Part shown: piece by piece, positions 1 to 64,000 of the stretch
How positions within the stretch are numbered: the first letter of the stretch is position 1
How the letters are laid out: every line of letters starts with the position of its first letter
Assembly: GCA_020832285.1 (NCBI GenBank)
Contig: JAFIFB010000085.1
Span: 1 to 64,000, forward strand
Origin: Balneolaceae bacterium
GTDB taxonomy: Bacteria; Bacteroidota; Rhodothermia; Balneolales; Balneolaceae
Direction: 5' to 3'
Length of the DNA: 64,000 nucleotides
The notes under the pieces: model-generated
Database searches by the model: none
Seen by the model: only the letters and a program-made list of their open reading frames with translations
What the model was told of the DNA's origin: nothing
Made by a program: the position numbers and the translations under genes

Positions 1-5
1 ATGTA

Positions 6-266
6 ATGACTTGGGATCAGGGAGAAAAAAATCAGTTTATCGAATCTTACGGCTTAGAGGCATATAAATCATTGGTTGCAAGGCATTTCAAAGATGGCCA
101 TGCCGAATACCAAGCCCCGGAAACTCAATCCGATATGCCAACAGATCACGAAGTAAGAAACTGGACACCAAAGCAGCGCGACAATTTTGTAAAAAAATAC
201 GGCCGTGATACATATCAACAGCGGATGGCCAACGCTTTCAAAAATGATAAGGAGCCTGTTAATTAG
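6..266 (+). CDS. Small internally duplicated protein, unknown function
   Basis: An 86-residue product that I do not recognise. It contains two diverged copies of a roughly 28-residue unit, at about residues 3-30 and 53-80. Both follow W-x(6)-[NQ]-F-[IV]-x-x-YG-x-[ED]-[AT]-Y-x(8)-F-K, which suggests a duplicated small helical domain. The start is the ATG at 6, which overlaps a TAA at 4-6, so it may be coupled to a gene left of the window. The frame is also open to the window edge, so the true start could be further upstream. It sits in the mobile-element-like segment that ends at the tRNA-Val gene, and a hairpin follows the stop codon immediately. Confidence 0.6.
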   Translation: MTWDQGEKNQFIESYGLEAYKSLVARHFKDGHAEYQAPETQSDMPTDHEVRNWTPKQRDNFVKKYGRDTYQQRMANAFKNDKEPVN

Positions 267-309
267 CGAAAAAGGAGCGGTTTTGATTAGAGGCCGTTCC
301 TCTTTTCGT
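266..309 (+). terminator. Hairpin after the first small gene
   Basis: The arms at 267-280 and 293-308 pair almost completely (CGAAAA..GGAGCGG with CCGTTCC..TTTTCG, one bulge). It begins at the stop codon of the preceding gene. There is no long T tract after the stem, so it may be a weak terminator or a processing hairpin. Confidence 0.45.
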
Positions 310-366
310 TAACCCCCTATCATATCCGGTAACTTTAACAGAAACATTAAGTAAGATAAATTTGTA

Positions 367-609
367 ATGGCTGATAAAAGAAGCAGGAAACGCAAAGCAT
401 ACACCATTGAGCAAGTTCAATTAATCGGCTCTCACGCTTTACAGGAAATGGAACGTATCCTGTTATCTGATAGCGATAACAACGAAAAGATACGAGCAGC
501 CAATGCTATTTCAACGCTCATTAATTCGTACCGGCGACTTGTTGAAACCAGTGAGATTGTGGAACGCTTGGAAGCACTTGAGGAAAGGCAATTGAGAAAG
601 GTGTCCTGA
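367..609 (+). CDS. Small basic/acidic helical protein, first gene of coupled array
   Basis: An 80-residue product with a basic N-terminus (KRSRKRK at residues 4-10) followed by predicted helices and a Glu/Arg-rich C-terminus (VERLEALEERQ). It resembles small proteins encoded near phage packaging genes, but I cannot name a family. The stop TGA (607-609) overlaps the next ATG (609) as TGATG, so translation of the following gene is probably coupled. It heads a run of six overlapping genes. A regulatory or DNA-binding role is only a guess from the basic tail. Confidence 0.6.
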   Translation: MADKRSRKRKAYTIEQVQLIGSHALQEMERILLSDSDNNEKIRAANAISTLINSYRRLVETSEIVERLEALEERQLRKVS

Positions 610-827
610 TGAAAATTGCAGACAGAATAAAAAGACTCGAACAGCAAAAACAGCCTGAGGAGTGGCCAGGCAGTATCACAATTTTTTACGACGGTGACGA
701 AGCACTGGTTATAGAAAGAACTATGCATAACGGCCGGGTAGAGCTAACCGAGAGAGTTATCCCAGCCAGTGAAGCAAAAAAAATTGATCATCCAAACATG
801 CTAATCATTACAAATGAACCTGAATAA
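609..827 (+). CDS. Micro-gene array member 1 (RIxxLE family)
   Basis: A 72-residue product beginning MKIADRIKRLEQ, which matches the MNxxxRIxxLE signature shared by the next four genes. The short N-terminal amphipathic helix (possible coiled coil) is followed by a beta-strand-like segment (WPGSITIFYDGD). The start is the ATG within TGATG at 607-611, preceded by AGAAAGG inside the upstream gene as ribosome-binding site. The 3' end overlaps the next gene by 14 bases. Function unknown. The shared N-terminus with divergent C-termini suggests paralogues that assemble together or share a partner. Confidence 0.6.
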   Translation: MKIADRIKRLEQQKQPEEWPGSITIFYDGDEALVIERTMHNGRVELTERVIPASEAKKIDHPNMLIITNEPE

Positions 828-975
828 GAGAATTGAAAAACTTAAAGTTGAGAACCCGGAAACATTGGATATCGAAGCCGAAACACTATTTGACCGGCTT
901 CCTGAATTGATCAGTGAAGGAAAAACAGAAGTGCCTGAATTCTTGAAACCAAACTTTGAAGGATATGAATCTTAA
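814..975 (+). CDS. Micro-gene array member 2 (RIxxLE family)
   Basis: A 53-residue product starting MNLNKRIEKLKVENPETL, ending at TAA 973-975. It fills what would otherwise be a gap between members 1 and 3, overlapping member 1 by 14 bases and member 3 by 11. The N-terminal helix signature is conserved except for LK in place of LE. The PETL segment recurs in member 5. The C-terminal half is acidic. Function unknown; the call rests on the N-terminal similarity and the tight overlaps on both sides. Confidence 0.55.
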   Translation: MNLNKRIEKLKVENPETLDIEAETLFDRLPELISEGKTEVPEFLKPNFEGYES

Positions 976-1198
976 CAACCGAATAGACCGACTCGAAGAA
1001 ACATCTTCAAACGGCCTACCGTATCCGCTCAATTATTTGAAGGGAAAAATATCAAATGATGATTTTCAGTTTATCAAAGATTCTGAAATCCGGTTCCGGG
1101 ATGCCATGTTTATAGACTCTGAAGGCGAAGAAATCGAACGGTACAGAACAATCTGTGAGAATGCAGGATTACTTCCACCGCTAAATTTTGAGCAATGA
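965..1198 (+). CDS. Micro-gene array member 3 (RIxxLE family)
   Basis: A 77-residue product from the ATG at 965 (MNLNNRIDRLEE). An upstream in-frame TTG at 956 would add three residues, but the ATG aligns with the other array members. The GGA run just before it is too close to be an ideal ribosome-binding site, so initiation is probably by coupling to member 2, which ends at 975. After the helix comes a Pro/Tyr-rich linker and an acidic tail. The stop overlaps the next start as ATGA (1195-1198). Function unknown. Confidence 0.55.
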   Translation: MNLNNRIDRLEETSSNGLPYPLNYLKGKISNDDFQFIKDSEIRFRDAMFIDSEGEEIERYRTICENAGLLPPLNFEQ

Positions 1199-1395
1199 AT
1201 TTATCGAAACGAATTTCCGAACTCGAAAACCGATTAGCGCCAAAAACTCATTTACCAGTGGCATTCATCTTTTCTGATTGCTGCTATTTGAAGGGCAAGC
1301 GGTTCAATTCTGAAAGTGAACTGAATAAGCAGGCCGGTACTTGTTTTAAGATTTATGCAGATAAACCAAAAGGCGAAAAGCCGGTGGAATTATGA
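1195..1395 (+). CDS. Micro-gene array member 4 (RIxxLE family)
   Basis: A 66-residue product beginning MNLSKRISELENRL, then a strand-like LPVAFIFSDCC and a Lys-rich end. It overlaps both neighbours by 4 bases (ATGA), the usual arrangement for translational re-initiation. The Cys-Cys pair parallels a Cys at the same place in member 5 (FVSC). The common layout is an N-terminal coiled-coil helix, then a proline and a beta strand. Function unknown. Confidence 0.6.
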   Translation: MNLSKRISELENRLAPKTHLPVAFIFSDCCYLKGKRFNSESELNKQAGTCFKIYADKPKGEKPVEL

Positions 1396-1625
1396 ACATT
1401 GAAAAAAGAATATCCCATTTAGAAGTAACAAACTCACCAGAGACGCTACCGGAGATTGAAATCACGTTTGTAAGCTGTTCACAGCAGGTAAAGAATCCTG
1501 AACTATTCAGAAAAGTACCTGATGAAATAACCATCGCAGGGAAAAAGGCGTATCGACTCGAGCCGAAAGATTCTAATTTCACGTGTGATTGCCATTGCTG
1601 TAAAAGCAAAGCAAATAAACTTTAA
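1392..1625 (+). CDS. Micro-gene array member 5 (RIxxLE family), Cys-rich tail
   Basis: A 77-residue product beginning MNIEKRISHLEV, then SPETLPEIEITFVSC and a C-terminal CDCHCC cluster (about residues 67-72) that could bind a metal. It is coupled to member 4 by ATGA overlap. It is the last gene of the array and is followed by a strong intrinsic terminator at 1642-1676, so the array (367-1625) looks like one transcription unit. Function unknown. Confidence 0.6.
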   Translation: MNIEKRISHLEVTNSPETLPEIEITFVSCSQQVKNPELFRKVPDEITIAGKKAYRLEPKDSNFTCDCHCCKSKANKL

Positions 1626-1641
1626 TCTTTATTTCATCCCT

Positions 1642-1676
1642 AAAAGGCTGGCAGTTGGTTCTGTTGGCCTTTTTTT
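1642..1676 (+). terminator. Intrinsic terminator of the micro-gene array
   Basis: A stem of GGCTGGCAG with CTGTTGGCC (three G-U pairs), loop TTGGTT, preceded by AAAA and followed by seven T. This is a well-formed rho-independent terminator 16 bases after the last array gene. Confidence 0.8.
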
Positions 1677-2093
1677 ATGGACTTATGATATTAATGGCCT
1701 GGAGATATAGCCTTAGAATTGAAATTTGAAAGCCGTTTCTGAGCCATGAAGGGCATTTTTTGAAAAGAGAGGCAAAACAGCAATTCTGTATAGTTTTAAC
1801 ACTAAAAAAAGAGCCAGGGAACCTTCACCACAAAGGAAAGCCCTGGCCGGAATAAAACACACTACTATTGTAGCACCACACTACAATATAGCAAATATTG
1901 ATCAGTGATTGAATCACTATATCAATTCCTTATCTCAAAAAAGTGGTAAAAGTGGTAAAAGTGAGGTTCCAACAAAAGAGTTTATTTTTTGCCTTCACCA
2001 CTCAGAACCAGCAAAACTACCATTTTTCTGGTAACATTGTTGGTAACACTACTTTATTCGATCAATAAAATCAATAACTTACAACTTTTATTG
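1677..2093. other. Repeat-rich non-coding segment next to tRNA-Val
   Basis: I see no gene here. It holds three successive inverted repeats: GCCAGGG/CCCTGGC at 1813-1847, TATTGTAG/CTACAATA at 1866-1888, and a dyad AGTGATT-G-AATCACT at 1904-1918 with outer arms ATTGAT/ATCAAT. It also has short direct repeats: GTGGTAAA at 1943 and 1952, TGGTAAC at 2029 and 2041, and CCTTCACCAC at 1822 and 1992. This density of short repeats beside a tRNA 3' end resembles the arm-site region of an integrase attachment site. That role is inference. Confidence 0.5.
1897..1926. promoter_or_regulatory. Operator-like dyad
   Basis: Perfect 7-base arms AGTGATT and AATCACT around a single G, extended by ATTGAT and ATCAAT at nearly equal distance. 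A one-base centre is too tight for an RNA hairpin, so a protein-binding operator or recombination accessory site is more likely. Confidence 0.4.
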
Positions 2094-2168
2094 TGGGTGG
2101 TACAGGATTCGAACCTGTGACCCCCTGCTTGTAAGGCAGGTGCTCTAAACCAACTGAGCTAACCACCC
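2094..2168 (-). tRNA. tRNA-Val (anticodon TAC)
   Basis: On the minus strand it folds as a complete 75-base cloverleaf. The acceptor GGGTGGT pairs with ACCACCC, the D arm contains AGCTCAGTTGGTT, the anticodon loop CTTACAA is framed by CCTGC/GCAGG, and the T loop is GGTTCGAATCC. The anticodon TAC reads valine codons. CCA is not encoded, since the discriminator A is followed by CAA. The 3' end faces the repeat-rich segment at 1677-2093, the orientation expected if an element has integrated into it. Confidence 0.95.
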
Positions 2169-2313
2169 GAATAGTTCATTAAATCGTAAAGAGCAGTAAA
2201 TATACAAACTCTTGGAATTCAATAAAACAGTTTTTCATAAAGAAATTTTTCTTTATTTATGGTCTTGCAGTTAATAGTGTTAATTTCTCGCAAAAAAGGG
2301 GTATGAATCCGCC

Positions 2314-3615
2314 ATGAGCAGTTATGATCAAAACAGAGAGGTTGTTTTTGTAGAGGGAAAACGAACTCCATTTCTTCGTTCTCAAACCCAGTTCAAAGAT
2401 TTTTCTGCATACGACCTTGGAAGGCTGGCAGTTCAGGGGCTGATTACAAAAACAATTCCGGATCTTAACCACATTGGCCATTTATATTTTGGCAATGTTA
2501 TCCAGGATATCAATACAAGTAATGTGGCTCGGGAAATTACACTGGGTGCCGGCTTGCCAGAGTCCTTACCGGCAACATCGGTATCAATGGCATGTATCTC
2601 TTCCAGCGTGGCGATTACATCCGCATATAACGCTATAATATCAGGTCAGATTGATTGTGCCATTGCCGGTGGTGTGGAAGTGATGAGTGATATTCCTGTC
2701 AGGTTAAGGAAGCCGCTCAGACAAAAACTGCTCCAGGCTCAGAAATACCGGAATGTTTTTGACTGGTTTGGTTTTTTGAGAGGACTTTCTCCGTCTGATT
2801 TTTTGCCTGAAATACCGTCTATTTCGGAATTTTCCACAGGGGAAACGATGGGACAAAGTTGTGACAAAATGGTGGGGAAATATGGGATTTTGAGAAAAGA
2901 CCAGGATGCATTTGCATTAAAATCTCACCAAAAAGCAGATGAAGCAATGGAAAAAGGTTATCTAGAGCATGAAATTATCCCGGTTACCATTAATAAAGGT
3001 AAAAACTTTATGACCTTTGATAATGGTATCCGTGAAGACACCACATTAAAAAAGCTTCACTCACTACCACCCGCTTTTACAAAACCACACGGGAGTCTTA
3101 CTGCGGGAAACTCTACCTTTCTGACCGACGGAGCATCCGCCGGGCTTTTAATGGAAAAAAGATTTGCCCGAAATTTTGATTACAGTCCAAAAGCGACCAT
3201 TCGAAGCTTTACTTACACCGCCCAGAAACCGGGTGATGAATTGTTGATCGGACCAGCTTTTGCCATTCCAGCCGTACTGGATGCAATGAACCTGAAACTT
3301 GATGATATTGATGTTTTCGAGTTTCATGAGGCTTTTGCAGGCCAGGTGCTTACCGTACTAAAAGCACTGGAAAGTGCCGAATTTGCCAGGGAACGGCTGA
3401 ACCGGACATTACCCATAGGCAAGATTCCAGAGGAGAAAATCAATCGTTGGGGTGGTTCTCTGTCTATCGGCCATCCTTTTGCTGCTACCGGCATGAGGCT
3501 TTTTACAACTGCTGCCAACAGGCTAATTCATGCAGACGGGCGATATGCCCTCATTGCGGCCTGTGCTGCGGGCGGCCAGGGACATGCAATGATCATTGAG
3601 AGATATAAAGGGTAA
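2314..3615 (+). CDS. fadI: 3-ketoacyl-CoA thiolase, FadI type
   Basis: A 433-residue thiolase that cleaves 3-ketoacyl-CoA to acetyl-CoA and a shortened acyl-CoA, the last step of beta-oxidation. Visible motifs are the N-terminal VEGKRTPF, the acylated Cys at residue 94 in SMACISS, the His in SLSIGHPFAATG, and the C-terminal second Cys in AACAAGGQGHAM. Length and sequence fit the FadI/mitochondrial trifunctional beta-subunit group rather than short biosynthetic thiolases. It lies 46 bases upstream of fadJ in the same direction, so the two probably form the alpha/beta complex. The ATG at 2314 is the first usable start, 12 bases after an AAGGGG stretch. Confidence 0.9.
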   Translation: MSSYDQNREVVFVEGKRTPFLRSQTQFKDFSAYDLGRLAVQGLITKTIPDLNHIGHLYFGNVIQDINTSNVAREITLGAGLPESLPATSVSMACISSSVAITSAYNAIISGQIDCAIAGGVEVMSDIPVRLRKPLRQKLLQAQKYRNVFDWFGFLRGLSPSDFLPEIPSISEFSTGETMGQSCDKMVGKYGILRKDQDAFALKSHQKADEAMEKGYLEHEIIPVTINKGKNFMTFDNGIREDTTLKKLHSLPPAFTKPHGSLTAGNSTFLTDGASAGLLMEKRFARNFDYSPKATIRSFTYTAQKPGDELLIGPAFAIPAVLDAMNLKLDDIDVFEFHEAFAGQVLTVLKALESAEFARERLNRTLPIGKIPEEKINRWGGSLSIGHPFAATGMRLFTTAANRLIHADGRYALIAACAAGGQGHAMIIERYKG

Positions 3616-3661
3616 TATCGGTTTTGCCGCATTTATTTTCTAAAAAATCGACAACAAGATT

Positions 3662-5791
3662 ATGCTTCAAAACAACATATTGAATATTAAAATCATCAAA
3701 AAAGTAGCAGTTGTAACGCTTGACACACCAGGTGAGAAAGTGAATAAGCTGAATGAAAAGCTCATTGACGAATTTTCTGGTTTTTTGGACAAACTGGAAT
3801 CGGACCCGGGAATGGACGGGGCCGTTTTGATGAGTGGGAAAGAGGAGAATTTTATTGCCGGAGCCGATATTGAAATGTTCAAAGAGCGGGGAACTGCCGA
3901 AGAGCTTGAAGAACTCAGCCGTATTGGAAATAATATTTTATTTCGTGTGGAGAATTTTTCCAAACCGATAGTAGCGGGTATTCACGGTTCCTGTATGGGC
4001 GGGGGTACCGAACTGGCACTGGCCTGCCACTACCGAATTATTTCAGATCATACTTCCACGAAAATTGCCCTTCCCGAAGTAAAACTGGGACTCCTGCCCG
4101 GTATGGGCGGAACCCAGCGCCTCCCCAGATTAATTGGCATCCAAAAAGCTTTGACTTATATGCTCACCGGGAAAAATATGTACAGCAGACAGGCTGATAA
4201 AATGGGTTTTGCCGACGAAGTGACTCATCCCCACGCCATCAAAAAAGCCGGAGTTAAGGCGGTTATCCGGCTCAAAAAGAAAAAGAAGAAGAAAAAGGAC
4301 AAACGCACATTTATCGAGAAGGTGGTAGAAGGTAACCCGATCGGGCGAAATACTATATTTAAAAAAGCCCGCGAACGTACTCTGATTGAAACAAGGGGTA
4401 ATTATCCTGCACCTATGAGAATTATTGAGAGTGTGGAATACGGGTATAAAAACGGGTTCAAGAATGGGCTGAAAAATGAATCGAAATTATTTGGAGAGCT
4501 GGCTGTAACCCCGGAATCGAGAGCGCTTGTACAGCTTTTTTTTGGTATGAATGCTGCTAAAAAAAATCCTTTCGAAAAAGAAAAAAAACAGGTTAAAAAT
4601 ATCGGTGTACTTGGTGCCGGATTGATGGGATCCGGAATTGCCGAAATTACAATCGAACAAGGACATCATGTTTGGCTCAAAGACCAATCTCTGCCCGATG
4701 CCATGACCGGAGAACTTAAGGTTCGGCGAAACCTGGATCAAAAAGTATCAAAAAAAATAATTTCGGAATTCGAGCGTGACCGCCTGATGAGTCAGATTCA
4801 CACAACTGAAAGTTATGATCGATTCCAAAATATTGATCTGGTTGTCGAAGCCGTTTTCGAAGATATTGATATAAAGAAAAATATCGTCCGTGAAATAGAA
4901 AATTATGCAAAAGAATATACAATTATCGCCTCGAATACCTCTTCGCTGCCCATATCAAAAATCAGCTCCGAGGCATTCTGGCCCGAAAAAATAATAGGCA
5001 TGCATTACTTTTCTCCGGTATCAAAAATGCCCCTGCTCGAAATAGTAAAAACCGGGGAAACCGCAGATTGGGTGATCGGCACAGCTTTCGATTTGGGTCT
5101 CAGGCAGGGAAAAACAGTTATTGTAGTGAACGACGGCCCCGGGTTTTACACCACCCGAATTCTTGCTCCTTTCATGAACGAAACACTGTTTATTCTCGAA
5201 GAGGGGGCTTCCATTGAACAGATCGATAAGGTGATGAAAGATTTCGGATTTCCAGTGGGGCCGATTGCCCTGTTTGATGAAGTGGGAATTGATGTGGGTG
5301 CACATGTGGCTGATGTGCTGAGTAAAAAGTTTGAGTCCCGCGGTGGGAAAACCAGCAAAAAAGCCAAAGAACTTTTAGATGCGGGATACAAGGGGCGTAA
5401 AAACACGAAAGGATTTTACAAATATGAAAAAGGATCGAAAAAGAAAAAGGAGGTAAATGAAGAGATCTATAAATTTTTCGGTGGTTCAAAGAGAAAGTCG
5501 TTCAGCGCTGATGAAATTGAGGACCGCCTGATTCTGATGATGCTGAATGAAGCCGTCTATTGCCTTCAGGAAGACATTCTTGAAAAACCGGTTGACGGAG
5601 ACCTGGGTGCTGTTCTTGGTCTCGGTTTTCCGCCATTCCTCGGTGGTCCATTTCGCTATATCGACAACACCGGATCAGAAGAAATTCAGAAAAAAATGGA
5701 TTCGTACTATGAGAAATACGGAAAAAGATTCAAACCTGCCGATTTACTTGTTGAAATGACACGACGAAACGGGAAATTTTATGAGGATTAG
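3662..5791 (+). CDS. fadJ: Fatty acid oxidation complex alpha subunit (hydratase/dehydrogenase)
   Basis: A 709-residue bifunctional enzyme. Residues 1-190 are an enoyl-CoA hydratase domain with the oxyanion-hole segment GSCMGGGTE and likely catalytic Glu117 and Glu139 (LPEVKLG). Residues from about 313 are a 3-hydroxyacyl-CoA dehydrogenase with the NAD-binding GAGLMGSG (318-325), the catalytic-region GMHYFSPV, and C-terminal 3HCDH domains. It forms the trifunctional complex with the upstream thiolase. A run of eight lysines at 205-212 in the linker is unusual but in frame. Nothing else in the window belongs to beta-oxidation; the acyl-CoA ligase and dehydrogenase must be elsewhere. Confidence 0.9.
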   Translation: MLQNNILNIKIIKKVAVVTLDTPGEKVNKLNEKLIDEFSGFLDKLESDPGMDGAVLMSGKEENFIAGADIEMFKERGTAEELEELSRIGNNILFRVENFSKPIVAGIHGSCMGGGTELALACHYRIISDHTSTKIALPEVKLGLLPGMGGTQRLPRLIGIQKALTYMLTGKNMYSRQADKMGFADEVTHPHAIKKAGVKAVIRLKKKKKKKKDKRTFIEKVVEGNPIGRNTIFKKARERTLIETRGNYPAPMRIIESVEYGYKNGFKNGLKNESKLFGELAVTPESRALVQLFFGMNAAKKNPFEKEKKQVKNIGVLGAGLMGSGIAEITIEQGHHVWLKDQSLPDAMTGELKVRRNLDQKVSKKIISEFERDRLMSQIHTTESYDRFQNIDLVVEAVFEDIDIKKNIVREIENYAKEYTIIASNTSSLPISKISSEAFWPEKIIGMHYFSPVSKMPLLEIVKTGETADWVIGTAFDLGLRQGKTVIVVNDGPGFYTTRILAPFMNETLFILEEGASIEQIDKVMKDFGFPVGPIALFDEVGIDVGAHVADVLSKKFESRGGKTSKKAKELLDAGYKGRKNTKGFYKYEKGSKKKKEVNEEIYKFFGGSKRKSFSADEIEDRLILMMLNEAVYCLQEDILEKPVDGDLGAVLGLGFPPFLGGPFRYIDNTGSEEIQKKMDSYYEKYGKRFKPADLLVEMTRRNGKFYED

Positions 5792-5909
5792 TCTGGTCTC
5801 AATATATTTGAATTCACATCCCACTCACATTTTTCCTGAAAGATGAATCAGATAGTACGTATCTGTAACACACTGACATCCCTTTACTAAAAAACAACTA
5901 CACCCGCTT

Positions 5910-7211
5910 ATGAAAATTCGATCCAAACTTCTATCCGGCTGGCTTGGGCTCAGCCTGCTCCTAATTGCTTCCAAAGCTATTGCCCAGGTAAATACATCAA
6001 ATAGTTCAACGTTTTTTTCAGAAATTTCTGCCGAAGATACCGGGTTTGATGCTGACCGGCTTCAGAGATTATCAGACATGCTATATGAATACAGCAGTCA
6101 GCAGCGAATCAGCGGGGCCGTTACTCTGGTTTTACGCGATGGACAAGTCTTATTTTTTGATGCGACCGGCTACCGGGATGTGGAAACCGGGGATGAAATG
6201 CCACATGATGCCATTTTCAGAATTGCATCGCAAACAAAAGCGATAGTCAGTGTAGGTGTTATGATTCTCCAGGAACAGGGAAAGCTGCTGATTTCGGATC
6301 CAGTTGGCCGCTACCTGCCTGAGTATATGGAAACAACCGTGGCTGAAGCCCGCGATGATGGGAGCTACGAAGTTGTGCCTGCAAACAGCCCAATCACCAT
6401 TCGACAACTGCTGAAACACACTTCCGGTATAGGGTATGGCTATGGAACAGCGCGGGATTTATGGGAAGAGGCGGACATACAGGGATGGTATTTTGCCCAC
6501 CGTGATGAACCGGTTAGAGAAACCATACGACGCCTGGCTTCACTGCCGATGGAGTCTCACCCCGGGGAAAGTTATGTATACGGTTATTCAACTGACATTT
6601 TAGGGGCATTGATTGAAGTTGTGAGTGGAGTCAGTCTGGAGCAGTTTTTACAGGAAGAAATACTGGATCCGCTGGGAATGGCCGACACGCACTTTTACCT
6701 GCCGCAGGATAAGACAGATCGTCTGGCAACGGTCTACTCTGCCACAGAGGATCGGGGGATTGAACGCGCACCCGATCCCGGAGGAAATGTGGGACAGGGG
6801 CACTACGTTAACGGCCCTCAAATCAGTTTTTCAGGCGGAGCCGGACTGCTTTCCACAGCAGAAGATTATGCACGATTTCTCCAAATGTTGCTCAATAGCG
6901 GTGAACTGGATGGTGAGAGAATTTTGAGCCCTTCCACGGTTGAGCTTATGACCGTGAACCACCTTGACGGGATTGATTTCCGGGCCGGAGCCGGTTTCGG
7001 ACTTGGCTTTGAAGTAGTGCAAGATATCGGGTTAAGAGGCTTACCCGGTGCTGTGGGTGATTTTGGCTGGGGCGGAGCATATCACTCTACCTATTGGGTA
7101 AGCCCGAACGATGGGCTTGTTGTGGTATTTTTAACCCAACTCATTCCCGCAACCGGATCCGACCTGCACGGAAAGATAAGAACCCTGCTATACCAGGCGA
7201 TGATTGATTAA
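5910..7211 (+). CDS. Secreted serine hydrolase, class C beta-lactamase fold
   Basis: A 433-residue protein with a signal peptide (about residues 1-25, ending AIAQ). It belongs to the beta-lactamase/transpeptidase-like family PF00144. The nucleophile motif is SQTK (S-x-x-K, about residues 107-110), and YGYS at about 223 is the second motif, with Ser in place of the usual Asn. The C-terminal glycine-rich WGGAYHS is where the HxG-like third motif is expected. Members include esterases, D-aminopeptidases and penicillin-binding hydrolases, and the substrate cannot be told from sequence. It is probably monocistronic, 118 bases after fadJ. Confidence 0.8.
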   Translation: MKIRSKLLSGWLGLSLLLIASKAIAQVNTSNSSTFFSEISAEDTGFDADRLQRLSDMLYEYSSQQRISGAVTLVLRDGQVLFFDATGYRDVETGDEMPHDAIFRIASQTKAIVSVGVMILQEQGKLLISDPVGRYLPEYMETTVAEARDDGSYEVVPANSPITIRQLLKHTSGIGYGYGTARDLWEEADIQGWYFAHRDEPVRETIRRLASLPMESHPGESYVYGYSTDILGALIEVVSGVSLEQFLQEEILDPLGMADTHFYLPQDKTDRLATVYSATEDRGIERAPDPGGNVGQGHYVNGPQISFSGGAGLLSTAEDYARFLQMLLNSGELDGERILSPSTVELMTVNHLDGIDFRAGAGFGLGFEVVQDIGLRGLPGAVGDFGWGGAYHSTYWVSPNDGLVVVFLTQLIPATGSDLHGKIRTLLYQAMID

Positions 7212-7222
7212 TTGAAGCTCCC

Positions 7223-7253
7223 TCGACTGCCGATTGCATTTATCGGCTGTCGA
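7223..7253 (+). terminator. Hairpin after serine hydrolase gene
   Basis: The stem is TCGAC-t-GCCGAT paired with ATCGGC-t-GTCGA, with a 7-base loop. It lies 12 bases after the stop codon. There is no T tract, so it may protect the transcript end rather than terminate by itself. Confidence 0.45.
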
Positions 7254-7793
7254 ATCTAAGGTTCAGGCATCATCTCGCAACAAAAATGGGAAACTTACTC
7301 GTTTGTGGCAGCTCATAGGTACTGGGATTAACCCCTCGATATTGGTGATTGCTTTTTCACGACCTCTTGCCTCGGGGGATGATTTTGTCGGCGCATTGGT
7401 CCCGGGGCGGCGCATTGCTCGTTCGCTGGCGCTCACTGCCATGCTGACCCCGGGCTGTGATATTTCTCTCTTTCAGAGCTGCATTCCCTGCGCGAATGCA
7501 TGTAGCGAGGGATGTGGCATGGCCATCCCGTGGGGTTTTCCCGCGAACAAGGCGCAAACGGTCAACTGCATCAAGATTTCGATGACCAGGAGATGTTTGC
7601 GCTATTTCTCGATTTTGAATGAGGAGTTGTCAACTGTCTACTGCCTTATTGTCAACTTATTTTGCACCATTTATCATAATCGAAATCTTTAACTGGTGAT
7701 CAAAGCCTTTTAATTCGTCAGCCGGAAAAGAACCCGGCAGACGAAGGTCTGTTCCCGATTGGGTTTAGCCCTGATGATAAACAGAAAACATCC
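7254..7793. other. Anomalous intergenic island, no convincing gene
   Basis: A 540-base stretch between the serine hydrolase and gdhA. The part at about 7360-7560 is GC-rich with open frames on both strands, and neither frame has codon usage, a ribosome-binding site or a sequence resembling a protein I know. The plus-strand frame (7234-7692) overlaps the hairpin above and is rich in Cys, Ser and Leu, typical of a spurious frame. It could be a dispersed repeat, a decayed mobile element or a structured RNA. Confidence 0.4.
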
Positions 7794-9146
7794 CTACACA
7801 TGCCCCTGGGCAATCATCGCATCGGCTACTTTTATGAATCCGGCAATGTTTGCTCCGTCTACGTAATTGATGGAATCGCCGTTTTTGCCGTGTTCAACAC
7901 ATTTTTCATGGATGGTTTTCATAATCTCCACAAGTTTTTCATCCACATCATCAAAACTCCAGGAGAGACGTTTGGCGTTCTGAGTCATTTCAAGTCCGCT
8001 CACTGCCACACCACCCGCGTTCGACGCTTTGCCGGGACCATACAGAATTCCGGCATCGTGAAACACCTTCACTGCTTTATCGGTGCAGGGCATATTTGCA
8101 CCTTCGGCCACACAGATAACATCATTTTTGCAGAGTGATTCCGCATCCTCTTTTTCGATTTCGTTTTCAGTGGCACAGGGCAGTGCAACATCACAATCCA
8201 CTCCCCAAGGTTTTCCTTCACTGAACTCGCAATCGTATTTCTCAGCATACTCTTTAATGCGCCCTCTTTTTTCGTTTTTCAGTTTTTTTATGAATTCAAA
8301 TTTCTCCTCATCAATGCCTTCATCATCAACAATAAAACCGCCTGAATCGGAGAGGGTTACCACTTTTGCACCGAATTCTATCGCCTTTTTACAGGCAAAC
8401 TGGGCTACATTTCCAGACCCTGAAATCACCACGGTTTTTCCTTCGATGGAATCGTCTTTTTGCTTCAGCATTTCCTCAACAAAATAGAGCAGTCCGTACC
8501 CTGTGGCCTGCATCCGGACTTTGCTGCCTCCATAAGCCAAGCCTTTGCCAGTCAGAACACCAGTGAACTCGGCCGTTAATCGTTTGTACTGGCCAAACAT
8601 ATAACCAACCTCTCGCTCTCCCACACCAATATCCCCTGCAGGAACGTCAGTGTCGCTCGAAAGATAACGGAAAAGCTCGTTCATAAAACTTTGGCAAAAC
8701 CGCATGATTTCTCCGTCTGACTTGCCCCCCGGATTAAAATCGGATCCGCCCTTTCCTCCACCCAGTGGCAGGCCGGTAAGTGAATTTTTGAAAGTCTGCT
8801 CAAATGCCAAAAATTTGATAATGCTTAGATTCACGGAAGGATGAAACCTCAACCCACCCTTGTACGGACCCAAAGCACTGTTAAACTGAACCCTGTAGCC
8901 GCGATTTACCTGGTACTTGCCGTCGCCATCTTCCCAGGGCACGCGGAACATCACCATACGTTCCGGTTCAATCAATCGTTCCAGCAACCCGCTTCGCTGA
9001 TATTTTTCATTCTCCTTTACAAAAGGCACTACCGATTCCATTACCTCCTGCACAGCCTGCTGAAATTCGGTTTGATCGGGATCCCGTTCTTTAACGAGAT
9101 TAACGATAGCGTCGAGGGAAATGGATTCTAATGTTAGGTCAGACAT
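7794..9146 (-). CDS. gdhA: NADP-specific glutamate dehydrogenase
   Basis: A 450-residue hexameric-type glutamate dehydrogenase interconverting 2-oxoglutarate plus ammonium and glutamate. Motifs are YKGGLRFHP (Lys96), the substrate-binding LPLGGGKGGSDFNP (Lys132), PAGDIGVG, and the Rossmann VVISGSGNVAQ. The length matches bacterial NADP-type enzymes used for ammonium assimilation; cofactor choice is inferred. The start lies only 4 bases after the P-type ATPase stop, so the two form one transcript with the ATPase first. Confidence 0.93.
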   Translation of the reverse strand: MSDLTLESISLDAIVNLVKERDPDQTEFQQAVQEVMESVVPFVKENEKYQRSGLLERLIEPERMVMFRVPWEDGDGKYQVNRGYRVQFNSALGPYKGGLRFHPSVNLSIIKFLAFEQTFKNSLTGLPLGGGKGGSDFNPGGKSDGEIMRFCQSFMNELFRYLSSDTDVPAGDIGVGEREVGYMFGQYKRLTAEFTGVLTGKGLAYGGSKVRMQATGYGLLYFVEEMLKQKDDSIEGKTVVISGSGNVAQFACKKAIEFGAKVVTLSDSGGFIVDDEGIDEEKFEFIKKLKNEKRGRIKEYAEKYDCEFSEGKPWGVDCDVALPCATENEIEKEDAESLCKNDVICVAEGANMPCTDKAVKVFHDAGILYGPGKASNAGGVAVSGLEMTQNAKRLSWSFDDVDEKLVEIMKTIHEKCVEHGKNGDSINYVDGANIAGFIKVADAMIAQGHV

Positions 9147-9150
9147 ATTT

Positions 9151-11889
9151 TTACTTTAAGTTATGTGTTTTGTCACTCCATTGTTTCTTCAATTTTCTGA
9201 GCCTTCTTTGGCCCAGGAAATACTTTTCCACCTCCACCATCAAAAACACGAGAAATCCTCCACCTAATGGGAAAATCCAGTACCAGGCAGTGTGCGGAGC
9301 TGTGCCAAACCACTCATTCATAAATGGCGCATACGTAAAGATGAGCTGGAAAACGATGAGCACGCCAACCGCGTAGAATGCATATTTGTTATTGAAGAAT
9401 CCGGCCCCAATCGAGGGTTCGTGCATCCGCCTGCAATTGAACAGGTAGAATAGCTGCCCGGCCACAAGGGTGTTTACGGCGATGGTTCGGGCGTCTTCAA
9501 TGTCATATCCGTTATCTTTTAGCCAGTAATAAAGTGAAAGCGTAAGACCGCCAATCAGAAACGAAACAAACCCAACCCGCCAAAGAAAATAGCCACCCAG
9601 AATTGGTGCATCAGTGGCTCTTGGCGGACGCTTCATTACTCCCTTTTCACTCGGTTCAAAAGAGAGTGCCAGTGCAAGTGTTACAGCCGTAACCATGTTC
9701 ACCCAAAGAATCTGTACAGGTGTAATCGGCATGGTGATTCCCATTATTACAGCCGCCATAATCACGAATGACTCAGCACCGTTCGTAGGCAGGATAAATA
9801 GAATGGCCTTGCGAAGGTTGTCGTAAATTGTGCGGCCTTCCTCCACAGCGTTGGCTATAGAAGCAAAGTTGTCATCAGCCAAAACCATCTCGGAGGCCTC
9901 CTTGGTCACCTCTGTTCCTTTGATTCCCATCGCGATTCCCACATCGGCGCGTTTTAGTGCAGGTGCATCGTTCACACCGTCGCCCGTCATGGCACAGATC
10001 AACTTTTCTTGCTGAAGGGCTTTCACGAGGCGTAGTTTATGTTCAGGACTTGTGCGCGCAAAAATATCGTACTCTAAAACGGCTTTGCGAAGATCATCAT
10101 CATTCATCTTCTCCAGTTCGGCACCGCTGATGGCTTTTTTGCCATCACCAATGCCAATCTCTTTCCCGATGGCCCGTGCGGTGATCAGGTGGTCTCCAGT
10201 GATCATTTTTACGCTGATTCCGGCATTATGGCAGATTTTTATCGCTTCGATGGCTTCATCGCGTGGAGGATCAATCAACCCAATCACTCCAAGAAAAATC
10301 AACCCGCTATGCACATCATCATGATCAATGTTGGTTAAATCATCATCCACAAACTTCAGGGCGGCAGCAATCAGGCGCTGGCCGTTATCCGCCTTTTTCT
10401 CCATCTCCTTTTCCCAGTATTCTTTGTCGATCTGCTCTTCACCATCGGCGGTGCGCTGTTTTTCACACAGGTCCATCAGAACTTCCGGGGCGCCCTTCAC
10501 ATACATCACCTTTTTTCCTTCCACATCGTTTAACGTGGCCATGAAACGGTGATCCGATTCAAATGGAATATGATCAATCCGTTTCGGCTCAAACTCCTTA
10601 AAACCGGCTTTGTACGCCAGGGTGATCAGTGAGCCTTCGGTGGGATCGCCATTCAACACCCACTCATCACCTTCTTGTTTGATGGTGGCATCGTTACAAA
10701 CCCGAACGGCCTTTACCACTTCTGAGAGCAGGCTGTCGTTTTTCACATCCACCGTTTCGCCCTCTTTTTTAATAGAGCCTTCGGGTTGATAGCCTACTCC
10801 TTCAATTGAATAAGAAGCTTCGGATGTTACCAGTGTTGTGGCGGTCATCTCGTTTCGGGTAAGAGTCCCCGTTTTATCGGAGCAGATTACGGCCACAGAG
10901 CCGAGAGTTTCCACGGAGGGAAGTTTACGAATGATGGCATTGCGTTTTGCCATCGCCTGCACACCCACGGCCAGGGTAATGGTCATGATCGCAGGGAGGC
11001 CCTCAGGAATGGCGGCTACAGCCAGCGAAATTACGATTAGGAAAAGCTCGTCAACTGAATAGTCGCGCAGGAAATAGCCCAGTGCAAAAAAGAGTGCTGT
11101 GAGGGCAACAATTACAATAGATAGAATTCTTCCGAACTCATCAATCTGGCGCAGCAACGGTGTGGTAATTTTGTCCACATCGCTCATCATCTGTTTTATT
11201 TTGCCAAGCTCGGTGCTGCTGCCGGTTTCTGCCACTACACCCAGTGCCCGTCCGTTCACAACAGAAGTGCCTGAAAATGCCATGCATTTCTGATCACCCG
11301 GCACAGCTCCTTCTTCTGCAGGTTTAATCGTTTTCTCAACCGCAACCGACTCGCCAGTGAGTGCAGATTCTTCAACCCTGAAATTCCTTACATCGATGAG
11401 GCGCAGATCTGCAGGTACTTTATCACCAGATTGCAGGGCTACCACATCTCCGGGCACCAATTTTTCGGCATCAATCTCTTTCCGTGTACCATCGCGGATT
11501 ACATTTGCCTCCAGCGAGAGCATTTTTTTGATACTTTCCAGCGCCTTTTCCGCCTTTCCCTCCTGTACATAACCGATTATGGCATTAATGAGTATTACGG
11601 CTACAATCACCCAGGTATCAATCCAGTGGTCGAGCAGAGCGGTAATCACCGCTGCCACTATCAGTACATAGATCAGTACGTTGTGGAAGTGCATCAAAAA
11701 TTGAACGAGGGCTGATTTCTTTTTTCCTTCCGGCAGTTTGTTGGGTCCGTACTTTTCAAGCCGATCAGCAGCTTCATCCTCAGATAGCCCCCCTTCCTTC
11801 GTCGATAACTGTTCGAGTACCGAATCAACTGACAGGCTGTACCATTTTATTTTCTCTTTTTCAATTTCATTATTTACTTGGTCGCTCAT
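9151..11889 (-). CDS. P2-type cation-transporting ATPase (CtpF/PacL-like)
   Basis: A 912-residue P-type ATPase. The actuator motif TGES is at 178-181, the M4 ion-site PEGLP at 295-299, the phosphorylated Asp338 in DKTGTLT, and the hinge motif [12 protein letters not shown] is present. About ten membrane segments are predicted, four of them after the P domain. The M6 sequence [18 protein letters not shown] resembles the CtpF-like branch rather than classic Ca pumps (NLVTDGLPA), so the ion (Ca, Na or other) is uncertain. It is the first gene of a two-gene unit with gdhA. A 17-base palindrome lies about 150 bases upstream. Confidence 0.85.
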
Positions 11890-12253
11890 CAGCGCTGCGT
11901 TTTCTAATTTTTTTAAATTTGTTTTTTTTAATCGATTTGAGTTAACCTGAATTATTCACCAAGCCCACTTAAAAATTGCACAGTAAAAAATACTTGAGTT
12001 TAAATTTTCATTGTATTTTCAACTAAATAATCGTTTTATATGACTTTAAAAGTCATTCAATAATAATTTGTGAATAATACAGATTAAAATCCCATTGAAA
12101 CAATGAACGGTACATCATAGTAAGTATCTATAGTCAAAAACCTTTAGAGTAAAACCATTAAACAATGATGATATCTAGTTTGGCCTAATAAATAGCCTGA
12201 CGTAATAAAAAAGGTTCATTTTATCGCAAAAGAACACTAACTAATCCATTAAT
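11890..12253. other. Divergent intergenic region, AT-rich
   Basis: It separates the minus-strand ATPase-gdhA unit from the plus-strand gene at 12254 and must carry promoters in both directions. It is very AT-rich, with no gene and no terminator visible. The one distinctive site is the palindrome at 12040-12056. Confidence 0.5.
12040..12056. promoter_or_regulatory. Perfect palindrome ATGACTTTAAAAGTCAT
   Basis: Eight-base arms ATGACTTT and AAAGTCAT around one A. It sits in the divergent promoter region about 150 bases before the ATPase start and 200 before the plus-strand gene. The shape is that of a homodimeric regulator operator. The regulator is unknown. Confidence 0.4.
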
Positions 12254-12703
12254 ATGAAGACAAAAATGATAAAGCTCATAATCTGCAGTTTCATACTATC
12301 ACTTGCCATCCAGGTAAATGCGAACGCACAATCTAATAGTCTCACAACTATTATTAAGCAACATTTTAATGAAACCGTTCAAAATGTAAAAAGTACGGAT
12401 GATGCTGAACAGAAAAGAGTGCATCTCGAAAATTCATTTTCTGATATCTTAATCGCAATTGACCGGGTTGAAAAATCTTCAAGCCTGGATGAGGAAGATG
12501 CAGAACAATTGGCAGCCTTAAAGGCATTAGTTTCTGATAAATTAAACCAATTGAACGGCATTGACGGATATGATGAAATTCAGGATGAAGATCTTGATGA
12601 TTTTACTGATTACTCCCAGCAGGATATGGAACAGGCCAATCGCAATATAACCATAAGTCTGACGACGGCACTGCTGATTGTGATTATTCTGTTGCTGCTC
12701 TGA
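12254..12703 (+). CDS. Small exported protein with C-terminal membrane anchor
   Basis: A 149-residue protein that I do not recognise. Residues 1-26 form a signal peptide (cleavage near ANAQS). The middle is an acidic, helical region with Glu/Asp-rich stretches. The last 18 residues are a hydrophobic anchor (ITISLTTALLIVIILLLL). The arrangement predicts a periplasmic helical domain tethered to the inner membrane. The next gene starts about 84 bases downstream in the same direction, so they may be coexpressed. Confidence 0.65.
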   Translation: MKTKMIKLIICSFILSLAIQVNANAQSNSLTTIIKQHFNETVQNVKSTDDAEQKRVHLENSFSDILIAIDRVEKSSSLDEEDAEQLAALKALVSDKLNQLNGIDGYDEIQDEDLDDFTDYSQQDMEQANRNITISLTTALLIVIILLLL

Positions 12704-12786
12704 TACTCCTAAAATCCGGGGCTGCTTTAAAACTCAAAATGCCGATATGAAACATCAAAACTGGATAAGTAATTAAAGTGGCCCTG

Positions 12787-13854
12787 ATGAAAAATAATAA
12801 TCTTGTGATCCGAAATTTTTTTACTGCCACTCTTCTCACATTTGTATTTGGATGCAGCCACTCATCTATAATAACCGAGAGAGAAGACGTTCAAGGTCCT
12901 GAATCAGACTATTCGGTGATTATTGTTATTCATGGTGATTCGGATTATTTGTATCACACCGCCGAAGGAATGCCTGTTCAGGCCAATGAAAAAGCATTGG
13001 AGATGGCCCTAGATATTGCCAGAAAAGGGAAAAAGGGAGAGTTTTTCATTATCCATCAACAGCCCAAAAAACGTTTTATGTATATGATCTCGCGGCGCAG
13101 CAGCGAATTATATCATTTCAAAAATGGTGAGATTTTTCAACATGTAAAATACAGGAATGAAGCAGATGATGAGCCGTTTCTAAGTACAGAAGCTCATCTC
13201 TACCGTGAACTGTCCGGGTCACCGCAGATTGAGAACCGGCAGCTTTATTTTCTCTACTTTGGACATGAAATTCCGGTTGAAGGTAAGAGCAGGTATTTTT
13301 CGAGCCGTCCCAAAATGACGGTTAATACGGAAAGTTTTGCCTCAGGGCTGCAGAAATTTTTGAATAATAATGAATCGTTTGGCTTGGTTACTCTATCAAC
13401 GTGCAGTAACGGAACCCCTCAAATGGCCAGACACCTGTCTCCATTTACACATTATCTGCTCGCGTCACCTCAAAATCTGCATCTTTCATACTTCAATATC
13501 GGGAAACTGAATCGGCTTGAATCAAACCCGAAAATTTCTCCGGATGAGGTTGCAGCAGCTATGGCAAAACAGAGTTATCAGCGCCTTTCGGATACCATTC
13601 AGACTGTGGTTTCCCTGAGTATTTACGATCTGGAGAAAACAGCAGATTATCTGGAAGGGTTTTATTTAAAGTATGAACGGCATTTGTCAGAAAATCAGCC
13701 GAACCTTTACCGGGAAAACATCGATTGTGGCGGGCTTCCATTTTTTGATAAGGAGAAATACACTGTTGGAGTTACTACTTTTTTTCGTGCACCCCGTTTC
13801 GGTTCACAGGCATCAGGAGAAGATCATTCCGGATGGGGTTGCAAGGGGAAATAA
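12787..13854 (+). CDS. Lipoprotein resembling clostripain (C11, clan CD) peptidase
   Basis: About 355 residues from the ATG at 12787; a GTG at 12778 would add three. Residues 1-23 are a lipoprotein signal ending FVFGC, so Cys23 would be lipidated. A clan CD layout is visible: a hydrophobic block ending YFGHE gives a candidate catalytic His, and after about 60 residues a hydrophobic block ending LSTCSNG gives a candidate Cys. The stretch VSLSIYDLEKTADYL resembles the post-catalytic segment of C11 peptidases. Canonical His-Gly and Asp/Ala-Cys are not matched exactly, so it may be diverged or inactive. Confidence 0.5.
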   Translation: MKNNNLVIRNFFTATLLTFVFGCSHSSIITEREDVQGPESDYSVIIVIHGDSDYLYHTAEGMPVQANEKALEMALDIARKGKKGEFFIIHQQPKKRFMYMISRRSSELYHFKNGEIFQHVKYRNEADDEPFLSTEAHLYRELSGSPQIENRQLYFLYFGHEIPVEGKSRYFSSRPKMTVNTESFASGLQKFLNNNESFGLVTLSTCSNGTPQMARHLSPFTHYLLASPQNLHLSYFNIGKLNRLESNPKISPDEVAAAMAKQSYQRLSDTIQTVVSLSIYDLEKTADYLEGFYLKYERHLSENQPNLYRENIDCGGLPFFDKEKYTVGVTTFFRAPRFGSQASGEDHSGWGCKGK

Positions 13855-14003
13855 AAGTCGTACTGAATTTCTGATCTCTGTTTTGAACAACTTATTTCTT
13901 ATGTTTAAGGCTAAGCCTGAATTATTCACAATTTCAACTTCACCTTGCCCGCAATAAATACTTTGGTGTTTAATTCAGGTAAAACTAAATCTAATATTTA
14001 GCT

Positions 14004-14891
14004 ATGCGATATCTTTCCTTTTTATTCATATTGATGATTTTTACAGCAGCGTGCACTTCTGATGAGATTGAGGAGCTGACTGACTATCCCAATTCGCACC
14101 TCTTGATCGAAGCAGAAGAGCTGTTCGAAAAGCTGCGAACTGAAAATATTTTACTTATTGACGCCCGAGAAGAGACCGGAGATACTCTCTTGCCCGGAGC
14201 GACACATTTTGCTGCGATTTCCGAATTGACTGAACCTGATTATGCGGTGGACCATTTCCTGATTGGGCCGGATACATTCCAGGAAAAAATGCGGGGGCTG
14301 GGTCTTAACTACGATAGCCGGGTGGTTATATATGATGATGGAAACCATCTCTCGGCCGCACGCCTCTTTTATGCACTGGATTATTACGGATTTTCAAATA
14401 CTTCACTGCTTCACGGTGGCCTCCAGAGCTGGCTTGCTCATGACCTTCCGCTGGGAACTGATTTCATGACGAACCAGCCGGGAAATTTCAGTTTTGATGC
14501 ACAAGAAGCCCGCTTTTGTGATTTTGAATATATAGTAGAAGCAGCTAATTCACCCGATAAAATTGTATTTGATGTTCGCTCTGCTGATGAATATACCGGT
14601 GAAGATAAACGTGCAGAATTTGCCGGACACATCCCTAATGCAGTAAACCTTGAATGGAATAAAGTACTGGAAACAGACGGTATACCATATTTTTTGCCTG
14701 CCCGTGAAATTCAAAGGCAATATACAGAACTTGGCATTACACCGGATAAAGAAGTGATTCCGCACTGCCACACTAACGTTCGGGGTTCACACGCATATTT
14801 TACACTTCGTTTGATGGGGTATGACTCGGTACGCCCGTATGAAGGCTCCTGGTCGGAATATGGTAACCGGCCCGATGCAATTGTGCAGTAA
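14004..14891 (+). CDS. Two-domain sulfurtransferase (rhodanese-like) lipoprotein
   Basis: A 295-residue protein with a lipobox near residue 17 (MIFTAACTS), so it is probably attached to a membrane facing the periplasm. It has two rhodanese domains. The first (about 28-160) lacks an active-site Cys, and the second (about 170-290) carries it in the loop HCHTNVRGS, followed by the conserved EGSWSEYGN. This matches thiosulfate/3-mercaptopyruvate sulfurtransferases of the SseA type; the donor cannot be predicted. The HD-domain gene follows after 6 bases, so the two are cotranscribed. Confidence 0.8.
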   Translation: MRYLSFLFILMIFTAACTSDEIEELTDYPNSHLLIEAEELFEKLRTENILLIDAREETGDTLLPGATHFAAISELTEPDYAVDHFLIGPDTFQEKMRGLGLNYDSRVVIYDDGNHLSAARLFYALDYYGFSNTSLLHGGLQSWLAHDLPLGTDFMTNQPGNFSFDAQEARFCDFEYIVEAANSPDKIVFDVRSADEYTGEDKRAEFAGHIPNAVNLEWNKVLETDGIPYFLPAREIQRQYTELGITPDKEVIPHCHTNVRGSHAYFTLRLMGYDSVRPYEGSWSEYGNRPDAIVQ

Positions 14892-14897
14892 TTCCGT

Positions 14898-15557
14898 ATG
14901 ATGAGACCTGATACGCTTCGGCAACTCGAAATAAAATGCCGTGAATTCATCAATAGCAGGGAATCGGGAGAGGACAGTGCTCACGACCTGGCACATGTAC
15001 AACGGGTTGTTTCTAATGCCAGGATGCTGCTTCAAAAAGAAATAGCTGATGAAGAAATAGTTGTTGCTGCAGCGTGGCTTCACGATTGTGTGATTCTGCC
15101 GAAAGATCATCCCAAACGGGCAAAAGCTTCGGCCTTGGCTGCTGAGCAGGCTCTGAATTTCCTGAAGTTAAATAAATTCCCCGTAAGCAAACTTGCCGGT
15201 GTGGCACATGCGATTGAGGCACACAGTTTTTCTGCGGGGATTGTTGCGGAAACGACTGAGGCGAAAATCGTTCAGGATGCCGATCGTTTGGATGCTCTTG
15301 GTGCTATCGGAATAGCGCGCTGTCTGATGGTGGGGGGACAATTGGGCCGTCCTCTCTATAATTCGGAAGACCCTTTTTGTGAAAATCGAAGTCCCGATGA
15401 TTCAGAGTGGACAATCGATCATTTTTACACGAAACTGTTCAAGCTTCCCGAAGTAATGAATACCTCCGCTGCACGTGAAGTAGCTGTAAAAAGGGTTGAT
15501 TTTATGAGGAGTTATCTTGACAAACTGAGAGGAGAAACCGGGGGTAATGAACTCTGA
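14898..15557 (+). CDS. HD-domain metal-dependent phosphohydrolase
   Basis: A 219-residue cytoplasmic protein. HD-family metal ligands are seen in order: DLAHVQRV (first His), WLHDCV (His-Asp) and a later AHAIEAHSF followed by VQDADRLDA. This is the YedJ-like group of predicted phosphohydrolases, whose substrate is usually unknown. It starts 6 bases after the rhodanese gene, with adjacent ATG codons at 14898 and 14901, and ends 4 bases before the convergent kinase gene. Confidence 0.8.
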   Translation: MMRPDTLRQLEIKCREFINSRESGEDSAHDLAHVQRVVSNARMLLQKEIADEEIVVAAAWLHDCVILPKDHPKRAKASALAAEQALNFLKLNKFPVSKLAGVAHAIEAHSFSAGIVAETTEAKIVQDADRLDALGAIGIARCLMVGGQLGRPLYNSEDPFCENRSPDDSEWTIDHFYTKLFKLPEVMNTSAAREVAVKRVDFMRSYLDKLRGETGGNEL

Positions 15558-15561
15558 ACGA

Positions 15562-17715
15562 TTACTCAGCAGCAATTTTACTTCTCTTTTTTTCGGTTGA
15601 TTTTTTGAGAGTGATGATAAAACTGGTGCCCTTGCCTGGTTCGCTTTCCACCCTGATTGTACCTCCCTGCTTCTCAACAAATTCCCGGCAAATCGACAAA
15701 CCGAGTCCTGTACCCATTTCGCCCATAGTTCCCTGCGTGGCAAAATGAAACGGTTTGAAAATTTCCTTCTGCTGTTTTGGGTCAATTCCCTGACCGGTAT
15801 CCTCAACCGATAATTCAAGGTGACCGTTAATCTCTTTTGTGAGTACGGTTATCCGGTCGCCCTGTTCGACATATTTCACCGCATTCGATAGCAAATTTCG
15901 TAGTACTACTCGCATCATGTGTACATCAGCCAGGGCAGTTATATTCTCATCGGTAAAGTTCTGCACATGCACTCCCTTACTCTGGGCACTTTTGCTGATT
16001 TCGTGTATTGCATTCTCAACCAACTTTTCCATAGAGACTACTTTGAGATCTGCTTCAATTCCCTCTTTATGGCTTTGGGCCCATTCCAGATAGTTGGTCA
16101 AAGTGTTGATGCCCTGCTGCAACTGAAAATCAATCTGGTTCAGAGCTGAATCGATGTCTTTCTTTTCCAAAATATTCTCACGAATCATGTATACTACTCC
16201 CTGCATATTCGACAGCGGAGTGCGAAGGTCATGCGCCAGCACAGAGAGAAGTTTATCTTTGACAGTATTTACCTGCGATAGCTCTTCAGTTCGTTTTTGC
16301 AAAAGGTTATTAGCTTTTTTCTTTTTTCGATACAAAACAAAGACCATAATCAGCACAAGAACAATCACAGCCAAAAGTGAGGAAACGATCAGCGTATGCC
16401 GCTGCTGTGCTTCCATGGATTTCTCAAGAATCTCGCGGTTTTCCCGTTCAATTCGCAATCCCATCAAAGCCTCTTGTCTGGCTAACGCTTTTTCTCGATC
16501 GGTCCGTGCTAAACTATCCGTCATTGAAGAAAACTGCTTAAGATGTTCATAAGCCCGGAGAGTGTCACCGGCTTCTTCATAGGTTTGATAAATCCTTTCG
16601 AGGGTGGCTAAAACTGATTCGGATGCGCCGGCATTTTTAGCAATTTCAAGTGCACTTTCGTAAAGTTCCAATGCATTGTTGTACTCTCCAAGATTTCTGT
16701 AAACATCAGCCATTCCGGATTGATTGAAATAACTGCCGATCATAATATTATGTTTACGGCTCAGTTCAAGAGATTCTTCAAACAATTCCATTGCCCGGTT
16801 ATACTCTTCCATATCAATGGCCAGCATTCCCAGATTATAAATAGCCTGCATCCGCGAAAGATTATTTCCTAAACCTTCAGCAATTTCGAGTACACGAAAG
16901 TAGTTTTCCTTAGCTCTTTCAAATTCACCCATCTCCCTGTAAAGCCCGCCCAGACTCATGTGATTAGTAATCTGGTTGCTGCGATTATTAATTTGGCGGT
17001 TCATATCGAGCGCACGTTCCAGGTAATTTTCAGCAATTTCAAAATTTCCCTCATTTTTATTAATGGTGGCAATATTATCGAGCACCACGGCAACAATGAG
17101 TGTATCGTCGATCTCTTCGGCCATTTCAAGGCTATTAAGAAAATGATCCAGGGCTGACGGTATGTCACCCAGTGAACTGTAATTCAAGCCAATATTTTGG
17201 GTAATACCTATCTCCATCCGTGTCTCTCCGCGTTCAGCAGCCAAAGCACGCATATCGAGATAATATTCCAAACTCTGATGGTAATTTCCTGTCATAGCAT
17301 GAGCATTGGCAATATTATTCCCGATTTGAATTTCGTGGGGAGTATTCCTGAAATTTTCAAAATTCGGTTCTATTTCATTTAAAACAGAATCGGGCATTCC
17401 ACGATCTAAGTAGTAGTTGCTCAGGTTACTGATAGCAAATGATTTTCCCTCAATGTTATTCAAAAGTCTGGCAAGTTGAATAGCTTCATCAATCAAAGGC
17501 TTTGATTCTGCCAGTTCACCTGATTCCAGCAAGTTCTTTATTCTTTCATTCAGTTTATGCAGATAGGCCGTATCCTGTATTGCAATTTCAGTTTCTGATT
17601 TGATTTCAGGAATCGCGTTTTGTGCATAAACGATATTCCACCCAGTCATGGTTGCTAAAACTGAGCCAATTAGAAATGAGCTAAATATTTTGGTTATATG
17701 CTTCTTTTTATTCAT
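15562..17715 (-). CDS. TPR-containing sensor histidine kinase
   Basis: A 717-residue membrane kinase. A signal/membrane segment (about 12-32) is followed by at least six tetratricopeptide repeats in the periplasm (about 50-400, with repeated ALDHFLNSLEMAEE-like units). Then come a second membrane helix (about 435-455), a coiled coil, HisKA with the phosphorylated His in LAHDLRTPLSN, and the ATPase domain with N box NLLSNAVKYV and G boxes DTGQGID and GTGLGLSI. There is no receiver domain and no response regulator next to it, so the partner is elsewhere. The layout is typical of Bacteroidota-related TPR kinases. Confidence 0.88.
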   Translation of the reverse strand: MNKKKHITKIFSSFLIGSVLATMTGWNIVYAQNAIPEIKSETEIAIQDTAYLHKLNERIKNLLESGELAESKPLIDEAIQLARLLNNIEGKSFAISNLSNYYLDRGMPDSVLNEIEPNFENFRNTPHEIQIGNNIANAHAMTGNYHQSLEYYLDMRALAAERGETRMEIGITQNIGLNYSSLGDIPSALDHFLNSLEMAEEIDDTLIVAVVLDNIATINKNEGNFEIAENYLERALDMNRQINNRSNQITNHMSLGGLYREMGEFERAKENYFRVLEIAEGLGNNLSRMQAIYNLGMLAIDMEEYNRAMELFEESLELSRKHNIMIGSYFNQSGMADVYRNLGEYNNALELYESALEIAKNAGASESVLATLERIYQTYEEAGDTLRAYEHLKQFSSMTDSLARTDREKALARQEALMGLRIERENREILEKSMEAQQRHTLIVSSLLAVIVLVLIMVFVLYRKKKKANNLLQKRTEELSQVNTVKDKLLSVLAHDLRTPLSNMQGVVYMIRENILEKKDIDSALNQIDFQLQQGINTLTNYLEWAQSHKEGIEADLKVVSMEKLVENAIHEISKSAQSKGVHVQNFTDENITALADVHMMRVVLRNLLSNAVKYVEQGDRITVLTKEINGHLELSVEDTGQGIDPKQQKEIFKPFHFATQGTMGEMGTGLGLSICREFVEKQGGTIRVESEPGKGTSFIITLKKSTEKKRSKIAAE

Positions 17716-18123
17716 TCAAGCCGAATGATATTTTCATTTCAATCCCGCAAAATACTATAATTATTCAAAGTTTGAATTATAAAAAATTTTATCAAATAAA
17801 ATTGGGGGAATGAATATGATGAGCTTACAGAAACTGGTGCCTATTCCCTTTCCATATATTTGAATCACTCACGTAAGGTGATATAAGTTTGCAACTTTTC
17901 AATCGAGATTTTTAAAGCATGTATTTTAAATAGGACCAAAGTTGGTTAGAAATTTTATCAAAGAATTGTAATCTATTGTCGTGTCAAAGATAAAAAAAGG
18001 AATATCATAGAGCGAGTTTTTCGGAAAATGAGCCAATTAAATTGATTAGGATGATCCTGATCGAGTTGTCCGAAGACTCTCTTACACTTTCACGTATGAT
18101 ATGGGACTATCTTTTGAACAAGT
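17716..18123. other. AT-rich intergenic region, nothing specific seen
   Basis: 408 bases upstream of the TPR kinase and downstream of the AsmA-like gene, both on the minus strand. It presumably holds the kinase promoter. I see no gene, strong hairpin or repeat. Confidence 0.4.
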
Positions 18124-19743
18124 TTATCGTTTTACACTATCGAGCATGCCAGAAGCGATAGACTTCCACCAGTAGTTAAATGCCGAGCGTTCTTTATCGC
18201 GTTCAAAGTCAATAGTACCGGTTCTTGGTTCTTCGATTCTGTTTTGAGAATGAATCCGAAAACGATTGGCAATGAATGAACGCAAACGTCTGCGCCGGGT
18301 TTCTTCCAGGGACCCTTCATCCAGAAATCGAATTTCAAGGTCACTGTAAATGAACCTCAGCTCTCCATCGGCTCTCTCTTCATTGGCCCCGAAATAAAAA
18401 TCGGCCTGTTCAAGCCTGCCGCTTCTAACCCGGACAAATATCCACTCTTCAAGAGATGCATTCAGCTCTTGTAAATCAAAACCTGACATTGAACCGACTA
18501 TGGTGTGATCAGATGTTTCATTCATCGAAAATGAACCTTCAAGGCTGATGTCAGCAATTCCCATAAAACGGGCACGTACCCTGGCTTCGATAGTCTCATC
18601 CATACTTCTGTTTTGCACTTTAGTGATAGTCAGATCTGTATCGTTAAAGTAGATATTTCCCTTTCGCCCCTCATTTACAAAATCTTCGGTATAGCTTAAA
18701 GACCCGTTATTCCACCAGACTGAGTCAATCTGAACCGTAAAGGGCAGTTTTTTCAGGTAATCAATCGGTAACGAACGTTCATCTCTCTCTTCGCGGGGGT
18801 AGGATTTGTCCCGGTGAATATCGATGGATGGTTTTTCAATTCCCAGGCTTTGAGCTACAAGCTCATTTTCGGCAAGCCATCTGTTCACATCAAAACTTTG
18901 TGCTGTAAATTCATCAAACGAAACATCAAAACGATCGGTTTCATAGCCGATCTCTCCGGCCATTTCATTGGCCGATAGGTGGGGTTTTACAAAACCTCTG
19001 CCCGTCCAAACGTACTCCTCGAGACTGCTGACCGAAACACTGTCGACTCCGATGGAGTAATGCCCGTTTGATGTATGATACTGAAAAAGTGATGACTGAA
19101 ACAGCAGGTGGTCGAAATAGGTGTGAAACGGTTCTTCGATATCACTGACAGAAAAATTGTCAATTTCTGAATAGATGTGGTGTATTTCGTATGATGGCTC
19201 TTCACTGTCTCTTTCCCTGAAAATAAAAAAATTGGCATCATCTACCGTGATTTTACCGATTCTGAATGGAGGGGGTTGCCGGAAAGGAGTAGCATCAGCC
19301 AGCCTGCCATCACTTATGGGAACCAGTTCAAAATCAAGCCCTTCGATTTTAATATCTTCAAGCCCCCACTGTCTGGTAACCAACATTCTGAAGAGGTTAA
19401 TACCGGAAAACTCAAGGCGCCTGATCTCGAACGCCTTCACTGCATCTGCTGATTTTTCGGGGGTGTGCTCTTCAAACGGTGTGATATGAACCAGCCTGAT
19501 ATCTCGAATTTCAAGTCCGGCAGGAAAAGTTGAGAAAGAGAAATCTCCGAATTCAATTTCTGCATTAGGGGCAAGTTCTGTGTTGATAACATCAAGCAGC
19601 CTCTTTTCGGCCATATCTTCAATCCGGAGCAGAAAAAATGTTGTTGCAGCAATCAACAGAAAAAGGAAAACGAGCAATGCAATTCCCTTTTTTGACCTGA
19701 AAAAGGCCCTCTTTTTTTTACTGTTATCTTTTTTTGAAGGCAT
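18124..19743 (-). CDS. AsmA/DUF748-like membrane-anchored periplasmic protein
   Basis: 539 residues: a very basic N-terminus, one membrane helix at about 19-40, then a long periplasmic beta-rich region. The segment after the helix (LEIRDIRLVHITP, FEIRRLEFSGINLFRML) has the pattern of the AsmA/TamB/DUF748 superfamily, which is thought to bridge the envelope and move phospholipids. The assignment rests on this pattern and the one-helix topology, not on a catalytic motif. It appears monocistronic. The S9 peptidase gene lies upstream of it on the same strand across a 200-base gap containing a terminator. Confidence 0.6.
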   Translation of the reverse strand: MPSKKDNSKKKRAFFRSKKGIALLVFLFLLIAATTFFLLRIEDMAEKRLLDVINTELAPNAEIEFGDFSFSTFPAGLEIRDIRLVHITPFEEHTPEKSADAVKAFEIRRLEFSGINLFRMLVTRQWGLEDIKIEGLDFELVPISDGRLADATPFRQPPPFRIGKITVDDANFFIFRERDSEEPSYEIHHIYSEIDNFSVSDIEEPFHTYFDHLLFQSSLFQYHTSNGHYSIGVDSVSVSSLEEYVWTGRGFVKPHLSANEMAGEIGYETDRFDVSFDEFTAQSFDVNRWLAENELVAQSLGIEKPSIDIHRDKSYPREERDERSLPIDYLKKLPFTVQIDSVWWNNGSLSYTEDFVNEGRKGNIYFNDTDLTITKVQNRSMDETIEARVRARFMGIADISLEGSFSMNETSDHTIVGSMSGFDLQELNASLEEWIFVRVRSGRLEQADFYFGANEERADGELRFIYSDLEIRFLDEGSLEETRRRRLRSFIANRFRIHSQNRIEEPRTGTIDFERDKERSAFNYWWKSIASGMLDSVKR

Positions 19744-19863
19744 GAGAGCTTTTATTCTGTGAATACAGACACAGCATTAATCACGTTTATAAACAATTTA
19801 AAGTATACACTAAATCCCTGTAAATGAATAGAACCGGAAAAATTTTATATACGCTTTTTCAAA

Positions 19864-19890
19864 AAAACCCCCGGATCGGGCCGGGGTTTA
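19864..19890. terminator. Intrinsic terminator after S9 peptidase gene
   Basis: AAACCCC(C)GG pairs with CCGGGGTTT, loop ATCGGG, with A-rich sequence on one side and T on the other. It should terminate the minus-strand peptidase transcript, which ends at 19944, and works structurally in both directions. Confidence 0.8.
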
Positions 19891-19943
19891 AAAGGGGTAA
19901 ATCGAAGATTCTCCCAGAGTTTTCCAGATGACACGACACTAGG

Positions 19944-22034
19944 TTAGTCTCTTGGTGGAATAGGCGGGTCCCAATGTGGTATTTCGGCCGAAGAATCTCC
20001 TGTCATCAGGTAGGTGTCGAACCATTGCAGCATCCGGTAGGTGTAATCCAGCCTTGAAGCCGCTCTTGTATTGCCGTGCCCCTCTCCGGGATACCATACC
20101 AGCCGCAAAGGTACTTCAGGCCGGCGGACTTTCAGATGGCGATAAAGCTCCAGAGACTGTCCGGGATGTACACGTGTATCCTCCGAACCGTGCATAATCA
20201 AAATCGGGGTTTCTGCACGATCCACCCAGTAGATAGGGCTTCTCCGCAGATAATCCATCCATTTTTCATCCGATTCCCACATTCGTTCGCGTGAGTGAAC
20301 CAGGTACAATTCTTCGGGGATGTCGCTGGTTCCCCACTTGGAGAGGTTATTGCTGATACCCACAAACATCACAGATGCTGCAAAACGGTCGGAGTAGTAT
20401 GTACTCATCCATGCTGAAGCATATCCACCATAAGAACCGCCGGTAACTCCGATCCGGTCTCCGTCGGCAATACCACGTTCGATCAGGTAGTCTACGCCGT
20501 CTACAATATCATCGAACTCTTTGCCTGCAAGGTCGGCCTGACTGCTGAAAATAAACTCAGTACCGCGCCCGGTGCTTCCCCGGTAATTTGGATAGAAAAC
20601 GGCATAACCTTTAGCCGCTGCCATCTGACCCGGCATAGAGTAGCTGGTGAGCCAGCCGTTGCTGTAGTGGGCTTCAGGGCCACCGTGTACCATTGTAATG
20701 ACCGGTACGGGAGTTCCTTCTTCATACCCGACAGGATAAATCAGCATTCCCTCAATGTTAAATTCACCATCCCTGGCTTCGTAGCTCACCACCTCCTGCC
20801 GACCCAGTACAAGTCCATCGAGCCAGGGATTGTTGTAGGTTATTCGCTCGGGTTCTTCAGCACCGCTTTCCAACAGATAGACTTCAGCTGGATGAGAGGG
20901 AGAGCTGGCTGTAAAAGAGAATGAACCGTCATCCGAATTGGAGAACGATCCGATAGCATGTTCTTCCGCGCGGAAGTAGGTTTGTTTTCCTGTTCCGTCC
21001 ACACCAATGCTCCCAAGAACAGAAGCGGTGCTTTCACTGGCGAGAAAACGAATCCGCTCATCATCGTGCCAATCGATCTGTTCATATTTTCCTTCAAAGT
21101 CACGGTCTATAATAGCAGGTACACCGCCTTGCGCTGATGCAATCAGAATTCGGCCGTCAATCGGGTCGTGAATACTGGAACCGGCCCGAAGCGCCAGTCT
21201 TTGCCCGTCGGGACTCCAGCTAATCTGTCCTATTTTTCCTTCATTGTTGATTTCTGCAACAATTTCTGTGGTTTCTGAATCCAGAACAAAAACCTGCTGA
21301 AACATATAAAAGTCATCTATATTGGGTGTTGGAGCTGCCGAAACGGCGATTTGATTTCCATCCGGGCTCCACTCCATCATGTATATAGATGCGTCTAACT
21401 GCAAACGCCGCGCTTCCTGAGTTGGGTCAACTACATTGGCGATATAACCCAGGCGCTGGGGCAGGTTCTCCTCATAGACTTCCGCCTGATAGGGCAGCGG
21501 ACTTTCTGTCAATTCTGCTTCATCGGGCGCCACAAGGCCAATCTGGTTACCATCCTGATGCCAGGTATAGAGCAAAATATTCCGATCAAAACTAAATATT
21601 TTTACAGCTTCTCCCCCGTCCAGCGGTACTTCGTAGAGTGAGCGGGTATCATCGCCGGAACGCTGGGTTAAAAAGGTGATGGTATTTGTACCCGGCCGGA
21701 ACTGTACAGATGCAACCGAGCTGGCAGAGTAATAAGATTTTGAAATACTCTCTTCCACATCTAAAACATAAAGGTGAGTTCTGTTTGTGGAATTCTCCTT
21801 GTAAGGATCAGCGGGAATACTCTTGGTATAGGCAATAAAACGTCCGTCATCAGAAATGGCGGTGCTTGTAACGGTTTCCATTTTTGCAATGTGTTCGGGG
21901 GTCACACCATTTTGAGCAGCCGCATCAACCGGTATTAGTAAAAAGAGTACCAGAACTGCCAGTGGAAAAGATAGCAGGCGATTCTTTTGTAGTTGTAAAT
22001 GTTTGAAATGTATGTTGTTCATGAACTCGATCAT
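19944..22034 (-). CDS. Exported S9 family prolyl oligopeptidase
   Basis: A 696-residue peptidase of the DPP-IV/acylaminoacyl-peptidase family. The signal peptide is hydrophobic LAVLVLFLLIPVDAAAQ (about residues 24-40). An N-terminal beta-propeller contains WSPDGNQ repeats. The C-terminal alpha/beta hydrolase has the nucleophile in GGSYGGYAS, the Asp in HGSEDTRV and the His in PGEGHGNTR. It likely degrades peptides in the periplasm or outside the cell. The start is either the ATG at 22034 or the in-frame ATG at 22022; the shorter form gives the more usual signal peptide. Confidence 0.88.
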   Translation of the reverse strand: MIEFMNNIHFKHLQLQKNRLLSFPLAVLVLFLLIPVDAAAQNGVTPEHIAKMETVTSTAISDDGRFIAYTKSIPADPYKENSTNRTHLYVLDVEESISKSYYSASSVASVQFRPGTNTITFLTQRSGDDTRSLYEVPLDGGEAVKIFSFDRNILLYTWHQDGNQIGLVAPDEAELTESPLPYQAEVYEENLPQRLGYIANVVDPTQEARRLQLDASIYMMEWSPDGNQIAVSAAPTPNIDDFYMFQQVFVLDSETTEIVAEINNEGKIGQISWSPDGQRLALRAGSSIHDPIDGRILIASAQGGVPAIIDRDFEGKYEQIDWHDDERIRFLASESTASVLGSIGVDGTGKQTYFRAEEHAIGSFSNSDDGSFSFTASSPSHPAEVYLLESGAEEPERITYNNPWLDGLVLGRQEVVSYEARDGEFNIEGMLIYPVGYEEGTPVPVITMVHGGPEAHYSNGWLTSYSMPGQMAAAKGYAVFYPNYRGSTGRGTEFIFSSQADLAGKEFDDIVDGVDYLIERGIADGDRIGVTGGSYGGYASAWMSTYYSDRFAASVMFVGISNNLSKWGTSDIPEELYLVHSRERMWESDEKWMDYLRRSPIYWVDRAETPILIMHGSEDTRVHPGQSLELYRHLKVRRPEVPLRLVWYPGEGHGNTRAASRLDYTYRMLQWFDTYLMTGDSSAEIPHWDPPIPPRD

Positions 22035-22283
22035 TGATTTATAGTTGTATTGGCGGAAAAAAATATCTGGTTAAATCACTTTATAAAACCCTGAAATTTA
22101 TTATTCCGTTTGAAGGACGTAACAGTAAAAACGGGACACAGAAAATGTAACGGCTTACCTGTATATTTCTTTCCCAACATGCATAGTTTACTTCCAGAAG
22201 GATAATGATTCCTTAATCCAAATTTGTTATCCTTCAAAGCGGAAACCTAAATATAAACAGAATCCCAAATTAAGATTTTTGTA

Positions 22284-23747
22284 ATGAGTAATAAACAGTT
22301 TAGCCGTCGCGATTTTTTAAGAACCGGAGCGTTATCGGGGCTGGCCGCTGGAAGCGGCCTTCTTGGAGGTAGTGTAAAAAAAGCATCAAAAAAATATAAT
22401 CCCGGCGATGCAAAAAATGTGATTTTCTTGGTTTCCGATGGAATGAGTTCAGGAACACTTGCACTTGCCGACCTTGTGAAGCAGGAACAGTACGGAGAAA
22501 AAACCAACTGGATCAAACTATACGAATCAGACCGTGATTATCATCGCGGCCTGATGGATATGGCTGCACTCGACAATCCCGTAACCGATTCCGCAGCCGC
22601 AGCATCTTCCTGGGGATGCGGACACCGGATTATCAACGATGCCGTGAATTGGGGGCCGAATGATGAAGAGTTCAAACCCATCTGTGAAATCTTCCGGGAT
22701 GCTGGAAAAGCCACCGGCCTTGTTACAACTACCAGAATGACCCACGCCACACCTGCCGGATTCTCAGCAAACGTTCCTGCACGCGGTATGGAAGACGAAA
22801 TTGCCAGTCAGTACTACGAACGGAACTTTGACATTCTGATGGGAGGCGGAGACCGCCACTTTAACGCCGATACGCGGGAAGACGGAGATGATCTTTACAG
22901 CAAATTTGAAAACAATGGCTACACGGTCGTGAAAAATAAAAGCGAGCTGCAGCGCGCCGGATCCGATGGGAAGTTGCTTGGTATTTTTTATGACTCTCAC
23001 CTTCCTTACACAATCGATCACAAAAATATCCCCGGCCTTGAAGCCCAGGTGCCCACTCTCGCCGAACTTTCCAAAGAGGCTCTGGATCGCCTTGATCAAA
23101 AAGAAAATGGATTTATCCTTCAGATTGAGGGAGGACGTGTAGATCATGGTGCTCATGCCAATGATGCTGCAGCAATGATTTACGACCAGATCGCTTTCGA
23201 CGACGCCGTAAAAGTGGTAATGGACTACACCGAAAACCGGGATGATACACTTGTGATTTTGACAACCGACCACGGCAATGCAAATCCGGGCTTGGGAGCT
23301 TACGGTTCGCGCTATGCAGATTCTCCGGTGCGGCTCCGAACCCTTCACAATTATCAGCGGAGCTTTGAGTGGGTTTATGACGAGCTCGGCTTCCATTGGT
23401 CTCACGATGCTGTGGGTGACGATGCTACTGTTAAGCAGGTGAAAGATCTGCTGGAATTTGCAACCAATACTCAAATTAGCGAAGATGAGGCGATCATGGC
23501 TTTTCAGGCGTTTAAAGGAGAGTTCAGGGCGCCATTCCGTGACCGGCAGGGTCCGGCTGGTGTTTTGTCAGGAATTATGGCCAATTACAACGGCGTCTAT
23601 TTCATTACCACTACTCACACCTCTGATTATGTGGAAATTGCAGCTTGGGGTCCGGGAAGTGAGCGAATCCCAACTTTCGTACGCAACACCGATCTGTTCG
23701 ATCTGATGGTAGATATGGCAGATGTCCGGGCCTACGCAGAGGGGTAA
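22284..23747 (+). CDS. Tat-exported alkaline phosphatase
   Basis: A 487-residue alkaline phosphatase. The N-terminus carries a twin-arginine signal (SRRDFLRTG, residues 7-15) followed by a small hydrophobic region, so it is exported folded, presumably with metals loaded. Metal-site and nucleophile motifs are FLVSDGMS, the nucleophile Ser in VTDSAAAAS, EGGRVDHGAH, and TTDHGNANPG. It releases phosphate from monoesters in the periplasm. No pho regulator or transporter is adjacent. It is transcribed divergently from the S9 peptidase across 249 AT-rich bases. Confidence 0.9.
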   Translation: MSNKQFSRRDFLRTGALSGLAAGSGLLGGSVKKASKKYNPGDAKNVIFLVSDGMSSGTLALADLVKQEQYGEKTNWIKLYESDRDYHRGLMDMAALDNPVTDSAAAASSWGCGHRIINDAVNWGPNDEEFKPICEIFRDAGKATGLVTTTRMTHATPAGFSANVPARGMEDEIASQYYERNFDILMGGGDRHFNADTREDGDDLYSKFENNGYTVVKNKSELQRAGSDGKLLGIFYDSHLPYTIDHKNIPGLEAQVPTLAELSKEALDRLDQKENGFILQIEGGRVDHGAHANDAAAMIYDQIAFDDAVKVVMDYTENRDDTLVILTTDHGNANPGLGAYGSRYADSPVRLRTLHNYQRSFEWVYDELGFHWSHDAVGDDATVKQVKDLLEFATNTQISEDEAIMAFQAFKGEFRAPFRDRQGPAGVLSGIMANYNGVYFITTTHTSDYVEIAAWGPGSERIPTFVRNTDLFDLMVDMADVRAYAEG

Positions 23748-24055
23748 TGCCCACTTCTGTATCTTTTTTGTTGGATGGTATTTCAACCAGATAATCCACT
23801 TCCGCAGGGATTTCTTGTTTTTAATTGTCCGGGTCGGCAGGAGTGGTTTAGTTTTATCAAAAAAGAAAAACATCCCAAATAATCATAATCCTGATTTCAA
23901 AATTCAACAAATTCATCCGGTATGCTAAAGTCCTGTGAATGGAAAGCGTGCCATTCGGGTTTAAATAATAATAAGCTCAGGAATAACACTACATCAAAAA
24001 AGATTACTTTTTATATCTTCAGGAAAAGGAGCTTACAAAAAAAGCAAGGAGTCTT
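23748..24055. other. Intergenic region before usp gene
   Basis: 308 bases with no gene. The last part has a clear ribosome-binding site AAGGAG at 24046-24051, five bases before the Usp ATG. No terminator with a convincing stem was found after the phosphatase gene. Confidence 0.5.
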
Positions 24056-24970
24056 ATGAAATCTACTTTCATTCATGCAGTGGTTGCGCTCGATCATTCG
24101 GAAGCAAGCGAACTTATAATTGAAGCTGTTCCACACTTTAAAGAAATGGGAACGAAAAAAATCACTCTTGTAACCGTTGTATCTATTCCGTTTACGGGTG
24201 AGCGTACCGAGTTTAATACAGAGAAATACAGTAATAAACTGGAAGAGTATAAGAAGCAGCTTGAGGAGCATGATTTTATTGTAGAAACTGATCTGAGGTC
24301 GGGCACATATTTCTATCCGCCCACAGAAATTCTCACTTCTGCCGATGAGCACGATGCCGATTTTGTAATTATTGGCAGTCGCGGGCAAAGCAAGGTTCAG
24401 GAAATGCTTTTGGGAAGTACTGCAAATGAAGTTCTTCAGCGGTCAAGAATGCCCGTCTTTTTGATAAATATTGAGATGAAACAGGATGAAAATAATCCTG
24501 ATGAGCGGAAACTTGTCATCACCCGACCCATAAGCAATGTTTTAGACCATGTTCTTCACGCTACCGATTTTTCCGACACTGCTTATCGCGCTTTTGAGGT
24601 GATTAAAACTCTGGATGAAGAAGGAAAAATTAAAAAAATATCCTTTATTCATGTTCAGGGGCACCACGCCATAGCACTGAAAGACCCGGCAGCATTTGAA
24701 CAGCTCAGTGAAAAAAGCAGAGAACAGCTTGATGAGATTAGGAATGAACTCTCTGACCATACCCGAAACAACTCAGAAATTATCATCACATTTGGTACTC
24801 CCGGAAAAGAAATTGTGAATGCCATCGAAGAAAATGATGTAACCCTTGTAGTTATGGGAAGCCAGGGCAAAGGGTTTGTACATGAATTCTTCCTGGGCGG
24901 GGTAAGCTCGCAGGTCACACGCTATTCCAAAGTTCCGGTAATGCTGGTTCCGGCAAAACGCGAGGAGTAA
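24056..24970 (+). CDS. Tandem universal stress protein (UspA family)
   Basis: 304 residues with two Usp domains (about 1-145 and 160-302). Each ends with an ATP-binding-type loop: IIGSRGQSKVQEMLLGSTANEVL in the first and MGSQGKGFVHEFFLGGVSSQV in the second (G-x2-G-x9-G-S/G-S pattern). Such proteins bind ATP and accumulate under stress; the target is unknown. The start is well supported by AAGGAG five bases upstream. Monocistronic. Confidence 0.88.
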   Translation: MKSTFIHAVVALDHSEASELIIEAVPHFKEMGTKKITLVTVVSIPFTGERTEFNTEKYSNKLEEYKKQLEEHDFIVETDLRSGTYFYPPTEILTSADEHDADFVIIGSRGQSKVQEMLLGSTANEVLQRSRMPVFLINIEMKQDENNPDERKLVITRPISNVLDHVLHATDFSDTAYRAFEVIKTLDEEGKIKKISFIHVQGHHAIALKDPAAFEQLSEKSREQLDEIRNELSDHTRNNSEIIITFGTPGKEIVNAIEENDVTLVVMGSQGKGFVHEFFLGGVSSQVTRYSKVPVMLVPAKREE

Positions 24971-25066
24971 CACTTTTTGGCGGTTAAAAGCTGGATTATC
25001 GTCTGCAAGGATAATCGTATTTAATAAAAAACGTGAGTTCGACATAAGAATTTGGAAAAAGAGCCT

Positions 25067-25103
25067 CCCCTCCCTCCGGCGAAAAACACGTTGCAAGGAG
25101 GAG
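25067..25103 (-). repeat. Half copy of a dispersed palindromic element
   Basis: Read on the minus strand it matches one hairpin of the element at 36895-37043: CCTCCTTG, then a short spacer with TTTTTCGCCGG, then AGGGAGGGG. Around 37 of 41 positions agree by eye. It can fold into a CTCC/GGAG hairpin. It lies in the convergent region between usp and the AbgT transporter, where it may act as a terminator. Confidence 0.65.
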
Positions 25104-25142
25104 TGCTCCTTTTCAATACCTTGATAAACTTAAAATTTTTAG

Positions 25143-25160
25143 GTTTCAAGAACTTGAAAC
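25143..25160. promoter_or_regulatory. Palindrome GTTTCAAGAACTTGAAAC
   Basis: Eight-base perfect arms around AA, in the convergent gap before the AbgT gene end. With a two-base centre it is an unlikely RNA loop; it could be a protein site or chance. Confidence 0.25.
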
Positions 25161-25233
25161 TCACTTCTTGGACAGTCTCGCTTTCTGGTTGTCAAATTCA
25201 TAGAATTTATATTGAACTCACTTTAAAAAGGAA

Positions 25234-26928
25234 TTACTCCCCTATCAAATAATACGTCGGTGCTTCCGGGCCAACCGGCAGGCCAAGGCCAAATACCCAG
25301 AGATAAAACAAAATAATCCATCCGATAAAGAAGAAGATGGAGTAGGGAAGCATCATTGCAATGATGGTGCCGATGCCGAGGTCTTTATCATATTTGTTGG
25401 CAAAGGCCAGGATCAGCCCGAAATAACTCATCATCGGGGTAATGATATTTGTAACAGAGTCGCCGATTCGATAGGCGGCCTGAATCACTTCGGGACTGTA
25501 ACCGATCAGCATCAGCATCGGTACAAAAATGGGAGCCGTAACCGCCCACTGTGCTGAAGCCGAACCCAGCATCAGGTTCACAGATCCGGAGACTAAAATA
25601 AATCCGACAAAAATAATCGGCCCGGTCATCCCGATATCTTGAAGAAACTGAGCGCCTTTCACGGCAAAAATCTGTCCAAGATTACTCCATCCGAAATAAG
25701 CCACAAATTGTGCAGCAAAAAATACAATCACAATATAAAGCCCCAGTGTAGACATCGCACTGGCCATGCCTTTAATTACATCGCGGTCGTCTTTCATGGT
25801 TCCCACAAGACGGCCATATACAAAGCCGGGAATCAGAAAACAGATAAAAATAAAGGTGACAATGCCATTCAGGAACGGAGAGTTGAGCATTTCGCCTGTT
25901 TCGGGATTTCGCAGGACACCGTTTTCGGGAATGATCGTCATCGCAAGCACACCGAACATAATGACAACAGAAATGCCGGTCCACTTCAATGCGTGGAGCT
26001 CTTTGGCCGTAAGTGGATCCATCGAAACATCTTCGGAGAGATCTTCCATCGCCATGCTTTCGTCATACTCACCCAGTTTAGGTTCCACTATACGCAGGGT
26101 TACGAAGGTTCCCACAGCCGTAATAAAAAAGGTGCTGATAAACATGAAATACCAGTTCACAGCGGCGTGCACGGTATAATCGGGATCGATTAGATTTGCA
26201 GCTTCCTGTGTGAGGCCGGCCAGCAGCGGGTCGATGGTGCCGATGAGAAGGTTGGCGCTGTATCCACCTGAAACACAGGCAAACGCACATGCAAGCCCGG
26301 CGAGAGGATGGCGTCCCATCGAATGAAAAATAACGGCTGCCAGGGGTACCAGTACCACATATCCCATCTCTGATGCGGTATTCGAAATAACCGCGGCAAA
26401 ACAGATTGCAATTGTAACCAGGTTTTTCGGGTTTAGTATAAAGTTGATGATTTTCATCGGAATTGCAGTGATGCCTGATCCGGTTTTGCCGTTCGGTTTG
26501 ATAGAAGCCGCTTTCAGGACAATTCCACGAATACAGGCACTGATCAATCCAGAGTGTTCGGCAACACCCACTCCCAGCAGGGCCACGAGCACTACTCCAA
26601 GCGGTGCGAAGCTGGTAAAATTTGTGACCATATTTTCAACGATCATCCGAAGTCCATCACCATTCAAGAGGCTCACAGGTTCGATGATGCCGTCGGGTGA
26701 ACGCCCGGAAGCTCCTTCCGGACGGGGATCAGGAGCTGTCCAGTTCAGCCACTCGGCCACACCACTTAGAAGAACCACGCCGAGGGCAAAAATTGCAAAG
26801 AGCGTTACAGGATGGGGAAGCAGGTTCCCGAGCCATTCCACAAAATCGAGAAAACGGGTAAACAGGGTTTTTTGGGAAGGATCGTTTTCCGGGACGTTAG
26901 GGTCATCTGTTTTGGGGTATTCGCTCAT
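25234..26928 (-). CDS. AbgT family transporter
   Basis: A 564-residue inner-membrane protein with about a dozen hydrophobic segments. It matches the AbgT family (PF03806), described for p-aminobenzoyl-glutamate uptake and for sulfonamide export. Supporting stretches are the N-terminal FLDFVEWLGNLLPHPVTLFA, the ITPMMSYFGLILAF region and the LMLGSASAQWAVTAPIFVPM substrate-region hairpin. Direction and substrate are not decidable here. No peptidase such as abgAB is adjacent. Monocistronic. Confidence 0.85.
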   Translation of the reverse strand: MSEYPKTDDPNVPENDPSQKTLFTRFLDFVEWLGNLLPHPVTLFAIFALGVVLLSGVAEWLNWTAPDPRPEGASGRSPDGIIEPVSLLNGDGLRMIVENMVTNFTSFAPLGVVLVALLGVGVAEHSGLISACIRGIVLKAASIKPNGKTGSGITAIPMKIINFILNPKNLVTIAICFAAVISNTASEMGYVVLVPLAAVIFHSMGRHPLAGLACAFACVSGGYSANLLIGTIDPLLAGLTQEAANLIDPDYTVHAAVNWYFMFISTFFITAVGTFVTLRIVEPKLGEYDESMAMEDLSEDVSMDPLTAKELHALKWTGISVVIMFGVLAMTIIPENGVLRNPETGEMLNSPFLNGIVTFIFICFLIPGFVYGRLVGTMKDDRDVIKGMASAMSTLGLYIVIVFFAAQFVAYFGWSNLGQIFAVKGAQFLQDIGMTGPIIFVGFILVSGSVNLMLGSASAQWAVTAPIFVPMLMLIGYSPEVIQAAYRIGDSVTNIITPMMSYFGLILAFANKYDKDLGIGTIIAMMLPYSIFFFIGWIILFYLWVFGLGLPVGPEAPTYYLIGE

Positions 26929-27344
26929 AGTAAATTATATTTATCGATTCTGCAAAAAGCCGCCATCTTGGATTTTTATAACTTTAAAGTAAGATGAATT
27001 CAGATTTCAACTACTCATACGTATCGGACTCACGGAGATTTCATGAAAAACAAACAACTTAGGAATTTTTAAGAATTCTTCCCACGATAAAGGTTTCCTG
27101 AAATGTGAACCGCATAGAGGTGCAATCATTAAAAGTGGATTTGAATACTTCTGCAGTCGATGAGCTTAATTTATGCAGCTTTATCTCAAAAAGTTGGAGT
27201 AGAAAATGCAGGTAAAATCAGATAACATCACCCGCACAAATAGATATAAAGCCTTTATTTACATTTTAAGCACAGGTAAAAATCAGCCAATTACCGGATG
27301 AACGTTAAATACTTTCAGGGTTTGTCAACCGGATGTTTAAAAGA
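26929..27344. other. Intergenic region upstream of AbgT gene
   Basis: 416 AT-rich bases between the AbgT start and the end of the transposase-like gene, both on the minus strand. It presumably holds the AbgT promoter. I see no gene and no strong repeat. Confidence 0.4.
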
Positions 27345-28196
27345 TCAAGCCATTTTAAAAGTTTTTTTAAAAGCAGAGCCAACCGAAAAGATTTTTTCCC
27401 GGATATGCTTTTTTTCATCTGTTCCGGTAGAAATTACTTTCTGAGGTGGCATGTTCATCAATACACCCAGATCATGTCTCAGAAGTTGTTTGTCAGAAAC
27501 CATTTTAGTTTTTTCTGAATTAAACATTGTTGACAAACGCTGAATGTAACTGAGGTGATTTTCCCCGGGTCTCCAAATAGTTAGGCTGCCATTTGAGGTG
27601 CTTTGGAGGGGATCAATACGCTTGATCTTTACGAGCGATTCCCAGATTTTTTTATCATACTTTAAATAAGTAAAACAGAATTTGTAGATATCCTGATTAG
27701 CAAGAATCCCGAATTCGCTGTATTTTTTTTCCCACTGTTCACAAAATCTTTGCCACCTTTCCCAACCTTGTTGATAAGTGTCATCTATTCTGTCGGAAGT
27801 AAAAACACTTCCTATACTTTCTGCCAGTTCAAGCCTGTGATTTGAGGATACCAGTTCGAAAAGTCTGGATTTAACATCATTTATGGAGAATTGAAAATCT
27901 GTATTCGTAAAAACCTGACCCACTTCACTATTAAGGCCTTTAATATTGGAATGTATAATCAATTTGATATCCTTAAGTCCCCGGATATACAACTCATTCA
28001 GAACTGTTTTCCAGGAAAAATCCGTTTCATTTGTACTATAAAGTAAAAGTAACTCCCTGGTGAAATTTCTTCTGGTAGCAAAAATACCAAATAGGTTTTT
28101 GTCCGGGAAATTTAAAGAAGGCATGCCTCTAAGGGAGTCGACATAAATGATAGGGTAAACCGGATCTAACTGGTTTTTTGAGCAATAAATTAACAT
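27345..28196 (-). pseudogene. Truncated IS256/mutator-type transposase-like gene, catalytic residues lost
   Basis: An open frame of about 283 codons from the ATG at 28196; in-frame TTG codons lie just upstream. The order of segments fits the IS256 (Transposase_mut) catalytic core: YPIIYVDSL with the first Asp, LNELYIRGLKDIKL, the block IKGLNSEVGQVF, and the W-rich WERWQRFCEQWEKKY before the C-terminal helices. The Asp expected before the GLxxxxxxF block is replaced (HSNIKGL), and the IExLN glutamate region reads IDPLQS, so DDE chemistry is unlikely. The N-terminal DNA-binding part of about 120 residues is missing. It is either decayed or domesticated. Assigned by remembered family pattern only. 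Confidence 0.5.
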
Positions 28197-28703
28197 CCCG
28201 GCCAACAATTTTGTGTTATAAACACGAAGTACTTACAATTAATTAAAAGTTTAGAATTGACTTACTTCGTTAATAGTTTACTAAAATTAAATTTACTAAA
28301 TAATGAAAATAACATATAGAAATACTGAAGGTTTTGCAAGATTTTTAATTGTTATTGAGTCAAAAAACTGCTTTAGTTTGGAGCAGATAGTTGATATAAC
28401 ATTTAAGATTTAAATAAAATTAAGGATATTTATCTATGAATCCAGAGATGAATTCGATATTGCGGATCAGATCTATAAAGATTTAATATCAAAGGTTTAC
28501 AAACTTCAAACTTTCTATAGATTGCGCTATGTGTACAAAATGAATAAATCATGAAAAAGTCTGGATATAGGTATTTAGTGCATCAAATGCTCTGTTTTAG
28601 AGGACAGCACCATTTTGATCTGATAACGATTATTCTGATCTTTACGGGTAATTTAGTTCTCAAAATAATTGACTAAAAATCACATAAAAAGAAGAGTATC
28701 AAC
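28197..28703. other. AT-rich intergenic region with decayed coding remnants
   Basis: About 500 bases before the E2 gene. A frame starting ATG 28303 encodes 36 residues to TAA at 28411-28413. The same frame then reopens through a charged stretch (YESRDEFDIADQIYKDL) to a TGA near 28552, as if one gene carried an in-frame stop. I cannot name the family. The rest looks like ordinary AT-rich spacer, with the E2 promoter presumably near its right end. Confidence 0.35.
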
Positions 28704-30461
28704 ATGGCAAAGGTAGAAGTTTTGATGCCCCAGATGGGCGAATCGGTAATGGAGGGGACGGTGATTGAGTGGGCAAAAAAAGTGGGTGACAAAGTGGAGG
28801 TGGACGAAACTCTGCTTGAAATTGCCACTGATAAAGTAGATACCGAAGTGCCATCACCAGAGGCTGGTGTATTGATTGAAATTTTGGTTAAAGAGGATGA
28901 AACTGTGGAAGTAGGCCAGCCGATTGCCGTGATTGATACCGAGGGTGACGCATCCTCGGTGACCGATAACTCATCGTCCGATGAGAAAAAAGAGAAAGAT
29001 TCTGCCGAAACTGAAGGTGAAGATTCGGAGGAAAAAGTCCAGGATGCCGAACCTGCTGCCAAAACAAGTTCAGATGGCCGGAGCGACGATGAAGGTAAGC
29101 GTATTGAGGTAGTGATGCCCCAGATGGGCGAATCAGTTATGGAAGGTACGGTAATTGAATGGGCCAAAAAGGTGGGTGATAAAGTAGAGGTAGACGAAAC
29201 TCTGCTCGAAATTGCTACTGACAAAGTGGATACCGAAGTGCCATCGCCAGAGGCAGGCACACTGATAGAAATTCTTGTAGAAGAAGGGGATACCGTGGAA
29301 GTCGGGCAAACTATCGCCATCATTGCCACCGGAAAAGCTGCAAATGCCTCTTCTAAAGAGAAACCATCCTCTTCCAAAGAAACTGCTGCATCAGAGAACG
29401 GTTCTCCTAAAAAGGAGGAGGCTGAAACGGTGGCAGCCGGATCGGAGCCGCAGCGGGAGGGTTCAGACGGACGCTTCTATTCACCGCTTGTTCGCTCTAT
29501 TGCCAAGGAAGAGGGAATCAGCATGAAAGAACTTGAAACGATTGAAGGCAGCGGGAAAGGCGGACGGGTTTCCAAGAGTGACATCCTGGCTTATCTGGAA
29601 GACAAAAAAGCCGGAAATGTGAAACCTCCTGCTGAGCAGAAGACCAGAGAGTCAGAAAAATCGGCTGCCGATGCAACCTCATCTGTTACAGGTGAAAAAG
29701 GAAAAATTTCTGCCGGTGAACTGAATTTATCACGACCCCATGAAAAAGTGGAGATTGTAAAAATGGACCGTATGCGCAAGATGATTGCCGAACACATGGT
29801 CCGGTCTAAGCAGACATCAGCTCATGTAACCACCTTCAGTGATGTGGATGTGAGCAACATTGTAAGATGGCGGGAAGCCAACAAAAACAAATTTTACGAA
29901 CATACTGGTATAAAGCTTACCTACACTCCAATTTTTATTGAAGCGTTTATTCAGGCAATCGGTGAATTTCCACTGATTAACAGCTCAGTGGATGGTGATG
30001 AAATTCACCTGAAGAAAGATATAAATTTTGGTATTGCCGTGGCATTGGGCGAAGGTGGTAAAGGGGGGTTAATCGTGCCCGTTATCAAGCAGGCACAGGA
30101 TAAAAACCTGGCAGGACTTGCAAAATCGGTAAATGACCTTGCAATTAAGGCGCGAGACAAAGATCTCAGCCCTGACGATTTAGTAGGCGGAACCATCACC
30201 CTTACCAATTACGGAAGTGTGGGAAATCTGATGGGAACCCCAATCATCAATCAGCCGCAGGTAGCTATATTTGGAACCGGGGTCATTGAGAAACGTCCTG
30301 TTGTCATTGAAACGGAGCAAGGAGATGTGATCGGCATCCGACACAAAATGTATCTCTCTATGAGTTATGATCATCGAGTTATTGATGGGGCACACGGGGG
30401 AGCGTTTATGAGCAGGGTAAAACAACTACTCGAAGATTTTGATCCGAAAAGGGCAATTTGA
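28704..30461 (+). CDS. Dihydrolipoamide acyltransferase (2-oxoacid dehydrogenase E2) with two lipoyl domains
   Basis: A 585-residue E2 core component. Lipoyl domains lie at residues 2-78 and 132-208, with lipoylated Lys44 and Lys174 in ATDKVDTEVPS. Residues 8-55 and 138-185 are identical between the two. A peripheral-subunit-binding domain (about 255-295, PLVRSIAKEEG) and the catalytic domain (about 345-585) with SYDHRVIDGAHG follow. Linkers are rich in Ser, Glu and Lys. It transfers an acyl group to CoA in the 2-oxoglutarate or branched-chain complex; I cannot decide which. E1 and E3 are not adjacent. Confidence 0.88.
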   Translation: MAKVEVLMPQMGESVMEGTVIEWAKKVGDKVEVDETLLEIATDKVDTEVPSPEAGVLIEILVKEDETVEVGQPIAVIDTEGDASSVTDNSSSDEKKEKDSAETEGEDSEEKVQDAEPAAKTSSDGRSDDEGKRIEVVMPQMGESVMEGTVIEWAKKVGDKVEVDETLLEIATDKVDTEVPSPEAGTLIEILVEEGDTVEVGQTIAIIATGKAANASSKEKPSSSKETAASENGSPKKEEAETVAAGSEPQREGSDGRFYSPLVRSIAKEEGISMKELETIEGSGKGGRVSKSDILAYLEDKKAGNVKPPAEQKTRESEKSAADATSSVTGEKGKISAGELNLSRPHEKVEIVKMDRMRKMIAEHMVRSKQTSAHVTTFSDVDVSNIVRWREANKNKFYEHTGIKLTYTPIFIEAFIQAIGEFPLINSSVDGDEIHLKKDINFGIAVALGEGGKGGLIVPVIKQAQDKNLAGLAKSVNDLAIKARDKDLSPDDLVGGTITLTNYGSVGNLMGTPIINQPQVAIFGTGVIEKRPVVIETEQGDVIGIRHKMYLSMSYDHRVIDGAHGGAFMSRVKQLLEDFDPKRAI

Positions 30462-30476
30462 ATGTGTTGATCCAGG

Positions 30477-30513
30477 GAAAAGCGGTAGAGAAAATCTGAC
30501 GCTTTTCTTTTTT
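30477..30513 (+). terminator. Intrinsic terminator after E2 gene
   Basis: A perfect stem GAAAAGCG/CGCTTTTC with a 15-base loop followed by six T, 16 bases after the stop codon. Confidence 0.85.
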
Positions 30514-30553
30514 CGGAATCCCGGGAAAAGGGCATGTCAATAAAACTACCAGC

Positions 30554-31402
30554 ATGGATATCTGCAAAACGATTGATGAAACAAGGGAAACGATCCGTAA
30601 ACTAAAAGCCGGAGGCAAACGCATTGCTCTGGTGCCAACTATGGGAGCTCTTCACCCGGGCCATCTTTCTCTTATTCGCCTTGGCCGGCGCTACGCAGAC
30701 CATGTAGTCGTGTCAATTTTTGTCAACCCTGCTCAGTTTGGTCCTAACGAAGATTTTGACACCTATCCCCGGGAACTGGAGGAAGATATTAAGAAGTGCC
30801 GGAAAGCAGAAGTTTCTCTTGTTTTCGCACCGGATAAAGATGAAATTTATGACGATGAATCTTTCTTTACAATTCGCATCAACCGGCTGAATGAGCAGAT
30901 GTGCGGAGCCAGCCGTCCGGGATTTTTTGAAGGTGTGATGCTGATTGTAAACAAGCTTTTTAACATTATCACGCCAGATGTAGCCGTTTTTGGCCAGAAA
31001 GATATTCAGCAGTTCCAGATGATCAGCCGTATGATCGAAGAGTTTAATCACGATATTGAGCTGGTAATGGGAGCGATTCAGCGTGCCAATGACGGATTGG
31101 CGCTCAGCAGCCGCAACGCTTATCTGAGTACAGAGGAGAGAACAACCGCTCCGGGATTATATCGTGCTCTGCAATATATCGAAAAACAGATCAAAAGCGG
31201 GGTACATAAAACTACACTGTTAATCGATCATCAGAAAAGTGAACTGGAGGCAAAAGGTTTCAAAATTGATTATATTAGTTTGTTTTCCCTGAAAACACTA
31301 GAACCTGCAGGTACGTTACAACATAATCAGAAATATATACTGGCTGGTGCTGTATGGCTTGGGAAAACCCGGCTGATTGATAATATACTGATCGAATTAT
31401 AA
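30554..31402 (+). CDS. panC: Pantoate-beta-alanine ligase
   Basis: A 282-residue enzyme that joins pantoate and beta-alanine with ATP to make pantothenate. Motifs are the nucleotide-binding PTMGALHPGHLSLI (HIGH-like), VVSIFVNPAQFGPNEDF, VFGQKDIQQFQMI, and LALSSRNAYLS. The length is normal. It precedes panD by 15 bases, giving a two-gene pantothenate unit that supplies beta-alanine and uses it. panB is not in the window. Confidence 0.95.
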   Translation: MDICKTIDETRETIRKLKAGGKRIALVPTMGALHPGHLSLIRLGRRYADHVVVSIFVNPAQFGPNEDFDTYPRELEEDIKKCRKAEVSLVFAPDKDEIYDDESFFTIRINRLNEQMCGASRPGFFEGVMLIVNKLFNIITPDVAVFGQKDIQQFQMISRMIEEFNHDIELVMGAIQRANDGLALSSRNAYLSTEERTTAPGLYRALQYIEKQIKSGVHKTTLLIDHQKSELEAKGFKIDYISLFSLKTLEPAGTLQHNQKYILAGAVWLGKTRLIDNILIEL

Positions 31403-31417
31403 GTAAGCTTTTGAGCC

Positions 31418-31834
31418 ATGAAATTAACCATGTTTAAATCGAAACTACATCAGATGAAGGTTACCGAGGCCAATCTGATGTATGAAGGGAGTATCACGAT
31501 AGATGAAGAACTGCTGGAAATAGCCAACATTCTGCCTTACGAAAAAGTAGCGGTTGTGAATATTACCAATGGTTCCCGACTTGAAACCTACACCATTCCC
31601 GGAGAGAGGGGAAGCCGTGTTTGCTGCATGAACGGAGCCGCTGCACGGTTAACACAGATTGATGACCGTATTATTGTGATTGCCTATGCTCTTTTAGAAT
31701 CCGAAGAAGCCAAAAAGCACAAGCCCACTGTGGTGATTGTGGACGAAAACAACGATCCTAAACAAATTCTTGAACAGAGCGTGGAAGGTAAAAGCTATAG
31801 CCTTAAAAATGGCCATTCTGATAGCTCTGATTAA
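31418..31834 (+). CDS. panD: Aspartate 1-decarboxylase
   Basis: A 138-residue pyruvoyl enzyme producing beta-alanine from aspartate. The self-cleavage site YEGSIT puts the Gly-Ser bond at residues 24/25, with Ser25 becoming the pyruvoyl group. Also seen are [22 protein letters not shown] and the conserved NGAAARL. It is cotranscribed with panC and followed by a clear terminator. Confidence 0.95.
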
Positions 31835-31856
31835 ATACCTGCTGCTAACTTTTTTT

Positions 31857-31886
31857 AAGCTTGTGTATCCCGCACAGGCTTTTTTT
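31857..31886 (+). terminator. Intrinsic terminator of panCD
   Basis: Stem AAGCTTGTG/CACAGGCTT with one G-U pair, loop TATCCCG, followed by a T tract. Confidence 0.85.
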
Positions 31887-32319
31887 GTTTTCTAAACCTG
31901 GGAAAACCCGATTTATTTTTACACAATTTACAATTTTTGTGAAACTGCTCTGCTACTCTGTATGATGTTCCGGGTTTTCAGTTCAGAGCCCATTTTATTA
32001 GTTTTTTATGCCAATCTGATAATCTCCCTTTCGCCTTAATTTGCCTGATTTGATTCAAATTTCAAGCCAGGCTAAAATTTTTTCATTTTTATTTAAAATT
32101 AACTTCTGTTTATTCAAGAATTTAATTATAATACGCTTTCAATTATTATAATGGTAGTATTTACGATCGGGTATGTAGATCTATTCAGTCTCTTATGTAT
32201 TCCTTTATGGGATAAGCAAGAGTTTTTATAAAAATCTTGGCAAGAGAAATAATTTTATTCCTTATAAAAGGTTTTCAACTAAGCGGATCAATCAGGGAAT
32301 GTAAAAAAATAATCTATCC
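31887..32319. other. Intergenic region upstream of export operon
   Basis: About 430 AT-rich bases with no gene. A hairpin GCCTG/CAGGC at 32043-32072 encloses the palindrome ATTTGA-T-TCAAAT (32048-32060) and is followed by a T-rich tract. It could be a terminator for readthrough or a control site. The export operon promoter should lie in the right half. Confidence 0.4.
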
Positions 32320-33642
32320 ATGAGCAGAAAAATAATATATACTGTTCTCTCTATAGGCTTTCTGGTTGCAGTTTGGGCTTTTTTAGGAAAGGATTCAGGG
32401 GAGCAGCTTGACATATTTGTCAGTCCGAAAGAAGGTGATTTTAAAGTAACCGTTACGACTACCGGCGAACTTCGTGCCAAAAATTCTATTCAGATCAGGG
32501 GCCCGCAGGGTGCACGCGACATTCAGATCTGGAATATGACAATTCAAAATCTTGTGCCCGAGGGAACCATTGTTCAAAAGGGCGATCCTGTGGCAGAACT
32601 GGATCGCTCAGAGGTGATGACCCGCCTGCAAAATGCTCAGCTGGAAGTACAGCGTGCGGAATCCCAGTTTGAACAGGCTCAATTAGACAGTTCTCTCACA
32701 CTTACCCAGGCACGCGATAATCTTGAGAATCTCACCTTCCAGCTCGAAGAACGCCAGATTGCAGTAGAGCAGTCGGTGTATGAATCTCCGGCTGTTCAGC
32801 GTCAAACGCAGATTGAACTGGAACGAACCGAACGACAGCTTGCCCAGGAGAAACAAAATTACAGAACGAGAGTGCTTCAGTCTGAAGCGAGTTTGAGAGA
32901 AATTGAAGCTACACTTACCCAGGAACGCAATAATCTGGAGCGTATCATGCGGGTAATGAACGGATTTACTATTCTTGCTCCTGAGAACGGAATGGTGGTT
33001 TATACCCGTAACTGGCAGGGTCGAAAAACAACAACTGGTAGCACTGTTAATGCGTTTGATCCGGTTGTTGCCGAGCTGCCCGATTTCAGTGCGATGGAGT
33101 CGCTGACCTATGTGAACGAAGTGGATATTCAAAAAATCAGGACCGGCCAGACAGTTCAGATCGGCCTGGATGCGATCCGTGATAAAGAGCTGACGGGCGT
33201 TGTAACTTCAGTGGCCAACATCGGGGAACAGCGCCCGAATTCCCACTCTAAAGTGTTTGAGGTGAAAATTGAGATCAATGAATCGGACACCACTCTTCGT
33301 CCGGCTATGACCACAAGCAACGACATTTTGATCGAAACCATCGAAAATGCACTTTTTGTGCCGCTTGAGGCAGTGCACGCATATGATTCGAACCATTTTG
33401 TCTTTAAACGGGATGGTATTCAAACAGTGATGCAGCAAATAGTGATGGGAGCCGCCAACGATAACGATGTTGTAATCCTGGAGGGACTCACCCCAGATGA
33501 TCAGGTACTCATTTCCATGCCGCCCGATACCTCTGGAATGAGAAAAAATATGTTACCGGAAGATGTGCTTGACCAATACCTGGATGAGCAGGAACCGGAA
33601 GAGACACCGGAGCAGGAAATTGAAATTGTTGAATTGCCGTAA
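32320..33642 (+). CDS. Periplasmic adaptor (membrane fusion) protein of efflux system
   Basis: A 440-residue HlyD/MacA-type adaptor. An N-terminal membrane anchor (about 5-25) is followed by a beta-barrel/lipoyl segment (VTVTTTGELRAKNSIQI), a long coiled coil (about 100-205, Gln/Glu-rich), the second lipoyl half (FTILAPENGMVVY) and beta-barrel domains. The acidic C-terminus (about 415-440) is Glu-Pro rich. It would link the inner-membrane permease to the TolC channel encoded downstream. First gene of a three-gene unit with 70- and 146-base gaps. Confidence 0.85.
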   Translation: MSRKIIYTVLSIGFLVAVWAFLGKDSGEQLDIFVSPKEGDFKVTVTTTGELRAKNSIQIRGPQGARDIQIWNMTIQNLVPEGTIVQKGDPVAELDRSEVMTRLQNAQLEVQRAESQFEQAQLDSSLTLTQARDNLENLTFQLEERQIAVEQSVYESPAVQRQTQIELERTERQLAQEKQNYRTRVLQSEASLREIEATLTQERNNLERIMRVMNGFTILAPENGMVVYTRNWQGRKTTTGSTVNAFDPVVAELPDFSAMESLTYVNEVDIQKIRTGQTVQIGLDAIRDKELTGVVTSVANIGEQRPNSHSKVFEVKIEINESDTTLRPAMTTSNDILIETIENALFVPLEAVHAYDSNHFVFKRDGIQTVMQQIVMGAANDNDVVILEGLTPDDQVLISMPPDTSGMRKNMLPEDVLDQYLDEQEPEETPEQEIEIVELP

Positions 33643-33712
33643 TCGTAAACAAAGAAATAGAGAGCGATAAATTCTTATACCCTGAACCTGATTATCTATT
33701 CGAAAGCGGACT

Positions 33713-35056
33713 ATGATTCAAATTTTTCTTTATAACCTGGATATTGCGATAGAGGCGATTAAACAGAACAAGCTTCGTTCCCTGCTTACCTCCCTGGGGA
33801 TTATTTTCGGGGTTGCATCTGTAATAGCGATGCTCGCCATCGGAAGCGGTGCCCAGCAGGAGATACTTGCAAATATGCAGCTCCTCGGTACCAACAATGT
33901 GATCATTCAGCCCGTGATTGAACAGCGAGAGGGAGAATTAGATGATGAAAAGGAGGAACTGTACTCCCAGAGGAGATATTCACCGGGTCTTACGCTCGAA
34001 GATTTGTACAGCATTCAGCGGTTAATTCCTCATGTTCACTCCGTTTCGCCCGAAATTATTTACGATACTCAGTTCATTCGTTCCGGCCAGATGCGATCCG
34101 GAAAATTGGTCGGTGTGAACAGTGACTATTTTGAAATCAACAACTTTGAAATTATTTCAGGAAGTAATTTCACATCCACACACTTTCAGGAAGCCATGCC
34201 AGCGGCAATAATCGGTTATGGAGTCCGGACCCGTTTTTTTGCCGGTGAAGATCCCCTCGGTAAAAAAATCAAAGCTGGCAATGTATGGTTCACAGTTGTG
34301 GGGGTTCTGCAGGAACGGCAGCTCACTTCCAGTCAGATTGAAAACCTCGGAATTCGTGATTATAACATGGATATTTTTGTACCCGCAGAAAGTATTTTGC
34401 TGCGCTATGGAAACCGTGCAGTGGTTACCCACCGTGATATCCAGGCCGAACAGGCGCAGCAGTCGGGGAGCAGCGGGACTTCTGTAAGGCCAAGAGATGA
34501 AAATTATCACCAGCTTAACCGTGCGATTGTGCAGGTTTCGGACAATACATACAGTGTTACGGTTGCAGAAATTATCTCCCGGATGCTGGAACGCAGACAT
34601 AATCAGGTCGTCGATTTCGAGATTATCGTTCCGGAACTTCTTTTGCAGCAGGAACAGCGTACTAAACGAATTTTTAATATTGTATTGGCATCTATCGCCT
34701 CCATTTCACTGTTGGTGGGCGGAATCGGTATCATGAATATCATGCTGGCTTCTGTGGTTGAACGCTATCGTGAAATCGGGGTAAGGAGAGCCGTTGGAGC
34801 GAAACGGCAGGATATACAGCTTCAGTTTTTAACCGAAGCACTTGCTATCAGTGTTACGGGTGGATTTGTTGGAATTGTTCTTGGAATCGGGTTCAGCTAC
34901 ATCATCGAAATCACTGCTGGGATTACCGCAATTGTCACACTTGGATCCATCCTGATCTCTTTTGGAGTTGCCACAGCCATTGGTGTTATTTTTGGTTTTT
35001 TCCCGGCCAAGAGAGCTGCAGAACAGGAACCGGTTACCGCACTCAGACATGAATAA
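33713..35056 (+). CDS. MacB-like ABC transporter permease without ATPase domain
   Basis: A 447-residue protein with an N-terminal membrane helix (KLRSLLTSLGIIFGVASVIA), a large periplasmic MacB_PCD domain (about 45-310) and a C-terminal FtsX domain with three helices (about 325-440) ending in KRAAEQEPVTALRHE. This is the permease half of MacB; the nucleotide-binding domain is absent both from the protein and from the neighbourhood. An ATPase from another locus must energise it, or one has been lost. Confidence 0.85.
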   Translation: MIQIFLYNLDIAIEAIKQNKLRSLLTSLGIIFGVASVIAMLAIGSGAQQEILANMQLLGTNNVIIQPVIEQREGELDDEKEELYSQRRYSPGLTLEDLYSIQRLIPHVHSVSPEIIYDTQFIRSGQMRSGKLVGVNSDYFEINNFEIISGSNFTSTHFQEAMPAAIIGYGVRTRFFAGEDPLGKKIKAGNVWFTVVGVLQERQLTSSQIENLGIRDYNMDIFVPAESILLRYGNRAVVTHRDIQAEQAQQSGSSGTSVRPRDENYHQLNRAIVQVSDNTYSVTVAEIISRMLERRHNQVVDFEIIVPELLLQQEQRTKRIFNIVLASIASISLLVGGIGIMNIMLASVVERYREIGVRRAVGAKRQDIQLQFLTEALAISVTGGFVGIVLGIGFSYIIEITAGITAIVTLGSILISFGVATAIGVIFGFFPAKRAAEQEPVTALRHE

Positions 35057-35202
35057 GGGAAGAATTGAAATTGAGCATCAAGTTAACGAATCAAACTCTG
35101 CGAGTATCTTCAGCGGATTAACTTACTCAGGTTATGAAATACAAAATTCTTAACCCTGTAAACAACTGTTACAAACCATAAATCGATAACTCAAATTTCT
35201 GA

Positions 35203-36702
35203 ATGACATCATCCATCATGAGGAAAAAACAAACTTTCTGCCTGCTTCTTTTTTTGTTGATTACAATGCCGGATTTGCAATACGCTTATGCCCAGGAAAC
35301 GGAGGAAATCCATACGATGACTCTCCGCGAAACTATCGGCCTGGCGATTGAACTCAGTCCGCTTTCACGTTCAGCCCGTTACTCTCTTCTCGCCAGTGAG
35401 TGGCGATACAAATCGTACAGGGCCGACCTTTTTCCCGGTTTAACACTGTCGGGAGATGCCCCAAACTACCGGCGTGCATTCCGCGAGAATTTTAATCCCG
35501 ATGGCACAACTTCACTCATCTATTCGCAGCAGTCGAACGCTTCAGTCGGTTTATCGGTCAGTCAGCCTATTATGCATACCGGAGGGAACCTCTCTCTTTC
35601 TACAGGAATTGCACGCCTGGGTATTTTTGCAGATGAGAACACTTACCTCTGGAGCTCCACTCCACTTGTTGTTGGCTACAGCCAGCCCATTTTCCAGTAC
35701 AACGATTTGAGATGGAGAAACAGAATGGAGCCACTCCAGCTTCAGATTGCCCAGAAGCAATACGTGGAAGCGATGGAAGACCTCTCCTTTACCGTAACCC
35801 AGCGCTATTTTGATGTGTTGCTTTCCAAGATTAACCTGGATATTGCAGAGTTCAATGTTGCGGTGAACGACTCCATCTACAACATTTCGCAAGGCCGGTA
35901 CAATGTTGGAAATATTGCAGAAAACGACCTGCTTCAGTCGGAGTTACAGTTACGCAATGCCGAATCGTCACTGACACAGGCACAGATCAATTACGATCAG
36001 CAGATCAACAACTTCAGGCTGCTTCTGGGGCTTGATCCCGGTGCCCCGATTGATGTGGAAATTCCGGACGAAATGCCTGATTTTTTTGTGGACGAACAGA
36101 CGGCCCTGGAGATGGCAAGGCGAAATAACAGCACCTCCCTCGATTTTGACCTTCAAACAATCGAAGCCGAACGCAACCTGGATATGGCGCAAAAACAGAG
36201 CTCTTTTTCAGCAACTATACAGGCCAATTTCGGGTTGAACCAGACCTCTGAAAACTTTTCCGATCTGTACCAGGAGCCGCTCAACCAGCAGTTTGTAACC
36301 CTTAATTTCCAGGTACCAATTTTTAACTGGGGCAAAAACCGTGCGGAAATCAATTTTGCCAGAAATACCCAGCGACAGGTTGCTGATGACATTGCTTTTG
36401 AGCAAGCACAATTTGACCTCACGGTTCAGAATATGGTGGCAGAATTCCGTCAGCTGCGGGAGCAGGTAACCCTGGCCGAACTTTCCGACCAGATAGCTGA
36501 CCGGCGTTATGCTGTTGCCCGGAACCGGTACCGCATCGGCCAGATAGACATCACCAACCTGTTCATAGCCCAAAACGAACGAGATGCAGCCCTGCGAAAC
36601 TACATCCAGTCTCTTCGCAATTACTGGATGAGCATTTACAACCTCCGCCGCCTCACACTTTTTGATTTTGAACAGGAAGCGATGATTCGACACGATTTTT
36701 AG
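35203..36702 (+). CDS. TolC family outer membrane channel
   Basis: A 499-residue outer-membrane efflux protein. A signal peptide (about 1-35, ending AYAQE) precedes two OEP repeats of long helices and barrel strands (about 45-240 and 260-470). Typical phrases are LRETIGLAIELSP, YDQQINNFRLLLGLDPGA and ARNRYRIGQIDITNLFIAQN. It forms the exit duct for the adaptor and permease encoded just upstream. It is convergent with the amidase gene across a palindromic repeat element. Confidence 0.88.
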   Translation: MTSSIMRKKQTFCLLLFLLITMPDLQYAYAQETEEIHTMTLRETIGLAIELSPLSRSARYSLLASEWRYKSYRADLFPGLTLSGDAPNYRRAFRENFNPDGTTSLIYSQQSNASVGLSVSQPIMHTGGNLSLSTGIARLGIFADENTYLWSSTPLVVGYSQPIFQYNDLRWRNRMEPLQLQIAQKQYVEAMEDLSFTVTQRYFDVLLSKINLDIAEFNVAVNDSIYNISQGRYNVGNIAENDLLQSELQLRNAESSLTQAQINYDQQINNFRLLLGLDPGAPIDVEIPDEMPDFFVDEQTALEMARRNNSTSLDFDLQTIEAERNLDMAQKQSSFSATIQANFGLNQTSENFSDLYQEPLNQQFVTLNFQVPIFNWGKNRAEINFARNTQRQVADDIAFEQAQFDLTVQNMVAEFRQLREQVTLAELSDQIADRRYAVARNRYRIGQIDITNLFIAQNERDAALRNYIQSLRNYWMSIYNLRRLTLFDFEQEAMIRHDF

Positions 36703-36894
36703 GTGAGATAGAAGGATATTCAGCCTAATATCGTGTCAATGATAAAACATCGGGTAAAACCCGTGCCAAGGGCATCCCCTTGGGGCAAAGTTTATCACTT
36801 TCTTCAAAATTGGAAGATTTTAAATAAAAAAACTTTGCAGGTTTCTTACGAAATTTCAGGCTACCAGTTACAGATTGTTTTAGCCCTATCCACT

Positions 36895-37043
36895 TGGACC
36901 CACCCCCCGGCCCCTTCCTATGCCGCAAACACACGGCACAAGGAAGGGGTGACTCTTTTGTTGAGTGTTTGCCTTCGAAATAGGTGAAAGCCCCTCCTTG
37001 CGGCGTGCTTTTTTCGCCGGAGGGAGGGGTTGGGGTGGGTCCA
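36895..37043. repeat. 149 bp composite palindromic element
   Basis: Outer arms TGGACCCACCCC and GGGGTGGGTCCA (12 bases, perfect) enclose two independent hairpins. The first is CCCCTTCCT...AGGAAGGGG with inner TGCCG/CGGCA (36911-36949). The second is CCCCTCC...GGAGGGG with inner GGCG/CGCC (36991-37029). The whole can fold as a three-way junction on either strand. A half copy occurs at 25067-25103. It lies between convergent genes (TolC and amidase) and could terminate both transcripts. It looks like a dispersed palindromic unit rather than an insertion sequence; no transposase is present. Confidence 0.75.
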
Positions 37044-37143
37044 CAATGATCGAAATTATAACTCTCCATATAGAAGTGGATTTCAGTCACTTCTGAAATA
37101 GTGTTGCCCTTCTTTTTTGGACAGAATTAGTTGTTACACAACA

Positions 37144-38124
37144 CTAATCCATCTTTATATAAAATTCTTCTGCCCTTTGCCGTGCGATTGCTGCCTCTTC
37201 GATTCGGTTTAAACGTTCGAGTGCCTCTGCCCGAAGAAGATGAGCATCTCTTGCAAGGTACGAATCAGCAAAGGCCCTGACGCTTTGGGAAGCGAGTTTA
37301 TACGCTTCTTCCCAGTCTTGCGGATCATCAGATTCGAGCAGGTTTTGAGCTTTTTCAAAATTTTCTTTCCAGCGGAGGCCTTCGGGCGACATTCTTTCCG
37401 CTGCACGAAAAACTTCAAAAGGCGGCAGCTCCACGCGGCTGTGCTTATCATGAACCGGAAGGGATTCTTTCTCAAAATAGCTTAGTATGGCCCGATAAAG
37501 AGACTCCGCCTCAAGCTGATTGTAATCGGGATTTTTAAGGCGCTCTTCCTCACCCAGATTTGTAAAAAAAGAGGCTTCAGAGATTACTCCGGGAATCCCG
37601 TATGAGTGGCGCAGAACAGCGGTTCCTGCAGTTGGAAAGATGGTGTGATCGGATGCCACAACAGCCGGGCCTTCACCGTCAAACAGGTCTTCGCGCAGAT
37701 GAGACGCTATGCTTTTTGCAAGCTGCACACTGGCCAGATTTTCACTGGCATTCCCATGAAAATAGACGATAGGAAAGTTGGCAGTGGTATCGGCAATGGC
37801 ATTGTGATGAATGGAGAGAAATAGGTGCGCATCATAATCCAGTGCAAGTTGTGCACGATCAGCCAGTTCAACGTGAGTATCTTCTGTGCGGGTCATAATG
37901 ACAATGGCACCGCTATCTTCCAAAAGAGTCTGAAGTTTCAGGGCTACACGCAGATTGATCCACTCTTCCCGTTCACCTGTGGGGCCAACACGATACTGAT
38001 CGGTATCGGCCGTGCCGCCGTGTCCGGGGTCAAGTATGATGGTTTTTTCATGAAGGAACAGCGGGTCTGTTTCACAGCTCAACAATAAAAATATGATAAA
38101 GAGTAAAGGAAAATATTTGAACAT
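37144..38124 (-). CDS. N-acetylmuramoyl-L-alanine amidase, lipoprotein
   Basis: About 326 residues from the ATG at 38124; an upstream ATG would add 22 residues and spoil the signal peptide. The lipoprotein signal ends FLLLSCE. The Amidase_3 domain (about 28-235) shows the zinc site in ILDPGHGG, a Glu in REEWINLRVAL, and FLSIHHNA. A C-terminal helical, TPR-like region (about 250-326) follows. It cleaves the amide between MurNAc and the stem peptide in periplasmic peptidoglycan. It is divergent from the thioesterase gene, 79 bases apart. Confidence 0.88.
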   Translation of the reverse strand: MFKYFPLLFIIFLLLSCETDPLFLHEKTIILDPGHGGTADTDQYRVGPTGEREEWINLRVALKLQTLLEDSGAIVIMTRTEDTHVELADRAQLALDYDAHLFLSIHHNAIADTTANFPIVYFHGNASENLASVQLAKSIASHLREDLFDGEGPAVVASDHTIFPTAGTAVLRHSYGIPGVISEASFFTNLGEEERLKNPDYNQLEAESLYRAILSYFEKESLPVHDKHSRVELPPFEVFRAAERMSPEGLRWKENFEKAQNLLESDDPQDWEEAYKLASQSVRAFADSYLARDAHLLRAEALERLNRIEEAAIARQRAEEFYIKMD

Positions 38125-38203
38125 TATTTTTCTGCTTCGGTTGAAGGATGATTCTGCTATATTTGAGCGAAAGCTTATCAATTCAATCAATAAACTGAAA
38201 AGA

Positions 38204-38626
38204 ATGCGAGATAAAAATTACGATTTTGAACTTGAATTCACCGTACGTGATTATGAGCTGGACACACAGGGTTTGGTGAATAATGCCGTTTATCAAAACT
38301 ATCTGGAGCATGCCCGCCATGAATTTTTGAAACATATTGGACTGAATTTTAATGAGCTGCATGAAAATGGCACTGACGCGGTGGTGCACAAAACAGAGCT
38401 TGAGTACAAAAGAGCTTTAACGGGCGATGACCATTTTGTGGTGCGTGTGCGTGCTGAACAGCAAGGAAATGTTCGATTTATTTTTTACCAGGACATCTAC
38501 AAACTTCCGGAGGATGAGCTGGCACTAAAAGGAAAAGTAACGGCCGTATTTATGCAAAACGGAAGGCCTGTCCGACCACCGCAGGAAGTAAAGAATGCAC
38601 TTTCTGATTTTAAATCTGCGGATTAA
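38204..38626 (+). CDS. Acyl-CoA thioesterase, hotdog fold (YbgC/4HBT-like)
   Basis: 140 residues from the ATG at 38204. An in-frame ATG further upstream (38093) would run across the divergent amidase start, so the shorter form is chosen. The hotdog signature is VRDYELDTQGLVNNAVYQNY, with the active-site Asp in D-T-Q-G, followed by LEHARHEFL. It hydrolyses acyl-CoA thioesters; chain preference is unknown. The stop overlaps the end of the convergent comEC gene by four bases. Confidence 0.85.
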   Translation: MRDKNYDFELEFTVRDYELDTQGLVNNAVYQNYLEHARHEFLKHIGLNFNELHENGTDAVVHKTELEYKRALTGDDHFVVRVRAEQQGNVRFIFYQDIYKLPEDELALKGKVTAVFMQNGRPVRPPQEVKNALSDFKSAD

Positions 38627-41073
38627 AATCTTAAATATCTCCACTCTCTTTTCTCAATTCCCGAGCCATCAGAAATAAAAACCATTCCTCCGGAAAGACT
38701 GGTATATTTTTGGTGCTCGCTAAATTGATGCAGGCGGTTTACCGCATCGCGGCCGGGATGACCGAAACGATTTTGAAACGCAAGTGATGCAACCGAGATC
38801 TCCGGTTCAACATACTGCATAAAAAGTTCGGTTGAGCTGGTATTACTTGCGTGATGGCCCACTTTGTAGAAATGTGAGCGCAGAAAATCACCATAGCGAT
38901 CAGCCATCTGGCGTTCCTGTCTAACCTCGGCATCACCACTGAAGAGAAAATGCTTCTGACCATACACAAGTTTCAGAGAGAGGGAATGATTATTAGGGTT
39001 GGGGTCTCTGCGAGTATCTGCCTCCGGCCCGATTACAAAAATACGAATTGCCGGATCAATCCCGATCATATCTCCGGCCACAGGATATTTTACAGGTACG
39101 GAAAACTCTTCAGCCAGTTCCATATAGCGGGCATAAATTGCGGAGTCGTAGTCGTAATCACTCTGGTAGATTACGTCGATGTCGATAGATTCAATCAGGT
39201 CGGGCATTCCGCCGATGTGGTCAGCATGGGGATGTGATAGAAAAACTGCATCCAGCCTATTGATACCCAAGTGTTCGAAGTAAGGAATTAGTACCTGCCG
39301 GCCGCTGTTATTCATGGGAGACCATCGGCCCGCATCAATCAGCAGGTGTTTACCCCCGGGTGTTTGAACATGAATGGCATCGCCCTGTCCTACATCCAGT
39401 ACAGTGATCTCCAGCTTTTTATATTCGGGATGATGAATAATCCGCTCTGCAATCAAAAAGTTCAGTGACAAGAGCAAGCCGATCAACATTTTCCAGCGGT
39501 ATGTGGGGATTCGAATCGAGGCGATAAAGAAAATCGCAAAAATCCAGACCAAAAAAAGAGGGAGTGTTGCCTGTTCCACAGTGATGTAGCTATATGCCTG
39601 CCCTCCCAGTGCGGATGCCACGGAATGGATCCAGTCGAGAGAAAACTGAACAGGAACTGCACCTGCATGCAGCATTGCCGGTAGCAGCGGACTGAGCAAA
39701 ACAAAGAGCAGGCCGACCGGTACTGTAAAAGATAAAATAGGTACAACCAGTGCATTGGCTGCGGGGCCGATAATAGAAAACTCACCAAAATAAGCCACAA
39801 GGATTGGGAATAGCCCGGCCTGAACCACAATGGAGACAAGAATAATGCTGATGAAACCACCGATAAAACCGTAGCGATATTTTTGAGGAATGAGACGCTG
39901 CGCTTCAGGCATCAGCAGCAGAATGATGAATACAGCAGAAAATGAGAGCTGAAATCCTACATCAAACAACTGCTGTGGCTGGATCATCAAAATAATAATT
40001 GCAGCCACAGCTGTCAGATTAACTGAGTTTCTGATCTTGTGAAAAAGTTTCCCATAGCACAACAGCCAAGCCATCAGCGAGGCCCGGCTTACAGAAGGAC
40101 TGAACCCGGTAATTCCTGCATACCCGAGCAGCAGTGTGGTCAGCAGTATCAAACCCAGCCACTTGCCGGTTTTTGATCCCCATAGATAAGGAATCAGCAG
40201 CCAGAAAGGTGCAACGATAAATCCAACGTGCAAGCCCGATACGGCCATAATATGAGAAAGCCCCGCCCTTGCAAATTCCTGCCGGGTATCGGGAGTCAGA
40301 TCTTCCTTGTAGCCCAAAAGCAGAGCTTTGGCAAGATGGGCATGATCACTTTCGAAAAGAGTGTCGGCATTGCGCTGAACGGCTTCCCTTGCGGGTGCCC
40401 AGCTCAGAAGGTTTCGGGCTGGTGTGTGCTCAGTCAGTTCCAGTAACTCTCCGTGTGCAGAAAAACCGTGGTCGAGAAGCCAGCCTCCGTAATCAAATTC
40501 GTGAGGATTTCGCTGTTCCGGGAAGCTATAAAAGCGTATTTCTGCCTGTATTTTACTTCCCTGCTGAACAGACGGGGGCGAACTTTCCGCTCCATACAAC
40601 CGAATATTCCAGCTCTCCTTCCAGTGCACACCATCATAAAAACGAATTTCTGTAACCTTCACTTCATAAACATTCCGCCCTGTTCCGCTTCTGCCGGTAC
40701 CTGTTACAAGGCCGCTGATTTCAGCATTTTCCCACTCATAAAGTGAAAGAAGTTCTGCCTTTATTACATTATTTCTGTCCCCTTCCGACAATACAGAAAA
40801 GAGAGCTGAAGAAGCTGAAAAAATCATAAAAAAGTAGAGCAGAACTGAAATCCTGCCTGCTGTGAGGACTTTCCATCGGCGGAACAAAAATTCAGAACTC
40901 AGCCAAAGAAGTGTAAATGTAAAAAAACCAATCAAGGTGATTTGTGCAGAAATTGAAAGATAATGAGCCGATGTAATTCCAGTCATCATAAGCAGCATCA
41001 GTCGCACAGCCGGATACGCTGCAAATGGTATTTGATATGTTTGATCACCTCTCATATCCGTATGAACCGGCAT
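38623..41073 (-). CDS. comEC: ComEC/Rec2 DNA internalisation protein
   Basis: An 816-residue inner-membrane channel for single-stranded DNA uptake. An N-terminal membrane part and OB-like domain (about 20-190) lead to the Competence domain with many helices (from GLSHIMAVSGLHVGFI, about 270-510) and a C-terminal metallo-beta-lactamase-like domain (about 555-816). That domain carries VLDVGQGDAIHV and HPHADHIGG (metal ligands), so a nuclease role for the second strand is plausible. No other competence genes are nearby. Complete length suggests natural transformation may be functional. Confidence 0.93.
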   Translation of the reverse strand: MPVHTDMRGDQTYQIPFAAYPAVRLMLLMMTGITSAHYLSISAQITLIGFFTFTLLWLSSEFLFRRWKVLTAGRISVLLYFFMIFSASSALFSVLSEGDRNNVIKAELLSLYEWENAEISGLVTGTGRSGTGRNVYEVKVTEIRFYDGVHWKESWNIRLYGAESSPPSVQQGSKIQAEIRFYSFPEQRNPHEFDYGGWLLDHGFSAHGELLELTEHTPARNLLSWAPAREAVQRNADTLFESDHAHLAKALLLGYKEDLTPDTRQEFARAGLSHIMAVSGLHVGFIVAPFWLLIPYLWGSKTGKWLGLILLTTLLLGYAGITGFSPSVSRASLMAWLLCYGKLFHKIRNSVNLTAVAAIIILMIQPQQLFDVGFQLSFSAVFIILLLMPEAQRLIPQKYRYGFIGGFISIILVSIVVQAGLFPILVAYFGEFSIIGPAANALVVPILSFTVPVGLLFVLLSPLLPAMLHAGAVPVQFSLDWIHSVASALGGQAYSYITVEQATLPLFLVWIFAIFFIASIRIPTYRWKMLIGLLLSLNFLIAERIIHHPEYKKLEITVLDVGQGDAIHVQTPGGKHLLIDAGRWSPMNNSGRQVLIPYFEHLGINRLDAVFLSHPHADHIGGMPDLIESIDIDVIYQSDYDYDSAIYARYMELAEEFSVPVKYPVAGDMIGIDPAIRIFVIGPEADTRRDPNPNNHSLSLKLVYGQKHFLFSGDAEVRQERQMADRYGDFLRSHFYKVGHHASNTSSTELFMQYVEPEISVASLAFQNRFGHPGRDAVNRLHQFSEHQKYTSLSGGMVFISDGSGIEKREWRYLRF

Positions 41074-41174
41074 GGGCCAATTCCTTACAGTTTTTTTAAA
41101 ATTTTTTGTGGGTATGATGAAAAAGAAGGGCGATATAATTATGTTGAGTATTTCAACGTACTGATCGACTTCTG

Positions 41175-41654
41175 ATGAAAGATATATTCTCTGTAATACG
41201 CAGAGTTGGCCTGCCGGCTTTTATTCTGATTTTACTTGTTGCTGAAGTTAGCCGGAGTCAATCTTTGGGTGTATCTCCATACAGCTTTAAAGCGATTGGA
41301 GGAGTACAGGCAACTTCTGAGTTTTATATTCAGCATGAGTGGATTGGCGTTCACTACTTTCATGCATGGGATAATGAGAAATTTATCACCGAGGAAGACC
41401 AGGTCATTACGCAAAAAAGTTCATCACTGGCCTTGTCGGTCTCTCCCTTGCAGGCCACCCATTTTAATGCAGGTATGATCTATTTTAAGAATAAGTTTCC
41501 CGTTACCGTCGGGAACCGGCTCCACTTTATGCTCTCCCTCTCACTTCCCCTGGACCGTTTTACGATCTCCTATAAACATATCAGTAACGGATTCGGCCTG
41601 ATTTATGAAATGAACCCCGGGCTGGATACGATTTCAGTTCAGATTAATTTTTGA
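41175..41654 (+). CDS. PagL-like lipid A deacylase (acyloxyacyl hydrolase)
   Basis: A 159-residue outer-membrane barrel. After an N-terminal signal (about 1-29) come amphipathic strands ending in aromatic QINF. Near the C-terminus SYKHISNGFG supplies His135 and Ser137, as in the PagL catalytic site, followed by a Glu (145) and the family phrase NPGLD. PagL removes the 3-O acyl chain of lipid A. The Glu spacing (10 rather than 14 after His) differs from the classical enzyme, so activity is uncertain. A terminator follows. Confidence 0.65.
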   Translation: MKDIFSVIRRVGLPAFILILLVAEVSRSQSLGVSPYSFKAIGGVQATSEFYIQHEWIGVHYFHAWDNEKFITEEDQVITQKSSSLALSVSPLQATHFNAGMIYFKNKFPVTVGNRLHFMLSLSLPLDRFTISYKHISNGFGLIYEMNPGLDTISVQINF

Positions 41655-41696
41655 GTCTGATCGTAAATTAAAGACAGAAACAGTCTAAAAATCAAA

Positions 41697-41727
41697 AAAA
41701 CCCGGCCTGCCTGGCAAACCGGGTTTT
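41697..41727. terminator. Bidirectional terminator between PagL-like gene and secG
   Basis: AAACCCGG pairs with CCGGGTTT, 13-base loop, A tract on the left and T/A on the right. It lies between convergent genes and can serve both. Confidence 0.85.
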
Positions 41728-41754
41728 AAAAATATTTCGATAAAAACTCAGAGA

Positions 41755-42120
41755 TTAATCTTCAATCTCAAAATCATCCTGTTGGGGAACGGCTGACTCG
41801 GTTTGAGACGGAGCAGAAAAATCTTGTTGTTCAATCGGTTCACCTCCCATGCCACTCTGCTGAATGGTACTTTGTGCAGCGTCTCCGCGGTCAATGGCAA
41901 AATTAGCCAGCACACTTAACCCTAAAAACAGGGCAGCGAGAATTGAAGTTGTTTTTGAAAGCAAGTCGGCAGTTCTTCGTGCTCCCATTGATGAACCGCC
42001 TGCCATTCCGGCTGCAAGTCCACCTGACAATCCCTCCTTCTGTCCGGGCTGAAGTAAAACCACAATGATGAGCAGAATGCAAATCAATGTGATCAACGAT
42101 ATGATAATTGCGTAAAGCAT
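41755..42120 (-). CDS. secG: Preprotein translocase subunit SecG
   Basis: 121 residues: two membrane helices (about 2-23 and 53-72) joined by the SecG loop VLLQPGQKEGLSGGLAAG, then an acidic Gln/Glu-rich tail longer than in E. coli. It is an accessory subunit of the SecYEG channel. One of the inverted MITE copies lies about 70 bases upstream of its start. Confidence 0.9.
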   Translation of the reverse strand: MLYAIIISLITLICILLIIVVLLQPGQKEGLSGGLAAGMAGGSSMGARRTADLLSKTTSILAALFLGLSVLANFAIDRGDAAQSTIQQSGMGGEPIEQQDFSAPSQTESAVPQQDDFEIED

Positions 42121-42190
42121 AAAATTTATTTATTCAGTTTATTGCAAAGAGATTAAAAATATCACTATTTAAACATTTAAAAAAGTACTA

Positions 42191-42417
42191 ACCCGTATAT
42201 CTCACCAAGAGATTTTTTCCTTAGCAAGGCGAAGATAAAATGGCAGCGGAAAAGTGCCTGAGTACGTTGAGCATGCCATTTTAGATTCAACGCAGCTGAG
42301 GGGATAATATCGCAGCCCCGACAGCTTGAAATTCTAAGACTCAAAAATCCGATCTTAAAGCATTATAAAGAAAATAGTTACATTAAGTTTAACAAATTTA
42401 CTGTGAGATATCCGGGT
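42191..42417 (+). mobile_element. MITE-like element, copy 1
   Basis: 227 bases with terminal inverted repeats (left ACCCGTATATCTCAC, right GTGAGATATCCGGGT) flanked by TA on both sides, as expected of Tc1/mariner or IS630-type insertion. It has no coding capacity. It matches copy 2 at 51610-51832 in opposite orientation along nearly its whole length; the stretch from CTCACCAAGAGATTTTTTCC through GAAGATAAAATGGCAGCGGAAA is almost unchanged. It sits between the divergent secG and mscS genes and fills most of that gap. Confidence 0.8.
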
Positions 42418-42482
42418 TATCAACATAACGCAGTCTCCCGGAAATATTGCGGTAATGTATCCGAAAAACAGCCCGTACAATC

Positions 42483-43421
42483 ATGGATGAAAATAATGCA
42501 GAACCATTTGAAGAGCTGCTGAGCGAGACCTACCTCCATTACACCAATCTGATTGAGAGCGTGGCTATCATTTTGATTCTGGTCGCCATCCATTTTATTG
42601 TAAAACGCATTGTGCGGAGACAGATAGAAGATGAAACGGCCCGCTACAAATGGAAGAAAAACCTGGCCTATTTTCTCAGTTTTCTGGGCTTTATACTGAT
42701 CGGGCGTATCTGGTTTCAGGGTATGGGTTCTGTGGCCACGTTTCTGGGGCTATTGTCGGCAGGCCTTGCCATAGCCCTGCGCGATCCTGTAACGGATATG
42801 GCCGGCTGGCTTTTTATTATCTGGCGTAAACCCTTTGATGTAGGTGACCGGATTGAGATTGGTATACACCGGGGCGATGTAATTGACGTGCGTTTTTTTA
42901 AATTCACTATTTTGGAAATCGGAAACTGGGTTCAGGCCGATCAGAGTACCGGCCGGGTTATACACATTCCTAACCACTATGTGCTGCGCGAATCAATCGG
43001 CAATTATACCAGTGACTTCGATTTCATCTGGAACGAGATTGTAATTGTTATTACGTTCGAAAGTAACTGGAAAAAAGCGAAGAAAATACTTACAGATATT
43101 GTTCAAAGCCATTCTGAAGATTATGTGGCTGATGCCGAACAACAGATCAGCAGGGCAAAAAAATCGTACCTGATTCAGTACAAAAACCTGACTCCTATCA
43201 TTTATACCGAAGTCGTGGAAAAAGGTGTGAAACTCACCATCCGGCACCTGTCTCATGCAAGGCGAAGGCGCGGCCTGAATCAAATGATATGGGAGGATGT
43301 ACTCGAACATTTTGCCCGTGAAGGTGATATCAGTTTTGCATACAAAACTTTTCGGGTTTATCAGAACCAAATTGAAGGTAAACCGGCACTAAAACCAAAA
43401 CCCGATTCTACTTCGGAATAG
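42483..43421 (+). CDS. Small-conductance mechanosensitive channel, MscS family
   Basis: 312 residues. Three predicted N-terminal helices (about 20-100) end with the pore helix and its Ala/Gly pattern (FLGLLSAGLAIALRDPVTDM). The beta domain KPFDVGDRIEIG and a C-terminal cytosolic domain follow. It opens on membrane tension to release solutes after osmotic downshock, which fits a halophilic habitat. The stop overlaps the end of the convergent SRAP-like gene by 14 bases. Confidence 0.88.
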   Translation: MDENNAEPFEELLSETYLHYTNLIESVAIILILVAIHFIVKRIVRRQIEDETARYKWKKNLAYFLSFLGFILIGRIWFQGMGSVATFLGLLSAGLAIALRDPVTDMAGWLFIIWRKPFDVGDRIEIGIHRGDVIDVRFFKFTILEIGNWVQADQSTGRVIHIPNHYVLRESIGNYTSDFDFIWNEIVIVITFESNWKKAKKILTDIVQSHSEDYVADAEQQISRAKKSYLIQYKNLTPIIYTEVVEKGVKLTIRHLSHARRRRGLNQMIWEDVLEHFAREGDISFAYKTFRVYQNQIEGKPALKPKPDSTSE

Positions 43422-44034
43422 GCTGAATGAGCTTGGGATCGTTGTTCTTGGTGTCGTTCACTTTTCGGCTCACACGCAGTACTGACAGATCGGTCAATGC
43501 AAACAGATTTGATGTATTTTCAATTACTTCAGCTAAGCTGTTGGACGAGTCGAGCCATTCTTCGGATCTGGTTGGATCCAGAAGCAGCGGCATATTCCTG
43601 GACATTGGCTGTATGAGCGGGTTCGATTCTGTGGTAATGATGCTCACAAATTCACCATTATCTTCAAAAACAAGACCTGCAACCGCCATGACCGGGCTGT
43701 TCAGCATCCGTACAAAAAAAGGATGTTCATTTTTTTGCTTATGCTTCCAAACATAAAATCCGCTCAAAGGCAGAACGCAACGCTTTGTAGTGTTTTTTTC
43801 TGTCAGTTCATCTTGATGAATGGTTGTCCGTTTCTCCATGTCGCCAGATTCAGCACCCCAGCGAGTTTGTTTTATCAATAGTGTATCTTCATTTTCATCA
43901 GAATAAACAGCGGGAATCTGCGTGCCTGGTGTAATATTGTAATTCGGTTCAAAAAGGCTTTCCTTCTTGGTCTCGATATTGAAATACGATTCGATTTCGT
44001 TTTTTGTCGCAAAAAAAGCTAATCTTTCAGCCAT
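43408..44034 (-). CDS. SRAP/HMCES-family protein lacking catalytic residues
   Basis: About 208 residues from the ATG at 44034, chosen because family members begin there (MCGRF...; here MAERLAFFATKNEIE). An ATG at 44082 would add 16 residues. The family fold is recognisable from NYNITPGTQIPAV, RWG, KRCVLPLSGFYVW, MAVAGLVFE, FVSIITTESN and the C-terminal VSRKVNDTKNNDPKLIQPI. However, Cys2, which crosslinks abasic DNA in YedK/HMCES, is Ala. The Glu of GFYEW is Val, the His of IHxRMP is Ser, and the NAR segment is missing. It is probably a non-catalytic DNA-binding paralogue. Confidence 0.75.
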   Translation of the reverse strand: MAERLAFFATKNEIESYFNIETKKESLFEPNYNITPGTQIPAVYSDENEDTLLIKQTRWGAESGDMEKRTTIHQDELTEKNTTKRCVLPLSGFYVWKHKQKNEHPFFVRMLNSPVMAVAGLVFEDNGEFVSIITTESNPLIQPMSRNMPLLLDPTRSEEWLDSSNSLAEVIENTSNLFALTDLSVLRVSRKVNDTKNNDPKLIQPIPK

Positions 44035-44109
44035 AATTTTTAAAAACAGATTTAATTTTTTGAATTTTCTCTCAGCAAACACGCCAACAGTTACAATACA
44101 ATTTCCGAA

Positions 44110-44973
44110 ATGAAATTCATTTTTTATAATGAAAATGAGTACAGACTCAGAGCCGGTTGGCGTATTATCCTAACAACAATGTTGATAATATCATTGCTGG
44201 TGATTTTTTCTATTCTGATTCCCGGTCAGACTGGAGTAATGGTAGCCCTGGCTTTCATACTTATTGGCGTACTCTGGATTTCAGCCCGGGTGATCGATAA
44301 GCGGCCCTGTGAAGAATTTGGATTTACCATTAATTCTGCCTGGTTTTTGGATTTTCTTGCTGGAAATGTAATAGCAGCATTGGCAATGAGTGGTATTGTG
44401 TTTGTTCTTATAGTATCGGGCCAGATTGAATTTTCAGATACAAATCTTACAATTTTTGAATGGGATCTTTTTTCCGGCCTGATTAGTGCATTGGTATTAA
44501 TGACGGCAGTGAGTATTTGGGAAGAGGCGTACTTTCGGAGTTACCTGATCACAAATCTCCGTGAAGGGTTTCTGAGCCGCAGTGGCAGAAAACACACATC
44601 GGTTCTTGCCGCCGTTTTGGTTTCATCTGTAATTTTTGGACTTGCACATGCAACGAACCCTCACTCATCCTGGATTGCGCTGACTAATATAACAATTGCA
44701 GGGATAGTTCTTGCTTATCCTTATATTAAGACGAGAAGTATTGCAATTTCGGTTGGAATGCATCTCTCATGGAATTATTTTCAGGGTGTGATATTTGGAC
44801 TTCCTGTAAGCGGAATGAAGATGGAGAATTCCATTACAACCGCAACTGTTACTGGGTCCGAATTTATTACAGGTGCAGAATTTGGCCCCGAAGGCGGTAT
44901 CATCGGGTTTTTAGGGTTGATACTGATGGCCTTATTGTGCCATATATACCTGATTCTGTTTTATAAGAAGTGA
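44110..44973 (+). CDS. CPBP family intramembrane metalloprotease
   Basis: 287 residues with about seven or eight membrane helices. The CPBP/Abi motifs are present: WEEAYFRSYLI (E-E-x3-R), FGLAHATNP (first His) and MHLSWNYFQG (His with Asn). The family includes CAAX-type proteases and bacteriocin-immunity proteins. Substrate unknown. It is divergent from the SRAP-like gene by about 75 bases, with its start well clear of that gene. Confidence 0.85.
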   Translation: MKFIFYNENEYRLRAGWRIILTTMLIISLLVIFSILIPGQTGVMVALAFILIGVLWISARVIDKRPCEEFGFTINSAWFLDFLAGNVIAALAMSGIVFVLIVSGQIEFSDTNLTIFEWDLFSGLISALVLMTAVSIWEEAYFRSYLITNLREGFLSRSGRKHTSVLAAVLVSSVIFGLAHATNPHSSWIALTNITIAGIVLAYPYIKTRSIAISVGMHLSWNYFQGVIFGLPVSGMKMENSITTATVTGSEFITGAEFGPEGGIIGFLGLILMALLCHIYLILFYKK

Positions 44974-45185
44974 CTTTACACTTCGTTCTGTGAAATAGTA
45001 GTTTATGTGAATGGCAGCTTTTTTTGATTAGGCAAGGCTGCCCGGCACAATTTGTTCGTTTCCGTTTCACGAGATTTTGTGTCCTTTTTTGTTACATCTT
45101 CATCATGACGCCTGTGCCTTGCCGTTTTGGATACCTGCCATCTTGTTTAATTGAAATATTGATCAAAAAATGTTGAGGTAACACA

Positions 45186-46547
45186 TTGTCGTTTAATCAA
45201 TTTCGACTAAGTTCCGATATTTTGAAAGGGCTGAAAGATGTTAAAGTTGAAAGTCCTTCACCGTTGCAAAAGAAAATTTTTAAGGCCGTACAAGAGAAAA
45301 AAGACCTGGTCATAAATACAACAATCGAAGAAAGTCCCGAGATCGGGTATTTGATTTCTTTGTTGAATGAAATCTCAAAGTCTGAACGCAGACAGGGCAC
45401 CAGGGCCATTATTCTTGCTGGCGATAAAGAGCGTGCAAAAAAACTGGATGAATGGATATGGGCCATTGGTTACCATTCTTCCATTGAAAGCGCGTGCATA
45501 ACCGAAGATGGTAACAGCAAAGAACAGCTTTCCGCTCTTTCTGCAGGTCCTGTAATTATTGTAGCTACACCAGCACGGCTGTCTGAATTACTCGAAAGCA
45601 GCAGAATGATCTTCAGAGAAGTACAGCAATTTATTGTTGATCAGGCTGAGTTGATTAATGACTGGCCTGCTATCGAAGCAATTTCCAATCGGATCATCGG
45701 GAAATGCCAACGTATTTTTACAGCCGCAAAAGACAGTAAAGAACTGCGTGAATTTGAAATCAAAATTCTTCAGGATCCTGAGCTGGTTACACTCGCAAAA
45801 GATAAAAAGCCTGAGAAAAAAGAAGAGCCGGCCATCACCAAAGATCTAACGCAGTACTACATCAACGTACCACCGCGATCCAAAATCTCTACACTGATGG
45901 CCCATCTCGACAACCATCAAACCGAAGCCGTTGTGATTTTTACGGCTTCTCGCAAAACTGCCGACAGACTTTATAAAATTCTTCGTAAGAGTAATCGTCG
46001 AGCTGTTAGCGTGCATGATAAGCTTGATAAAGATACGTTTAATGACAGGTTTGAGCGTTTTACCTCGGGAAATGTTCAGCACTTGCTGGTGGGTGATCTT
46101 TCTGCCAAAGACCTCCCGCTTGAAGAAGCTGTACAGGTAATCAACTACGATGTGCCAGAAGAGGTTGATGAGTACAAACTTCGCGCCGAGCTTGTGGGTG
46201 ATGGAAAAGCCACCCGCCTGATCAGCCTTGTTTCCAAACAGGATCGCAGTGATATCAATGATATCTGTAAATCACTTGGCTATGCACCGGAAGAGGTTCC
46301 GTTACCCAAATCGGTTAAAGAAAAAATTTCATCTACCAAAAACCAATCATCAAAGAAAAAAAGAAGTGCCAGGCGGGGCCGCGGAAAAGGAAAACCAGGC
46401 AGCGGGCATAAACGGAAAAAAAGTGTGCGAAAACTCAATGAATTGCCACGCCCCACATTTGATCAGCTCGATGGCGGACGCACCGGAAAACCCAAAGAGA
46501 AGGAGAATAAAGGAGTGCTCGGTTTTTTTAAAAAACTCTTTTCGTGA
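45186..46547 (+). CDS. DEAD-box-like protein with degraded helicase motifs
   Basis: 453 residues. The collinear layout of a DEAD-box RNA helicase is clear: Q motif (SPSPLQKKIF), a TPARL motif, a second RecA domain (VVIFTASRKTADRLYKIL, VINYDVPEEVDEYKLR) and a basic C-terminal tail (KKKRSARRGRGKGK, about 395-420). The catalytic motifs are gone: Walker A is NTTIEESPE with no Lys, DEAD is DQAE, SAT is TAA, and HRIGRxGR is lost. It should be unable to hydrolyse ATP, yet the frame is intact over full length, so an RNA-binding scaffold role is likely. It starts at TTG 45186 with GAGG eight bases upstream. Confidence 0.75.
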   Translation: MSFNQFRLSSDILKGLKDVKVESPSPLQKKIFKAVQEKKDLVINTTIEESPEIGYLISLLNEISKSERRQGTRAIILAGDKERAKKLDEWIWAIGYHSSIESACITEDGNSKEQLSALSAGPVIIVATPARLSELLESSRMIFREVQQFIVDQAELINDWPAIEAISNRIIGKCQRIFTAAKDSKELREFEIKILQDPELVTLAKDKKPEKKEEPAITKDLTQYYINVPPRSKISTLMAHLDNHQTEAVVIFTASRKTADRLYKILRKSNRRAVSVHDKLDKDTFNDRFERFTSGNVQHLLVGDLSAKDLPLEEAVQVINYDVPEEVDEYKLRAELVGDGKATRLISLVSKQDRSDINDICKSLGYAPEEVPLPKSVKEKISSTKNQSSKKKRSARRGRGKGKPGSGHKRKKSVRKLNELPRPTFDQLDGGRTGKPKEKENKGVLGFFKKLFS

Positions 46548-46581
46548 ACGTCAGAAAAAGTTATCGGGCGGACGTTTTTTA
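46546..46581 (+). terminator. Probable terminator after DEAD-box-like gene
   Basis: GAACGTC pairs with GACGTTT across an 18-base loop, followed by a T run. The loop is long, so the prediction is moderate. Confidence 0.5.
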
Positions 46582-46810
46582 CATTGTAAGTAAGTTTGAA
46601 ATATGTAACAAATATCCGATGATTCCTCACCCATATCTAAAGCATTTACAGTACGTGGTTTTACAACAGGTTATTATTTTATAGCTGTTTCAGACAAATT
46701 TGTGCTGCTCCCATATGCTGAATGTCGGTTATGAGGTAGGTCTGACCGATCACCCAAAACCGTCCTAATGATGGACCAGTTATGACGTTTCTATTCAATT
46801 TTTAGATTCC

Positions 46811-47176
46811 ATGAAAAAGATAGTGCTCCTTATAGCATTAGTCGCTGCGGTTTCCACTGGAGTTCAAGCTCAGAAAGATTCGAGAATAGGGCTTAGCATC
46901 AATAGCGACTTTTTTCCTGAATTTCGTATTCACGATACTGATTTTACTCATAGTTCGGCATATGGTTTTCAGATCGCTTTTTACGATATGGATTATACCC
47001 GGCTGCGGTATTCCTTTAATTACGCAAGAGGATATCATCAATCCGTTTCGTATTCAGCTGGCCTTTCAGCGGGATATGTCATTTCCGTAACTGACCGTTT
47101 TTACTTAACACCTGGTCTTGGGATTATGGAATATAAAATGGCAAGTTGCCTCATAACCAGGCAGTGTAAATGCTAA
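46811..47176 (+). CDS. Short outer-membrane beta-barrel protein, possibly truncated
   Basis: 121 residues with a signal peptide (about 1-20, VQAQK) and then alternating amphipathic strands (FGFQIAFYDMDYTRLRY-like pattern, YSAGLSAGYVISVTDRFYLTPGLGI), as in small OmpW/OprF-type barrels. It ends abruptly in MASCLITRQCKC rather than an aromatic-terminated strand, and such barrels usually need 150-200 residues. A frameshift or early stop near 47130 is therefore suspected. The next exported-protein gene follows 12 bases later. Confidence 0.5.
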   Translation: MKKIVLLIALVAAVSTGVQAQKDSRIGLSINSDFFPEFRIHDTDFTHSSAYGFQIAFYDMDYTRLRYSFNYARGYHQSVSYSAGLSAGYVISVTDRFYLTPGLGIMEYKMASCLITRQCKC

Positions 47177-47188
47177 AAATTAAAAAAC

Positions 47189-48082
47189 ATGAAAATTTAC
47201 ATCATTAGCACTGTAAGTCTGTTTTTTCTTTTTACAGCTATTCCTGCCGAAGCACAGCGGATGATTGAGCGCGGTATGACCCTGAATCCCCTCGAAAACC
47301 CTGCGGTGAACCTGCAGGTGGGTGAGTCGGGGTGGTTCCCGCAAGTGGGCGGCTGGGCTTCGTTCGGCAGTTATGCCCTGCACGGCGATGATAACCACCA
47401 GTGGTATCAGCACCTGGGCGGCTATTTTGAAATCTACCGTAGAGAAAACCGTACAAGTGTTGCAGTTACCGGGCAGATTGAATTCATTGCAAACGCAGAT
47501 AACGATATCAATTTCAGCCCGCGTGCCATCTTTTGGGAAGAAGGGTTGCTTTATACCCGTAGGATGAACAGGTTTTTTTTGCAGCTGGGTTACTATCACC
47601 GCTGCAAGCATGATATCGACAATCTGCGGTTTGGCGAGGAGCGCACATCAGTTTTTGGCAGTGCTTTAGGGCGTATTGTGCTGCCATTATCACTCTCAAC
47701 GGACGGCGATGGCTTATTGGCATTTCAGTATGATCACTACACCATTACCTGGGAAAAACGTACTCCTGCTTTATATGAAGGAATTTCACCCGACTGGGAA
47801 AATCTCATCAACTCTCTTAGACTGAATGCTGCATGGCAAACCGGTTTGAATGGCCGGACAAATCTCTATTTTGACGGGTACACGATGTCTTCTTTTTTAA
47901 AAGATGGTTTTTTGATGAGCGGTAAAGTCCGGGCTGAAGTTGGTTCCAGAACGGAAGCTGGTGAAGTGCGCTTTGGAGTTCATTTAGAGCACCTTGGAGA
48001 CAGTGGAATTTCGGTTCATCCACGTGCTGTTACGCTGCTTGGTATCGGCATCAGAATTATGACTCCAGGAAGCATCAGATAG
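47189..48082 (+). CDS. Exported beta-rich protein, probable outer-membrane barrel
   Basis: A 297-residue product with a signal peptide (about 1-23, ending AEAQR). The rest is beta-rich with aromatic/glycine alternation (YGLGGYFEIYRRENRTSVAVTG-like strands, FFLQLGYYHRCKHDID). I do not recognise the family. HRCKHD may be a surface loop rather than a metal site. It is probably cotranscribed with the short barrel gene 12 bases upstream. Confidence 0.6.
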   Translation: MKIYIISTVSLFFLFTAIPAEAQRMIERGMTLNPLENPAVNLQVGESGWFPQVGGWASFGSYALHGDDNHQWYQHLGGYFEIYRRENRTSVAVTGQIEFIANADNDINFSPRAIFWEEGLLYTRRMNRFFLQLGYYHRCKHDIDNLRFGEERTSVFGSALGRIVLPLSLSTDGDGLLAFQYDHYTITWEKRTPALYEGISPDWENLINSLRLNAAWQTGLNGRTNLYFDGYTMSSFLKDGFLMSGKVRAEVGSRTEAGEVRFGVHLEHLGDSGISVHPRAVTLLGIGIRIMTPGSIR

Positions 48083-48140
48083 AGAAACAAAGTTCGCTAT
48101 TTATTAATCAGTAAAGATTTTTTCGTGCTCAGTTAAAAAA

Positions 48141-48545
48141 TTATTTTTTCTTTTTTTTGTTCTTATCTGGCCCCTTCCTTCGAATACCCACCCAAATAAA
48201 TGATCCAAGCCATCCAGACAATACTCCTGTCATTAAAGCTGTAAAAAGCGAGAGTTCAAACCGGGTTTGTATATAGTTGGTAAGCAAAATTGTCGATACA
48301 AAATGGATAACCACCGCAGCCACATAACCAATCGCAAAACAAGAGATCATATCCCGCATGTTCAGATTCACTACAAATCGAGAAACGAAGGATGCAATTA
48401 TCCCGATGAAAACCCAGATAAGAAGAAAACCGATATCCCCAAAGTCAATCTGTCGTACATCTCGTGTCCATAATGGTAAGCCTGCTGCAAGCGTGGATAT
48501 ACCAATAGCAATAAGTTTATAATTGTGTCTTGTTGTTTCGAGCAT
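48141..48545 (-). CDS. Small four-helix membrane protein, unknown
   Basis: 134 residues with four predicted membrane helices (about 8-26, 36-58, 65-90 and 100-120) and a lysine-rich C-terminus (KGPDKNKKKKK). I do not recognise it. It is convergent with the barrel gene and apparently monocistronic. The positive-inside rule puts the C-terminus in the cytoplasm. Confidence 0.6.
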   Translation of the reverse strand: MLETTRHNYKLIAIGISTLAAGLPLWTRDVRQIDFGDIGFLLIWVFIGIIASFVSRFVVNLNMRDMISCFAIGYVAAVVIHFVSTILLTNYIQTRFELSLFTALMTGVLSGWLGSFIWVGIRRKGPDKNKKKKK

Positions 48546-48838
48546 ATTCTTAAAACATATTTTTATATAATCAATTTAAAGAGTCATTAAACATTACCAG
48601 GAATATGGTGGTTTATCACAAAGTATATGTCGGATAAATGTTTATTGCAGTTTAAATTTTTTTACAATGAATATTGAAATAGATCAAGTCGCTGGTATTA
48701 ATTTTAATTTTCAGCTATTGAATTAAGTTAATGAAAATATTATTTTTTATGTCAGTTTTAAATATTGTGACTAATTATATTCCTTGAAAAGAATATGTGC
48801 AATAATTTACTTTGAAAATCAAATATAATTTATCTGTT
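48546..48838. other. AT-rich intergenic region
   Basis: Very AT-rich spacer between the membrane protein and the small basic protein. No gene or clear structure is seen. It would hold the divergent promoters. Confidence 0.4.
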
Positions 48839-49090
48839 ATGAATATTAAGTTTGTGAAACGTTCTCAGATCAAATCAAGCAAGAGGCGGTCCTCTAAATT
48901 TAAACCCTTGATGGATGCACTCGACAAGCTGGAGCCGGGTGGTGAGGCTGTAGAGGTTTCTTATACCAATGAAAAAAGTGTAAACTCAATGAGAACCGCT
49001 GTTTATCAATACAATCAGGAGAATAGTGTGAAAATAAAAAGTGGAAAAGATGCAGCGAATAAAAAAATATACTTTTACAGGGAAAAGTAG
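48839..49090 (+). CDS. Small basic protein, unknown
   Basis: 83 residues from the ATG at 48839; an in-frame TTG at 48812 would add nine. The N-terminus is strongly basic (KFVKRSQIKSSKRRSSKFK), then a segment MDALDKLEPGGEAVEV and a basic C-terminus with a beta-like KKIYFYRE. The overall pattern (basic arm, helix, strand) suggests nucleic-acid binding, but I recognise no family. Convergent with the glycosidase gene. Confidence 0.5.
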   Translation: MNIKFVKRSQIKSSKRRSSKFKPLMDALDKLEPGGEAVEVSYTNEKSVNSMRTAVYQYNQENSVKIKSGKDAANKKIYFYREK

Positions 49091-49132
49091 ATTTCACTTT
49101 GTGAATATCAAACATTTGGCTGGTTGTATTTT

Positions 49133-51490
49133 TTATGCTTTTTTCTCAAAAAGTACTCCCTGTGAAATCGAAAGCCGTATCGGTTGATCGATTTTTTTTC
49201 CGCGCGCTGAGGGTGTAGACAATGCGACATCCCATTGGTCGGGATTTTTTACAGGAAACCCAAGTTCAGTCACAGTAATTTTTCTGGGCTGTCCTTCCAT
49301 GTTTGCTACAAAAATCAGCTCTTTGCCAGTTTCCCGGTTTTTGCGATAGCCGTAGAATATGACGGCACCGTTCACAGGTTCACGATAGCTTAAAAAATCA
49401 TCTGGACAAAAGTTTTTGGTGAGCCAGGAATTGTTCAGTCGGAAATTCCTGGCTTGCAGATTAAAATCTGCTTTTTTAGCATCTATAAACTCGGTGTGCA
49501 TGTCCACATTGCAGTAGTCATTCACATCGTCCATCCAGGCTTTTGAATAGTTGTTTAACTTTTCGACAGTCCAGTCTGTAACAGCGAATGGCGGATCGAT
49601 CCGGTTGAGGATATCTGCGATAATTTCAGGCTGATAGGCTGTTGCATGGACAAGATTCAACAGAGCTTTTGTGAAACGCCTGAGACCCGTCAGATTTTGA
49701 AATCCGAAATCTTTAAGCCGTTTAAAGAACCTTGAGTTACGGTATTCTATATCGGTAATTTGCCAGTCAGCAAAATAAGCTTCTTCTGCGGTAATTTTTA
49801 TGGCGTATTCACTGTCAGTATTGCGTATGAAGCTCCACGGGGCGCTGCCTAGTGCCTGCAGAAAGTCCATCGGTACGCCGGGAAGAAATGCATTCATCAG
49901 CAGTGTTGTGGATGGATTATTATATGCATTATCCATCACCATTTTCAGGGAGTTGCCAAGTAAAAAATTTACATTGATGGTTTCCGGATCAGCCTGTGTT
50001 CCGCGCCTCATCGTGTCGTGATTTGCATATCCGGTAATCCATTGCTCTCCAATACGGAACTGCTCTTTAATTCGCCACCATTTCGATACCCAATAGGTAT
50101 AGTGATAAGGGGTATTATAGGCGAAAATCATTGGACCCCACTGAAACGGATGTTTCTGCTGCTCGATGAGGTCGCGGTAGGTGCATGCCAGTTCCCAGTC
50201 ATCTCGCGGCCAGGGACGTCCGTCTTCAAAAATCATCCACGGTTTATAATTTACACCGGCTGCCTCCTGTTCTACATTACTCATCTGTTTCAGAAACTCA
50301 TCATCATATAAAACCTGGTCCTGTTCTGAATCGTAGCAGGTGATGTCCTGCGCGGCATCCACACGGATGCCATCGAATCCCCAGTTCATAATTCTGCGCT
50401 GCATCTCCAGAATCATGGCCCTTACAAGGGGGTGCTTGAAGTCAATATTCTGCCCGTACATATTCGGCCCAGCAAAGAATTCATCGGGCAGCAGCTCGCG
50501 AGCCTGATTGGCGGCATGGCCGTACACCACATCCAGAATTACCTTCATGGGACGTTCCGGAAATGTGTGAAGAGTTTCGATCAGATCGAGCAGTTCATGG
50601 GGTCTTCCGGTAGAAAGAACAGAAGGGTTTACCGCCGATGAGCCGAAAATAACAACATCATAACCCCAATTAATAACAGAGGGTTTACGAAGATGAACGG
50701 TGATTTCGGAACCGTTCTCCTCAGGTTGCTGAATGGGGCTCCAGAAGCGATGCTCTTTGGGATTTTCTATAACTGGATTCAGTGGCATCAGTTCAATACC
50801 GTCGAATCCGATCATATTTTTTTCATCAGGAGACAGTTCCCGACCGTCACGAATTTTTGCTGCAATTTGCCGGTACCTCTGGGTCAGTGAGTAAAGGGTT
50901 CCATCGAAGGTGGCAGTACCAGTGTGAATTTCAAGAAGATTGGCAGACGGGCCAATGCGATTGTCCTCTTTCTTAGCAAGTGTTTTGGAAAGCCCAGTAT
51001 AATAAGCAGTGTCGTTACGTGACCCAAGTACGGATTCAGCATCATAAAGTTCAGCCGGGGCGTGAATTCCATATGGTAGCGACCATGCCATCGGATCACG
51101 AATAACCTGCTTTGTACCGTCTTCAAAATCGAGCTTAAACTGATAGAAGGCACCAAAATGGGTTCGGTCTCCTGCAGGCACATCGTTCAGTACTACTGCA
51201 GCAAACGTATCGATCTTTTCAGCTTCAAGCTGATAATAGAGGACACTGCTATGTTGATCGGGCTTGTCGTAGATATGGTCAGAGATAGGGATAAAAATCT
51301 CAATAGTAACCCGGTTGGCTTTTTTTATTTGTGGATGCCAGACTAAAAATCGTGAATATCGGCCAAATGTAAAGGCTCCAAGATTGCGGGCAAAATAATC
51401 CGCTTCGGAATAGTTTATTCCTTTTATCTGCCTTGAAGTTATTTGTTCAGAAAATTCCCTGGTTTTCTCATTATTTACGGTAATGTTCAT
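49133..51490 (-). CDS. GH13 (alpha-amylase superfamily) glycoside hydrolase, possibly glucosylglycerol hydrolase
   Basis: A 785-residue cytoplasmic protein with no signal peptide. GH13 regions in order are ILDVVYGHAANQ (region I), FDGIRVDAAQD with the nucleophile Asp (II), MIFEDGRPW with the acid Glu (III) and GYANHDTMRRG (IV). The extra N-terminal beta domain and long inserts set it apart from ordinary amylases. The overall layout reminds me of glucosylglycerol hydrolase of salt-tolerant bacteria, which would break down a compatible solute on osmotic downshock; that is inference. MITE copy 2 lies just upstream of its start. Confidence 0.65.
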   Translation of the reverse strand: MNITVNNEKTREFSEQITSRQIKGINYSEADYFARNLGAFTFGRYSRFLVWHPQIKKANRVTIEIFIPISDHIYDKPDQHSSVLYYQLEAEKIDTFAAVVLNDVPAGDRTHFGAFYQFKLDFEDGTKQVIRDPMAWSLPYGIHAPAELYDAESVLGSRNDTAYYTGLSKTLAKKEDNRIGPSANLLEIHTGTATFDGTLYSLTQRYRQIAAKIRDGRELSPDEKNMIGFDGIELMPLNPVIENPKEHRFWSPIQQPEENGSEITVHLRKPSVINWGYDVVIFGSSAVNPSVLSTGRPHELLDLIETLHTFPERPMKVILDVVYGHAANQARELLPDEFFAGPNMYGQNIDFKHPLVRAMILEMQRRIMNWGFDGIRVDAAQDITCYDSEQDQVLYDDEFLKQMSNVEQEAAGVNYKPWMIFEDGRPWPRDDWELACTYRDLIEQQKHPFQWGPMIFAYNTPYHYTYWVSKWWRIKEQFRIGEQWITGYANHDTMRRGTQADPETINVNFLLGNSLKMVMDNAYNNPSTTLLMNAFLPGVPMDFLQALGSAPWSFIRNTDSEYAIKITAEEAYFADWQITDIEYRNSRFFKRLKDFGFQNLTGLRRFTKALLNLVHATAYQPEIIADILNRIDPPFAVTDWTVEKLNNYSKAWMDDVNDYCNVDMHTEFIDAKKADFNLQARNFRLNNSWLTKNFCPDDFLSYREPVNGAVIFYGYRKNRETGKELIFVANMEGQPRKITVTELGFPVKNPDQWDVALSTPSARGKKIDQPIRLSISQGVLFEKKA

Positions 51491-51609
51491 AACTGAACTT
51501 TTTTTCTATTAATGATAAGATCGATTCTTTGTGGTACCTTTCTACAGATTGGTGCTATGGTAGTTAAAAAAAGTTTATTTAGGTTGAGAGAAAGTCAGTG
51601 TAGGTATTA

Positions 51610-51832
51610 GCCCGGATATCTCACAGTAAATATACTAAGCGAAGTGTAAATTATTGATAAAAAATACTTTATGAACCAAACTTGGGATCTTAAAATGAAA
51701 TACACTGTTTTTCTGCGACATTTTCCCCTCAGCTTCGTTGAATCTAAAATAGCCTGCTCAACGTCCGACGTTTCCGCTGCCATTTTATCTTCGCCTTCCT
51801 GAGGAAAAAATCTCTTGGTGAGAAATCCGGGT
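51610..51832 (-). mobile_element. MITE-like element, copy 2 (inverted)
   Basis: 223 bases, TA on both sides, with ends GCCCGGATATCTCAC and GTGAGAAATCCGGGT. On the minus strand it aligns with copy 1 at 42191-42417 over almost its full length. It contains no gene. It lies 120 bases upstream of the GH13 start and occupies most of the gap before plsC (51491-51889), so it may carry promoter or terminator signals. Confidence 0.8.
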
Positions 51833-51889
51833 TAGCTCCGGTTGAAAATACAACCATTTCCATAAAAGAGTGAACTGTCTTTTTAACCT

Positions 51890-52642
51890 TTATTCCCGGA
51901 TTTCCGCCCAGCCGAGGTATAGACTGCGCACCTCATGGATATGATTCTCAATTGATTCGATTTTCCAGGCTGAAGTATCTACAGGAGGGAAAATATGTGC
52001 TGTAGAGGCACCTTTTTTTGTGACAAGGAAATCACCGCTGCAAAGTTCACGGTTTCCTTCAAAATAGATAGGTACAATGGGATATTTCAGTTCGATAGCC
52101 ATTCGAAAAGGGCCTTTTTTAAATGGACCGATAATGCCGGGGTGTTTTCGCGAGCCTTCCGGGGCCATCAATAGTGAGAGTTTGTTTTTTTTAATACGCT
52201 TTACTGATTTCCTAAGGGTTTCCACAGCCTTGTCTGAATCTTCACGCCGAATGAAAACCTGCCCGGTTAGCCTGCCTAAAATCAAAAAAATCGGGTTGTA
52301 TTGAAACTGCCACTTGGCTACAAATCGCACATGAGGCAGGCCCAATGCGAGAATTGTGAGCACATCGAGCGTTGAGCTGTGATTAACCACATAAACAGCC
52401 GGTACAGGGGTTGGTTCCACATATTTTTTTATCTTGAAAGTAACACCCGCCACTTTTAAAACCGGTTTTGCGATGGCAGGGGCAATTGTTTCAACAATAA
52501 AATTGCTTGCTTTGCCCAGTGTGATCACAAGAAGAAGAAAAATAATCGGCGTGAAGAGAAGCAGCAACAGGAAGAAAAGCAGAATAGAGAGAATACTCCT
52601 GGTGTAATCAGCAACCGAAAATGTGATTTGTTGAGAAGACAT
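51890..52642 (-). CDS. plsC: 1-acyl-sn-glycerol-3-phosphate acyltransferase, PlsC family
   Basis: 250 residues. An N-terminal membrane helix (about 15-45) precedes the acyltransferase domain. Motif 1 is NHSSTLD (H-x4-D), motif 2 VFIRRED, motif 3 APEGSRKH and motif 4 VPIYFEGN. It adds the second acyl chain to lysophosphatidic acid in phospholipid synthesis. Monocistronic. Confidence 0.88.
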   Translation of the reverse strand: MSSQQITFSVADYTRSILSILLFFLLLLLFTPIIFLLLVITLGKASNFIVETIAPAIAKPVLKVAGVTFKIKKYVEPTPVPAVYVVNHSSTLDVLTILALGLPHVRFVAKWQFQYNPIFLILGRLTGQVFIRREDSDKAVETLRKSVKRIKKNKLSLLMAPEGSRKHPGIIGPFKKGPFRMAIELKYPIVPIYFEGNRELCSGDFLVTKKGASTAHIFPPVDTSAWKIESIENHIHEVRSLYLGWAEIRE

Positions 52643-53044
52643 ATAATGCAGTTCTGATTATCAGGAGTTACACTAATTTTTTAAAATATTTCCCTAACGA
52701 GTTTGTTTATTCTTATGCTTCAAGCTGCCCAAGGCTTTCTGTTCAGCGATCTGTCAGCGTTCACCAGTGTCAAAGGGAATTATTTGTGATTCACAACGCT
52801 GACAGATCCGGTGGTTGCGGTTGCCCCGAGTGTCGGGACGCTGCGGTCGCTATCAGGTTGTTTGATTCGTACCGCGAAATAACTACCAAAAAATCATTGA
52901 CCGTTATCTGTGATACAATCGGTATAATATTCTGCCAAAGCATCGCCAAATACAAACATCACCTTTACAGTGCCTTTGTAGAACAGGTGTTCCCGTCAAC
53001 CAATTCAAGGCCACGAAATGAGTAAATGCGCTTATTGCAGATAT
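52643..53044. repeat. Intergenic region with 14-base inverted repeat
   Basis: Perfect arms GATCTGTCAGCGTT (52748-52761) and AACGCTGACAGATC (52795-52808) are separated by 33 bases. The segment 52659-52703 resembles the sequence at the right edge of the window (63951-63998). A frame on the plus strand (52786-53025) exists but starts inside the right arm and looks spurious. It is probably a remnant of a repeat element between plsC and yraN, both on the minus strand. Confidence 0.5.
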
Positions 53045-53407
53045 TTACCTGAACGCATCTTCGAAATGTGTAATATCGGGCGCCTCATTCCCTTTTTGAA
53101 CAATTGAGACCACATCGAACCGGACAAAAGCCGTTTCCATCTTTCGTTCATACACCCAGGCTTCGGCCGCCTTCTTTATGTTTGCTTCTTTTGCTGGTGT
53201 AATATGCTCTTCCGGCCTGCCAAAAAATGTATCGCTCCTGGCTTTTACTTCGATAAAAACGATAGCATGATGATCAGTGGCCACTATATCCACCTCCGCT
53301 CTTTCAAAAAAATAGTTCCGGTCAATAATCAGCCACCCTTTCGATTCGAGGTAGGCTGCGGCAAGATCTTCACCATTTTTTCCAATATCGCGGGTACTCT
53401 CAGCCAT
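53045..53407 (-). CDS. yraN: YraN/UPF0102 nuclease-fold protein
   Basis: 120 residues of the UPF0102 family, a restriction-endonuclease-like fold. The pattern GEDLAAAYLESKGW, ERAEVDIVATD and VFIEVKARS carries the D-x(n)-ExK type site. Its biological role is not settled. It overlaps the 3' end of the upstream regulator gene by eight bases and is the last gene of an fmdB-like/gbsR-like/yraN unit. Confidence 0.9.
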   Translation of the reverse strand: MAESTRDIGKNGEDLAAAYLESKGWLIIDRNYFFERAEVDIVATDHHAIVFIEVKARSDTFFGRPEEHITPAKEANIKKAAEAWVYERKMETAFVRFDVVSIVQKGNEAPDITHFEDAFR

Positions 53408-53996
53408 TTTCAGTTTTGTTGGTTGTTGCCGGTTTACTGCCCTTAAGCGATTGGTGGGCTTCAGCCAGTTTTACAAGATGCTTTAAAAACGTGAGATTCT
53501 TTTTGTTGATGTATGGCAGAAGTGCAGTTGTAAAACGGTCAAACATTTCGAGAAACTCGATAAAGTTTTCAATCCGCTCCTTAAACTCAGCCTCTTTGGG
53601 TGATTCGCTGCTGTTCTGTTCAAAAATGTGCAGATGTTCGATCAGGCTCTCTTTAATCGGCTCAATCTCGCGCTGGTGCCGTTCACGAATGAGCACAGAC
53701 ACAATGTTCCATACATCTTTTTCCGCAGTGTAAAAATCTTTTCTCTCGCCCTTGAAATGAACTTTCTGAATAAGCTGCCACTGCAACAGATTGCGCAGGT
53801 TCATATTGGCACTACCACGACTGATGCTAAGCTGTTGCATGATGGCATCAGTGTCCAGCGGGTCGCTCTCAGCGTATAAAAGTGCATGGATCTGAGCCAT
53901 CGTGCGGTTAATGCCCCAGGCCGATGCCATTTCACCCCAAAGCAGAACAAACTGATCAATTGCTTGCTGATAGGTTTCTGATTTGGGATGTTCCAT
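53400..53996 (-). CDS. GbsR/MarR-type transcriptional regulator
   Basis: About 198 residues from the ATG at 53996; an upstream ATG at 54098 would add a Lys/Arg/Pro stretch that reads across the preceding gene. The winged helix-turn-helix is about residues 25-85 (QLSISRGSANMNLRNLLQW), followed by a long helical C-terminal domain (about 100-185). It resembles GbsR, the choline/glycine-betaine regulator, though many relatives have other targets. It begins 4 bases after the FmdB-like gene. Confidence 0.8.
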   Translation of the reverse strand: MEHPKSETYQQAIDQFVLLWGEMASAWGINRTMAQIHALLYAESDPLDTDAIMQQLSISRGSANMNLRNLLQWQLIQKVHFKGERKDFYTAEKDVWNIVSVLIRERHQREIEPIKESLIEHLHIFEQNSSESPKEAEFKERIENFIEFLEMFDRFTTALLPYINKKNLTFLKHLVKLAEAHQSLKGSKPATTNKTENG

Positions 53997-54000
53997 GAGT

Positions 54001-54288
54001 TTATTCCTTCGGGGTATTGGAGGCCGGTTCGGAATTCTTGGTTTTCTTTTCTTCTGGTTTAGCAGCCTCTTTTGCAGATTCAGCACCATTTGCTGCACCG
54101 TTGCTGTTTCCGTTTTTGTAGTCGGTTACATACCAGCCTGTACCTTTGTAAACAACACCGCCGCCACCCGAAATAATCCGTTTAACCGGCTGGCCGGTGT
54201 CCGGGCAGGTTGCAAGGGGTTCATCATTAATGCTTTGTATTATTTCAAATACGGATCCGTCTTCTCGTTTGTATTCGTAAGTTGGCAT
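54001..54288 (-). CDS. FmdB-like small protein with degenerate zinc ribbon
   Basis: 95 residues. The first half matches FmdB-type regulatory proteins (MPTYEYKREDGSVFE, VVYKGTGWYVTDYK), but the two CxxC knuckles are gone: only one Cys remains in TCPDTGQP. Relatives in this phylum commonly show this TGQ form as I recall, so it may not be an individual defect. The C-terminus is low-complexity (Ala, Lys, Glu, Ser). First gene of the fmdB-gbsR-yraN unit. Confidence 0.75.
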   Translation of the reverse strand: MPTYEYKREDGSVFEIIQSINDEPLATCPDTGQPVKRIISGGGGVVYKGTGWYVTDYKNGNSNGAANGAESAKEAAKPEEKKTKNSEPASNTPKE

Positions 54289-54459
54289 TGTTCAGTAAAA
54301 TTATGTTTAGAATTATCTGCTTCTTTAGAGCAGAAAATGTGCCAAAATCATTCCGGTGAACATCATGGCAGGGAATTTCTTTTTCAGTGTGATTTTAAAA
54401 GCCTTAGCACCCTGTAGAGTTTTACAGATGCTAAATGAATGATGATTACTAATGAATAA

Positions 54460-55653
54460 TTATGAAAGCGAAGAGAGGCCGTCTTTAATTCTGGCCATAG
54501 CTTCCTTCAACTCTTTCATGGAAACAGCATAACTGATTCGGATCCCCCCCGGTTCTCCAAATGCATCTCCGGGTACAGTAGCTACACCATGTTTTTCGAG
54601 CAGGTAGAGAGATAAATCGGTTGTAGTATTGATGGTATCTCCTTCGGGTGTGCGCTTTCCAAGAAATACGTGGACATCAGGAAATACATAAAAGGCTCCA
54701 GATGGCATAAAACATTGAACCCCATCAATAGAACGCAGTTCATCCACAATAAAATCTCTGCGCTTTTTGAAGGCCTTGCGCATATCTTCAACCGGTTTCA
54801 TAGTGCCGGTGTAGGCGGCAATACCTGCTTTTTGAGATATGGAGGAAGGAGCAGAAGTTTCCTGGCTTTGAATTTTAGCAACGGCATCCACAATTGACTG
54901 CGGGCCTGCAATGTAGCCAAGTCTCCATCCAGTCATTGCAAAACCTTTGGAAAAACCATTTACAATAACGGTTCTGTCTTTTAACTGGGGTGCGGCATTC
55001 AGTATGCTTACGTGGTCATCATCAAAAACAATGTATTCGTAGATCTCATCAGAAAAGATGATTACGTCGGGATAATTTTCAAGTACCGACGCGAGATCTT
55101 CCAGCTCTTCACGTGTATAGCACGACCCGGTCGGGTTGCTTGGCGAGCATAGAATAATGGCTTTGGTTTTTTTGTTTAAAGCGTCTTTAAGCTGTCCCGG
55201 TGTAAGTTTATAATCATTTACAAACTCGGTTTTTACAATTACCGGAGTGCCGCCTGCCATTTTAACCATTTCGGGGTATGATACCCAGTAAGGAGCGGGA
55301 ATCAGTACTTCATCGCCTTCATCCACCGTGGCGAGAAGGGAAAAACCGATCGATTGTTTAGCACCGTTTGAAAGTACAATTTGTGAAGACTCAAACTTAA
55401 GCCGGTTATCCCGCTCCAATTTGTTACAGACAGCTTCTCGTAATTCGGGCATGCCGGTGTTCATAGTGTATCCATGAAAACCATCAGTAATCGCTTCAAT
55501 AGCGGCATTGCAGATGTGAGAAGGAGTTTTGAAGTCGGGTTCGCCGGCACTCAGAGAAATGACAGATACGCCTTCCCGTGCAAGCTGCTTGGCTCTTCCC
55601 GTGATTTTCAGGGTTTCTGAGGGTGATATATTTTGAGCTCTTTTTGAGATCAT
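54460..55653 (-). CDS. aspC: Aspartate aminotransferase (class I PLP enzyme)
   Basis: 397 residues of the class I/II aminotransferase family, subgroup I-gamma type aspartate aminotransferase. Visible are SLSAGEPDFKTP, ILCSPSNPTG, FSDEIYEY, the PLP-Lys in VNGFSKGFAMTGWRLGY and the C-terminal GGIRISYAVS. It moves the amino group between aspartate and 2-oxoglutarate; some relatives also use prephenate. It is separated from coaD by 166 bases. Confidence 0.88.
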   Translation of the reverse strand: MISKRAQNISPSETLKITGRAKQLAREGVSVISLSAGEPDFKTPSHICNAAIEAITDGFHGYTMNTGMPELREAVCNKLERDNRLKFESSQIVLSNGAKQSIGFSLLATVDEGDEVLIPAPYWVSYPEMVKMAGGTPVIVKTEFVNDYKLTPGQLKDALNKKTKAIILCSPSNPTGSCYTREELEDLASVLENYPDVIIFSDEIYEYIVFDDDHVSILNAAPQLKDRTVIVNGFSKGFAMTGWRLGYIAGPQSIVDAVAKIQSQETSAPSSISQKAGIAAYTGTMKPVEDMRKAFKKRRDFIVDELRSIDGVQCFMPSGAFYVFPDVHVFLGKRTPEGDTINTTTDLSLYLLEKHGVATVPGDAFGEPGGIRISYAVSMKELKEAMARIKDGLSSLS

Positions 55654-55819
55654 ACTGTAATTCGTAAAAAATTAATAATCCATGAAAATTAGTTGTTTGC
55701 CGAAAACAGATATCAACCGTACAAAGCCGATAAATTTCGACAATCCTTTAAATTTACGAAATTGTTACGCTGAATTCTTTTTACAGGTGAAGAAAAGCAT
55801 AAAAAATCCCGGAAATTGT

Positions 55820-56311
55820 TTAATGACCAAACTTTTTTCGAAGTGCTTTGGCCACATGACCGGGTACGAAGCTCTTGAGGTCGCCTCCCCAGGCAGCAAC
55901 TTCTTTAACGATAGTTGCAGAGATAAAGGTGAGTTGTTCACCGGGCATCAGGAAAACTGTATCGATTTCAGGAGCGAGGCGGCGGTTGGTGAGTGCCATC
56001 CGGAATTCATATTCAAAATCGGAGATCTGTCGCACACCCCTCAACAGAATATTTACTTTTCGTTTCCTGGCATAATCGATCAGAAGGCCGGTAAATTGTT
56101 CTATTTCAACCCGGTGTTGCCACTCTGTTCCATCTATAGCCTGCCGAATCAGTTCAACCCGTTCATCACCTGTAAATACAGACTTTTTTTGATTGTTTAC
56201 GGCAACCGTTACGATGACTTTTTCAAACATCTGAACGGCACGCTCCAGAATGTCGAGATGTCCGTTTGTGAGCGGATCGAAAGAGCCGGGATAAATGGCT
56301 GTATGTTTCAT
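55820..56311 (-). CDS. coaD: Phosphopantetheine adenylyltransferase
   Basis: 163 residues from the ATG at 56311 (MKHTAIYPGSFDPLTNGH); an upstream ATG at 56350 would add 13 atypical residues. The nucleotidyltransferase motif GSFDPLTNGHLDI contains the T/HxGH site, and ISATIVKEVA matches the conserved C-terminal ISSTxVR element. It makes dephospho-CoA in CoA synthesis, complementing panC and panD at 30.5-31.8 kb. It sits downstream of rsmD, a conserved neighbour. Confidence 0.93.
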   Translation of the reverse strand: MKHTAIYPGSFDPLTNGHLDILERAVQMFEKVIVTVAVNNQKKSVFTGDERVELIRQAIDGTEWQHRVEIEQFTGLLIDYARKRKVNILLRGVRQISDFEYEFRMALTNRRLAPEIDTVFLMPGEQLTFISATIVKEVAAWGGDLKSFVPGHVAKALRKKFGH

Positions 56312-56375
56312 GTTGAGGGAGTTGGATTTAATTGTATTGACTTGTGGCAATGGAAAAACAGATGGAGCAAGCCGT

Positions 56376-56927
56376 TCAGAAATCTACATCACTCTGTTTG
56401 AAAATACTAACGATGGTTCGGCCATACGGTTTTGAAAAAACACAGTATTCGTGAGAGGAGAAGTCATGACGTTTGTCATGCTCAAGAATAAACCAGCCAT
56501 CCATATTCAGCCAGTTATTATTCATGATTAAATCGATTATTCCTTCCATTTTGTAATAATCGTACGGTGGATCGGCAAAAACAAAGTCGAATGTACCGTA
56601 ATTTTTTTCCAGAAAAAGCTCCACTGACATTGTGATCGTTTTTATCTGATTTTCAACACCGAAGGTTTGGGCTGTCTTTTCAATCTGTTTGATATGTTGA
56701 TGGTCACTGTCTATAAAAAGACAGTTCTCGGCTCCTCGGGATATGGCTTCAAAGCCGAGATTCCCGCTGCCTGCAAACAGGTCGAGTATGCGGGTGTTAT
56801 CAAAATAGGTGCGGGCATCAATGACTGAAAAAAGGCCTTCTTTGGTGCGGTCGGATGTGGGGCGGAGCTGACCGGTTTTGGGAACAGGAATTGTACGGCC
56901 TTTTAATTTACCTGTTATAATTCTCAT
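56376..56927 (-). CDS. rsmD: 16S rRNA (guanine966-N2)-methyltransferase
   Basis: A 183-residue SAM-dependent methyltransferase. Motifs are MRIITGKLKGR, RPTSDRTKEGLFS, the SAM-binding LDLFAGSGNLGFEA and the catalytic DPPYDYYK. It methylates G966 of 16S rRNA. The start lies 20 bases inside the end of the DUF3822-like gene, a tight overlap that implies coupled translation. Confidence 0.93.
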   Translation of the reverse strand: MRIITGKLKGRTIPVPKTGQLRPTSDRTKEGLFSVIDARTYFDNTRILDLFAGSGNLGFEAISRGAENCLFIDSDHQHIKQIEKTAQTFGVENQIKTITMSVELFLEKNYGTFDFVFADPPYDYYKMEGIIDLIMNNNWLNMDGWFILEHDKRHDFSSHEYCVFSKPYGRTIVSIFKQSDVDF

Positions 56928-57807
56928 GCATCATTGGGGTTTCAATGTCGGTGTTCAGGCTCATTATAATAGCAGGGAAGGCACTTTCCAGTGCAAATCC
57001 ATAGGTTTTTTCTGGTGCGGTTACCCCCATTTTTTCAAGTGTGCTGAGACTGCTGATTTCACCATAGTCACTCCAGAAAGGATTTAAAATCTCTTCAACA
57101 TGCGAACACAACGGCCCAAACAGGTAGGTGTAGTCGTGCAGCCCGGTTAACCATGAGAGGTTTTCGGCATAAAGACTCCATAAATAGGGAAGGTCGGTGA
57201 TGTGATCATATTCGATATAAGTGCAGCCTCTAAGCTTTCCAAGAACGAATGATGACACAGAAAGATAGTTTCTTCTGCAGTGGACCATCAGAAAGGCCCC
57301 ATTGTTTTTGGTGTGAAGCTGCCAGTCAACCCCGAGTTCAAAATCGGCAATATGTTCAGTTTGGGAGAAAGACCTGAGTAATGAGTTAAAACCTTTCATG
57401 GATTTGTTATCGCGAAGAAGAAGAAGCCGACGGTCGTTTTTACTCACTGGATACCAGATGGCCTGAATTTCACTCCGGTCTGAACCTTTCATCAAAAGCT
57501 GAATATGAGCCTCTCGTTCGGAAGCATCCTCATAGACAGCTTTAGGCACGATAGCCCAACACTCTTCGTTAGAAGGTGTCAGTATTTTTGCGAAAGAACA
57601 GTTAAACGCTTGCTGAAGGTTTTCGAGAGATTTTTTAAGGGCAGGAAATCCGGCGGATTCTGTCTTAATAATTGTTTGTTCAATCTCGAAATTGAAATCG
57701 ATACAGCCAATATGAGAAAGTTGACCGCCTTGCCCTGGACTATTTACAGAGTAAAAAAGCTGATTCTCCGAATAGCAAACACCAAGACAAGACCCGCCGG
57801 TTGCCAT
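56908..57807 (-). CDS. DUF3822-like protein upstream of rsmD
   Basis: 299 residues resembling the DUF3822 family found next to rsmD/coaD in Bacteroidota and relatives. The two halves look like an actin/PilM-type fold, but no ATP motif is obvious. The role is unknown; the conserved position suggests a link to ribosome maturation or the co-operonic CoA step. Its start is one base after the stop of the GspG-like gene. Confidence 0.65.
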   Translation of the reverse strand: MATGGSCLGVCYSENQLFYSVNSPGQGGQLSHIGCIDFNFEIEQTIIKTESAGFPALKKSLENLQQAFNCSFAKILTPSNEECWAIVPKAVYEDASEREAHIQLLMKGSDRSEIQAIWYPVSKNDRRLLLLRDNKSMKGFNSLLRSFSQTEHIADFELGVDWQLHTKNNGAFLMVHCRRNYLSVSSFVLGKLRGCTYIEYDHITDLPYLWSLYAENLSWLTGLHDYTYLFGPLCSHVEEILNPFWSDYGEISSLSTLEKMGVTAPEKTYGFALESAFPAIIMSLNTDIETPMMHENYNR

Positions 57808-57808
57808 G

Positions 57809-58285
57809 TTAGTTCCAGTTAGGGGCGTTCAGCAATGTAGTACGTTCCAGATCCCCAATCCGATCGTTATTGTCGGGATTTACAAGTAAGTATAGTCTGG
57901 GTCTTACAGTATCATTCAGAGTATACTCAAACCGTGTATGAGGCGGTCGCGGAGAGTAGATGATCGAGTCGGGACTATACGTGCTTGGAGGCATGAACGT
58001 AAATAATGAGTCCCCCATGGCAACCATCAGAGAATCGGTTTTAAGAAAAGACACGAGGCTGTCGAGCCCACCTTCAGTCGGAGGGTATGCATCATTCCGG
58101 TTACGGTACTGCACAATAGCATCGCGAACCAACTCCATACGATGTCGTTCACGCTCAACCATTTCTCGTTCTTGTATAACTTCCTGGTAGGGATCTACCA
58201 AAGATCTGTATAAAAACCATGACAGAAGTACGATAAGAACAGCTAAAACCACTGTTAAAATGTTATTTCGAGTATTTAAATCCAT
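57809..58285 (-). CDS. Membrane-anchored GspG-like protein
   Basis: 158 residues. An N-terminal membrane helix (about 8-28) is followed by a Glu/Arg-rich coiled coil (about 33-55) and then the phrase QYRNRNDAYPPTEGGLDSLV, which resembles the YPTTEQGLxAL signature of type II secretion major pseudopilins. No prepilin peptidase site is evident, so it is probably a relative rather than a pseudopilin. It heads the unit with DUF3822-rsmD-coaD. Confidence 0.55.
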   Translation of the reverse strand: MDLNTRNNILTVVLAVLIVLLSWFLYRSLVDPYQEVIQEREMVERERHRMELVRDAIVQYRNRNDAYPPTEGGLDSLVSFLKTDSLMVAMGDSLFTFMPPSTYSPDSIIYSPRPPHTRFEYTLNDTVRPRLYLLVNPDNNDRIGDLERTTLLNAPNWN

Positions 58286-58407
58286 GTGTGAAAATGTGTT
58301 GGTTTGCGATATCCATGTTGAAATTTTGCGATATGCAAAATAAATGCAGACAATCTGATATGCAACTTTCTAATTAAAAGCCTGCCAAAGTTAACAATAG
58401 GTGCAAA

Positions 58408-59079
58408 TTAATTGTCCGCTTTTGGTGAAAGTAGTAATAAATATTCAATGAAATTGCTTTTTAAACCTCTTTTCCAAAATTTTTGATAGTTATGGATGTC
58501 GAGATTGTTCTGTTCAAGTATCTGAATTTCAAATTTATTTCCAAATAACGACTGAATTTCATCTGAGGAGACACTAAAGGGCGGACCGTTCATTTCATTT
58601 TGAGCATAGGTGAAATGGTGCAGTAAAATTTTTGATGATGGAGAACAGATCGAAATAATTTTTTCCGCATACCGGATACGCATCGGTTCAGGCAGAGCCT
58701 GGAGGGCAGCTTTATCGTAGATCAGTACTGTTTCAGGGAATTTATGTTCCGGGAGTTTGAAAAAATCACCACACCAAAGCTCAATATTTCGGGTTTTGAA
58801 AATCGTGAAATTTGCGAAACGTTCCTGTTCTGTGGTAAGATTTTGTTCATCAAAAAATTCCCTGATGGCTTTTTCTGATATTTCAACACCTGTTACTTTA
58901 TCTGTTTTCGTTGCCAGCCACACCATGTCGGGTGTTTTTCCGCACAAAGGCACAAGAATTTGGGCTTCAGTGGAAATATTGAGTGCATCCCAGTGGTTTC
59001 TGAGTCCGGGATAACCTCCGGGCATGTGAAATCCTGTGTTCCCTTTTTCCCAACGGCTTTGCCAGTAACTCAACTCCAT
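58408..59079 (-). CDS. Thiopurine methyltransferase-family SAM methyltransferase
   Basis: 223 residues of the TPMT family: YWQSRWEKGNTGFH, VPLCGKTPDMVWLA, VTGVEISEKAI (SAM site) and IYDKAALQALP. Bacterial members methylate thiopurines, selenite/tellurite or related thiols; the substrate here is unknown. Monocistronic. Confidence 0.85.
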   Translation of the reverse strand: MELSYWQSRWEKGNTGFHMPGGYPGLRNHWDALNISTEAQILVPLCGKTPDMVWLATKTDKVTGVEISEKAIREFFDEQNLTTEQERFANFTIFKTRNIELWCGDFFKLPEHKFPETVLIYDKAALQALPEPMRIRYAEKIISICSPSSKILLHHFTYAQNEMNGPPFSVSSDEIQSLFGNKFEIQILEQNNLDIHNYQKFWKRGLKSNFIEYLLLLSPKADN

Positions 59080-59221
59080 ATTTCAATTTTTTCTGATGAT
59101 TTTTAGCGATAGTTTTCCATGGATAAAATCATTGTAAGCTGTCACCATAAAGGCTTTCAATATTCTGCTCAGGGATTAAAATATCAGCATTCTGATAAAT
59201 AAAGAAAGAAATTCGACCGGT

Positions 59222-60517
59222 TTGAATAAATCGATCTTACGTCTGGCTATTCCAAACATAATCAGCAATCTGTCGGTTCCGCTGTTGGGCGCGGTGGATA
59301 CAGCTCTGGTCGGACATCTCGATCAGGTCTATTATCTCGGTGCCCTTGCAGTGGGCAGTGTCATTTTCAACTTTATTTTTTGGGGATTCGGTTTTTTGAG
59401 AATGGGCACGACCGGTCTCACCGCCCAGGAGTATGGCAAAAGGGACCGCATGCAGATGATGATGATTCTTGCCCGCGTCCAATTCATCGCCATGGCCATC
59501 GGACTTACACTTTTGCTGTTTCAAGCTCCGATTGCGCTGTTCAGTTTGTGGATCATCGAAAGCTCTCAAGAAGTGGCCGATTATACCCGCGTTTATTTCG
59601 ATATTCGGATCTATACAGCACCGGCCATTTTGGCTCTTTATGGCCTGCAGGGATGGTTTTTGGGTATGCAAAACGCTAAATACCCGATGATTATCACCAT
59701 TGTGATGAACCTTCTGAATATCGTGCTCAATGTAATGTTTATATACGGTTTTGGTATGCATGTAGACGGGGTGGCATTCGGAACTTTGATCTCTACTTAC
59801 CTGGCTCTTTTTCTGGGCATTTTTCTGTTTTTTAAACGATACCGACGATACCTCTCCCATTATGTACGGGTTGAATTGCTAAACATTGGCGAGCTGAAAA
59901 AATATTTTGCCGTAAATCGCGATATATTCATCCGAACCCTCTGCCTGATTTTTACATTTTCATTCTTTACAGCCGTTTCCGCTAAGCAGGGTGATTTGAT
60001 TTTGGCTGCAAATACCATTTTGCTTCAGCTCTGGTTTATTGTCTCTTACGGTATTGACGGTTTTGCGTATGCGGCAGAAAGTCTCATCGGGAAGTTTAAG
60101 GGAGGAGAGAACCGGAAAAAACTTCGTGAGGCTGTTTTTTATAATATCGGCTGGGGAATGATGCTCGGAATAACCGGTACCCTTTTTTATGCGGTATTCG
60201 GAGGGCAAATTCTATCTATTTTCACAGATAATACCGAGGTTATAGAGTTTGCAAAAACCGTGCTGTTCTGGACTGTACTGGCACCACTGGTATCGAGCTT
60301 TTGTTATATACTGGATGGAGTGTTTATCGGTGCTACGGCCACCCGGCCAATGCGAAATACGATGCTGCTCTCAACAATTGTGGTTTTTTTGCCCGTTTAT
60401 TATTTCGGGACACACTTATTTGGGATTCATGGTTTGTGGCTTGCAATGGTTCTGTTTATGATTTCGAGGGGGGCTGCACTCGGCTTCTATCTGCCCGGTA
60501 ACATATTGAAAGGATAA
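59222..60517 (+). CDS. MATE family efflux transporter, DinF-like
   Basis: 431 residues with 12 predicted membrane helices in two MatE repeats. The N-terminal RLAIPNIISNLSVPLLGAVDTALVGHL and the middle YFAVNRDIFIRTLCLIFTF are typical of the DinF subgroup. It exports drugs or metabolites using a Na or H gradient. The start is TTG at 59222 (no nearby ATG), with a purine-rich stretch upstream. The next gene follows closely, so the two may be cotranscribed. Confidence 0.88.
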   Translation: MNKSILRLAIPNIISNLSVPLLGAVDTALVGHLDQVYYLGALAVGSVIFNFIFWGFGFLRMGTTGLTAQEYGKRDRMQMMMILARVQFIAMAIGLTLLLFQAPIALFSLWIIESSQEVADYTRVYFDIRIYTAPAILALYGLQGWFLGMQNAKYPMIITIVMNLLNIVLNVMFIYGFGMHVDGVAFGTLISTYLALFLGIFLFFKRYRRYLSHYVRVELLNIGELKKYFAVNRDIFIRTLCLIFTFSFFTAVSAKQGDLILAANTILLQLWFIVSYGIDGFAYAAESLIGKFKGGENRKKLREAVFYNIGWGMMLGITGTLFYAVFGGQILSIFTDNTEVIEFAKTVLFWTVLAPLVSSFCYILDGVFIGATATRPMRNTMLLSTIVVFLPVYYFGTHLFGIHGLWLAMVLFMISRGAALGFYLPGNILKG

Positions 60518-60601
60518 TACTTGGTGAATCAAATCAACTACTTTTCAATTTCCATTTTTAATGGTAACATGCGTAAACAGTTTCACCAAATTAAAAAAGT
60601 C

Positions 60602-61114
60602 ATGGAAAAAAAATCACAAAAAACGATTTTGCTGATGCGCCATGCAAAATCATCGTGGGATAACCCCGGCCTCAGAGATTTTGACAGGCCTCTGAACAAA
60701 CGGGGAGAACGGGATGCTCCGCGAATGGGAAAATATCTTAAGGGACTGGATATTTATCCTGATCAGATTTTTGCCTCACCGGCAGCGCGGGCTAAAGCAA
60801 CCATTTTACATGTTATAAATGAGCTGGATCTTCCTGAAGAGAGGATTACCTGGGATGAAGGGCTCTATTTTACCGGGCCCGATGCCTACATTGGTGCGAT
60901 TCGGCGATCCGACAGCAAATCAAGAATTGTCATGACTGTTGGACACAATCCAATTACTGAGGAGGTGATCGAGCGGCTGATTGGTAAAAACATGAACGAA
61001 CATATTGCCACGGCAACCATAGCATGCCTTCAAGCAGAGGCAGATTCCTGGAGTGAAGTCGAATACGGAAGCTGTTCGTTGCAATGGATTACAAAACCAA
61101 AAGAAATCTCATAA
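60602..61114 (+). CDS. SixA-like histidine phosphatase
   Basis: 170 residues from the ATG at 60602; an upstream ATG at 60521 would add 27 residues of unlikely sequence. The RHG motif is LMRHAKSSWD, and the second His is in TVGHNPITEE. It resembles SixA, which removes phosphate from phospho-His on HPt domains, or other short histidine phosphatases. Target unknown. It follows the MATE gene and precedes the amidohydrolase gene by 15 bases. Confidence 0.85.
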   Translation: MEKKSQKTILLMRHAKSSWDNPGLRDFDRPLNKRGERDAPRMGKYLKGLDIYPDQIFASPAARAKATILHVINELDLPEERITWDEGLYFTGPDAYIGAIRRSDSKSRIVMTVGHNPITEEVIERLIGKNMNEHIATATIACLQAEADSWSEVEYGSCSLQWITKPKEIS

Positions 61115-61129
61115 AAATTTAATACAAAG

Positions 61130-62764
61130 ATGAATAAAAACAGATCGGCGTGGTTTAACCCGGTATTTCTATCTTCGCGAATGATTCTGTTTTTTCTGAT
61201 CATCGGCCTTGTACCGGTTCAGGCAGCTCCGGGTGACGAGACAGCAATTTCTGAACCGTACGATCTTCTCATCATTAACGGTCGGCTGCTCGATGGAACC
61301 GGAAATCCGTGGTATTACGCTGATATTGGCATCAGAGACGGGGTAATTGCCTGGGTGGGCCGGGCAGACGGTCAGTCGGCTGTTGAAGTGATTAATGCAG
61401 AAGGCCTGTACATTTCACCAGGTTTTATCGATGTACACTCCCATGCAGGTTCCGGGCTGATCAGCGAATCGCTCAGCTCCGCCCGTCCGCTTCTGGCGCA
61501 GGGAGTAACCACTGTTATTATCAATCAGGATGGCGGTGGAGCGATTGATATCGCCGAACAACGTGAACAGCTGCTTGAATATGGCCTTGGCTTAAATGTT
61601 GCCCAGCTTATGCCTCATGGTACGATTCGGCGCGAGGTGATGGGTATGGATAACCGTGTACCCACGGATGATGAACTCAGGCAGATGAAAGAGATGGTAG
61701 AGATTGGGATGCAGCAAGGTGCATTCGGTCTTTCCAGCGGCTTGTTTTACACACCGGGGGCATGGGCGGAAACAGAAGAGATCATTGAACTCGCAAAAGT
61801 AGCAGCCCGGTTTGATGGTGTTTATACCAGCCATATCCGCGATGAATCTGACTATTCCGTTGGTTTGATCGATTCTGTGGAAGAGGTGATCCGGATTTCA
61901 CGTGAAGCGGAACTGCCAGGAGTGGTTACACATATTAAGGCACTTGGAACGGGTGTCTGGGGTTTTTCTGCTCCGGTGATCAACCGGATTGAACGTGCGC
62001 GGAATGAAGGCGTAGAAGTGTTTGCTGATCAATACCCTTACCCTGCATCTCATACCAACCTTACAGCCGTTCTGATTCCGCCCTGGGCGCGTGAGGGCGG
62101 ACGTGACGCGATGCTGGAGCGATTGGAAGAGCCGGAAAAGCTGATGCAGATCAAGCAGGAGATGGAAGCCAACATGGAGCGAAGGGGCGGTGCTCACCGC
62201 CTTCAGATTGCATCCTACCCTGCTGATGAAAACCTGGAAGGTGAATTGCTTGATGTGATTGCCACCCGCTTTGGCATGAATGCCACAGATGCAGCCCTGG
62301 AGCTGATAAAAGAACAGAGCCCGGGAGTTGTCTCTTTCAATATGCTGGAAGAGGATGTTAACCGTTTTATGAAACAGCCATGGACAATGACCAGTTCAGA
62401 CGGGGGGCTGACGGAACCGGATGCTGGAGTAGTGCACCCGCGTAACTATGGTTCCTTTCCCAGAAAAATTGCAAAATATGTGCGCGATGAAGGTGTTATT
62501 GACCTCCCGTTTGCTATCCGGAGTATGACCAGCCTTTCTGCAACGGTATTCAGGCTGCACAACCGAGGGATTGTAAGTGAGGGGATGGCTGCCGACCTTG
62601 CAATTTTTGATCTCGAAACTCTGCAAGATAAAGCAACCTACCAGGAACCACACCAACTTTCCGAGGGGATGGTTCATGTATTGGTGAATGGACAGTTTTC
62701 TATCAAAAACGGCGAGTTTACACCGGCACTGCACGGAAGGGTATTGAGATTGAATGGAGAATAA
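61130..62764 (+). CDS. Exported D-aminoacylase-like amidohydrolase
   Basis: 544 residues with a signal peptide (about 15-33, VQAAPG). It belongs to the amidohydrolase superfamily: the HxH metal site is in GFIDVHSHAGSG, the metal-bridging/His region is YTSHIRDES and VVTHIKALG, and TMTSSDGGLTE carries the catalytic Asp. This layout matches N-acyl-D-amino-acid deacylases and related hydrolases. Substrate not determined. It is 15 bases downstream of the SixA-like gene. Confidence 0.85.
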   Translation: MNKNRSAWFNPVFLSSRMILFFLIIGLVPVQAAPGDETAISEPYDLLIINGRLLDGTGNPWYYADIGIRDGVIAWVGRADGQSAVEVINAEGLYISPGFIDVHSHAGSGLISESLSSARPLLAQGVTTVIINQDGGGAIDIAEQREQLLEYGLGLNVAQLMPHGTIRREVMGMDNRVPTDDELRQMKEMVEIGMQQGAFGLSSGLFYTPGAWAETEEIIELAKVAARFDGVYTSHIRDESDYSVGLIDSVEEVIRISREAELPGVVTHIKALGTGVWGFSAPVINRIERARNEGVEVFADQYPYPASHTNLTAVLIPPWAREGGRDAMLERLEEPEKLMQIKQEMEANMERRGGAHRLQIASYPADENLEGELLDVIATRFGMNATDAALELIKEQSPGVVSFNMLEEDVNRFMKQPWTMTSSDGGLTEPDAGVVHPRNYGSFPRKIAKYVRDEGVIDLPFAIRSMTSLSATVFRLHNRGIVSEGMAADLAIFDLETLQDKATYQEPHQLSEGMVHVLVNGQFSIKNGEFTPALHGRVLRLNGE

Positions 62765-62828
62765 ACCGTTAACAAATCCACCAAAAAACGTTATATTCAC
62801 TTCGTAAAACTGAAAAGAGAAAAGACGA

Positions 62829-63179
62829 ATGATTTACAAACAAAAATTTTACTATCTCACCAAAACACCGCTGAGTGCTGAAGGCCCTGAGCATGTTGAG
62901 ATCATCAACCGGGCAGACAATAGTAACGAGTTCCCGGAACTGTTTCAGGAGTATGAAAAGTATCGCTCACACGCTTTTAATGAAGATAATCTCTACAGTG
63001 TGGTTCGTGCAGATGAGATTTACGACCTTGTGAGAACGGGTACGGAAAAAGAAGCCAAGGAGCTTGCATTCGAGAATGCAGAGCCGGAAATAGTCACCAA
63101 TCTGCAACATCGGGTTGTGCAAAACAAAGATAAAAACGCAGAAGCGATCCTAAAGGAAATACATCAGATTGAAGCCTGA
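62829..63179 (+). CDS. Small charged protein, unknown
   Basis: 116 residues with no recognised domain, signal or membrane helix. It is highly charged, with a helical C-terminal half (KEAKELAFENAEPEIV, KDKNAEAILKEIHQ). The start is ATG 62829 with AAAGACGA upstream. It is probably cotranscribed with the amidohydrolase gene 64 bases upstream, or independent. Function unknown. Confidence 0.6.
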   Translation: MIYKQKFYYLTKTPLSAEGPEHVEIINRADNSNEFPELFQEYEKYRSHAFNEDNLYSVVRADEIYDLVRTGTEKEAKELAFENAEPEIVTNLQHRVVQNKDKNAEAILKEIHQIEA

Positions 63180-63195
63180 TCTTCAGCACGCCAGG

Positions 63196-63422
63196 TCAGC
63201 TTTCGCCCTCGAAAGATACTGAGAGCACGGTTATATCATCCGATTGCGGTGCTGTCCCTGCAAATTTCATCACTTCAAGAAATAGCCCTTTCACGCGGGA
63301 ATTTAGCTTTTTATTGACCGATTTTTTCAGATAGTCGATGTCGCGTTGCTCTTCGAAAAATTCATTTTTTCATTTTCTGCTTCGGTAATGCCGTCGGTAA
63401 GAGTCAAAATCATTTCCTTCTT
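63196..63422 (-). pseudogene. C-terminal fragment of SpoIIE/PP2C-type phosphatase
   Basis: On the minus strand it encodes MILTLTDGITEAENE, then, after a one-base frame change at a T6 run (63365-63370), EFFEEQRDIDYLKK and a final APQSDDITVLSVSF ending at TGA 63196-63198. TDGITEA and SDDITVL are the last two metal/Asp motifs of SpoIIE-type serine phosphatases. Only about 75 residues remain and no start is visible. It abuts the FAD oxidoreductase fragment in a different frame. Confidence 0.6.
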
Positions 63423-63788
63423 CTAATTTAAACTCCCGGTAATTTTCCCACTTTGACCAGGATATTTCCAGGTCTACGTCGTCATCTTTTAGTTTTTTTG
63501 CCTGTTCCGGATCAAGCTCTTCCTGCAGTTTATATGCGTCTTTAACCATACGAAACGCATTGTCGTACCAGCCCTGGGAAATATGAATTCCTTTCTCCAC
63601 AATGCGATTATGAACTCCCCTGCCGGTAGCCGTTTTGCCCCCAAGCCGCCAGCCCATCTGGTAAACGGTAATATCATTATGATCTTCCCACCCGGGGTAA
63701 TCTGTCATTTCGTAAATTGCTGACAGAGAGCCGAGTCCACCACCGAGAACAGCTATTTTTTCTTTTTGGTTGATTTTGAGACTTCCAT
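63370..63788 (-). pseudogene. N-terminal fragment of FAD/NAD(P)-binding oxidoreductase
   Basis: The longest undamaged frame is 63370-63708. Upstream of its first ATG the frame still encodes a dinucleotide-binding loop (KIAVLGGGLGSLSAIYEM) joined to GWRLGGKTATGRG, the N-terminus of an FAD-dependent desaturase/oxidoreductase. The only plausible start, ATG 63788, is out of frame because of a T6 run at 63756-63761; one more T would restore it. The protein stops after about 130 residues where such enzymes have 450-700. It is joined directly to the SpoIIE fragment. Confidence 0.55.
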
Positions 63789-64000
63789 TCGTTGATTTAA
63801 TTTGTTAGTTAAATATTTTGGTATACAGATCCTGTATAATCAAGAGTTCTGTATTAATGCGAATGTTGTCCCGAAACCGCAAAAGCCTCTTGACCTGTGT
63901 GAATACTATTTATTAAACCGATGTACTTATTCTCAGGTTAAAAAACAATGATATCAGAGGAGTTACCCCATTTTTCAAAACATTTCCCTCACGAGTTTAA
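63789..64000. other. Window end, intergenic, with partial repeat
   Basis: No gene is seen. The last 50 bases (63951-63998, ATCAGAGGAGTTACCCC... to CCCTCACGAGTTT) resemble 52659-52703 (ATCAGGAGTTAC... to CCCTAACGAGTTT). It may be the edge of a dispersed repeat continuing beyond the window. Confidence 0.45.

Follow-up and report, generated by a model that had tools for sequence, protein, structure and literature searches.

The PICMI (phage-inducible chromosomal minimalist islands) of the Vibrionaceae are defined by a core set of an integrase, AlpA and a DUF5906 or DUF3987 primase; one of them, PICMI115, consists of six genes next to fis and has no terS homologue (PMC10803314). Rpp of the Gram-negative PICIs and Ppi of the SaPIs are small satellite proteins that act on the small terminase (TerS); Rpp, a single protein of ~144–153 amino acids with a DNA-binding domain, forms a heterocomplex with the helper TerS that includes helix-helix contacts and re-aims packaging (PMC6739421). 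The TerS of RcGTA (gp1) is short and nearly all-helical with no obvious HTH, lies before TerL and recruits TerL through its C-terminal helix (PMC6854486).

Here we describe an array of five overlapping micro-genes in a Balneolaceae bacterium, at the start of a 64,000 nucleotide stretch (JAFIFB010000085.1, positions 1–64,000) that we refer to as the window. The element carrying the array resembled the PICMI in its small size and encoded the whole PICMI core set: an integrase (PF00589), an AlpA-type HTH protein (PF05930/PF12728) and a DUF5906/DUF3987 primase. Structural genes are absent from most of both. It differed from the PICMI in being integrated at a tRNA-Val gene with a 16-bp att repeat and in carrying a TerS-like gene, here called the hub or anchor, with the micro-gene array. 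The capsid set and terminase of their own that mark the cf-PICIs or capsid-forming satellites were not found in the window element as assembled. The likeness to Rpp and Ppi is one of functional analogy: in place of a single protein there are here up to five proteins of 44–160 amino acids, which share a head of ~12 residues, have unrelated tails and are encoded beside the element's own TerS-like gene, and no Rpp/Ppi-type sequence match was found for the micro-proteins in the family libraries. In the literature on satellites and small terminases, covered through titles and abstracts and mostly outside subscription journals, arrays of micro-genes with a constant head were absent.

The micro-gene array and its integrative element

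The features of the element and its integration site were as follows.

6–266, + strand: small gene belonging to this element, 86 aa, no family match
367–609, + strand: hub (anchor), TerS-like helical protein of 80 aa, MADKRSRKRK...ETSEIVERLEALEERQLRKVS
609–827, + strand: micro-gene 1, 72 aa, head MKIADRIKRLE
814–975, + strand: micro-gene 2, 53 aa, head MNLNKRIEKLK
965–1198, + strand: micro-gene 3, 77 aa from the ATG, head MNLNNRIDRLE
1195–1395, + strand: micro-gene 4, 66 aa, head MNLSKRISELE
1392–1625, + strand: micro-gene 5, 77 aa, head MNIEKRISHLE
1642–1674, + strand: terminator-like hairpin, 13-bp stem followed by a U-run, z −3.9; ends the operon
2092–2107: att repeat at the right end, 16-bp TGTGGGTGGTACAGGA in the 3′-end of tRNA-Val
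2093–2168, − strand: tRNA-Val (tac), the integration site
contig C78, ~30876: left copy of the same att repeat, TGTGGGTGGTACAGGA

An earlier note on this DNA had described five small ORFs with a common N-terminal signature, overlaps of 4–14 nt and one terminator for all five. The coordinates, sizes, overlaps (14, 11, 4 and 4 nt between successive micro-genes) and head alignment all agreed with this description, and a single terminator-like hairpin (1642–1674) was located behind the array. The view of the five as a paralogue-like set with constant heads and variable tails on a mobile element also held; the hetero-oligomers, decoys or inhibitors that the note suggested are conjectural. The hub gene (367–609), which had been overlooked, belongs to the same unit, and micro-gene 1 starts on the last base of its stop codon.

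Alignment placed the five heads in one register with M1, R6, I7 and L10 invariant and E11 present in four of the five. The motif M-x4-RI-x2-L[EK] occurred in exactly the five micro-genes among the 704 ATG-start ORFs of at least 40 aa on both strands of the window, and in 0/699 of the remainder. The codons at conserved head residues varied (AGA or CGA for Arg, ATA or ATT for Ile, and CTC, CTT or TTA for Leu), with 30 synonymous codon differences among pairs of heads, which showed that the head is conserved as protein and not as DNA. This synonymous divergence ruled out an RNA-level or leader explanation of the shared head. In a low-confidence structure model of a micro-protein (pLDDT 56), to which we give no weight as evidence, the head was predicted as a helix over residues 3–14 (~75) and the tail was unreliable.

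Position 1 of the window is also where contig C7 begins, so the element is cut there. Its left half was recovered, via the att repeat and the integrase, on contig C78 of the same genome (G000:C78:30876-36774, designated L142). The integrase (C78:31213-32481) was found 0.3 kb past a copy of the tRNA-Val end and was 75% identical to that of L031, an element of R. halophilus. The C78 part encoded, in order, the att repeat, a 54-aa ORF, the integrase (PF00589), a 281-aa protein, an HTH_17/AlpA-like protein, a D5/DUF5906 primase, a DUF6371 protein and a 95-aa ORF; family matches in this half were to PF00589 (4e-15), PF12728 (3e-11) and PF19263 (4e-18). The C7 part (1–2107) followed with the 86-aa ORF, the hub, the five micro-genes, the terminator and the att repeat in tRNA-Val. 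The assembly break therefore lies inside the element, between the 95-aa ORF (C78) and the 86-aa ORF (6–266 on C7), and the element is ~8.0 kb long plus any unassembled gap at the break. No TerL or portal genes were seen in the element gene lists, and no capsid gene was present between the att repeats of the window element as assembled. Six relatives also had att direct repeats at the ends of tRNA-Val or tRNA-Leu, with elements of 5.6–8.7 kb, and small genes like that at 6–266 stood before the anchor in several relatives. As judged from its gene content and att repeats, the array-bearing element is a small, satellite-like integrative element. A 184-aa protein of the R. halophilus element (L031:14008-14562) contained an HEYEH (HExxH-like) motif and had no Pfam match. 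The 185-aa gene of L004 found nothing when it was searched for in the window's own genome.

The hub gene and its likeness to small terminases

The C-terminal helix of the hub (EIVERLEALEE) carried the same motif as the micro-gene heads, and homology linked the hub to a C-terminal module that DUF5681 and a Terminase_2 small subunit have in common. The window hub itself had no match in the family libraries, and a sequence search of the PDB returned nothing. Near-hits in Pfam and PHROG (E 0.01–0.3) were treated as chance. The hub was modelled, as a monomer and with medium confidence (pLDDT 73), as a helical hairpin that matched no PDB structure significantly, so its identification as TerS-like rests on homology and gene order. 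Hub homologues were present in 9 of the 92 genomes of the family. The Balneolota hub profile returned nothing from IMG/VR; related hubs were present on contigs of IMG/VR and otherwise just in a single faecal 'Bacteriophage sp.' record.

DUF5681 (PF18932) includes anchors of Alphaproteobacteria, Enterobacterales and Waddlia that share homology with the window hub in their C-terminal module, and the Balneolota hubs aligned with these DUF5681 hubs over the C-terminal helix (hhalign P 94.7, 28 columns). Canonical DUF5681 genes occupied the usual place of TerS, with a ParB/methylase gene on one side and TerL (identified by eye from its sequence) on the other. These genes lack the helix module, whereas the window hub has the module and lacks the DUF5681 domain. 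In the literature searched, DUF5681 was mentioned for a Salmonella phage only. On a Roseomonas mucosa plasmid (NZ_CP025065.1, L125:5533-6300) a Terminase_2 domain (PF03592, E 3e-33) in the N-terminal part of the protein was fused to the hub's C-terminal module, and this fusion gene was followed by head genes. Additionally, a major capsid gene was found near the hub and micro-genes in four elements (L037, L126, L144 and L145), of which L144 is approximately the same element as L126. In L037 (16764-18017 on G018:C5) this was an HK97-type gene shortly past the hub and its one head gene, and the stretch around it contained no TerL or portal genes. RcGTA gp1 is comparable in being a short, nearly all-helical TerS whose C-terminal helix contacts TerL; it differs in its place before TerL and in having no micro-gene array, and no sequence relation to the hub was shown. 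We infer from the homology and gene order that the hub may act as a TerS.

Comparison of the hub helix with the heads gave consensus sequences of [ED]-[LIF]-E-x-R-[IL]-x-A-L-E for the hub end and [LI]-x-x-R-[LIV]-x-[KR]-L-E for the head, the 4-3 spacing of L/I in the motif being that of two coiled-coil turns. When scored with PSSMs made from the hubs of other groups, four of the five window heads ranked above 99.9% of background 13-mers and all five above 99%. The heads were on average basic (mean charge +1.8) and the hub helices acidic (−1.6), with mixed charges among the window heads (+3, +2, −1, +1 and 0). On a Moellerella wisconsensis plasmid (L145:1086-1915) the hub end (LQREVEELKQAM) and the next small genes (MTMRKTLQQIREQI and MKTKQGIQQLKAMM) were all without the usual R. 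This shared loss of Arg in the hub and two small genes is, as a single case, suggestive of a joint change.

Spread of hubs and heads across bacterial groups

A hub followed by a chain of small head-bearing ORFs was found in 8/8 family relatives, with four head genes in L032, three in L033, two each in L031/L039, L034/L040, L035, L036/L041 and L038, and one in L037. Hub and head arrays recurred in Balneolota, Alphaproteobacteria, Enterobacterales and on a chlamydial plasmid. The hub profile reached a Roseovarius element (L042). Its genes were, in order, an integrase, an AlpA-type gene, DUF3987 and a DUF5681 gene, whose protein has LETSELEKRIEALEDRK at its C-terminal end; behind these came an overlapping run of four micro-genes, their heads of the form RL-x-x-LE. 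Other Rhodobacteraceae and IMG/VR contigs showed the same arrangement. It was also present on a Methylobacterium plasmid (four head genes), on the Waddlia chondrophila plasmid pWc (one head gene), on small enterobacterial plasmids and, with no less than 80% of the query covered, in two E. coli genomes out of 5,426. The earlier note would have taken the array for a coincidence had the head similarity vanished in close relatives or had the members each matched known phage proteins. The similarity persisted in the relatives, no such phage matches appeared in the family searches, and a coincidence limited to Balneolota is contradicted by head arrays in at least four bacterial groups.

Searches with single micro-genes gave little. 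Micro-gene 3 returned nothing from IMG/VR, micro-gene 4 matched the 92 family genomes by its head only in one relative (G043) with the remainder noise, and three micro-proteins (two from the window) had no match among sequenced phages. GTA small terminases were considered as head genes and rejected; the genes 5′ of Terminase_6N in six Rhodobacteraceae genomes were unlike head genes.

Three enterobacterial loci showed further peculiarities. On an E. coli chromosome (L143:8863-9081) and a Shigella plasmid (L127:262-480) one head gene was 5′ of the hub and the others 3′. A 48-bp stretch 3′ of the Shigella hub (L127:1253-1300) by itself also matched 27 more E. coli chromosomes, at a site without annotation, and may be an attachment site or a shared repeat. 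The Enterobacter kobei plasmid L144 (NZ_CP110875.1, 34,300 bp) consisted of four near-identical units of ~8.58 kb, each resembling the 8,580-bp Citrobacter satellite plasmid L126, and is either a natural concatemer or an assembly artefact.

A profile of the hub C-terminal module collected 53 distinct hubs, a few of them near-duplicate or doubtful. At least one head gene was present in the downstream chain of 39/53 and at least two in 21/53; none was detected in 14/53, from which it follows that the array is dispensable. Over the 1.5 kb that follow the hubs, the hub strand had 96 head ORFs and the complementary strand 8, and 14 were counted upstream; the heads were picked by regular expression, so conservation of the motif is in part built in. 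None of 27 canonical DUF5681 genes, which were without the module and several of which were directly before TerL, had head genes (Fisher p 4e-11 against 52 of the module-bearing hubs, uncorrected for relatedness). A DUF5681 subgroup with weak module scores (L082, L084, L086, L092, L096, L116 and L118) had no detected head genes except in L082 (one doubtful GTG-start candidate), which indicates that heads track a subset of hubs. Linkage of head arrays to the hub is well supported. Start/stop junctions were most often −4 (37/70), followed by −14, −1 and −11. Heads were more alike within an array than across arrays (p 0.03 in Balneolota, 0.0005 in the others). A closer match of heads to the hub of their own array than to other hubs was marginal outside Balneolota (p 0.03) and absent within it (p 0.79). 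Co-evolution of heads with their own hub is thus only partly supported and is not claimed.

With the heads removed, similar tail pairs were found mostly across arrays (35, compared with 5 within one array). The tail family of micro-gene 5 was shared with L032 gene 3, L041 gene 2 and L048 gene 2, and the micro-gene 2 tail (VPEFLKPNFxGYES) with L041 gene 1. With 13 members, all in Alphaproteobacteria, one tail family was the largest; it ended ESEEAFxxRV and appeared strand-rich by eye. Among 36 micro-proteins there were no Pfam matches, one match to a PHROG of unknown function and single chance-level matches to NCBIfam and to the PADLOC models of known anti-phage defence (E 0.006 for PADLOC). 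Tandem duplicates occurred in L085, L105, L040 and L125. In L085 (7393-8098) three tandem head genes had clearly duplicated tails, the third truncated, which indicates that arrays expand both through duplication and through the gain of new tails.

Possible roles of the array

Our favoured reading, tentative and short of probable, is that the array is an accessory packaging or interference module of an ~8 kb PICMI-like satellite, in which a TerS-like hub and clip-on micro-proteins with swappable tails would act on helper packaging. The hub would be TerS-like, with an acidic [LIF]xxR[IL]xALE segment at the end of its C-terminal helix, and each micro-protein would join a basic version of this short helix to a different small tail domain. 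The micro-proteins would be produced via translational coupling with the hub, and their constant heads would clip onto the hub helix or onto the TerL/TerS surface normally touched by it. The tails would be presented to packaging or capsid proteins of the helper phage, and the satellite may thereby either block the packaging carried out by different helpers or redirect it. What we infer here is that heads dock on the hub and which proteins the tails target; steps of the proposed kind exist, namely the Rpp-TerS heterocomplex and the recruitment of TerL by RcGTA TerS. A broader form of this reading, which we hold with more doubt, is that of an undescribed modular system of Balneolota, Proteobacteria and Chlamydiota, in which an acidic-helix TerS-like hub and an expandable set of basic-head micro-proteins that exchange tails may form a plug-in adaptor kit matching satellites to helpers.

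The main alternative is that the heads mimic the C-terminal helix of the hub or of the helper TerS and compete with it for TerL or the TerS oligomer, an interference like that of Ppi and Rpp in which the hub itself would not be bound. The shared [LI]xxR[LI]xxLE of head and hub helices speaks for mimicry, Ppi and Rpp are precedents (PMC6739421) and the C-terminal helices of RcGTA TerS bind TerL (PMC6854486). However, basic heads and acidic hub helices fit pairing better, and the heads go with the module-bearing hub, ordinary phage DUF5681 loci having none. We regard mimicry as unlikely, though the strongest of the competing explanations.

Major capsid genes directly beside the hub and heads in L037, L126, L144 and L145, and the coiled-coil genes of ~185 aa often found 5′ of the hub, would suit a role in the virion or in capsid size, with the hub and micro-proteins as a small scaffold or injected complex that the heads assemble and whose tails contact the capsid. 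This is improbable, as most array-bearing elements are missing a capsid gene and no virion-protein family was matched. We give slightly less weight still to the array as accessory cargo, for anti-phage defence or superinfection exclusion, that only borrows the slot 3′ of the hub and a duplicated leader for its expression. The variable gene number (0–5) and tail turnover would be expected of such cargo; set against it are the specific link to one hub module, the synonymous divergence, by which the head is kept as a protein and not as an expression leader, and the lack of any defence-family match beyond one weak chance-level hit. Coincidence, or functionless decay of duplicates of one gene, is hardly credible despite the tandem duplicates: the overlapping frames are intact, conserved codons have diverged synonymously, head ORFs are in excess downstream of the hubs, and the arrays recur across four bacterial groups, a recurrence that already refutes it.

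How tiny satellites without packaging genes of known function enter varied helper particles is open for most families. If the reading of a hub with clip-on micro-proteins is true, a conserved hub with interchangeable partners would be a direct answer to this question, and it would assign a role to hubs of the DUF5681 type and to many ORFs of ~45–160 aa that lack annotation. The micro-genes match almost nothing in present family libraries, and the shared head offers a simple search pattern for such satellites.
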